Virus record (IMG/VR): IMGVR_UViG_3300021075_000206
Coordinates: 1-27,077 of that record
Reading direction: 5' to 3' (one strand)
DNA: 27,077 nucleotides
DNA from: a virus
In this document: positions 1 through 27,077 of the stretch, in pieces
How positions within the stretch are numbered: position 1 is the stretch's first letter
Layout: each line of letters begins with the position of its first letter
Position numbers and translations under genes: made by a program
The notes under the pieces: generated by a model
The model's database searches: none
What the model was told of the DNA's origin: nothing
Seen by the model: only the letters and a program-made list of their open reading frames with translations

Positions 1-516
1 GGTATAGATATCGAAGATAACTCTTATTATAAAAGGGTAACCATAAGAACAAAGAATTTGGGGATCTCTTTAAGGGATGAAGTTGTTGGAACTGAGATTG
101 GAACAAAAAGGCAGTTTATTGTAAAAAAAGGTCAATTTCTTTTATCTAAAATAGATGCTAGTAATGGTGCGTTTGGTATAGTACCTCAAACAGTAGATGA
201 TGCAATCATTACAGGTAATTTTTGGACATATGAAATAGACGAGAACATTATTGAACCTAAATATCTGAATCTTTTAGTTTCATTACCAGAGTTTATTGAT
301 ATATGCAAGCGATCAAGTTCGGGGACAACTAACAGACGTTATTTGGATGAAGCTAAATTCCTTGATTTTGAAATTCAATTACCAGTTTTGTCAGTTCAAA
401 AAGACATTGTTAATTACTACCTTGAAAAAGAAATAGCAATTGACTCTATGCACAAAAGTATCGCTGACCTTAAAAAAGTAGTTCTTTTTAATCCTATTGT
501 AATATCGTTAGATTAA
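1..516 (+). CDS. hsdS: Type I restriction specificity subunit (HsdS), 3' part
   Basis: The reading frame is open from the first base of the window, so this is the C-terminal part of a protein that begins upstream. The visible 171 residues look like a target recognition domain of an HsdS subunit. They contain a GQFLLSKID segment followed by a small-residue SNGAFGIVP loop, the RSSSGTTNRRYL stretch, and a terminal FEIQLPVLSVQKDIV segment leading into a helix (conserved S-subunit repeat). HsdS supplies DNA sequence specificity to HsdM and HsdR in type I restriction-modification. HsdM and HsdR are not in this window. The next genes (DUF4357, McrBC) suggest a restriction island. The end may be altered, because the sequence after the stop has coding character in other frames. 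The family call is fairly sure; completeness cannot be judged. Confidence 0.75.
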   Translation, partial: GIDIEDNSYYKRVTIRTKNLGISLRDEVVGTEIGTKRQFIVKKGQFLLSKIDASNGAFGIVPQTVDDAIITGNFWTYEIDENIIEPKYLNLLVSLPEFIDICKRSSSGTTNRRYLDEAKFLDFEIQLPVLSVQKDIVNYYLEKEIAIDSMHKSIADLKKVVLFNPIVISLD

Positions 517-657
517 AAACCTTTGAGAATCAGTGGGATTTAACACTTTTATTGAAAAATTGAAAGCACTTGTACCAAAAGTTGATTATATATTGCTACA
601 CTTTAAGAATGAACTGGATACATATAGTTAGATGTCATTATAAGGGGAGGATATGAT
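517..657 (+). other. Possible decayed coding remnant after hsdS
   Basis: This interval between hsdS and the DUF4357 gene has no intact gene. Around 522-630 two overlapping forward frames read like protein. One gives FENQWDLTLLLKN and then stops. The other gives LKALVPKVDYILLHFKNEL and ends at a TAG near 630. A single base change would join them. This looks like a frameshifted fragment, but without a homologue it is only an inference. Confidence 0.25.
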
Positions 658-966
658 ATGAAAGTATATTTAGAAGGAATTAAGAGTGGCATTAAAGCAG
701 TTGGTATGTACAACGTAGAAACAAAAGAGCTAATCGTATTAAAAGGTTCAGTTGTCTCTGAAACAGTTTCATTTTCAGAGACCTTTCGAGGTATAAGTAG
801 AATAGTCAAAAAGAGACAAGAAAATGTAACAGATAGAATAGTGATGAAAAATGTGTTATTCAAGAGTTCCTCAACTGCTGCTAATTTCATAACTGGTTGT
901 AGCACAAATGGATTGACTGCATGGAAAACTGAATTAGGTTTAAAATTAAGAGAAGTTATAAAATAA
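658..966 (+). CDS. DUF4357 domain protein
   Basis: This 102-residue protein starts at an ATG preceded by a GGGGAGG ribosome binding site. The C-terminal half (about residues 62-95) has the DUF4357 signature: a small-residue run SSSTAANFITG followed by NGLTAWKT. DUF4357 is usually found at the C-terminus of GIY-YIG nucleases or standalone next to restriction-modification genes, and its biochemical role is not known. Here it stands alone. The N-terminal half (KVYLEGIKSGIKAVGMYN) has no recognised motif. Its position between hsdS and mcrBC fits an accessory role in a restriction island. I am fairly sure of the family and have no basis for a function. Confidence 0.65.
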   Translation: MKVYLEGIKSGIKAVGMYNVETKELIVLKGSVVSETVSFSETFRGISRIVKKRQENVTDRIVMKNVLFKSSSTAANFITGCSTNGLTAWKTELGLKLREVIK

Positions 967-1294
967 ACAACCTAGAACAGATATAATTATTATTAGTTAA
1001 AAGTGAGTGTTGTATTTGTCCAGTTTATTCATTATTGTTAATGGATTTGATATCAGAAAATGGGCAAAATGAGTTACTTTGACGAAAGATGCGGTTGTGA
1101 AGTTGCGGGAGTTGTTGGGAAAAGAAGTATACGGATTAATGTGGCATGAAAAAAATCAAACTTTTTGTGAGATTAAAACAATGAAGTAGTTTTTTTAGGA
1201 TAATTAATTTGAGTTTCGATTCCAGATGGGGGATTAACATAGATGAGTTTTTGAAAGAATACGATGTAGAAATATATTAGGGGGATGAAGTCAC
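967..1294 (+). other. Intergenic stretch with short open frames, probable gene debris
   Basis: No intact gene of normal size is visible. A TTG-started frame at 1079-1189 encodes 36 residues (it includes KLRELLGKEVYGLMWHEKN). A different frame ending at a TAG at 1278-1280 reads SRWGINIDEFLKEYDVEIY. Both look protein-like but lie in different frames without clear ribosome binding sites, which suggests the remains of one eroded gene. The mcrB ribosome binding site (GGGGGATG, about 1280-1287) lies at the right edge. I see no convincing promoter or terminator. Confidence 0.3.
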
Positions 1295-3796
1295 ATGGAT
1301 GCAAAGCAATATGATTGGGTAGGTTTCTACAAGGAGTTTTCTCATCTTTTGTTAGCTTATAAAAACAATAGGAAGGCACTCATTGATAAGGTCAAGAGAA
1401 TCTATAGCAATACTGGTATTAATCTGCCGACGTTGGAGAAAGATAATAAGATCGTTGACATAGACCCGTTTACGGTGTTTGGGCTGTTCAACAAAAGCTC
1501 CATGAAAGAAACAAACCGTCTGAAAATCATCTCGGAAGTAGCAGTAGAGTTTGGAGTTCGAATAGCTATCCCTACGTCTTTTGACAGTATTCCTGTGTTA
1601 AATAATCAAAATGCCACTTTTTACTATTTCGCAGAAGATCGTGCAGAGCACGATATTGAAGACTTGTGGGACCTGTTTGAAGCCGCTTTGAAGTATGCTG
1701 ATAATCCTTCGGCAGAAAACCGGAAAGTTCTCTCGAAGTATTTTGACCTCGCCATCAATAAAAAAGGCAATGGTAATAGTAAAATCACGATGGGGCTTTA
1801 TTGGATAGCTCCTAATTCTTTCCTCAATCTGGACCAACGTAACACTTGGTATATATACGAATCAATGAAAATTCCGGCAGAAGTCGTCGCATCTTTGCCG
1901 GATATTGAACCCAAAATAAAGGCCAAGAAGTATTTTGACACAGTTGAAAAGCTTCGCAGTTACCTTAGCAGCAGCGTGAGTAGTTTAAAGGACTTCAAAG
2001 AGCTGTCATTTGAAGCCTGGAGATATTCGGTGGAAGTGAATCAGGAAAAGAAAACCGAAAAAATAAGAGCCTCAAATGCGGCGTTTTTGAAGTGGTTTAA
2101 ACCTTTAGTTCAGGCGTTACGTGATCTTGATGGATCAGCAACACCCCAAGATACCCGCGATAAAATCATCGAAAATGAACAACTTGCAGAGGAAGTGACA
2201 CGCGAAACCAGAGGGAAAAACAATTTAAATAGGTTTGAAAACGAGGTGTCGTTTGCACGCAATTATCTTGTTTACGGAGGTTATATAGATAATGCAACAT
2301 ATGGAATATGGAAGTTGACTGAAGAAGGTTGGAAAGTCGATATGACAGAAAGTCTCGCATCTGAAATATTCAAGAAAGGTGTTAAGGCCACTCGTGATGA
2401 TAAAGGAGCTGGCCTTGCTGACGAAGACGTAGACACTGTTCATTATTGGATCTATTCGCCGGGCGACGGTGCTATTAAGTGGGAAGACTTTTATCGGCAA
2501 AACATAATGGGAATCGGTTGGAGCGAGATTGGTGATTTAACGCAATATGCCAGCAAAGATGATATGAAGACTGCCATGAAAGAGATATATGACCCATCGC
2601 GGCCTTATAAAAATGCAGCACATGCCACGTGGCAGTTCGTACATGATCTGAAGCCAGGCGACATAGTCTTTGTAAAGAAAGGCATGCATCAGCTTGTTGG
2701 TCGAGGTGTAGTATCATCGGACTATTTTTTTGATTCAACCATTGATATAGAGTATGCCAATCTGCGAAAGATGAACTGGACTGATAATTGTTTAGAACAG
2801 CCAAAGGACCATCCGGGGCAGGCTGTAATGAAAACCTTGACGGATATTACTCCGTATACAGATTACGTTGAGAAATTATGCGCCTTATTTGATAAAGATG
2901 AAGATACCGATGACGACGAGATACCCGAGGTTTCATATCCACTTTATGACACAGAAAAGTTTCTTGATGAAGTGTATATGGATGAGGACAGTTATAATAC
3001 TCTTGTTGGACTTGTTAGGACGAAGAAAAATGTTATTCTTCAGGGCGCTCCAGGTGTTGGTAAAACATATGCTGCCAAGCGTTTAGCATACTCTATGATG
3101 GGGGTTAAAAATCAGGAACGTGTGATGATGATCCAGTTTCACCAAAGTTACAGTTACGAAGATTTTATTGAAGGGTTTCGTCCTTCTGCTGTCGGAGATG
3201 GATTTGAAATTAAGAAGGGCTCCTTCTATAACTTTTGCAAGAAAGCAGCCGATGACCTTGAGCATGAATACTTCTTTATTATTGATGAGATTAACAGAGG
3301 AAACCTGAGTAAAATATTTGGGGAACTTCTTATGCTTATTGAGAACGATAAACGCGGAAATGCGCTGCAACTTCTGTATTCTGATGAGAAGTTCTCAGTA
3401 CCGAAGAATTTATTTATTATTGGCATGATGAACACAGCAGATAGAAGTTTAGCCATGCTTGACTACGCACTTCGCAGGCGTTTTGCTTTCTATGAAATGC
3501 GACCAGGATTTGAATCTGATGGTTTCAGAGAATACCGCATGGGTTTGAAGAGTGAGAAATTCGATAATCTCATCGATTGTGTTGAAAATCTGAACGGAAT
3601 CATTATAGCTGATGAATCTCTCGGTGAGGGGTTCTGCATAGGGCACAGCTACTTCTGTGAACTGGATGAAATTACACCTTCTGTGCTTTCAAATATAGTT
3701 GAGTATGAGCTTATCCCGCTATTAAAGGAGTACTGGTTTGACGAACCACTGAAAACCAAAGACTGGACAAACTATTTAAGGAGTGCTATTAAGTGA
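1295..3796 (+). CDS. mcrB: McrB-type GTPase subunit of modification-dependent restriction
   Basis: This 833-residue protein is the predicted motor and DNA-recognition subunit of a McrBC system, which cuts DNA carrying modified cytosines after GTP-driven translocation. The C-terminal half is an AAA+ domain of the McrB clade. It has a Walker A motif GAPGVGKT at about 584-591, a Walker B with the McrB signature FFIIDEINRGN at about 659-669, and a sensor-type NTADRSLAMLDYALRRRF stretch at about 712-729. The N-terminal half is much longer than in E. coli McrB. At about 381-475 it carries an EVE/PUA-like domain (MGIGWSEIGDL, then LKPGDIVFVKKG and GRGVV), a likely modified-base reader. The ATG is 8-12 bases after a GGGGGATG site. 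The stop overlaps the mcrC GTG start (GTGA), so the two are translationally coupled. The gene appears intact. Confidence 0.88.
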   Translation: MDAKQYDWVGFYKEFSHLLLAYKNNRKALIDKVKRIYSNTGINLPTLEKDNKIVDIDPFTVFGLFNKSSMKETNRLKIISEVAVEFGVRIAIPTSFDSIPVLNNQNATFYYFAEDRAEHDIEDLWDLFEAALKYADNPSAENRKVLSKYFDLAINKKGNGNSKITMGLYWIAPNSFLNLDQRNTWYIYESMKIPAEVVASLPDIEPKIKAKKYFDTVEKLRSYLSSSVSSLKDFKELSFEAWRYSVEVNQEKKTEKIRASNAAFLKWFKPLVQALRDLDGSATPQDTRDKIIENEQLAEEVTRETRGKNNLNRFENEVSFARNYLVYGGYIDNATYGIWKLTEEGWKVDMTESLASEIFKKGVKATRDDKGAGLADEDVDTVHYWIYSPGDGAIKWEDFYRQNIMGIGWSEIGDLTQYASKDDMKTAMKEIYDPSRPYKNAAHATWQFVHDLKPGDIVFVKKGMHQLVGRGVVSSDYFFDSTIDIEYANLRKMNWTDNCLEQPKDHPGQAVMKTLTDITPYTDYVEKLCALFDKDEDTDDDEIPEVSYPLYDTEKFLDEVYMDEDSYNTLVGLVRTKKNVILQGAPGVGKTYAAKRLAYSMMGVKNQERVMMIQFHQSYSYEDFIEGFRPSAVGDGFEIKKGSFYNFCKKAADDLEHEYFFIIDEINRGNLSKIFGELLMLIENDKRGNALQLLYSDEKFSVPKNLFIIGMMNTADRSLAMLDYALRRRFAFYEMRPGFESDGFREYRMGLKSEKFDNLIDCVENLNGIIIADESLGEGFCIGHSYFCELDEITPSVLSNIVEYELIPLLKEYWFDEPLKTKDWTNYLRSAIK

Positions 3797-4833
3797 TACC
3801 AGTACAGAATGTTTATTATATGCTGGCATATGCTTTCAAAGTATTGAATGAGCAAGCATATAATAATATATCCACAGAACAATTTAAAAACGTTGCGGAG
3901 CTATGCGCAGCCATTCTGACAAAAGGTATTTCTGTTCAACTCAAGAGAGGACTCGGGCGGGAATACATATCGGAAACGGATGTTTTATCTGCAATTCGAG
4001 GAAAGATCGATATTTCTGAATCTATGAAATCTCTGACGATGTTAAAAAAACAGTTGATTTGCGAGTATGATGATTTTTCAGTGAATTCCTATATGAATCA
4101 GGTTATCAAGACTACTGTTAAACTTTTGCTGCGTTCGGATATTTCAAAAACACGAAAAAAGGAACTGCATAAACTGTTCGCATTCTTTGGCGAAGTTGAA
4201 TTGCTGGATGTTTATAACATAAACTGGAGCTTTCAGTACAACCGTAACAATCAAACTTACCGGATGCTAATTTCAATCTGTTACTTGATCGTGAAGGGAT
4301 TGCTTCAGACTAATTCTGATGGAACAAAAAAGCTGATGGAGTTTATTGATGAACAGCGTATGTCCCGACTCTATGAGAAATTTATTCTTGAATATTTCAG
4401 GAGAGAACATCCAAAGATATTAGCTAATGCATCTCAGATTCCATGGCAGTTAGATGATGATATGAATCATATGCTTCCAGTTATGCAAACCGATATCACG
4501 CTTACGAAAGATGAGAAGACGCTGATAATCGATGCAAAGTATTATTCTAATACGATGCAGACTCAGTACGATGTGCATACACTGCATTCCGGAAATCTGT
4601 ATCAGATATTTACTTATGTGAAGAACAAAGAAAGTCAGCTAAGAAGTCAGCCGCATGAGGTATCCGGCATGTTGCTCTATGCTAGAACCGATGAAGTTGC
4701 TCTGCCAAATAACACATATATGATGAGTGGCAATAGGATAAGCGTTCAGACACTGGATTTAGATTGTAATTTTGAGGAGATTGCGGCACAACTTGATGCT
4801 ATAGCATTCCGATATTTTGGATCCAGCGCCTGA
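3793..4833 (+). CDS. mcrC: McrC nuclease subunit
   Basis: This 346-residue protein is the expected partner of the upstream McrB. McrC carries the PD-(D/E)XK nuclease and stimulates the McrB GTPase. The N-terminus IPVQNVYYMLAYAFKVL is typical of the family. The nuclease core is visible at about residues 233-251: MQTDITL, then LIIDAKYY (the D...DAK pair), followed by a Q-rich helix, YQIFTYVKNKE, that fits the third catalytic element. The GTG start overlaps the mcrB stop. The length is normal for McrC. No further gene follows in the same operon, because an AT-rich gap of about 290 bases comes next. I am confident of the family. The exact modified substrate is not readable from sequence. Confidence 0.87.
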   Translation: MIPVQNVYYMLAYAFKVLNEQAYNNISTEQFKNVAELCAAILTKGISVQLKRGLGREYISETDVLSAIRGKIDISESMKSLTMLKKQLICEYDDFSVNSYMNQVIKTTVKLLLRSDISKTRKKELHKLFAFFGEVELLDVYNINWSFQYNRNNQTYRMLISICYLIVKGLLQTNSDGTKKLMEFIDEQRMSRLYEKFILEYFRREHPKILANASQIPWQLDDDMNHMLPVMQTDITLTKDEKTLIIDAKYYSNTMQTQYDVHTLHSGNLYQIFTYVKNKESQLRSQPHEVSGMLLYARTDEVALPNNTYMMSGNRISVQTLDLDCNFEEIAAQLDAIAFRYFGSSA

Positions 4834-5014
4834 ATCTTTTTATTTTGACCACACTTTTTATTATTTTGGTAAACTAATTCAGTAACGAACTAGTAGCAAG
4901 TGGCAACTTTTATAATTTCATTCACAATTTATTTCATATTATTAAACAATATCACAAAGAGTATTAATTAATTTTCAAATTCGTTAAATTAGAATCCATA
5001 CTGTTTAAGCATTG

Positions 5015-5048
5015 ATAAAAATTAAAATTACATAAAAATTAAAATTAC
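5015..5048 (+). repeat. Perfect tandem 17-bp AT-rich repeat (UP-element-like)
   Basis: Two exact adjacent copies of ATAAAAATTAAAATTAC occupy 5015-5031 and 5032-5048. They end two bases before the -35 box of the promoter at 5051. Phased A/T tracts directly upstream of -35 act as UP elements for the RNA polymerase alpha subunit, so a promoter-boosting role is likely. An operator role is also possible. Confidence 0.6.
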
Positions 5049-5050
5049 TA

Positions 5051-5079
5051 TTGACACCGAATGTGTTTATACTTATAAT
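5051..5079 (+). promoter_or_regulatory. Consensus sigma-A promoter of the XRE/ImmA operon
   Basis: TTGACA at 5051-5056 and TATAAT at 5074-5079 are separated by exactly 17 bases, a perfect housekeeping promoter. It lies about 40 bases before the XRE gene and directly after the tandem A/T repeat. The start of the 23-bp element at 5078-5100 overlaps the -10 box, so a protein bound there would block transcription. Confidence 0.85.
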
Positions 5080-5100
5080 GTTAACAAAGATGCATACATA
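5078..5100 (+). promoter_or_regulatory. Operator-like 23-bp element, copy 1
   Basis: This 23-bp sequence begins ATGTTAAC and ends TACATA. It matches 6324-6346 at 20 of 23 positions. It overlaps the -10 box of the XRE promoter and covers the expected transcription start, which is the position of a repressor operator. The XRE protein encoded just downstream is the obvious candidate ligand. Confidence 0.5.
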
Positions 5101-5120
5101 AAGGCGGTGGTTGTTTTTAG

Positions 5121-5492
5121 ATGGATCCAAACATAACATTTGGTGAATACATAAAAAATAAGCGTGAAGCTTTAGGGGAATCGATTAGAGGACTTTCAGT
5201 TAAATTAGGAATGACCGCAGCATACTTGAGTGATATCGAAAAGGGAAATAGAGTTGCCCCAGAAAAGTTTCTTTCAAGAATTGCAGAACATCTCAAAATT
5301 AAAGCAGACGAGATTGACTGTTTTTATGATTTAGCCGGAAAAAGTCGCAAGAATAATTATCCTGACTTAACTGACTATATTGGACACACAGAAATTGCTA
5401 GAATTGCTCTTAGAAGGGCGCGTGATTTTAATATTTCAAAAGAAGAATGGCAGATATTTATTGATGGTATGAAAAAACAAAAAGACGATTAA
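5121..5492 (+). CDS. XRE-family transcriptional regulator (phage repressor type)
   Basis: This 123-residue protein has an N-terminal helix-turn-helix of the XRE/Cro-CI class: about residues 6-60, with GEYIKNKREALGESIRGLS, then MTAAYLSDIEKGNR as turn and recognition helix. The C-terminal half is a short helical tail without a recognised effector domain. It is followed after 13 bases by an ImmA/IrrE metalloprotease gene. This pairing is known from ICEBs1 (ImmR/ImmA) and many prophages, where the protease removes the repressor on induction. A consensus promoter precedes it and a candidate operator overlaps that promoter, which suggests autoregulation. The ribosome binding site is AAGGCGGTGG. The role as lysogeny repressor is inferred from context. 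Confidence 0.85.
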   Translation: MDPNITFGEYIKNKREALGESIRGLSVKLGMTAAYLSDIEKGNRVAPEKFLSRIAEHLKIKADEIDCFYDLAGKSRKNNYPDLTDYIGHTEIARIALRRARDFNISKEEWQIFIDGMKKQKDD

Positions 5493-5505
5493 GAGAAGGG
5501 GTGAC

Positions 5506-6261
5506 ATGATGCAATTAGACTATCCTCAGACGAAAAATGGGATGTATGAGCTCAGTAGAGACCAAATGGACGACATTGCTACAAAGATTTTAGGAAAATT
5601 TGCACCAGACGTATTAACATACCCACAACCCGTGAATATAGAACATTTAGCTGAGGAAAGTTTCTGCTTGAATGTCGAAAATAAGATATTATCTATAGAC
5701 AACAAAGTACTTGGAGCAACGGCATTTGCTGATGATTGTATTGTGATTATAGACCTTTTGATTGGACCAATTCTAACTGAAATTAACGAAGGAACTGTAT
5801 TTATTAATCAAGGGCTTTTAGGAATGTCAGAGCGTGCGAGAAGAAGATTTACCCTTGCCCATGAAGTAGCACATTGGGTGCTTCACCGCTCATATCACTC
5901 ACCATTCAATCAAAGATTTCATTTTCGTAAAGAATATCAAAACTTTATTGCTTGTCGTGCAACACGAGTTGAATGTGCGAATCATGATAGAAATACGGTT
6001 TATGGTTTGGAAGAATGGCAAGCGGATAGTTTGGCTGCGTCTCTATTAATGCCGATTGAACTTTTTAAGGAAATTGCTCGGATAGTTTTTTATGAATACT
6101 TTGGTAGTAGTATTTATTCTGAAATAAAATATACGCACACTTTGTCTGAAGCGATTGGAAAAATTGCAAAAGTATTTATGGTATCAAAAAAAGCAACTGA
6201 AATCAGATTAAAGCACCTTGGTTTTATTGAACGAACGAATTCAGGAAGTTTTGCTTTTTAA
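5506..6261 (+). CDS. ImmA/IrrE-family zinc metallopeptidase
   Basis: This 251-residue protein has the zinc-protease motif HEVAHW at about residues 119-124, preceded by RRRFTLA, with a probable third ligand in EEWQADSLAASLLMP at about 170-184. This is the ImmA/IrrE (COG2856) arrangement. Such proteins cleave a partner XRE repressor to release prophage or ICE genes after DNA damage. The gene lies immediately after a XRE gene, which supports that function. It has two adjacent ATG codons (5506 and 5509) behind a GAAGGGG site, and I take the first. The C-terminal region (SEAIGKIAKVFMVSKKATEIRLKHLGF) resembles the small helical tail of the family. The family is sure; the specific substrate is inferred. 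Confidence 0.88.
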   Translation: MMQLDYPQTKNGMYELSRDQMDDIATKILGKFAPDVLTYPQPVNIEHLAEESFCLNVENKILSIDNKVLGATAFADDCIVIIDLLIGPILTEINEGTVFINQGLLGMSERARRRFTLAHEVAHWVLHRSYHSPFNQRFHFRKEYQNFIACRATRVECANHDRNTVYGLEEWQADSLAASLLMPIELFKEIARIVFYEYFGSSIYSEIKYTHTLSEAIGKIAKVFMVSKKATEIRLKHLGFIERTNSGSFAF

Positions 6262-6323
6262 TTTAAACAAATAGCGGTGGGTTATAAGGTTAACTACTTA
6301 ACTCATCGCACTTTTATCACTTT

Positions 6324-6346
6324 ATGTTAACTAAAATGCTTACATA
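6324..6346 (+). promoter_or_regulatory. Operator-like 23-bp element, copy 2
   Basis: This is the second copy of the element at 5078-5100, with 20 of 23 positions identical, placed 19 bases before the start of the small zinc-ribbon gene. Upstream, at 6289-6302, lies a dyad GTTAA-CTAC-TTAAC. No strong -35/-10 pair is visible here: the best is TTAACT (6298) with TATGTT (6323) at 19-base spacing. This copy may mark a second promoter controlled by the same regulator. Confidence 0.45.
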
Positions 6347-6364
6347 GAAACAAAGGAGGTAATT

Positions 6365-6532
6365 ATGGTAAAGAAACTGAAATGTCCAATTTGTGGTTTT
6401 CGAGTAATCGACTCAGAAAGCGAGGTGAAAACGGAGTTGCGTGTAATCAAGGATTCTGAAGAATGGAAGCCTGATTACCTTGGAAAGTGTAGGAGTTGTA
6501 AGCAAGAGATTGGTCTTAAAAAATTAAATTAA
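6365..6532 (+). CDS. Small zinc-ribbon protein
   Basis: This 55-residue protein starts at an ATG with a near-perfect AAAGGAGGT ribosome binding site six bases upstream, which makes expression likely. It contains two CxxC pairs: CPIC at residues 7-10 and CRSC at 42-45. This is the layout of a minimal zinc ribbon, a fold used for nucleic-acid or protein binding. It is the first gene after the XRE/ImmA operon and shares a 23-bp upstream element with it, so it may be a Cro-like or anti-repressor component of the switch. That role is inferred from position. No close family is recognised. Confidence 0.7.
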   Translation: MVKKLKCPICGFRVIDSESEVKTELRVIKDSEEWKPDYLGKCRSCKQEIGLKKLN

Positions 6533-6536
6533 CAAA

Positions 6537-6654
6537 GGTATTTTAATACCCAGAGCACGTTGCGAATGCGACAGCGAGCCTGACAAGTAGCTTTTTAGCT
6601 ATGCGTTAGGCTCGCTTTATTTGTGACCTAAAATTTTACTTGTCAGGCTCTTTT
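6537..6654 (+). ncRNA. Structured leader with mutually exclusive hairpins
   Basis: This 147-base gap between the zinc-ribbon gene and the sigma-like gene is rich in dyads. Bases 6573-6581 pair perfectly with 6608-6616 (9 bp), enclosing an inner stem 6588-6592/6597-6601 with a T4 loop. The same strand 6576-6588 is also perfectly complementary over 13 bp to 6638-6650, which is followed by TTTT. The two pairings cannot form together, as in an attenuator or RNA switch. A small GGTAT/ATACC hairpin lies at 6537-6550. I do not recognise a named RNA family. Confidence 0.5.
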
Positions 6655-6679
6655 CAAATTACGAGAGGAGTCAAAGACA

Positions 6680-7072
6680 ATGAAAATTAAGTATGAGTAT
6701 TCAAAGAACGAAGTAGTCGAAATTGAAGTGGATGAGGGCTTGGGAGCAGTCATCCTGGAGCTGGATAGGCAAGAATATAACGTTAATCAAAAAGAAACGC
6801 GCCGCCATGTACTTTTTAGTGCTTTACCGTATGAGGGTGAACTTTTAGCTAGTGACTTTAATCTTGAAGCGCAGTTCATCATATCATTTGAGAACGAAAA
6901 ATTAATCAATTGCATTAGTCAGCTGTTGCCAAAGCAGCAGGAACTCCTGAAAAAAGTCTATTTTGATGGCATTTCTGCTTCTGAAATTGCTCGGCAGGAA
7001 GGAGTTAATAAATCGTCAGTTCACAAACGACTGCAGCGGATAATTGAACAATTAAAAAAATCTTTAACATAG
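6680..7072 (+). CDS. Sigma-70 region 4-like DNA-binding regulator
   Basis: This 130-residue protein has a C-terminal domain (about residues 75-128) resembling sigma-70 region 4: LINCISQLLPKQQELLKKVYFDGISASEIARQEGVNKSSVHKRLQRIIEQLKK, read here as motif segments. The helix-turn-helix is at about 98-118. There is no region 2, so it cannot act as a full sigma factor. Such proteins are common as phage regulators in Firmicutes. The N-terminal part resembles a small beta-rich domain of unknown role. A GAGAGGAG ribosome binding site precedes the ATG. The unusual dyad-rich leader at 6537-6654 suggests control at the RNA level. It probably regulates the early or replication genes that follow. Confidence 0.7.
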   Translation: MKIKYEYSKNEVVEIEVDEGLGAVILELDRQEYNVNQKETRRHVLFSALPYEGELLASDFNLEAQFIISFENEKLINCISQLLPKQQELLKKVYFDGISASEIARQEGVNKSSVHKRLQRIIEQLKKSLT

Positions 7073-7080
7073 GGGGGGCA

Positions 7081-7122
7081 ACTTTTGTCTTTCCCGTGAC
7101 CTAACAGTGAAGGACAAAAAGT
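7081..7122 (+). repeat. Long inverted repeat between regulator and replication operon
   Basis: ACTTTTGTCTTTC at 7081-7093 is almost fully complementary to 7109-7122 (GAAGGACAAAAAGT, one G-T pair and one bulge), with a 15-base loop. It directly follows a G7 run after the sigma-like gene stop. There is no T-tract after the stem, so a simple terminator is unlikely. It could be an operator or an mRNA-processing hairpin. Confidence 0.5.
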
Positions 7123-7149
7123 TTACCTTCAGAAGGTGGTGAAAAAGGA

Positions 7150-7347
7150 ATGAAACATTCGATTGAAATAAGCGTGAGTGAGGGTGGCGGGCATAAAAAC
7201 ACTGTTCTGAAAAGCAGGAAAATATCACTGCCAAAAAAACTTTGGCGATTGTTTTTCGGGCTAGAGAGAAAGGCAATTATTTTAGTGCCAGGGGATTCGG
7301 TGGAATCAGTGTCAATCAAGGAGGTGGAGTCAAATGCAGGATCGTAA
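7150..7347 (+). CDS. Small phage protein of unknown function
   Basis: This 65-residue basic protein begins at an ATG preceded by AGAAGGTGGTGAAAAAGGA. No family is recognised. The sequence has a glycine-rich SEGGGHK stretch, a basic centre (SRKISLPKKLWRLFFG) and an acidic end. Its last 14 bases overlap the start of the SNF2 helicase gene. The helicase ribosome binding site (AAGGAGGTGG) lies inside this gene, typical of compact phage operons. I accept it because of the ribosome binding site and overlap geometry, but it could be a non-functional frame. Confidence 0.5.
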   Translation: MKHSIEISVSEGGGHKNTVLKSRKISLPKKLWRLFFGLERKAIILVPGDSVESVSIKEVESNAGS

Positions 7348-8791
7348 CAATATGCCGATTAAGGGGACTCCGTATCAACACCAAATCAAAGCTTTTGAAT
7401 TTGTTTGTAAGTTGTTTGGACTTTTGCAAAGTGTTAACAAGTCAAAAGGAACAGCGCTATTAATGGAAATGGGAACAGGGAAAACGATTACGACAATCGC
7501 AGTGCTTGGCACACTTTTTGCAGCGGGCAAGATAAAAAAAGTTTTGATTGTTTCACCATTATCAATCGTAGGAGTTTGGAAAGAGGAACTTGAAAAGTTC
7601 GCGAACTTTAATTATTCGGTAGCGGTACTATCTGGAACAGGAGCAAAAAAGGTAGACATGCTTAAACAATTGACTGGCACTGGGGTTCAGATTGTGATTG
7701 TGAATTATGAATCCGCTTGGAGGTTAGAGAAGGAATTACTTGAATTTGATGCAGATATTATTGTGGCCGATGAGGGTCATAAAATTAAGACTCACAACAC
7801 CAAGCAGGCAAAAGCACTACATAAGTTGGGCGCTAAGGCGAGATACAAAATGCTGCTTACTGGTACCGTAATTACGAATAAGGCAATTGATGTTTTCAGT
7901 CAGTACAAATTTGTGAATCCTCTGATCTTTGGGAACAGTTTTTACACCTTCAGGAATCGGTATTTTGATATGACGGGTTATGGAAGTTATACACCAGTCC
8001 TTAAGAAAAGCATGTCGAAGGAGTTAATGGCAAGACTGCATAGCATTGCATTTCGTGTTACAAAGGCTGAGTGCCTGGACCTTCCTGAAACTACTGACAT
8101 TATTCGACACGTCGACCTTGAAGCAAGTGCCATGAGGGTTTATAAGGATTTGGTCAAAGACAGTTTTGCAGAGTTACAAAAGGGTGAAGTTACCGTGACT
8201 AACGTTTTGACCCGACTGCTGCGGTTATCACAGCTGACAGGCGGATTTATCGGTGACGATGACGGAAATGCACCTCAGCGAATTAGCACAGCTAAGTTAT
8301 CGGCACTGGAAGACATCCTGGAGGAAGCACTGAACGAGGGCAAAAAGTTAGTTATAATTGCAAGGTTTATAGCTGAGTTAAAAGCCATTTGCAAGTTGAT
8401 CGAGAGCAAAAAGGTCAGATATTCACTGATCATGGGTGGGGTGAAGGATCGAGATGAGCAGGTATCACAGTTTCAATGCGACCCCGAGGTTCAAGTGTTT
8501 GTTGGCCAGATTGCAACGGCGGGACTTGGGATTACATTAACGGCTGCAAGCACAATGGTTTTTTATTCTCTTGACTATTCGATGAGCAATTTTGAGCAGA
8601 CAAAGGCAAGGATCCACCGGGTAGGGCAAAAGGAAAATTGCACATACATCTACTTAACAGCAAAGGGTACGGTCGATGAGAAAGTATTGATGGCGTTGCA
8701 ATCAAAAGCGGATTTAGCGAGGACACTCGTTGATGATTATAAGGGCGGAGTTAATCCGTTCGAAACAAAGGAGGAGGTGAAAAAGAAATGA
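7334..8791 (+). CDS. SNF2-family DNA helicase (phage type)
   Basis: This 485-residue superfamily 2 helicase is of the compact SNF2 type found in phage replication modules. Visible motifs are Walker A EMGTGKT (about 45-51), motif Ia LIVSPLSIVGVWKEE, motif II DEGH (about 146-149), motif III LLTGT, motif V VGQIATAGLGITLTAAS, and motif VI QTKARIHRVGQ (about 422-432). It lacks chromatin-type accessory domains and probably translocates on double-stranded DNA during phage replication or recombination. The ATG has an AAGGAGGTGG site. The stop overlaps the next ATG (ATGA), so translation is coupled. The family is certain; the precise step in replication is inferred. Confidence 0.9.
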   Translation: MQDRNNMPIKGTPYQHQIKAFEFVCKLFGLLQSVNKSKGTALLMEMGTGKTITTIAVLGTLFAAGKIKKVLIVSPLSIVGVWKEELEKFANFNYSVAVLSGTGAKKVDMLKQLTGTGVQIVIVNYESAWRLEKELLEFDADIIVADEGHKIKTHNTKQAKALHKLGAKARYKMLLTGTVITNKAIDVFSQYKFVNPLIFGNSFYTFRNRYFDMTGYGSYTPVLKKSMSKELMARLHSIAFRVTKAECLDLPETTDIIRHVDLEASAMRVYKDLVKDSFAELQKGEVTVTNVLTRLLRLSQLTGGFIGDDDGNAPQRISTAKLSALEDILEEALNEGKKLVIIARFIAELKAICKLIESKKVRYSLIMGGVKDRDEQVSQFQCDPEVQVFVGQIATAGLGITLTAASTMVFYSLDYSMSNFEQTKARIHRVGQKENCTYIYLTAKGTVDEKVLMALQSKADLARTLVDDYKGGVNPFETKEEVKKK

Positions 8792-9201
8792 GCGATAAAA
8801 TGTTCGAATTAGCTGACAGTCTTAAAGAACTTAAAGACGCAAAAAGGCAGGCGGAGCAAGAGGTCAAAGACATCAACGCAAAAATTGAAGAAACTGATTT
8901 TCAATTATCTGAAATTATGGCAGAGACAGAAACACAAAGTTTTTCAAGAAGCGGCACCATGTTTTTCTTAAGCAATACAACTAGAGCATCGGCGCTGGCT
9001 GACAAGAAGGTTGAGCTTTACGAAGCGCTTAAGTCGCAAGGTTATGGTGATTTGGTTTATGAAACCGTTAATGCAAACTCACTATCGGCTTTTGTGAAAG
9101 AGCAGACCGCTGAGAACGAAGATTTATTACCTGACTGGCTTGATGGACTGGTTTCAGTCTTTGAAAAGACTTATGTCGGGGTTAGAAAAGCAACGAAGTA
9201 G
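8788..9201 (+). CDS. Phage protein with N-terminal coiled coil, unknown function
   Basis: This 137-residue protein is coupled to the SNF2 helicase gene by an ATGA overlap and has a GGAGGTG ribosome binding site. Residues 1-45 form a strongly charged heptad-like helix (LADSLKELKDAKRQAEQEVKD, then INAKIEETDFQLSEIMAE), a probable coiled coil. The remainder is globular (LADKKVELYEALKSQGYGDLVYETVNANSLSAFVKE). It is similar in outline to small accessory proteins next to phage helicases, for example Gp157-like factors, but I cannot confirm a family. Operon position suggests a helicase or replication partner. Confidence 0.65.
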   Translation: MSDKMFELADSLKELKDAKRQAEQEVKDINAKIEETDFQLSEIMAETETQSFSRSGTMFFLSNTTRASALADKKVELYEALKSQGYGDLVYETVNANSLSAFVKEQTAENEDLLPDWLDGLVSVFEKTYVGVRKATK

Positions 9202-9291
9202 CTTCTCTGATTCAAAGAGACAATGATTAAAGAAATAAGAGCGAAGGTAGCTTTAACATAAAAAAATATTTATTAATCGGAGGGTTTTGTT

Positions 9292-10050
9292 ATGAAAAAG
9301 GAAAAAGATTTAGTAGTAGTAGGTGCAGGATTTACAAATTTAGCTGAGTTTAATATGGCATCAGCCATGAATGAGGAACTCGATGGCTTAGATGGTGGTT
9401 TTGAGAGAATCAAGATTCCAAGCGCAGGTAGTACCGTTTTTGAAGTGCCGGGTGAAGATCCAAATGAACCTGACGCAGTGAAAGAGTTTAGTGCGGTGAT
9501 TCTTTATCACCACCCAATCCATGCGTATTACAAGAGTAAGTACACAGGTGGCAATCAGCCTCCTGATTGCGGAAGCTTTGACGGTTTGACAGGTGAAGGA
9601 ACGCCCGGAGGTAACTGCTCCAAGTGCCCGTTTAATCAATTCGGTAGCGGCGAGAATGGATCAAAGGCTTGCAAGAATAGACGCAGGATTTATGTTCTAA
9701 GAGAAGGCGAGATTTTTCCGTTGCTTTTATCACTCCCAACGGGGTCGCTCAAAGAGTTTACAAAACACATCAAACGTCTTTTGTCTAAGGGCAAGAAGTC
9801 AAATTCTGTGGTTACAAAGTTTTCACTCAAAAAAGCAGTCAACACCGGAGGTATTGCTTACTCACAAGCGCAGTTTGCTGTTGATAGAGTTCTTACACCA
9901 GAAGAGTTTGCCTTGGTCAGTAAGATGTCAGATCAGGTCAAGGCGTATAGCAAGCAAATAGGGTTTGATTTGGATAACTCACTCGCTGCGGAAGAAGAAT
10001 CACCGTTTGTTGATGCTGAGACTGGCGAGATCATTGAGCCACTTAAATAA
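9292..10050 (+). CDS. Putative zinc-binding replication protein, possible ssDNA-binding role
   Basis: This 252-residue protein has a clear start (GGAGGG then TTTTGTT before ATG). In the centre it has four spaced cysteines, C93, C109, C112 and C127, within a glycine-rich stretch that includes NCSKCPFNQFGSG. This could be a zinc-binding insertion. The C-terminus is acidic (EEESPFVDAETGEIIEPLK), as in many single-stranded DNA-binding proteins that recruit partners through acidic tails. Its position between helicase and DNA polymerase genes fits an ssDNA-binding role, but that is inference. I do not recognise a named family. An alternative is a recombination mediator. Confidence 0.6.
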   Translation: MKKEKDLVVVGAGFTNLAEFNMASAMNEELDGLDGGFERIKIPSAGSTVFEVPGEDPNEPDAVKEFSAVILYHHPIHAYYKSKYTGGNQPPDCGSFDGLTGEGTPGGNCSKCPFNQFGSGENGSKACKNRRRIYVLREGEIFPLLLSLPTGSLKEFTKHIKRLLSKGKKSNSVVTKFSLKKAVNTGGIAYSQAQFAVDRVLTPEEFALVSKMSDQVKAYSKQIGFDLDNSLAAEEESPFVDAETGEIIEPLK

Positions 10051-10055
10051 GCTGA

Positions 10056-10101
10056 GTCTTTTGGTTGGGAGTGGGCAAGTTCCGCTCCCTATCCCAAAGA
10101 C
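10056..10101 (+). repeat. Imperfect hairpin upstream of DNA polymerase gene
   Basis: GTCTTT at 10056-10061 pairs with AAAGAC at 10096-10101. Inner segments (GGGAG with CTCCC, GG with CC) extend the stem with small bulges. It sits in the 66-base gap before the polymerase ribosome binding site and has no T-run. It may be an mRNA-stability or processing element. Confidence 0.45.
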
Positions 10102-10116
10102 AGATTGGAGAAAAAG

Positions 10117-12036
10117 ATGGAATATAAATGTGTAACAAATTTAGAAGAATTAAAAGCATATATTGCTGATAAAAAGATTGTAGCGTTTGACATTGAAACC
10201 GCGCCTGACGAGAAGTACAGAGATGAGAAGTTTGCAGCACTTAGCCCTCATAAATCAGATGTAACTGGAGTTTCGTTTTCAGTGGAAGTGGGTACAGGAG
10301 TATATGTGCCGCTTAACCATAAAGTTGGAAACAACCTAAAAGACACTGAATTGTTTTGGAATTACCTCAAGGAACTTTTAACGGATAAAGCCGTAATAAA
10401 AATAGCGCATAACCTTGCATTTGAAGCTGCGTTTATTTACAAGCATGGTATTGTGATCCTCTCGCCGGTGTATGACACTATAGCCGCTTCGCAGTTAACA
10501 CTTAAATCAAATACTGTCTTTCGGGATCTACATGACAGTGGATTAAAGACACTTGTGCCAGAACTATATAATGTTCAAATGCCAAAGTTCGAAGAGGTCA
10601 TGCAGGGACGCCACTTTGATGAGCTTTCCCCTCAAGATGATGAGGCCATTAACTATGCCTGTGCTGATAGCGATTTTACGCTGCAACTTTTTAGAACATT
10701 TAATGACTGGTTTGACCGCTTCCTTCCAAGACATCGATTTATTTGTGAGGAGATTGAATCACCAACTGCAGTGTATGTTGGGATCATGAAATATAACGGG
10801 TTATTGGTGGACAAGGAACTTATGCTTTCCAAGCAGAAAGAAGCCGAGGATAAACTCGCTGAAATAAAAACAGAGATTGCGCTGATTATCGGTAATATTG
10901 ATATCGGGGCCAATGCATCAACCTCAGCCTTTAAGAAACATTTGTATAAGGATTTGGGTCTGCCAGTATTAAAAGTTACAGCAAAAAACAATGAAGCGGC
11001 TGACGATGAAGCGTTGATTTTACTTGCTGATTGGTGCGGGGAAAACAGAAAAGACTTAGTACCATTATTCCAACTTGTTCAGGAATACCGAAAGTGGGGA
11101 AAGCTCAAGTCAACATATATCGATGGATACCTTGGATTTGTAAACTCAGCTACAAACCGGATACATGCTGATCTTTTTCCGCTTGGAACAGAAACGGGTA
11201 GGTTTTCATCAAGGAATCCCAATCTTCAAAACATGCCTAGAATTGATGGGGACATTGCGGGAATTAGAAATTTCTTTATTGCCCCTGAGGGTAAAGTGCT
11301 ATTGTCGTTAGACTTATCACAAATCGAGCTTCGTGTGGGCGCATTATTTTGTAGAGACGAAAGAATGCTTTATACATACAAGAACAACGGTGACATCCAT
11401 GCTCAAACGACCAGTGTCATTTATAGAATTCCGCTCGAGGTATCGGCAGATAAAGGCGCCAAGTATTACAAGGAGCGACGCTCTATTGCAAAGAACTGTA
11501 ATTTTGGGGTGTTCTATGGTCTGTTTCCAAAAGGGCTACAAAACAACTTGAGATTTAAGGCGGGACTCAATATTTCGCTTAACGAATGTAAAGTGATAAT
11601 TTCGAATCTGAAAGACGGGTATCCAAGATTGGCGCAGTGGCAAGAGGTTGTTGTGAAAAAAGCAATCATAAGGAAATACTCTGAAACATTTCTGGGCAGG
11701 CGCAGGTATCTCCCAAACATCGACTCGGACGACTGGGGTAAGAGGAGCTTTGAACAGAGGTGTGCGCTAAACACTCCAATTCAAGGAACTGCCGCAGATA
11801 TTCTAAAGCTTTCAATGGTTAGGATAATTGAGGGCTTGGTAGAGAGACCTTGGTTAATGCCACTGCTGCAGATTCATGATGAACTTGTGTTTGAATTACC
11901 GAAAGACAGGGTTTTGGAAGCCTCCCAGTTTATAAAGGAGTGCATGGAGCAAAAGCCTTTTGAGGAGTTTGATGTTCCAATCATAGCTGAAGCGGCTGTG
12001 GGTATGAGGTTTGGAGAGATGGAGGATCTGAAATGA
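10117..12036 (+). CDS. Phage family A DNA polymerase with 3'-5' exonuclease
   Basis: This 639-residue replicative DNA polymerase has a T7/Pol I fold. The exonuclease domain shows Exo I FDIETAP (about 24-30), Exo II AHNLAFEAAF and Exo III YACADSDF. The polymerase domain shows TGRFSSRNPNLQNMPR, motif A LSLDLSQIELR (about 395-405), motif B RSIAKNCNFGVFYGL (about 455-469) and motif C IHDEL (about 586-590). All catalytic residues appear present. An in-frame TTG at 10105 is possible, but the GGAG at 10107-10110 sits six bases before the ATG at 10117, so I choose that start. The gene stop overlaps the next ATG. It works with the primase-polymerase/helicase and origin downstream to copy the phage genome. 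Confidence 0.92.
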   Translation: MEYKCVTNLEELKAYIADKKIVAFDIETAPDEKYRDEKFAALSPHKSDVTGVSFSVEVGTGVYVPLNHKVGNNLKDTELFWNYLKELLTDKAVIKIAHNLAFEAAFIYKHGIVILSPVYDTIAASQLTLKSNTVFRDLHDSGLKTLVPELYNVQMPKFEEVMQGRHFDELSPQDDEAINYACADSDFTLQLFRTFNDWFDRFLPRHRFICEEIESPTAVYVGIMKYNGLLVDKELMLSKQKEAEDKLAEIKTEIALIIGNIDIGANASTSAFKKHLYKDLGLPVLKVTAKNNEAADDEALILLADWCGENRKDLVPLFQLVQEYRKWGKLKSTYIDGYLGFVNSATNRIHADLFPLGTETGRFSSRNPNLQNMPRIDGDIAGIRNFFIAPEGKVLLSLDLSQIELRVGALFCRDERMLYTYKNNGDIHAQTTSVIYRIPLEVSADKGAKYYKERRSIAKNCNFGVFYGLFPKGLQNNLRFKAGLNISLNECKVIISNLKDGYPRLAQWQEVVVKKAIIRKYSETFLGRRRYLPNIDSDDWGKRSFEQRCALNTPIQGTAADILKLSMVRIIEGLVERPWLMPLLQIHDELVFELPKDRVLEASQFIKECMEQKPFEEFDVPIIAEAAVGMRFGEMEDLK

Positions 12037-12203
12037 GTGAAGCAATGAGGTTTATTTCAAGGATTAAGAAACACAAGGATGATCTTCCAAAACAAACGAT
12101 CAAGACAATCAGGGGACAGGCCCTTGCAGGTGATGTTTTAGGTGCAAAGAAGGGCTTAGAGAGATTATTAAACGAGAGGATGAAATGTGATGAGTGTAAG
12201 TAA
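12033..12203 (+). CDS. Small basic phage protein, unknown function
   Basis: This 56-residue frame starts at the ATG that overlaps the polymerase stop (ATGA) and ends inside the next gene. The sequence is strongly basic and helical (FISRIKKHKDDLPKQTIK, then GAKKGLERLLNERMKCDECK) and ends with a CxxC pair. A GGAGG lies about 10 bases before the ATG in the polymerase gene. Coupled overlaps on both sides support a real gene. The family is not recognised. Confidence 0.6.
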   Translation: MSEAMRFISRIKKHKDDLPKQTIKTIRGQALAGDVLGAKKGLERLLNERMKCDECK

Positions 12204-12615
12204 ATATAACGAAAAAGGTTATCCCGACCCAACAGCGTACGAGGCAATTTGTAATATTGAGCGAGAGGAGAAATTAAAAGGCTTTCGGCCGATAGTATTT
12301 GTATGTTCTCCCTTTAAGGGTGACCTAGAAAAAAATACGCGTAGGGCAAGACGGTATTCAAGGTTCGTGGTGACTAGTGGCGGGATTCCATTTGCACCGC
12401 ACCTTCTGTTTCCTCAGTTCATGGACGAAGAAGACAGTGTCCAAAGGGAACTTGGAATTTTCTTTGGCACTGTGTTTTTGAGGAAGTGTCAAGAACTCTG
12501 GGTGTTTGGTGACAAAATCACAAGTGGAATGCAGATTGAAATAGATAAGGCAAAGACACGAAACATTTTGATTCGATATTTCAATGAGCGCTGCGAGGAG
12601 GTGCAGGACAAATGA
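12190..12615 (+). CDS. DUF4406/deoxyribosyltransferase-like protein
   Basis: This 141-residue protein has a Rossmann-like outline: IVFVCSPFKGD near the N-terminus, a helical segment rich in Arg (NTRRARRYSRFVV), GGIPFAPHLLFPQFMDE, then ELWVFGDKITSGMQIEIDKA. This pattern is shared with the DUF4406/DUF7768 group related to nucleoside 2-deoxyribosyltransferases, where a Ser/Pro-Phe loop binds the nucleotide and an acidic residue is catalytic. In phages these are thought to act in nucleotide metabolism or sensing. A GTG at 12187 precedes the ATG at 12190. The ATG fits GAGAGG better. The stop overlaps the next ATG. Fold assignment is fairly good; the reaction is not known. Confidence 0.7.
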   Translation: MSVSKYNEKGYPDPTAYEAICNIEREEKLKGFRPIVFVCSPFKGDLEKNTRRARRYSRFVVTSGGIPFAPHLLFPQFMDEEDSVQRELGIFFGTVFLRKCQELWVFGDKITSGMQIEIDKAKTRNILIRYFNERCEEVQDK

Positions 12616-15167
12616 GTTACACTTTCCCAAAGGAACTGGCGGAATTGAAACAATGGGTGTGTTGGCGCTTGGAGCCTGCAAAGGATGAAGGTAAACCAAA
12701 AAAAATCCCGTATGATGCAGCAACAGGTTATAAAGCATCGTCAACAAACCCAAAGACATGGCATACCTTAAGAGAAGTTGAAGCGGCTATGAAAAAATAT
12801 ATGTATACGGGCATCGGTTTTGTTTTCACAAAAGAATCGGGTTTTGTCGGAGTGGACATTGATCATTGCAGAGATACCAGCACTGGTGGATTAAACGAAA
12901 TCGCTGAGGCGATAGTTTCAAAATGTCAAACATATGTTGAGATCAGTCCGTCCGGCGAAGGTCTGCATTTATTTTTCAAGGGAGTTATGCCTGAGGGCGG
13001 GAACAAAAACACTCCAAACGGTGTGGAGATGTACTCAACCGGTCGGTACTTTACTATGACTGGGAAGCGGCTTGAGGGAAGTTGCGATGAAGTTGCAACC
13101 GATGACGGGGAGCTTGAGTGGATTCATAAAACATACATTCAACAAAGCAAAACCAATAAGTCGACCAAACGAAAAAAGCGAAGCGGCTCAAGGGCAGTTG
13201 CATTGTCAGACGAAGAGGTTATTGAAAAAGCAACGTCTACCGATAATGGAGCATTGTTCAATTCGCTTTGGGAGGGTAACTGGAAGGAAACGCATCAAAG
13301 TCAATCTGAAGCGGATATGGCACTTTGCTGCAAACTCGCATTTTGGACAGGCAAGAACAAAGAACAAATGGACAGGCTCTTTCGGCAGAGCAAGTTATTT
13401 CGTGAGAAATGGGATGAAAAGCACCATGCGAGTGGCGCAACCTATGGCGAGGAAACCTTGGATAAAGCGATCGAGCTTGTTACGCAAACTTACAGTTCCA
13501 ACGGTGATATGCCAGTTTTTGAATATGAGGGTAGGTATTTTCGAAGCAAAGGAAACGGTATTTATCCTCTTACAAATTTTGTGATGGAGCCAATTGAGAT
13601 GATTGTGTCAGAAGACGAAACTCAAATATCAGCAGATCTCGTTACGATCAGCGGTGAAGTTTTTCGTCAGACATTTTTGACTACAGATTTTTCTAACCTT
13701 CAGAGGTTTAAAAATATCCTAAACAAACGTACTCTTGGGCTCAGTTATACAGGTTCAGAAGCAGATCTCGAATTATTAAAAGGGCTCATATCAGGGCTTT
13801 CTTGGGAGAGAAAGACCGGGGTCAAGGCACTTGGGCTCTACCGCCACGGAGGGCGATGGGTATATGTTTCAACGGACGGCGCCATTGAAGCCGGCGGAGT
13901 CATGGTTGGTGATATTGTTCAATTGGAGAAGCATAAAAACATTGCAAGTGGGATCTTGGCTACGGACATTATCAAGGCAAAAGATCTTCTCGTTCTTGGC
14001 CCACTTCTACTTGGATACAATGAGTCATTAAAGACTGTTGGAGTATTGGCTTGGTGTGCTAGTTGCTTTTTGAAAGAACACCTTAAGCACTCTAAAATTA
14101 AATTTCCTCACTTGCTTTTAATCGGTGAAGCCGGGAGTGGTAAAAGTAATACATTGGAGCGAGTAATCTTGCCAATATTTTCTAGGTTAAAAGTTGCTGC
14201 AGCAAACCAAGTTACAGCATTTACGCTTATGAAAGACTCGTCCTCGTCTAACGTAATTCCGCAGCCGTTGGATGAGTTCAAGCCGTCGAAAATCGATAGG
14301 AATAAGCTCGCAGTGCTTTATAACCATATGCGAGATAGTTACGATGGCCATGAGGGAGTTCGTGGAAGAGCAGATCAAACGTCAGTGACGTATGAACTTT
14401 GTGCGCCGCTTGTAATTGCCGGGGAAGAATCTCCTGATGAGCCTGCAATTCGGGAGCGAAGTATTGAGCTGTTATTTTCTAAAAAAGACTTAAAAATTGC
14501 GGAACATAAAAAGAATTTCAAACGGTTAATGTCAATGTCAGATGAACTTGAAAACTTGGGGAGGGGCCTTCTGGATGTGGCACTTAGAACCGACATAGCT
14601 GAAGTGAATGCTTGGCACCGTGAAAGCCTTGAAGCCTTTGATAAAGAATTGCCATCTCGAATTGTCAGTAATCTTGCATGCTGTGTTGTTGGGCTAAAAC
14701 TTCTGGAGCGGCTTAGTAAACAGAATGCACTGCTTTGGGAGCAGGTTTTTAATATTCCTCTGAATGAGTGTATTCAAAGCTTAGCACTTGGTGCAAAGGA
14801 GTATCTGCTTGACGGCAACACCTCAAACAAAGGAATTATTGAGCAAAGCCTTGAGGTGATGGCAAGGATGGGACTACAAAACGAGGTCGAGTGGATTTTG
14901 ATCGAGAAAGAAACGCAGCTTGCTATTCGGTTAATTGAGGTCTATGACAAGTTCACAAAGTATCGAAGGGAGTTTGCAACCGGTGGTGAGTGTCTCGAAT
15001 TATCACAATTCAAAAAGCAATTAAAAAACTCGGATCTGTTTATTGACAATAAAACAGTGCGTTTCCAAAATGATACGCACAAGGCGTATGTGCTTGATTT
15101 TAGGCTTCTTAAGGAGCGTTGCGATGTTGAAGGTTTCATAAACACAGGAGTAAAACCGCTTAAATAA
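12612..15167 (+). CDS. Primase-polymerase fused to helicase-like ATPase
   Basis: This 851-residue protein has an archaeo-eukaryotic primase (AEP/PrimPol) N-terminal domain. It shows the metal-binding GVDIDHC at about 80-86, the SPSGEGLHLFFKG segment (sxH motif) at about 112-124, and YSTGRYFTMTG after it. A linker rich in Lys/Arg lies near 180-195. The C-terminal half carries a P-loop GEAGSGKSN at about 505-513, followed by a helicase-type region similar to phage and plasmid replication ATPases (DUF927/VapE-like context). It is the likely initiator, primase and replicative helicase of the phage. The candidate origin lies directly after its stop codon, as often seen for such initiators. ATG overlaps the previous stop. 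AEP and P-loop assignments are firm; the exact subfamily is not. Confidence 0.85.
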   Translation: MSYTFPKELAELKQWVCWRLEPAKDEGKPKKIPYDAATGYKASSTNPKTWHTLREVEAAMKKYMYTGIGFVFTKESGFVGVDIDHCRDTSTGGLNEIAEAIVSKCQTYVEISPSGEGLHLFFKGVMPEGGNKNTPNGVEMYSTGRYFTMTGKRLEGSCDEVATDDGELEWIHKTYIQQSKTNKSTKRKKRSGSRAVALSDEEVIEKATSTDNGALFNSLWEGNWKETHQSQSEADMALCCKLAFWTGKNKEQMDRLFRQSKLFREKWDEKHHASGATYGEETLDKAIELVTQTYSSNGDMPVFEYEGRYFRSKGNGIYPLTNFVMEPIEMIVSEDETQISADLVTISGEVFRQTFLTTDFSNLQRFKNILNKRTLGLSYTGSEADLELLKGLISGLSWERKTGVKALGLYRHGGRWVYVSTDGAIEAGGVMVGDIVQLEKHKNIASGILATDIIKAKDLLVLGPLLLGYNESLKTVGVLAWCASCFLKEHLKHSKIKFPHLLLIGEAGSGKSNTLERVILPIFSRLKVAAANQVTAFTLMKDSSSSNVIPQPLDEFKPSKIDRNKLAVLYNHMRDSYDGHEGVRGRADQTSVTYELCAPLVIAGEESPDEPAIRERSIELLFSKKDLKIAEHKKNFKRLMSMSDELENLGRGLLDVALRTDIAEVNAWHRESLEAFDKELPSRIVSNLACCVVGLKLLERLSKQNALLWEQVFNIPLNECIQSLALGAKEYLLDGNTSNKGIIEQSLEVMARMGLQNEVEWILIEKETQLAIRLIEVYDKFTKYRREFATGGECLELSQFKKQLKNSDLFIDNKTVRFQNDTHKAYVLDFRLLKERCDVEGFINTGVKPLK

Positions 15168-15170
15168 AAT

Positions 15171-15307
15171 GTTACCTTGTTACTATGTTACTTCATATTC
15201 TATATCTACACGAAAAAGTTGTTTTTTTTATTTTTATATACACGTGCGTGTGCGCGCGTATAAACGAAGACCTATAAAAAGTTCAGGTAACATGGTAACT
15301 AGGTAAC
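15171..15307 (+). other. Probable phage replication origin (GTTAC iterons in inverted arrays)
   Basis: The left array has GTTAC at 15171, 15179 and 15187, spaced 8 bp. The right array has GTAAC (the reverse complement) at 15287, 15295 and 15303, also spaced 8 bp. The two 21-bp arms match as an inverted repeat at 19 of 21 positions and enclose 95 bp. That interval contains A/T tracts (15221-15240) and a 28-bp strictly alternating purine-pyrimidine tract. It lies immediately after the primase-helicase gene. Iterons around an easily melted region are the hallmark of an origin. The initiator is probably the upstream protein. Confidence 0.75.
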
Positions 15308-15323
15308 AAACGAGGGAAAGAGC

Positions 15324-15620
15324 ATGGCTGAAAAAGAGATAGTAAGTGCAATTTTAAAGTATTTAAAGACTGTGCCGGATTGCTTTGCATGGAAGACGCA
15401 TGGCGGATTATATGGCACAGCTGGTATCCCGGATATCATCGCCTGTATAGGAGGGAGGTTTGTCGCATTTGAGGTGAAGACGAAACTCGGGAAACTGACA
15501 AAGTTACAAGAAATCACAATTCAAAGAATCAATGAAGCTAAGGGCAAAGCCTACAAAGTTACAAGTGTAAGTGAAGTTAAAAAAATACTTGAAAACTTGG
15601 AGGGAAACCCAAATGAATAA
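15324..15620 (+). CDS. VRR-NUC domain nuclease
   Basis: This 98-residue standalone VRR-NUC protein belongs to the PD-(D/E)XK nuclease superfamily. Motifs are AWKTHGGLYGTAGIPDIIAC at about 31-50 (GIPD holds the first catalytic Asp) and FVAFEVKTKLGKLTKLQ at about 55-71 (EVK catalytic pair). Standalone phage VRR-NUC enzymes are thought to act as structure-specific nucleases, for example on Holliday junctions, in replication and packaging. The ribosome binding site is GAGGGAAAG. The gene follows the origin and overlaps the next gene by eight bases. Family assignment is sure; the substrate is by analogy. Confidence 0.87.
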   Translation: MAEKEIVSAILKYLKTVPDCFAWKTHGGLYGTAGIPDIIACIGGRFVAFEVKTKLGKLTKLQEITIQRINEAKGKAYKVTSVSEVKKILENLEGNPNE

Positions 15621-15852
15621 AATTGAATGCGCTTTCAGAACTAAAGACTATGGATGCAAAAAATTAACTGTTACGTATTGCATGGGTGCTGCTTGCCCTT
15701 TTGCACAGACCACAGTAAAGACAAGAGTTTCATTTAAAAAAGCGAGCGTAATATTAGTGAGTCTGGGTAAAGATGAACAACAGTATATTGCGGATAAGTA
15801 TTTCTTTGGTAAGATGCCTTGGCAAAAAGGTGGTGCTTCAAATGACCGCTAA
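15613..15852 (+). CDS. Cysteine-containing phage protein, unknown function
   Basis: This 79-residue protein starts at the ATG at 15613, chosen because GGAGGG lies eight bases upstream. An upstream in-frame ATG at 15571 lacks a site. Four cysteines in the first 28 residues (C6, C15, C23, C28; KDYGCKK and CMGAACPF) suggest a small metal-binding module. The C-terminal half is basic and aromatic. It overlaps the nuclease gene before it and the regulator gene after it, a compact early-operon arrangement. No family is recognised. Confidence 0.6.
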   Translation: MNKIECAFRTKDYGCKKLTVTYCMGAACPFAQTTVKTRVSFKKASVILVSLGKDEQQYIADKYFFGKMPWQKGGASNDR

Positions 15853-16243
15853 AGAATACTTGGGACTAGCATATCGCATTGATCAGCGAATCAATAGCAA
15901 GCTTGAGCAAATTACGTCGCTTCGAGAATTGGCACTTAAAGCAACATCAACCCTGACAGACATGCCGCATAGTCCAACCAAGAATACTAGTAAAATGGCA
16001 AATATTATTTGCAAGATGGTCGATTTGGAGGATGAAATCAACAAGGACATTGACATGCTGGTAGATCTAAAGTGTGAGATAGTATCGCTTATAAAAAAGA
16101 TTCACAACACAGAATACCAAACGCTGCTTGAACTGAGATACCTCTGCTTTAAGACATGGGAGCAGATTGCGGTTGACATGGGTTATAGCTCCCAGCATAT
16201 TTTCCGATTACATGATAAGGCTCTGAAAGTTGTGAAAATTTAA
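15842..16243 (+). CDS. DUF1492 / ArpU-type late transcription regulator
   Basis: This 133-residue protein has a long helical N-terminal part and a C-terminal sigma-region-4-like helix-turn-helix at about 92-130 (LELRYLCFKTWEQIAVDMGYSSQHIFRLHDKAL). This is the DUF1492/ArpU/RinA group, which in Gram-positive phages sits last in the early region and activates the packaging and head operon. The ATG at 15842 has AAGGTGG upstream and overlaps the previous gene; a longer in-frame start at 15773 lacks a site. Two copies of a putative activator-dependent promoter follow (16243 and 17105), which fits the expected role. Family call good; activator function inferred. Confidence 0.8.
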   Translation: MTAKEYLGLAYRIDQRINSKLEQITSLRELALKATSTLTDMPHSPTKNTSKMANIICKMVDLEDEINKDIDMLVDLKCEIVSLIKKIHNTEYQTLLELRYLCFKTWEQIAVDMGYSSQHIFRLHDKALKVVKI

Positions 16244-16296
16244 AAAGATGAGAGTAAATGTGATAGAAGGAGAGTTACATCTTATGTTTTAATTAG
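16243..16296 (+). promoter_or_regulatory. Putative late promoter, copy 1
   Basis: This 54-base block, starting within the regulator stop codon region, matches 17105-17158 without gaps at 48 of 54 positions. The first 35 bases differ at only one. A TTTAATTAG element near 16288 could be a -10 box. No -35 consensus lies 17 bases before it, as expected for an activator-dependent promoter. The DUF1492 protein is the likely activator. Confidence 0.5.
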
Positions 16297-16314
16297 ACTG
16301 AAGAAAGCATAGAA

Positions 16315-16348
16315 AGCCTTTGCGGGAAATAACCCGTAGGGGCTTTTT
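16315..16348 (+). terminator. Rho-independent terminator
   Basis: Bases 16315-16326 pair with 16333-16344 over 12 bp (including three G-T pairs) around a six-base loop, followed by a T5 run. It separates the putative late promoter copy 1 from the cargo gene at 16419. Confidence 0.8.
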
Positions 16349-16357
16349 GATAAAAAA

Positions 16358-16385
16358 TTGAGATATTTTGAAGTTGAGCTATAAA
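16358..16385 (+). promoter_or_regulatory. Probable promoter of the cargo gene
   Basis: TTGAGA (16358-16363) and TATAAA (16380-16385) are 16 bases apart. They lie after a terminator and 33 bases before the cargo gene start. An overlapping alternative is TTGAAG (16368) with TATTCT (16391). A private promoter and terminator are typical of a phage moron. Confidence 0.55.
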
Positions 16386-16418
16386 CATGGTATTCTTATT
16401 TTGTTGGGAGGATGTAAA

Positions 16419-17093
16419 ATGGATTATATGGATAAGGATGAAATGTTCGAATTTGAAAAATATATTTGTTCTGAAAAACCTATTACTTGGATAAGTACAG
16501 CAATGGGTCTTTTTTATTCAGCAGAAGTTTTGTACGAATTTGAATCTAAGAAATCGGCAGATATTTTTGAAAAAACTGGTGAATTACAAACTCTGTTCTC
16601 AAATGAAATTGTTAAGTATAATCATTTTAATTTTAGAGTTCAACGTATGCTTTGGGCATATGGGTTTGAAAACATTTTCAAGGTATTGATTATTGATTTG
16701 GAAAAGCAACATCATGAAAATAGTACGGAATTATATAAAATTATTAAATCGCATAGTTTTAACTATCTAGTACCAAAGGCAAATGTTACTCTTACCGATG
16801 ATGAAACGTTTTATCTAAACATCTTAGAAAAATGCGCTGTTTGGGCGGGAAGATATCCTTTGCCAATCAAAGCGAACCAAATGTATCAACAACGAGCCGG
16901 AATGAGTTCCCACGAAGAGCTAAACGAGCGTGCTAAAAAAACAAGGGAGGACTTTGTAGCAGGCAAGATCCCAAGAATAGAAACGGAGTCAGATATCTTT
17001 CATTCGGGGATTGGAGACAAAGAAATAAAAATATACAAGGATCTGAAGACACGTTTAATTCAGTTGTTAAGGGAAAAAACATTATTAGAATGA
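16419..17093 (+). CDS. Unrecognised cargo (moron) protein between duplicated late promoters
   Basis: This 224-residue soluble protein has no signal peptide or membrane segment. The ATG at 16419 has GGGAGG seven bases upstream and is preferred over an upstream TTG. The sequence is mainly helical, with aromatic-rich segments (KPITWISTAMGLFYSAEVLY, HFNFRVQRMLWAYGFENIF) and a KCAVWAGRYPLPIK segment near 139-152. WAGRYP-like runs occur in some helical bundle proteins of the HEPN/Abi type, but I cannot show a catalytic R-x4-6-H motif, so that is only a hint. The gene is more AT-rich than its neighbours, has its own promoter, and is bracketed by near-identical copies of the regulatory region. All this suggests an inserted accessory gene, perhaps for superinfection defence. 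Function unknown. Confidence 0.7.
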   Translation: MDYMDKDEMFEFEKYICSEKPITWISTAMGLFYSAEVLYEFESKKSADIFEKTGELQTLFSNEIVKYNHFNFRVQRMLWAYGFENIFKVLIIDLEKQHHENSTELYKIIKSHSFNYLVPKANVTLTDDETFYLNILEKCAVWAGRYPLPIKANQMYQQRAGMSSHEELNERAKKTREDFVAGKIPRIETESDIFHSGIGDKEIKIYKDLKTRLIQLLREKTLLE

Positions 17094-17104
17094 AGTTGGT
17101 TTTG

Positions 17105-17158
17105 AAAAGATGAGAGTAAATGTGATAGAAAGAGAGTTAGCTGTTGTGATTTAATTAG
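17105..17158 (+). promoter_or_regulatory. Putative late promoter, copy 2
   Basis: This second copy of the block at 16243-16296 has the TTTAATTAG element at the same offset (45 bases). It stands directly upstream of a hairpin and the HNH/terminase genes, its expected native place. It probably drives the packaging and head operon under control of the DUF1492 protein. Confidence 0.5.
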
Positions 17159-17173
17159 TATGGACAAAGATAG

Positions 17174-17207
17174 AAAGCCTTCACAGGTAAAACCTGTGAG
17201 GGCTTTT
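17174..17207 (+). terminator. Terminator-like hairpin before the HNH gene
   Basis: Bases 17176-17188 pair with 17192-17204 over 13 bp around an AAA loop, followed by TTTT. It lies between putative late promoter copy 2 and the HNH ribosome binding site, so it may act as an attenuator rather than a full stop. It is related to the hairpin at 16315. Confidence 0.7.
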
Positions 17208-17231
17208 GCTTTTGCAAGTGAGGTGGAGCAT

Positions 17232-17594
17232 ATGCCAAGAAAACCAAAGCGTCCGTGTTCCTACAGGGGTTGTCCTAACCTTACTGACAACTACTACTGT
17301 GATGAGCACAAGAAACTGATGGACGCACAGTACGACAAATACGAGCGCTCGCCTGAGCATGGCAAACGCTACGGTAGGGCGTGGAAGCGAATCAGAGACA
17401 GACACATCAAAGAACATCCGCTTTGCGAGCAGTGCAAAGAGCAAGGAAAGATGGTGCCAGCAAATGAAGTGCATCACATATTACCTCTTTCAAAGGGAGG
17501 CACCCATGCAAGTGAGAACTTGATGAGTCTTTGCACCAGTTGCCATAGCAGTATCACTGCTCGAGATGGTGACCGATGGTCAAAAAAATTGTAA
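17232..17594 (+). CDS. HNH endonuclease of the packaging module
   Basis: This 120-residue protein begins at the ATG with AGGTGGAG upstream; an earlier in-frame ATG at 17160 would run through the terminator hairpin and is unlikely. It has an N-terminal zinc ribbon-like part (CSYRGC, YYCDEHK) and a C-terminal HNH fold: CEQC, then NEVHHILPLSKGG, then NLMSLCTSCH. The HH pair near residue 81 is the catalytic core. HNH proteins located just before terS are known to be needed for cos cleavage and packaging in many HK97-like phages (a published link between HNH proteins and terminases). The cos-like segment follows immediately, which supports this role. Confidence 0.88.
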   Translation: MPRKPKRPCSYRGCPNLTDNYYCDEHKKLMDAQYDKYERSPEHGKRYGRAWKRIRDRHIKEHPLCEQCKEQGKMVPANEVHHILPLSKGGTHASENLMSLCTSCHSSITARDGDRWSKKL

Positions 17595-17613
17595 TTGAAA
17601 CGGAAATGAGGTC

Positions 17614-17730
17614 AGGGAACAATTTGTACCCTAACATCAAGCACGGTGGGGGGAGGTCAAATCTCTGTGTGTTTTAAAGAGAACACCGGGGGCGGAGCCT
17701 CGCGCGAAAATTCGCGAAATCAAATGGGGG
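17614..17730 (+). other. GC-rich cos-like segment between HNH and terS
   Basis: The 168-base gap between HNH and terS has unusual structure. A near-perfect dyad AGGG(a)ACAA-t-TTGT(a)CCCT lies at 17614-17632. A G-run follows at 17647-17654, then a GC-rich stretch (17685-17705) containing GGGGGCGGAG and a CGCGAA/TTCGCG dyad (17703-17716), then GGGGG. In HNH-terS phages the cohesive end site lies in this gap. I infer a cos site but cannot place the nicks. Confidence 0.45.
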
Positions 17731-17762
17731 TATAGGGAAAAAATGCAAAGGGGAGATGAAAA

Positions 17763-18311
17763 ATGGCAGGAAATCAGAATAGTGGTGGCAGAAGAGTGAA
17801 CTCTGGACGAAAGAAGAAGCCACTTTCAGAAAAAATATTAGAAGGTAATCCCGGCAAAAGAAAGCTTAAAGTTATGGAATTCATGGATGCTCCAGAGCTT
17901 GAAGGTGTAACAATGCCCGCGCCAAGAGAATATCTCGCAGCTATACAAAAAGACGGCAAGGGAATATTGGCTGTTGATATTTATGAGAAGACATGGAAAT
18001 GGCTTAGTGAGCGGGGTTGTGCTCATTTGGTTTTGCCACAGTTGATTGAGCAGTACGCAATGAGCGTATCAAGATGGATTCAATGTGAAGAGTGCGTTAC
18101 TGAATTTGGGTTTTTGGCAAAGCACCCCACAACAGGCAATGCAATTCAGTCGCCGTATTTGAGTGCAAGCCATAACTTTAACAAACAAGCAAATTACATA
18201 TGGACTCAGATTTATCAAGTGGTCAGAGAGAACTGCGCGTCTGATTATAAAAGCGGCACACCGCACGATGACATGATGGAGCACTTGCTAACTGCAAGAC
18301 GCGGAACATAA
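17763..18311 (+). CDS. terS: Terminase small subunit, P27 family
   Basis: This 182-residue protein starts at an ATG behind GGGGAGATG. It has the glycine-arginine-rich basic N-terminus typical of P27 small terminases (GNQNSGGRRVNSGRKKK), then LSEKILEGNPGKRKLK, a central helical region (IYEKTWKWLSERGCAHL, LIEQYAMSVSRWIQCEE), and a C-terminal NFNKQANYIWTQIYQVV segment. It binds the cos/pac region and delivers DNA to the large subunit. Neighbours are HNH upstream and, after an accessory block of about 4.3 kb, terL. The insertion of accessory genes between terS and terL is notable. Family sure. Confidence 0.87.
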   Translation: MAGNQNSGGRRVNSGRKKKPLSEKILEGNPGKRKLKVMEFMDAPELEGVTMPAPREYLAAIQKDGKGILAVDIYEKTWKWLSERGCAHLVLPQLIEQYAMSVSRWIQCEECVTEFGFLAKHPTTGNAIQSPYLSASHNFNKQANYIWTQIYQVVRENCASDYKSGTPHDDMMEHLLTARRGT

Positions 18312-18331
18312 ATAGAAACGGAGATGTTTAA

Positions 18332-19597
18332 ATGTTAATTGAAAAAATAAGTGTAAGTAAACTAAAGGCTGCAACCTATAATCCTCGTAAGGATTTAAAG
18401 CCGGGAGACGTTGAGTATGAAAAACTAAAGCGAAGCATTGAAGAGTTTGGATATGTTGAGCCAGTTATTTGGAACAAGACCACTGAAAATGTTGTGGGCG
18501 GTCACCAGCGCCTAAAGGTTTTGATGGAAAGCGGAGAAACAGAGATTGATTGCGTAGTAGTGGAGCTGGACAAGGAAAGAGAAAAGGCTCTCAATGTGGC
18601 GCTTAACAAAGTGTCGGGTGCATGGGATAACGATAAGTTGATGTCCTTGATTACAGACCTAAATGCAATTTCATTTGATGTATCACTCACTGGCTTTGAC
18701 GCAGCCGAGATTGACGCTCTCTTTAAAGATAGCCTGAAAAATGGACTTAAGGAAGACGACTTTGACGTGGAGGGCGAGCTTCAAAAACCCGCCATCTCAA
18801 AGCAAGGCGATGTTTGGTTGCTTGGTGAACACCGACTTGTATGTGGCGACAGCACAAAACCTGAAACATTTAATGTATTAATGGATGGCAAAAAAGCAAA
18901 CCTAGTTGTTACCGATCCTCCGTATAATGTGAACTATAAGGCCGATGCCGGAACAATTCAAAACGATAACATGAAAGATGAAGCGTTCTACGATTTTTTG
19001 TTTGCAGCGTTTTGTAATACAGCAAACGCAATGGAGTCGGATGCAAGTATCTATATGTTCCATGCAGACACCGAAGGCCTGAACTTTAGAAAAGCGTTTT
19101 CTGCAGCCGGGTTTTATCTCTCGGGCACTTGCATTTGGAAGAAGCAGAGTCTGGTTCTGGGTAGAAGTCCATATCAGTGGCAGCATGAACCGGTGCTTTT
19201 TGGTTGGAAAGTTAAGGGTAAACACAATTGGTACACAGATAGAAAGCAGACTACCATCTGGGAGTTTGATCGGCCCGGCAAAAATGCAGTGCATCCTACA
19301 ATGAAACCAATTAACTTGGTCGCCTACCCAATTATGAATTCAAGTATGAGCAATTGTATTGTACTTGACCCCTTTGCAGGAAGCGGCTCGACACTGATTG
19401 CCTGTGATCAAACAGATAGGATTTGCTACTCGATTGAACTTGATGAAAAATACTGTGATGTAATTGTGAAACGCTACATTGAACAGGTTGGCACAAGTGA
19501 ACGAGTGTTTCTTGAGAGGGATGGTACCAAAACAATGTATGACGAGGTCGCTGACGCGCTGAACGGTGAGCAACCTAATACATTGGCCGATAATTAA
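18332..19597 (+). CDS. ParB-domain/DNA methyltransferase fusion
   Basis: This 421-residue protein joins a ParB/Srx-like N-terminal domain (about 1-95, with YNPRKDLKPGD and GGHQRLKVL) to a beta-class DNA methyltransferase. Catalytic motif IV VTDPPYNVNY is at about 193-202 and precedes motif I DPFAGSGST at about 346-354, the order of the beta class. The product is N6-methyladenine or N4-methylcytosine; DPPY alone does not decide. Such fusions are common in phages between terS and terL, probably protecting phage DNA from restriction. The ribosome binding site is CGGAGATG. Weakly spaced genes follow. Family assignment is firm, and target sequence is unknown. Confidence 0.9.
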   Translation: MLIEKISVSKLKAATYNPRKDLKPGDVEYEKLKRSIEEFGYVEPVIWNKTTENVVGGHQRLKVLMESGETEIDCVVVELDKEREKALNVALNKVSGAWDNDKLMSLITDLNAISFDVSLTGFDAAEIDALFKDSLKNGLKEDDFDVEGELQKPAISKQGDVWLLGEHRLVCGDSTKPETFNVLMDGKKANLVVTDPPYNVNYKADAGTIQNDNMKDEAFYDFLFAAFCNTANAMESDASIYMFHADTEGLNFRKAFSAAGFYLSGTCIWKKQSLVLGRSPYQWQHEPVLFGWKVKGKHNWYTDRKQTTIWEFDRPGKNAVHPTMKPINLVAYPIMNSSMSNCIVLDPFAGSGSTLIACDQTDRICYSIELDEKYCDVIVKRYIEQVGTSERVFLERDGTKTMYDEVADALNGEQPNTLADN

Positions 19598-19604
19598 GAA
19601 TGAC

Positions 19605-19638
19605 TTGCTTTTATTAACTGTTTGAGTGATATATGTAC
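19605..19638 (+). promoter_or_regulatory. Repeated promoter-like element, copy 1
   Basis: TTGCTT (19605-19610) is 17 bases from GATATA (19628-19633) in the sequence GAGTGATATATGTAC. The last 15 bases are repeated exactly at 20874-20888, also in front of a gene and with the same -35 spacing. This suggests two promoters of the same type. Confidence 0.45.
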
Positions 19639-19669
19639 CTACCAAAAAAAGAAAGGTAGGTGAATTGTT

Positions 19670-19948
19670 ATGGACAAAGGTACAAAAAACAGGATTGAAG
19701 AGATTGTAATTGACCGAGTCAATCATCACAGTCTAAAGAATTCGTCGAGAACAAGCTCGAAAGTCAATGAACTGTTTGATTGCATTGAAAAACTTCGAGA
19801 AACGCTCACACCCGAGCAAGAGCTGCTTTATCACAAGTGTGAAAACGCACTGATGGAGGCAAATGCAAATGCACTACAGCATTATTATCGTGCAGGATTC
19901 TTTGACGCAGTAAGATTTTTTAAGGATTGGGGTGGTGAAGTTGACTAG
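19670..19948 (+). CDS. Small helical phage protein, unknown function
   Basis: This 92-residue protein lies after a GAAAGGTAGGTGAATTGTT leader; its ATG follows a suitable site. It is largely helical and charged (SSKVNELFDCIEKLRETL, LLYHKCENALMEANANALQ) and ends in YRAGFFDAVRFFKDWGG. Similar small helical proteins are frequent in Firmicute phages next to methyltransferase genes, but I cannot name a family with certainty. It overlaps the next gene by 17 bases. Confidence 0.65.
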   Translation: MDKGTKNRIEEIVIDRVNHHSLKNSSRTSSKVNELFDCIEKLRETLTPEQELLYHKCENALMEANANALQHYYRAGFFDAVRFFKDWGGEVD

Positions 19949-20591
19949 ATTTTGGCAAGCAGTAGTTGGAGCAGATAGAAAATGGGTTATCGGAATCATT
20001 TCTGAAATCACAAACTCACAAGTGAAGTACTCTGGGGTGCCAACATTTAAGTACGAAGCAGGAGGCTGGTGCATTGACAAAGAGAATGGTCTTTTTTCAC
20101 CCAGTTTTAATGCGGAAAATGCACTGGAAATTAAGGAAGTATTAACAGCGCTTGAGAATGCCGGACTACAAACTGAAGGAGATCTGGTAATTGGGCTGTC
20201 AAGCGAGGGTGTGGATGAGGAATACGAGAAGAAACTTAACTCGCTAATTGAAAAGCGGTCAGCAATGATTTCAAAATCATTCGATCATCCCATTGATTCA
20301 CTTAACATTTCGACTCAAAACGGTGAATGTGTTTTCAAAATGTTTAACGCAACGCTCGAATATGAAAAGGTTCACGCGTATTCGGTGTTTGTTGAAAAAC
20401 TTGACGCATTGGCGAGAAAGCTTAAGTACTGCTCAGTAAAAGAGAAGCAAGTTGAAAACGAAAAGTATGCATTTAGATGTTTTCTGCTTAGACTTGGGTT
20501 TATCGGTGATGAATATAAGGGCCCAAGGAAAGTGCTCTTGAAAAACCTTGAAGGCAACTCATCATTTAAGTCATTGGAGGCGAGGGAATGA
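19932..20591 (+). CDS. Phage protein with amidoligase-like C-terminal module
   Basis: This protein is 219 residues from the first of two adjacent GTG codons (19932, 19935); a TTG at 19941 is also possible. The N-terminal part (FWQAVVGADRKWVIGIISE, YEAGGWCIDKENGLFS) has no recognised motif. The C-terminal 45 residues (NEKYAFRCFLLRLGFIGDEYKG, then RKVLLKNLEGNSS) clearly resemble the C-terminus of the amidoligase encoded at 20925 (NEKFAMRTYLNRIGLIGEDFKN, then KNLGGSA). The shared module suggests a common binding partner or a common origin. Stop and next ATG overlap (ATGA). Function unknown. Confidence 0.7.
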   Translation: MVKLTRFWQAVVGADRKWVIGIISEITNSQVKYSGVPTFKYEAGGWCIDKENGLFSPSFNAENALEIKEVLTALENAGLQTEGDLVIGLSSEGVDEEYEKKLNSLIEKRSAMISKSFDHPIDSLNISTQNGECVFKMFNATLEYEKVHAYSVFVEKLDALARKLKYCSVKEKQVENEKYAFRCFLLRLGFIGDEYKGPRKVLLKNLEGNSSFKSLEARE

Positions 20592-20803
20592 TTTCTAAAT
20601 CGACACTGGAGCAGTTAAGGAAGATGTATCCGATTGGCGCACGGGTTGTGCTTTTAAAGATGAATGACCCATATTCAAAATTAAAGCCTGGTGATATGGG
20701 AACGGTTGCTTGTATTGATGACATCGGCACAATTTTTGTGAACTGGGACACAGGCTCTGGCCTTGGTATTGTTTATGGTGAGGATTCCTGCAAACTACTA
20801 TAA
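20588..20803 (+). CDS. DUF4314 domain protein
   Basis: This 71-residue protein is coupled to the preceding gene by an ATGA overlap. It matches the DUF4314 pattern: YPIGARVVLLKMNDP, LKPGDMGTVACIDDIG, VNWDTGSGLGIVYGED. The fold is a small beta barrel resembling SH3/KOW-like modules. DUF4314 genes are frequent in phage accessory blocks near amidoligase genes. Its role is unknown. A GGAGGCGAGGG site precedes the ATG. A terminator-like hairpin follows it. Confidence 0.8.
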   Translation: MISKSTLEQLRKMYPIGARVVLLKMNDPYSKLKPGDMGTVACIDDIGTIFVNWDTGSGLGIVYGEDSCKLL

Positions 20804-20806
20804 AAT

Positions 20807-20842
20807 ACACACATTTTGCCTTTAAAATTTGTGTACTTTTTT
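20807..20842 (+). terminator. AT-rich Rho-independent terminator
   Basis: Bases 20807-20817 pair with 20824-20834 (11 positions, one C-T mismatch), with a six-base loop, followed by a T-rich tail (ACTTTTTT). It ends the unit DUF4314 and precedes a new promoter-like element. Confidence 0.65.
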
Positions 20843-20854
20843 GGTTGAATTAGC

Positions 20855-20888
20855 TTGATATAAAACCCCTTTAGAGTGATATATGTAC
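20855..20888 (+). promoter_or_regulatory. Repeated promoter-like element, copy 2
   Basis: TTGATA (20855-20860) is 17 bases from GATATA (20878-20883) within GAGTGATATATGTAC, the same 15 bases as at 19624-19638. It directly precedes the amidoligase gene and follows a terminator, which supports promoter activity. Confidence 0.5.
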
Positions 20889-20924
20889 ATAAGAAAAAAC
20901 ACACTTTTGAGAGGGGTAAAGAAA

Positions 20925-21827
20925 ATGTTAAAAGCAAAGTTTGGAATCGAGATTGAACTAACAGGCATTACAAGAACGGCAGCGGCTAAAGCAGCGGCGG
21001 ATTACTTAGGTGGGACTTACACAAAAGAAGGTGACTTCTACGACACGCACAAGGTTACAGCAAGGGACGGACGCATTTGGAAGGTTATGAGCGACGCAAG
21101 CATTCGCACTCAAAAGAAGGCGGGCGGTCAAACGACTAGCGCAGACAAAAACTACAGCGTTGAACTGGTTAGCCCAATTTTAACCTACCAAGAGGACATT
21201 GACACCATTCAAGAGTTGGTCAGGGTTTTAAGAAAAGCGGGAGGATTCACAAACGCCACCTGCGGAATTCACATTCACCTTGACGGAGCCAACCACACAC
21301 CAAAAAGCATAAGAAACTTCATCAACATCATCGCAAGCAAGAACGACCTTTTCTACAAAGCGCTCGGGATTGAAACCGAGAGGATGCGCTTTTGCAAGAA
21401 GATGGACAGCGCCTTGGTTGAAAGAATTAACCGCAAAAAGCCAAAGACAATGACAGCGATTGAGAAGCTTTGGTACGAAGGTTACCCTGACAACGACAGA
21501 CGCCACTACCACAGTAGCCGATACCATTTCCTAAACCTGCACTCCTTTTTTACAGGACACCACACAGTTGAACTTAGAGGTTTTAACAGCGAACTTCACG
21601 CGGGCAAGATTCGAAGCTACATAGTTTTAGCCCTTGCCTTAAACAACCAAGCCTTAACTCAGAGGGGAGCAAGCTCGAAGAAAAACCAGACCGACAATGA
21701 AAAATTCGCAATGAGAACCTACCTCAACAGAATCGGCCTTATTGGCGAGGATTTCAAGAACTGCAGAGAGCACCTTTGCAAGAATCTAGGTGGCTCAGCG
21801 GCATGGCGATTTCGAACAGCGGCTTGA
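20925..21827 (+). CDS. Phage amidoligase (glutamine synthetase-like fold)
   Basis: This 300-residue protein starts at the ATG at 20925, which has GAGAGGGG at a good distance; an upstream ATG at 20883 is in a promoter-like element. Motifs match the Amidoligase_2 family: FGIEIELTG at about 6-14, YSVELVSPILTY, CGIHIHLDGANH at about 113-124, and YHFLNLHSFFTGHHTVELRGFN. These enzymes belong to the COOH-NH2 ligase superfamily of glutamine synthetase fold, predicted to join amino groups to carboxyl groups in peptides. A cyclotransferase gene follows, a pairing described for this superfamily. Codons are strongly biased to NNC (AAC, GAC, TTC, ATC), unlike adjacent genes, which suggests transfer or strong expression. 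Substrate unknown. Confidence 0.85.
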   Translation: MLKAKFGIEIELTGITRTAAAKAAADYLGGTYTKEGDFYDTHKVTARDGRIWKVMSDASIRTQKKAGGQTTSADKNYSVELVSPILTYQEDIDTIQELVRVLRKAGGFTNATCGIHIHLDGANHTPKSIRNFINIIASKNDLFYKALGIETERMRFCKKMDSALVERINRKKPKTMTAIEKLWYEGYPDNDRRHYHSSRYHFLNLHSFFTGHHTVELRGFNSELHAGKIRSYIVLALALNNQALTQRGASSKKNQTDNEKFAMRTYLNRIGLIGEDFKNCREHLCKNLGGSAAWRFRTAA

Positions 21828-21941
21828 CTGACTTAGCTGGCGACAGGGGGCGACACTTGCCCCTTTGCGCCACTTAAAAAGGTAAAGGGAGTAAACACCC
21901 GAGTTCAAACAAAGCCCAAACGTGGGGGAAGGAAAAGAGAT

Positions 21942-22388
21942 ATGAAGAAAACATTATACATTGCGTACGGTTCAAACTTAAATTTAGAGCAGATGGCTCA
22001 CCGCTGTCCAACAGCGAAGGTTGTAGGCAAGTCAAAGCTTTCTGGATACGAGTTATTGTTTAGAGGTGGATATGGTGGAGCGGTTGCAACGGTTGAAAAA
22101 GCAAAAGGTACAGCGGTGCCAGTTTTGGTTTGGCAGTTACAACCATCTGACGAGGTGGCACTGGATAGGTACGAAGGATTCCCGTCATTTTATAGAAAAG
22201 AAACGGCCAAGGTTCGGCTAGGAAAGGACTGGACGGAAGTCATGGTATACATCATGAACGACGGTAGAGCGCTTGGAGCACCGAGTCGATATTACTTTGA
22301 GGTAATAAAGCAGGGTTATGAATCGGCAGGCTTTGATACTGAGATTTTGAATAAGGCAGTCAAACAGAGCAGCGAAGGAGGAAGATAA
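21942..22388 (+). CDS. Gamma-glutamylcyclotransferase-like protein (AIG2/GGCT fold)
   Basis: This 148-residue protein has the family signature YIAYGSNLNLEQM at about 6-18 (the YGSN loop binds the substrate) and VALDRYEGFPSFYRKE at about 74-89, where the Glu in YEGFP is the expected catalytic base. The C-terminal helix carries the YYFEVIKQGYESAGF segment typical of phage members. Enzymes of this fold release 5-oxoproline from gamma-glutamyl-amines. Next to an amidoligase it may trim or reverse an isopeptide-like product. The ATG has GGGGGAAGGAAA upstream. Fold is certain, substrate is inferred. Confidence 0.87.
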   Translation: MKKTLYIAYGSNLNLEQMAHRCPTAKVVGKSKLSGYELLFRGGYGGAVATVEKAKGTAVPVLVWQLQPSDEVALDRYEGFPSFYRKETAKVRLGKDWTEVMVYIMNDGRALGAPSRYYFEVIKQGYESAGFDTEILNKAVKQSSEGGR

Positions 22389-22389
22389 A

Positions 22390-22566
22390 ATGAGTGAAAA
22401 GGTAATGGAGCAGATTTTGGCAATCAGGGACAGCGGGGTTTGCAATATGTTTGATACAACCTATGTTCAGCAAGAAGCTAACCGACTTGAGTTTTTTGAA
22501 CTTGTGCTTTTCATTGAGGATCACAAAGGCGAATATGTACACTTCATAATGACTGGTGAGCGATAG
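22390..22566 (+). CDS. DUF5049 small protein
   Basis: This 58-residue protein starts one base after the preceding stop codon with AAGGAGGAAG as its ribosome binding site. It matches DUF5049 by pattern: EKVMEQILAIRDSGVCNMFD, EANRLEFFELVLFIEDHK and YVHFIMTGE. DUF5049 proteins are small helical phage proteins found just before terL, with no known function. It completes the amidoligase/GGCT block. A terminator follows. Confidence 0.75.
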   Translation: MSEKVMEQILAIRDSGVCNMFDTTYVQQEANRLEFFELVLFIEDHKGEYVHFIMTGER

Positions 22567-22599
22567 TATTTAAAAAGAAGAAAACAATTATTGAAGAGG

Positions 22600-22624
22600 G
22601 AACTCCAACCGGGGTTCTTTTTTT
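22600..22624 (+). terminator. Terminator-like hairpin directly before terL
   Basis: GAACTCC (22600-22606) pairs with GGGGTTC (22611-22617) around AACC, followed by T7 (22618-22624). It ends 17 bases before the terL ribosome binding site. Because no promoter is visible between it and terL, it probably works as a partial attenuator or is bypassed by antitermination. Confidence 0.7.
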
Positions 22625-22646
22625 GTTGTTTCGTTTCGAAAAGGAG

Positions 22647-24254
22647 GTGGCAATTATCCGAAAACTTAAAAAATACAATCAGACAGAGTTTGCTGCAATT
22701 GATTCAGTTTACAACAAAGGCTTTGCGGATAGTGCCGTCAACTTTATAAATTGCCTTAACCACACCAAAGGCGAATGGTTCGGACAGCCTTTTGACTTAA
22801 TCGACTGGCAAGAGCAAATCATACGCGATGTCTTTGGAACGATAAAACCTAATGGTTTTAGGCAATTCAATACTGCCTATGTAGAGATCCCGAAAAAACA
22901 AGGCAAGTCGGAGCTCGCTGCTGCAGTTGCGTTATTGCTAACATGTGGTGACCACGAATATGGTGCAGAGGTTTATGGCTGCGCATCTGATCGACAGCAG
23001 GCTTCCATTGTATTTGATGTGGCGGTCCAAATGGTTGAGCAATGCCCAAACCTAAAAAAAAGAATTAAGCCGATACTATCTCAAAAAAGACTTATTTATA
23101 AACCGCTCAACAGTTTTTATCAGGTTTTATCTGCCGAAGCTTATACCAAACACGGACTCAATGTTCATGGTGTAGTGTTTGACGAACTTCATAGCCAGCC
23201 TAACAGAAATTTATTTGATGTCATGACGCATGGTTCAGGCGATGCCAGAAAGCAACCGCTGTATTTCTTAATCACTACCGCCGGAACTGATCGGCATTCG
23301 ATATGTTGGGAGGTTCATCAAAAGGCAGAAGATATTCTTAAAGGCAGAAAGAATGATCCTACATTTTATCCAGTTATTTATGGCGCTGCTGATGAAGCAG
23401 ACTGGATGGATGAGAAGATTTGGAGGCAAGTGAATCCATCGGTCGGAATAACGGTCGACATTGAAAAAATCAGAACTGCATGTGAGAATGCCAGACAAAA
23501 CCCAGCCGAAGAAAACTTGTTTCGTCAACTTAGATTGAATCAGTGGGTGAAACAGTCAGTTCGATGGATGCCAATGGAGAAGTGGGATAAATGTGATTTT
23601 CCTGTGTTCCCAGAAAATCTACTTGGAAGAGAGTGTTACGGTGGGCTTGACCTTTCAAGCACGACAGACATTACAGCATTTGTGTTAGTGTTTCCGCCGG
23701 AAGATGCAGACGATAAATACACGATACTTCCTTACTTTTGGATCCCAGAGGACAACATTTTACAGAGAGTCAGGAGAGATCATGCGCCGTATGATGTGTG
23801 GGAAAAGCAAGGACATCTAAAAACAACAGAGGGGAATGTGGTCCACTATGGATTCATTGAAAGTTTCATTGAGGATCTTGGCACGAAGTACAATATTCGA
23901 GAAATTGCTTTTGACCGTTGGGGCGCGATTCAAATGGTTCAAAATCTCGAGGGGTTAGGGTTTACGGTTGTTCCTTTTGGTCAAGGGTTCAAGGATATGT
24001 CACCACCGACAAAGGAACTGATGAAGTTGACACTAGAAGAGAAAATCGCCCACGCAGGACAGCCTGTTCTTCGTTGGATGATGGACAACATTTTTGTAAG
24101 GACTGATCCTGCAGGGAACATCAAGCCGGACAAAGAAAAAAGCACTGAGAAGATTGACGGTGCGGTTGCAACAATAATGGCGCTTGATAGATCATTAAGA
24201 CATCAGGATGACGCGGGTTCGGTTTACAATGAAAGGGGAATCATTATTCTATGA
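22647..24254 (+). CDS. terL: Terminase large subunit
   Basis: This 535-residue protein is the packaging motor and nuclease. The ATPase domain has VEIPKKQGKSELAAAVALLL (Walker A-like, about 77-96), YGCASDRQQASIVFDVA and Walker B VVFDELHS (about 176-183). The nuclease domain has GLDLSSTTDITAFVL (about 333-347), EIAFDRWGA and a final DGAVATIMALDRSL. Full-length homologues begin close to RKLKKYN. In this gene no ATG exists there. The strong AAAGGAGGTGG site at 22640-22650 is followed in frame by GTG (22647, inside the site), ATT (22653) and ATC (22656), so initiation may be non-canonical. I mark GTG as a conservative start. A TTG at 22623 is inside the terminator T-run and unlikely. Confidence 0.93.
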   Translation: MAIIRKLKKYNQTEFAAIDSVYNKGFADSAVNFINCLNHTKGEWFGQPFDLIDWQEQIIRDVFGTIKPNGFRQFNTAYVEIPKKQGKSELAAAVALLLTCGDHEYGAEVYGCASDRQQASIVFDVAVQMVEQCPNLKKRIKPILSQKRLIYKPLNSFYQVLSAEAYTKHGLNVHGVVFDELHSQPNRNLFDVMTHGSGDARKQPLYFLITTAGTDRHSICWEVHQKAEDILKGRKNDPTFYPVIYGAADEADWMDEKIWRQVNPSVGITVDIEKIRTACENARQNPAEENLFRQLRLNQWVKQSVRWMPMEKWDKCDFPVFPENLLGRECYGGLDLSSTTDITAFVLVFPPEDADDKYTILPYFWIPEDNILQRVRRDHAPYDVWEKQGHLKTTEGNVVHYGFIESFIEDLGTKYNIREIAFDRWGAIQMVQNLEGLGFTVVPFGQGFKDMSPPTKELMKLTLEEKIAHAGQPVLRWMMDNIFVRTDPAGNIKPDKEKSTEKIDGAVATIMALDRSLRHQDDAGSVYNERGIIIL

Positions 24255-24339
24255 AATTCTACATTTAAGTGTTGTTAAAACAAACTCGAGTTGCTTGATG
24301 ATGTTTCTTGCATTTGTTATTGTTTCTTTGGTGATGAAA

Positions 24340-24594
24340 ATGGAATTATCTAAAGAAGAAGCGGTTGAAATGCTTATAAAGTGGATGGGAAACAAATATT
24401 TTTTTGAGTATGCTTATCAAAAAAGCAACGAATTCAGAATTTATTTTGGTTCGTTAACTGATTTTGAAAAGCACAAGATTAGAAAGAGTCACAATGGAGA
24501 GTCGGCACAGTACTCAAATGTTTTACAGATTCAAGAGGTGGTGGAATCACCATTGTTTGACGTGATATTTAAAAAAATTAATAAAAATATTTAA
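24340..24594 (+). CDS. Small accessory protein after terL, unknown function
   Basis: This is 84 residues if started at the ATG at 24340 (weak GGTGATGA upstream). Earlier in-frame ATGs at 24298/24301 would add a hydrophobic MMFLAFVIVSLVMK segment, possibly a membrane or signal helix, but no ribosome binding site is visible there. The body is helical and charged (MELSKEEAVEMLIKWMGNKY, then FFEYAYQKSNEFRIYFGSL). No family is recognised. It is AT-rich, as are the next two genes, and lies between terL and portal where no gene is normally needed. It is probably cargo. Confidence 0.5.
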   Translation: MELSKEEAVEMLIKWMGNKYFFEYAYQKSNEFRIYFGSLTDFEKHKIRKSHNGESAQYSNVLQIQEVVESPLFDVIFKKINKNI

Positions 24595-24606
24595 TGCCTC
24601 GGCGTG

Positions 24607-24626
24607 CATAACGAATCATAACGAAT
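24607..24626 (+). repeat. Perfect tandem 10-bp repeat upstream of the cargo promoter
   Basis: CATAACGAAT occurs twice in direct succession (24607-24616 and 24617-24626), ending seven bases before the -35 box at 24633. Its ATAACGA core resembles the GTAACG half-sites downstream of the promoter, so it may bind the same regulator. Confidence 0.55.
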
Positions 24627-24632
24627 AGCATG

Positions 24633-24661
24633 TTGACAAACATAAAATAAAGCAGTATAAT
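24633..24661 (+). promoter_or_regulatory. Consensus promoter of the EVE-like cassette
   Basis: TTGACA (24633-24638) and TATAAT (24656-24661) are separated by exactly 17 bases, a perfect sigma-A promoter within the phage late region. It drives the 24722 gene independently of the late operon, so this cassette can be expressed in the lysogen. Confidence 0.88.
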
Positions 24662-24670
24662 CTTTTTGTA

Positions 24671-24698
24671 GCGTAACAAGTGTAACGAAGCGTTACGC
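24671..24698 (+). promoter_or_regulatory. Palindromic operator candidate
   Basis: GTAACG (24682-24687) and CGTTAC (24691-24696) form a perfect dyad with a three-base spacer, and a wider pair GCGTAAC (24671-24677) / GTTACGC (24692-24698) overlaps it. The site lies at about +3 to +30 of the consensus promoter, where bound protein would block elongation or start. No cognate regulator is obvious in the cassette. Confidence 0.6.
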
Positions 24699-24721
24699 AA
24701 AATACAAAAGGAGGAATAGTA

Positions 24722-25348
24722 ATGAATGTTTTTCAGATTAAAACAAAACCACACAACATTGAAAGAGGACGTCAATTTATTGAAGAAAATTTTATTTGCA
24801 TCGGATGGCCTGGTATAGGAAGTCTTGATCATCTTTCTAAAGATGAGATTCGAGGACTTCTTGAAAAAAAATATCGATACACTGGTCACAGTCTAGGAAA
24901 CAATCTTGGCCAGGTAAATAGTTTTGTTAATACTATGAAAATTGGAGATGTCGTAATTATTACTGAGAAGAGTTGGGCGCACATTGGCATTGTTGGTAAT
25001 TATGAATACTATCCTCAATACGATAGTGACAAAGATGGAATGTGCCACAAGCGAAGTGTGAATTGGATTAGCAGAGTATTAATAGTCGAATTAAATAGTA
25101 GCATTCAGAAATTATTAAGCAACAGAAACACAATTTGTCTGTATCCAGAAACGTTTGAAGATTCTGGATTAGAAAAATATTTGTTTAATAATGTAACTGA
25201 AGGTCACAAACAAAAAAACAAATTTGAAGAAATGTATGAAACTGCTTTAAAAATTATCGAATCTGAATTGACTTCATCAGATATTGATAGAAGATTCAAT
25301 GCAGCTGTAGAAATTCTTCGTTTGAAGAATATCAGTAATTTTAATTGA
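24722..25348 (+). CDS. EVE/PUA-like domain protein, candidate defence or modified-base reader
   Basis: This 208-residue protein starts at an ATG with an AAAGGAGG site. Residues 3-110 resemble the EVE-like domain: MNVFQIKTKPHN, FICIGWPGIGSLDHLSKDEI, then VNSFVNTMKIGDVVIITEK and HIGIVGNYEYY. The same pattern occurs in the N-terminal half of the McrB in this window (MGIGWSEIGDLTQYASKDDM, LKPGDIVFVKKG). EVE-type domains bind modified bases, and in defence genes they read modified DNA. The C-terminal part is helical (EEMYETALKIIESELTSSD) without a recognised nuclease. It shares a promoter with the next gene. Role is inferred: a defence or anti-defence protein. It could also be a truncated restriction subunit. 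Confidence 0.65.
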   Translation: MNVFQIKTKPHNIERGRQFIEENFICIGWPGIGSLDHLSKDEIRGLLEKKYRYTGHSLGNNLGQVNSFVNTMKIGDVVIITEKSWAHIGIVGNYEYYPQYDSDKDGMCHKRSVNWISRVLIVELNSSIQKLLSNRNTICLYPETFEDSGLEKYLFNNVTEGHKQKNKFEEMYETALKIIESELTSSDIDRRFNAAVEILRLKNISNFN

Positions 25349-25362
25349 AAGGGGTTTTATCA

Positions 25363-25650
25363 ATGACTAAAGAGCAAGAAATTATGGATTATTTACACGA
25401 AAAAGTCTTTGATCCCGTTTTAGACTCCAAGATAGCATCTTCTAATTTGAAAAGTGGTATTAACTTAACCATTATGAGAATGAATAAGCTGCGTGCTGAA
25501 AAGATGGTACAATACTTTTGGTCAGCAGTTATAGGAACAGAAAGAAGTATTGGATTTGCAAAGTCGATGAAAGATGAGGGCTTTGTTAGATTCGAGGAAA
25601 CAATAGAAGAGTTTAGAGTTAAATTCAATGATGCTTGGCTTATAAAATAA
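25363..25650 (+). CDS. Small helical partner of the EVE-like protein
   Basis: This 95-residue protein starts at the ATG at 25363 (AAAGGGG upstream) and follows the EVE-like gene after 14 bases, so the two form an operon. The sequence is compact and mostly helical: EQEIMDYLHEKVFDPVLDS, then GINLTIMRMNKLRAEKMVQY, YFWSAVIGTERSIGFAKSM, and FEETIEEFRVKF. No family is recognised. Its conservation-like pattern (well-formed amphipathic helices, complete stop and terminator) suggests a real gene that works with the EVE-like protein. It is followed by a terminator. Confidence 0.65.
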   Translation: MTKEQEIMDYLHEKVFDPVLDSKIASSNLKSGINLTIMRMNKLRAEKMVQYFWSAVIGTERSIGFAKSMKDEGFVRFEETIEEFRVKFNDAWLIK

Positions 25651-25669
25651 AAAAGTAAAATTATTAAGA

Positions 25670-25695
25670 AACACTCTGGAAACGGGGTGTTTTTT
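25670..25695 (+). terminator. Terminator closing the EVE-like cassette, directly before portal
   Basis: Bases 25670-25678 pair with 25683-25691 (9 bp including G-T pairs) around a stable GAAA tetraloop, followed by T6 (25690-25695). It lies 13 bases before the portal ribosome binding site region, as at terL, so portal transcription must come through it or from elsewhere. Confidence 0.75.
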
Positions 25696-25721
25696 ATTGC
25701 TCAAATTAAGGAGGACGAGAA

Positions 25722-26978
25722 ATGCGACTACCAATTATCAGTAAACTATTTCAATCAAGAGCCAGTCCGCAGAATGTGTTTTGGTCAAACGCGTACCAGT
25801 TTTTCTTTGGCAGCACCTCAAGCGGTAAGACGGTCAATGAGCGAACGGCAATGCAGACCTCGGCAGTGTATGCCTGCGTGAGGATACTGGCAGAAACGAT
25901 TGCGAGTCTTCCACTTCACACTTACCAGCACACCGACAGAGGAAAAGAAAAGGCTGTTGACCACCCGTTATATTTTCTGCTTTATGCAGAACCAAACTCC
26001 GAGATGACTTCTTTCGTGTTTAGAGAAACACTGATGAGTCATCTTTTATTATGGGGTAATGCTTATGCACAGATTATTAGAGACGGAAACGGTAGAGTTC
26101 TGGGACTTTATCCACTGCTGCCGGATAAGATGAGCGTTGATAGGAACGCAAACGGTACAATTTATTACATTTATCAAACGGACTCAGGCGAAGTATTGCT
26201 ACCCAAAGAGTCCGTTTTGCATATTCCGGGGCTTGGTTTTGACGGTCTTATTGGCTACTCTCCTATTGCTATGGCTAAAAACGCAATCGGAATGGCAATT
26301 GCAACTGAGGAATATGGAGCCAAGTTCTTTGCAAACGGGGCAAACCCCGGCGGAGTGCTTGAGCATCCAGGAGTAATTAAAGATCCCAAAAAGGTGCGAG
26401 AGAGCTGGAACTCAGTGTATGAAGGCAGCGGGAATGCACATCGAATTGCTGTGCTTGAAGAGGGGATGAAATTTACTCCTATAGGAATACCGCCAGAGCA
26501 GGCACAGTTCCTAGAAACAAGGAAGTTTCAGACCGAGGAGATCTGTAGAATATTTCGAGTACCACCGCATTTGGTTGCAGATTTGGACAAAGCAACCTTT
26601 AGCAATATTGAACATCAGTCAATGAGCTTTATTGATAACACGATTGTGCCTTGGGTTACACGAATTGAACAATCAATTCAAAAATCACTACTTACAGCTT
26701 CCGAGAAAAGCAGTTATTTCATCAAGTTCAATATTACAGCAAGGCTTAGAGGTGATGCCAACTCAAGGGCGTCATTTTATCAAACCATGCGCCAAAACGG
26801 AATCATGTCAGCAAATGACGTGCGGGCGTTGGAGGAAATGAACTTAATCCCTGAGGAACTTGGTGGCAATAAGTACTTTGTAAACGGTGCGATGGTGGAC
26901 ATGGCGCAGGCTGGTAGTTGGGCAAATTCATCTGGAGATAACGGAGTAAGTAATTTTGGGAAGGAGGAGATCAAGTGA
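25722..26978 (+). CDS. HK97-family portal protein
   Basis: This 418-residue protein has typical portal length and pattern: NERTAMQTSAVYACVRILAET near 40-60, HPLYFLLYAEPN, MTSFVFRETLMSHLLLWGNAYAQI, LYPLLPDKMSV, IPGLGFDGLIGYSPIAMAKNAIG, and FQTEEICRIFRVPPHLVADL. Twelve copies form the gate in one vertex of the capsid through which TerL pumps DNA. The ATG has AAGGAGGACGAG. The stop overlaps the GTG of the protease gene. Family sure. Confidence 0.93.
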   Translation: MRLPIISKLFQSRASPQNVFWSNAYQFFFGSTSSGKTVNERTAMQTSAVYACVRILAETIASLPLHTYQHTDRGKEKAVDHPLYFLLYAEPNSEMTSFVFRETLMSHLLLWGNAYAQIIRDGNGRVLGLYPLLPDKMSVDRNANGTIYYIYQTDSGEVLLPKESVLHIPGLGFDGLIGYSPIAMAKNAIGMAIATEEYGAKFFANGANPGGVLEHPGVIKDPKKVRESWNSVYEGSGNAHRIAVLEEGMKFTPIGIPPEQAQFLETRKFQTEEICRIFRVPPHLVADLDKATFSNIEHQSMSFIDNTIVPWVTRIEQSIQKSLLTASEKSSYFIKFNITARLRGDANSRASFYQTMRQNGIMSANDVRALEEMNLIPEELGGNKYFVNGAMVDMAQAGSWANSSGDNGVSNFGKEEIK

Positions 26979-27077
26979 AGAAATTTTGGAACTGGGTAAG
27001 GAACGAGGACAACTCAAGAACGCTCTTTCTCGATGGAGTAATCGCCGAGGAGAGTTGGTTTGGGGATGAGGTAACAC
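26975..27077 (+). CDS. Prohead protease (ClpP-like), 5' part only
   Basis: A GTG start overlaps the portal stop (GTGA) and follows an AAGGAGGAGATC site. The first 34 residues (KKFWNWVRNEDNSRTLFLDG, then VIAEESWFGDEVT) match the start of ClpP-type (S14) head maturation proteases, in which the RTLFLDGVIAEESWFGDEV pattern is highly typical. The gene is cut off by the window end, so the catalytic residues are not visible. Order portal-protease is as in HK97-like phages. Confidence 0.8.
   Translation, partial: MKKFWNWVRNEDNSRTLFLDGVIAEESWFGDEVT

Follow-up and report, generated by a model that had tools for sequence, protein, structure and literature searches.

A phage of a clostridial-type bacterium carries, ahead of its packaging genes, two copies of a 54-base block with one gene between them. 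We propose, with a probability of roughly 85%, that each block is a phage late promoter and that a promoter–hairpin unit has been doubled, with the intervening cargo gene as an insulated insert and copy 2 driving the late genes. The window, that is, the whole stretch of DNA analysed, is the complete IMG/VR record IMGVR_UViG_3300021075_000206 (27,077 bases), and it was compared with 161 related loci from viral contigs and bacterial genomes, which comprise 117 distinct promoter stretches. These comparisons establish, at the level of sequence, the predicted operator's identity, its pairing with the DUF1492 protein, the recurrence of the duplication and a hotspot at the junction. The features of the region are as follows.

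15842..16243, + strand: DUF1492 late regulator, 133 aa, start ATG at 15842 (PF07374, phrog_36)
16250..16279, + strand: predicted copy 1 operator, three direct 10-bp repeats GAGAGTAAAT / GTGATAGAAG / GAGAGTTACA
16285..16293, + strand: copy 1 extended −10, TG-T-TTTAAT, as read from the sequence
16310..16349, + strand: copy 1 leader hairpin with U-tract, terminator-like (−24.7 kcal/mol, z −5.4)
16368..16396, + strand: weak candidate promoter for the cargo gene, TTGAAG-17-TATTCT, with a TG preceding the −10, as read from the sequence
16419..17093, + strand: cargo gene, 224 aa, predicted all-helical, with a ‘WAGRYP’ motif
17112..17141, + strand: predicted copy 2 operator, repeats GAGAGTAAAT / GTGATAGAAA / GAGAGTTAGC
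17147..17155, + strand: copy 2 extended −10, TG-A-TTTAAT, as read from the sequence
17173..17207, + strand: copy 2 leader hairpin with U-tract (−25.8 kcal/mol, z −6.7)
17232..17594, + strand: HNH endonuclease, which opens the late (packaging) module (PF01844, E = 1.5e-13; phrog_144)
17763..18311, + strand: terminase small subunit (PF05119; phrog_83)

The doubled block described in the original prediction is real: positions 16243–16296 and 17105–17158 align without gaps and are identical at 48 of 54 positions, with mismatches at offsets 26, 35, 36, 38, 41 and 44 and thus, as had been stated, a single mismatch among the first 35 bases. The element TTTAATTAG lies at offset 45 of either copy (16288 and 17150), a hairpin stands behind each, and one AT-rich open reading frame (32.9% GC, compared with 40.1% for the window) occupies the space between, all as predicted. 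When extended, the pair covers 69 nt at 84% identity. A 31-nt core, allowing up to 3 mismatches, occurs in the window at these two sites only and in none of 100 shuffles; a duplication by chance is not expected. The exact core had no match in viral contigs, and a looser 25-mer replaced it for that search.

The regulator and its predicted promoter

Regulators of this late type are found in prophages throughout the Clostridia and in other groups, and annotation usually omits their promoters. The DUF1492 protein of the window matches Pfam PF07374 (E = 4e-7), Sigma70_r4 weakly, and phrog_36, a family of transcriptional regulators. We place its start at 15842, a region 5′ of which contains a stop in relatives; the recognition helix, S-S-Q-H-I-F-R, is numbered here as residues 139–145 on the longer open reading frame from 15773. 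In the AlphaFold model (pLDDT 93) the last helices span residues 106–113 and 117–130, and in Foldseek the C-terminal ~50 residues superpose on sigma region 4 of SigF (8jzt; r.m.s.d. 1.5 Å, 33% identity), a search in which no match reaches an E value of 0.001. The protein is accordingly modelled as a two-helix coiled part followed by a C-terminal helix–turn–helix resembling sigma region 4. A second small sigma-region-4 protein (PF08281, phrog_11138) is encoded in the early region of the window, at 6680–7072.

The first repeat begins 6 nt past the DUF1492 stop codon in the window, and placement is similar in relatives. Over both copies the repeats read GAGAGTAAAT, GTGATAGAAG/A and GAGAGTTA.., and the extended −10 (TG-n-TTTAAT) comes 18 nt after the third repeat begins, compared with 18–19 nt in relatives. 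Nearly all relatives have three 10-bp repeats and an extended −10, and in nearly all of the 161 loci the arrangement of repeats, −10 and hairpin lies directly 3′ of the DUF1492 stop codon. The repeats occupy the place expected for a −35 element, so that the regulator probably supplies the contact normally made at −35, as judged from spacing. The packaging genes, HNH and TerS, lie downstream of copy 2.

Co-variation of the recognition helix with the repeats

Among 85 regulators less than 90% identical to one another, the six DUF1492 columns that carry the most mutual information on repeat class all fall within residues 139–145, the recognition helix. All 147 repeats paired with arginine at residue 141 have C at repeat position 3, 62 of the 69 paired with glutamine have G there, and residue 142 tracks repeat bases 1 and 2. 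By these comparisons the co-variation is not accounted for by relatedness, because distant proteins with the same residues share repeats and close proteins with different residues do not: pairs less than 60% identical outside the helix have a repeat identity of 0.83 if they share residues 141–142 (n = 225) and 0.54 if they differ (n = 1,881), and for pairs at least 70% identical the identity is 0.55 when these residues differ, compared with 0.90. Loci L062 and L125 provide an example: their regulators are 92% identical apart from the helix, and their repeats are GAGAG and CGCAC. In a sign test on the well-supported branches of a tree from which the helix had been left out, changes for the three traits ran in the predicted direction at approximately 3:0, 2:0 and 5:0; with so few supported independent pairs, no trait reached P < 0.05 alone in this phylogenetically controlled test. 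The DUF1492 tree is poorly supported because the protein is short.

We consider it likely that DUF1492 proteins read their repeats through residues 141 and 142, and that this specificity acts as a lock on module exchange at the early/late boundary, where cargo also accumulates. In the code that we suggest, arginine at residue 141 would specify C at base 3 of every 10-bp repeat and glutamine G, and residue 142 would set bases 1–2 (Y, GA; H, GT or GA; N, TA, TT or TC; W, GC; R, CG; S, AA). A regulator that switches class in nature would carry every operator copy along, and promoters of replaced regulators would persist as out-of-class fossils; operators that switch with the regulator while such fossils stay behind are what would make promoter specificity a compatibility lock on module exchange.

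Sixteen named GenBank phages, none of which was used in drawing up the code table, served as a hold-out set. Those of known residue class had the expected repeats or close variants (for example, MQH with GAGAG, MHH with GATAC, IDN with xACAG and RRW with GCCAC), with one deviating repeat in the LRY phage L175. Two phages with new residues (GKW and TAN) had new repeats, and in the most distant ones short direct repeats persist with a different sequence. Among the named relatives (L169–L180), many are filed as Ca. Heliusvirales gut phages, near which the window may belong.

We also searched 2.9 million viral contigs for the exact repeat patterns, with no protein as reference. The GAGAG class returned 31 stretches, and all 30 with upstream sequence have a DUF1492 gene at 0–24 nt, each with the residue pair QH. 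The GACAC class gave RY in 11 of 11 cases, some of the proteins being only 37% identical, and the GTCAC class RH in 4 of 4; the TAGAG class was less clean, with 4 QN, 1 QY and 1 without a cognate regulator. Once contigs already used were removed, 30 of 30 new loci (21 GAGAG, 6 GACAC and 3 GTCAC) had the predicted residue pair. At L229, a TAGAG-class block stands directly behind an HNH gene, and upstream of it are XRE, ImmA/IrrE-like and PIN-like genes; its cognate DUF1492 gene was not found within reach.

Helix–repeat co-variation, the hold-out phages and the reverse search all argue, indirectly, that the regulator recognizes the repeats. The proposal that the block is a late promoter under DUF1492 control thus gains strong support from three sides, one of them blind to the protein. 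Given the co-variation, the reverse search and the class switch of both copies in relatives (see below), the block is very probably a DUF1492 operator and promoter, as predicted from these comparisons. That it might instead be a packaging (cos) or recombination site, and no promoter, is a suggestion that draws on its position just ahead of the HNH and terminase genes, on the repeats and inverted repeat that it contains and on the adjoining cargo. We reject the packaging-site reading because the block co-varies with the DUF1492 helix; the spacing to the extended −10 is also fixed, most loci have neither cargo nor a second copy, and we regard such a site as very improbable.

Hairpins behind the predicted promoters

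The window hairpins have stems of 15–17 bp that start about 17–19 nt past the −10. A terminator scanner skipped them because of its strict U-run rule, and hairpins were called by a folding and thermodynamic test in place of the simple scan. In the set of 105 distinct loci used for hairpin and leader comparisons, 89 have a terminator-like hairpin within 110 nt of the −10, compared with 8 of 210 shuffles and 9 of 105 random segments; in these 89 the hairpin starts at a median of 22 nt past the −10. Irrespective of a U-tract, hairpins occur in 98 of the 105 loci (24 in shuffles). Hairpins resembling bidirectional terminators also lie just past the DUF1492 stop in L126, L132 and L144, ahead of convergent cargo genes, and L132 and L144 have a nearly identical one (AAAGAGGCACATAC...GTATGTGCCTCTTT).

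Simple read-through does not readily account for so strong a hairpin immediately behind a late promoter. Most simply, it would halt read-through early on, and enough of the late polymerases would still pass. A gate in the style of lambda Q, in which only a polymerase modified at the promoter with DUF1492 bound would carry late transcripts past the hairpin, would add to the best explanation, and the terminator-like hairpin behind the −10 in the 89 loci fits it. However, the hairpin is absent in L119 and after block 1 in L007, L012, L026 and L027, U-tracts are degenerate in other loci, and a hairpin could merely block early read-through; we think such a gate improbable.

In the doubled-promoter reading that we prefer, each block would act as a late promoter activated on induction, and the cargo would be an autonomous, insulated insert between two promoter–hairpin units. 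Hairpin 1 would stop transcription arriving from upstream and from late promoter 1, the cargo may be driven by a weak promoter of its own, hairpin 2 would end the cargo transcript, and copy 2 would drive the HNH, terminase and further late genes. The promoter-like site of the cargo matches 8 of 12 consensus positions, which is under the scanner threshold, and strong hairpins lie on both sides of the gene.

Multiple blocks and the origin of the second copy

Across the loci compared, block duplication is recurrent. The two blocks of the window lie 862 nt apart with the 224-aa gene between, and both fit its QH regulator. Doubled or tripled blocks also occur in L007/L089/L090 and in L026 and L027/L102 (269 nt, with a small Cys-rich gene); the blocks flank HNH in the L028 group, and L144 has two after an IS-type insertion. 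Gene-free block pairs in relatives, which the original prediction named as a finding that would speak against it, do occur: double or triple blocks that enclose no gene are found in L017 (118 nt), L042 (156 nt), the L063 group (159 nt), L107 (134 nt), L118 (119 nt) and L087 (three blocks).

L042 and L063 have flanks that are 91% and 94% identical and different helices (NVRH and TIDN). Either promoter copy of L042 reads GTCAG/GTCAC/GTCAC and either copy of L063 reads TACAG/TCTAC/TCTAC, with 0–1 of 27 differences within a phage and 9 and 10 of 27 between phages. Because both copies follow the regulator, both are probably in use; gene conversion between copies could contribute to this joint switching. 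Two relatives have a downstream block that does not fit their regulator. L012 has an RY regulator, for which GACAC is expected; its block 1 is GACAG/GACAT/GACAC and its block 2, GAGAG/GTGAT/GAGAG, is of the wrong class. L007/L089/L090 have a QH regulator, with GAGAG in blocks 1 and 2 and the wrong-class GACAC in block 3. The wrong-class downstream blocks are best read as left behind when a new regulator–promoter module arrived.

The second copy in the window would have arisen either by local duplication or by the arrival of a new regulator–promoter module beside the old promoter, which stayed where it was. Outside the repeats, the two leaders of the window resemble each other no more closely than the best unrelated leader does (rank 2 of 105), a similarity near the level of unrelated leaders that is compatible with either route for the pair. 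A tandem duplication of the promoter–hairpin unit, through selection for dosage or through slippage, with cargo entering between the copies later, has precedents in the gene-free tandems and in L032, where an exact promoter copy including the hairpin lies 387 nt away, scores 72/78 in the leader comparison and clearly reads as a recent local copy. For the window this route is tentative, as the near-background similarity of the non-repeat parts would mean that the copies are old and that the operator alone has been preserved. Recent local duplication, taken as the proven origin of the window pair, was rejected: leader similarity gives it no support.

The exchange route, which we likewise hold as possible without favouring it, would have a new early module (DUF1492 with its own promoter, with or without cargo) recombining just upstream, so that the resident late promoter becomes copy 2; the copies would then match only if the old and new regulators share their specificity. 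The wrong-class blocks of L012 and L007/L089/L090 speak for such exchange, as do the window leaders, which are no closer than the best unrelated ones; the local copy in L032, and the fact that most duplicated loci have both copies cognate, speak against it. Recombination between the copies may, as the original prediction suggested, allow the gene to be lost; we found no near-identical phage pair with and without the cargo gene of the window.

Relation to known late regulators

RinA/Ltr late regulators of Gram-positive phages, encoded last in the early module and with repeats that overlap the end of their own gene (Quiles-Puchalt 2013, via PMC13123087), control packaging, structural and lysis genes. 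As regulators of this type are already described, the promoter system of the window can be counted as a variation on a known type. Here too the small regulator gene closes the early module, immediately ahead of the promoter; unlike the four imperfect or 18-bp repeats given in PMC13123087, the window has three 10-bp repeats, its regulator is of the DUF1492, sigma-region-4-like kind and its promoter is doubled around cargo. The Ltr/P23 system of the Staphylococcus aureus phage Phi13 resembles it in having direct repeats, a TATA box and late genes that start with an endonuclease and terS. The P23 repeats overlap the end of ltr, at −107 to −42, and the passages of PMC13123087 consulted describe neither a duplicate promoter nor a hairpin for P23, unlike the window. 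TP901-1 Alt, likened here by layout, is an activator on imperfect direct repeats upstream of a late start, with four repeats at −76 to −32 compared with three in the window (as cited in PMC13123087).

In the literature searched, the coverage of which was limited, we came across no description of a code by which DUF1492 proteins recognize their repeats, no case in which all copies switch class and no mention of this junction as a cargo hotspot. If the code is true, a late promoter and its specificity could be read directly from a genome sequence, orphan or mismatched promoters would reveal past module exchange, and orthogonal regulator–promoter pairs would become available for laboratory use.

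A cargo hotspot at the DUF1492–HNH junction

The junction is short (70–236 nt) in 93 distinct loci and expanded in about 19, several of which hold unrelated cargo, in keeping with the prediction of a gene inserted at a variable site. A gene is thus present in some phages and absent at the same place in relatives, the pattern of a moron, and the comparative evidence makes the DUF1492–HNH junction a cargo hotspot. The expectation that loci without the gene carry a single block also held, as no second block was found in 92 of the 93 short junctions, with L118 as the exception. That the cargo and a second regulatory region arrived together, by contrast, does not follow from the comparison: gene-free doubles exist, and L121, L126, L132 and L160 have cargo beside a single block. 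Duplication also occurs with no gene between, so that acquisition of a moron plus promoter is only one route, and among these loci duplication and cargo occur both jointly and separately. Of the original interpretation, then, the DUF1492-controlled promoter and the gene inserted at a variable site are supported, and the joint acquisition is one possibility.

Cargo at the junction includes Abi_2, BrnT/BrnA, NUDIX and antisense genes, the last in L126, L132, L216 and L221; L126 and L132 have common flanks and different cargo. The BrnT/BrnA toxin–antitoxin pair of L121 lies at about +70 to +760 past the DUF1492 stop and is flanked by two GTTCCAATGCGGAGCGTCCTTT-like copies of the leader hairpin, with one promoter. 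As with the morons and defence hotspots of P2 and P4 (PMC9122126), variable and partly defence-like cargo occupies a fixed place between conserved genes; unlike those, the place is the junction of late regulator and HNH/terS in other phages, and duplicated late promoters or hairpins flank several of the inserts. The duplicated promoter marks a hotspot of toxin–antitoxin, abortive-infection and unknown genes, a place in which to seek new defence genes.

The cargo of the window is atypical in composition, but modestly so, and the GC3 of the DUF1492 gene is equally low. The protein had no match in PADLOC, Pfam, NCBIfam or PHROG and fell into no known defence family there, and its single-sequence AF2 model was unusable (pLDDT 39). 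Relatives of the gene were not found in viral, phage or genome collections, with three weak, fragmentary matches among 398 genomes. One distant relative, 23% identical and sharing ENLxK and WAGRYP, is on a Bradyrhizobium plasmid, adjoined by genes for a restriction endonuclease and a DNA methyltransferase. Motifs resembling WAGRYP presumably occur in HEPN-like proteins, which we take as a lead.

Several other genes at or near such sites were observed. A small Cys-rich gene (MSYKEALxDGIRI..., 68–92 aa, zinc-ribbon-like, of no family) lies between the late regulator and promoter and HNH in L007, L012, L026, L027 and L079, across several repeat classes and often bracketed by blocks. The closely related Clostridium phages L028 and L029 form a natural empty-site pair: one has a gene of 93 aa that separates HNH from the second block, and the other lacks it. 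Elsewhere in the window, positions 1295–4833 encode a McrB-like AAA protein (833 aa, with PADLOC restriction-type matches) followed by a 346-aa protein that is McrC-like by position only, a phage-carried pair that resembles type IV restriction. A second AT-rich cargo stretch (32% GC) lies between TerL and portal at 24208–25650, where the open reading frame 24722–25348 matches the PADLOC candidate PDC-S02 (E = 1e-14).

Follow-up and report, generated by a model that had tools for sequence, protein, structure and literature searches.

A two-gene operon for a YTH/EVE-like protein, with a candidate operator of its own, in a recurrent cargo slot between the phage genes terL and portal

In the stretch of viral DNA analyzed here (all 27,077 nucleotides of IMG/VR record IMGVR_UViG_3300021075_000206, hereafter the window), terL and portal are separated by a gap of 1467 bp with a GC content of 32.0%, as compared with 42.8% for terL and 44.6% for portal. 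A previous sequence-only reading of this region had described a low-GC insert that carries a three-gene cassette, comprising a small protein, an EVE-like protein and a helical partner. The insert proved to be real (32% GC vs. 43-45% in the flanks), but the operon within it has two genes rather than three, namely that of the 208-residue protein, here called the reader, and orfC, because the 84-residue ORF A sits upstream of the promoter (Table 1). The two genes are co-directional, with orfC starting 14 nt past the reader gene.

Table 1. Positions in the window of the cassette, its presumed control elements and the genes that border or resemble it.
Feature	Positions	Strand	Remarks
Related reader domain within McrB-like protein (1295-3796)	2483-2800	+	E 2e-6; outside the cassette
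terL	22623-24254	+	Left border of cargo slot; phrog_9, E 2e-183
ORF A, 84 residues	24340-24594	+	No relatives found in searches; 5' of promoter; probably outside operon
Operator box 1, two 10-bp repeats CATAACGAAT-CATAACGAAT	24607-24626	+	Begins 26 nt 5' of -35 hexamer; candidate operator
Promoter TTGACA-17-TATAAT	24633-24661	+	12/12 consensus match
Operator box 2, tandem repeats GTAACAAGT-GTAACGAAGC-GTTACGCAA	24671-24700	+	Includes inverted repeat GCGTAAC/GTTACGC; candidate operator
Ribosome-binding site GGAGG of reader gene	24710-24714	+	Read from sequence
Reader, 208 residues, YTH/EVE-like, C-terminal two-helix tail	24722-25348	+	Model, Foldseek, PADLOC PDC-S02
OrfC, 95 residues, six-helix, no known family	25363-25650	+	22-row alignment A4; model pLDDT 88
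Intrinsic terminator GAAACACTCTG-GAAA-CGGGGTGTTTT plus T run	25668-25695	+	Stem 25668-25693; ends 28 nt 5' of portal start
portal	25722-26978	+	Right border of cargo slot; PF04860, E 5e-127

The site itself is informative. Among 80 relatives recovered by a search with terL only, 76 contain both terL and portal; in 30 of these 76 the gap exceeds 250 bp and holds variable cargo, while in the remainder it is near zero. The expectation that terL and portal are normally adjacent thus applies to about 60% of the relatives and fails in the others, where a recurrent cargo slot is found. In several cargo-free phages the two genes overlap or almost abut, and comparison with such empty sites revealed that the terL stop codon lies inside an ATGA, which overlaps the portal start in cargo-free relatives and is retained at the end of terL in the window. 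Following this ATGA in the window is ATGAAATTCTACATTTAA (24251-24270), a possible leftover of the old portal start. The cargo of occupied slots measures 0.4-1.8 kb and differs from phage to phage, with family matches to RelB, ParE, PemK/MazF-like, HepT, nucleotidyltransferase, Fic, DUF3800, PAPS reductase, PLD, GNAT and HTH proteins; HepT and nucleotidyltransferase also occur as combined cargo, and one slot harbors a YoeB-like toxin (a weak match, E 0.006) together with an HTH-M78 protein. Many PADLOC models match cargo proteins, the best being SoFic, SspD and PD-Lambda-2_B, but we take these names as leads rather than proof of defense since several of them describe generic folds. PAPS-reductase-family cargo is present in loci L034 and L037; the SspD and BrxP models of PADLOC match two cargo proteins each, probably these. 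The reader gene itself lies inverted in the slot in L028 and L126. The terL-portal interval is therefore a recurrent cargo slot in HK97-type phages, mainly those of clostridia-like hosts. A literature search of partial coverage yielded no description of a slot at this site, and the two landmarks that bound it, the terL stop and a terminator shortly 5' of portal, allow temperate phages to be mined for new defense and toxin-antitoxin genes.

That terminator forms the right border of many occupied slots. The GAAA-loop terminator predicted earlier is present after orfC, and of 36 cargo loci (some of them closely related) 25 have a terminator that ends 25-32 nt before portal, usually in the form AGCATCTC-loop-GAGGTGCT plus a T run; by comparison, any terminator-like site, with its position unconstrained, occurs in 20.5% of random 160-bp windows. 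Such a terminator is missing from all 6 loci whose cargo is inverted. This association with forward cargo is expected if such cargo is expressed in the lysogen and its transcripts must not extend into the late genes. A terminator within the late region would require either read-through or a separate promoter for portal, neither of which was found.

As for the reader, its best AlphaFold2 model has a pLDDT of 79.5, with disagreement among the five models (down to 48.6), and the top 15 PDB matches of this model in Foldseek are all YTH domains or close kin, with a probability of 0.96-1.00, E values of 1.7e-3 to 1.5e-2 and TM scores of 0.3-0.5; the leading hits are YTH readers of m6A, among them YTHDF structures (probability 1.00, E 1.7e-3). 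In addition, the reader is 25% identical over 131 residues (E 9e-7) to the reader domain of a McrB-like protein encoded in the same window. Pfam models for EVE (PF01878) and YTH (PF04146) matched neither the window reader nor any of the nine members of alignment A3, and PADLOC PDC-S02 matched with E 1e-14 at positions 16-179 of 324 only. Trp29, within IGWPGIG, a residue that might contribute to an aromatic cage for a modified base, is invariant in alignment A3, and a helical C-terminal tail (AL.VLE.ELKS.DP.RRLKAA.EL.RLK) is conserved among close relatives; dN/dS values of 0.05-0.19, where dS was computable, indicate strong purifying selection. One reader member showed an HTH_60 match (E 0.0014, below cut-off), which was treated as chance. 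The 208-residue protein models as a YTH-like fold of the EVE superfamily, and its initial designation as EVE-like can be made more exact as YTH-like; since Bell et al. (2020, PMC7641849) state that YTH-like and EVE domains of prokaryotes are frequently hard to distinguish, we prefer the cautious term YTH/EVE-like. As a direct query the window reader retrieved no relative from viral contigs, genome contigs or the phage collection; relatives were reached via terL, via OrfC and via the L005 reader, alone or as a profile. Among 391 genomes of the same class, the reader domain occurs in 18, mostly within larger proteins, and OrfC occurs once. The McrB-like protein (Mrr_N, YTH/EVE-like reader domain and AAA domain) is followed by a McrC-like ORF (together 1295-4833); this pair adjoins a type I specificity subunit that is cut short (1-516) and is located just 5' of phage repressor-type genes. 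A ParB-methyltransferase-like ORF was recognized by eye at 18332-19597.

Upstream of the reader gene, the promoter is perfect, as had been claimed, with a 12/12 match vs. a best-site mean of 7.6 in 100 shuffles (p 0.01), and the palindrome noted earlier is also there as the inverted repeat GCGTAAC/GTTACGC at 24671-24698. Such a strong promoter match is not slot-wide: outside the reader cassettes only a few cargo loci have one, and many score no better than chance. We compared eight non-redundant reader loci (the window, L005, L007, L090, L099, L121, L124 and L028), in each of which TTGACA precedes a TATAAT-like hexamer, accompanied by tandem 10-bp repeats with the consensus CRTAACGAAT, typically two units 5' of the -35 hexamer and two to three past the -10 hexamer. 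The motif TNRCGAA occurs 18 times in reader cassettes vs. 2.1 expected and a maximum of 8 in 1000 shuffles. With a leave-one-out matrix, built each time from the other loci, seven of the eight loci scored above the shuffle 99th percentile, where the matrix units were hand-picked and the loci are related to each other, a kinship to which the shuffles are blind. Boxes 1 and 2 of the window scored 24.6 and 22.6, respectively, against a 99th percentile of 10.7; in L121, the one locus below threshold, comparable repeats of 11 bp can be recognized by eye. None of 16 control upstream regions, which include OrfC cassettes without a reader and more distant reader relatives, matched the operator (best score 7.3). 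Given that L090, L124 and L028 bear the operator without OrfC and that L099 bears it outside any terL-portal slot, the operator tracks the reader gene and neither OrfC nor the phage. The simplest explanation of this traveling operator is probable autorepression of the operon, by the reader or by something that accompanies it. Elsewhere in the window the tandem repeats do not recur at comparable strength (the next best site scores 13, vs. 25 and 21), not even close to the repressor-type genes; the operator was therefore rejected as a site of the phage repressor.

Morons are phage genes with their own promoter and terminator. The cassette has both, is absent from relatives and is atypical in GC, and with a candidate operator in addition it is a self-contained unit, as originally proposed. 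We surmise, with a probability of about 0.5 for the reading as a whole, that it is a moron operon expressed in the lysogen, probably for defense against other phages; the analysis shows its anatomy, slot and operator, its recurrence and the resemblance in fold, and lysogen expression, autoregulation, base reading and defense are the inferred parts of this scheme. A mobile, presumably self-regulated reader operon within a cargo slot is well supported, and its defensive use is plausible at about even odds. The strong promoter, of the sigma-A type, would drive both genes in the lysogen, and the terminator would stop their transcription before it enters portal and the late genes. The reader would probably recognize a modified base in nucleic acid, and it, or something that accompanies it, would probably repress the operon; it may mark modified incoming phage DNA upon which a nuclease then acts, such a nuclease forming part of the operon in two relatives and possibly acting in trans for the window cassette. 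EVE domains, both stand-alone and fused, are known in defense contexts (PMC7641849). If correct, the unit would be a base-reader operon that stands alone and possesses a conserved operator.

The role of a nuclease is suggested by the neighbors of reader relatives: 1) in L005 (5286-5714) and L007 (5343-5786), the reader and OrfC are followed by a third gene for a GIY-YIG protein (PF01541, E 9e-6), with 68% identity between the two; 2) on two Exiguobacterium plasmids, a reader relative (41%) has a match to a methyl-directed restriction enzyme within 0.5 kb downstream; 3) in a clostridial genome (L131, 18-2728), two tandem reader relatives adjoin an AbiH-family protein. These neighbors point to defense against modified DNA. 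Within the window cassette itself, ORF and Pfam analysis detected no nuclease, translocase or known effector. A cassette without a nuclease would also suit an anti-restriction or decoy function, in which the reader shields the phage by covering modified positions in its genome or by competing with host McrBC-like readers, and since the same window encodes a McrB-like protein that contains a related reader domain as well as a ParB-methyltransferase-like ORF, modified DNA and readers may coexist there. Of the alternatives this one survives best, yet we consider it unlikely, as the nuclease added in L005 and L007 would be needless for a pure decoy and the promoter and terminator suggest expression in the lysogen rather than early in lytic growth.

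The second gene of the operon belongs to a family with a broader distribution. OrfC is modeled as six helices (pLDDT 88), fold searches of PDB and BFVD gave no match, and weak Pfam matches of OrfC members were treated as chance; a function as an acidic DNA mimic was ruled out by predicted pI values of 6.1 to 9.3. Its relatives, 55-73% identical to the window copy, are found in phages and genomes of Bacillota, Pseudomonadota, Bacteroidota and Chloroflexota and on rhizobial plasmids, and a dN/dS of 0.04-0.14 (where dS was computable) again denotes strong purifying selection. OrfC lies behind the reader in five of the eight reader loci (the window, L005, L007, L099 and L121), so that a search for the pair in other genomes produced four further non-redundant loci, one of them outside the terL-portal slot. 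Dedicated partnership was not upheld, however, because three of the eight reader loci lack OrfC and most OrfC loci lack a reader. Elsewhere OrfC is next to HigBA-like genes (L100, L101 and L103), with a 136-148-residue protein of no family in two lineages (L004 and L116-L119), with DUF1413 proteins (L003 and L104), with putAbiC and a GmrSD-like gene (L107), and, as read by eye, near HicAB-like genes (L098 and L120). The 136-148-residue protein stands alone in the slot in L068; in L122 and L123, phages resembling alphaproteobacterial ones, OrfC and the small terminase gene are divergently oriented, which places OrfC near terminase genes there as well. In the OrfC tree, the window copy falls outside a supported group that contains all other reader-paired copies, implying that reader and OrfC partners have been exchanged. 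Judging from these neighborhoods, OrfC is a mobile, promiscuous accessory common to several cassette types, and it represents a small helical family of no known fold, spread over several phyla beside such cargo.

This promiscuity bears on a toxin-antitoxin or addiction function, whereby the reader and OrfC, autoregulated via the operator repeats, would stabilize the prophage. Two small co-directional genes 14 nt apart with an operator around their promoter would fit such a module, as would a slot rich in cargo of this type and the location of OrfC beside HigBA-like and near HicAB-like genes; nonetheless, the pair is not obligate, as three of eight reader cassettes do without OrfC and many OrfC loci without a reader, and neither protein matches a toxin family, for which reasons we rank it below the decoy and deem it improbable. 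Next in rank, and doubtful, is the notion that the reader acts chiefly as a transcription factor, on its own promoter or on other promoters of the phage or host, with its YTH-like fold binding the operator repeats. That the operator follows the reader gene even to L099 would agree with this notion, but with no other strong tandem-repeat copy in the window no regulon is visible. More speculatively still, and with only a slim chance of being right, the YTH-like protein might bind the CRTAACGAAT operator in a modification-dependent manner such that the cassette senses the DNA methylation state, with OrfC as an exchangeable adaptor; if true, the cassette would constitute a prophage-borne, self-regulated epigenetic alarm, switching on (together with a nuclease where present) upon entry of foreign modified or unmodified DNA. 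A need for these genes in head formation or packaging, as their position between terL and portal on the same strand might suggest, is very improbable, given that most relatives lack them although terL and portal are intact, that they have their own promoter and terminator, that the reader gene is inverted in L028 and L126, and that reader relatives occur on plasmids and, in L099, outside the slot.

Returning to a moron operon for defense as our preferred reading, the cassette may be compared with four known systems. With type IV restriction of the McrB or EVE-nuclease type (PMC7641849; VcaM4I, PMC7897488) it shares the YTH-like fold and the similarity to the McrB reader domain, together with the GIY-YIG or methyl-directed nucleases that adjoin reader relatives; EVE-GIY-YIG fusions and stand-alone EVE genes beside restriction-modification systems have been described (Bell et al. 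2020, PMC7641849). In contrast to these systems, the window reader is a separate protein of 208 residues that ends in a helical tail, has an operator of its own and OrfC as a neighbor, lies in a phage slot and has no nuclease beside it. The PADLOC candidate PDC-S02 is homologous over about 120-170 residues, but its models span about 300-346 positions, whereas the window reader lacks the C-terminal half and carries another tail. The slot resembles the hotspots of P2 prophages and P4 satellites, where a fixed site between core genes harbors exchangeable, often defense-related genes (Rousset et al. 2022, PMC9122126), and the P2 site also adjoins portal (PMC9122126); it differs in the type of phage, in the terL-portal site and in a frequently shared terminator at its right border. 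Finally, the cassette has in common with morons a promoter, gene and terminator arrangement, an atypical base composition and absence from close relatives, to which it adds tandem operator repeats that are specific to reader cassettes.
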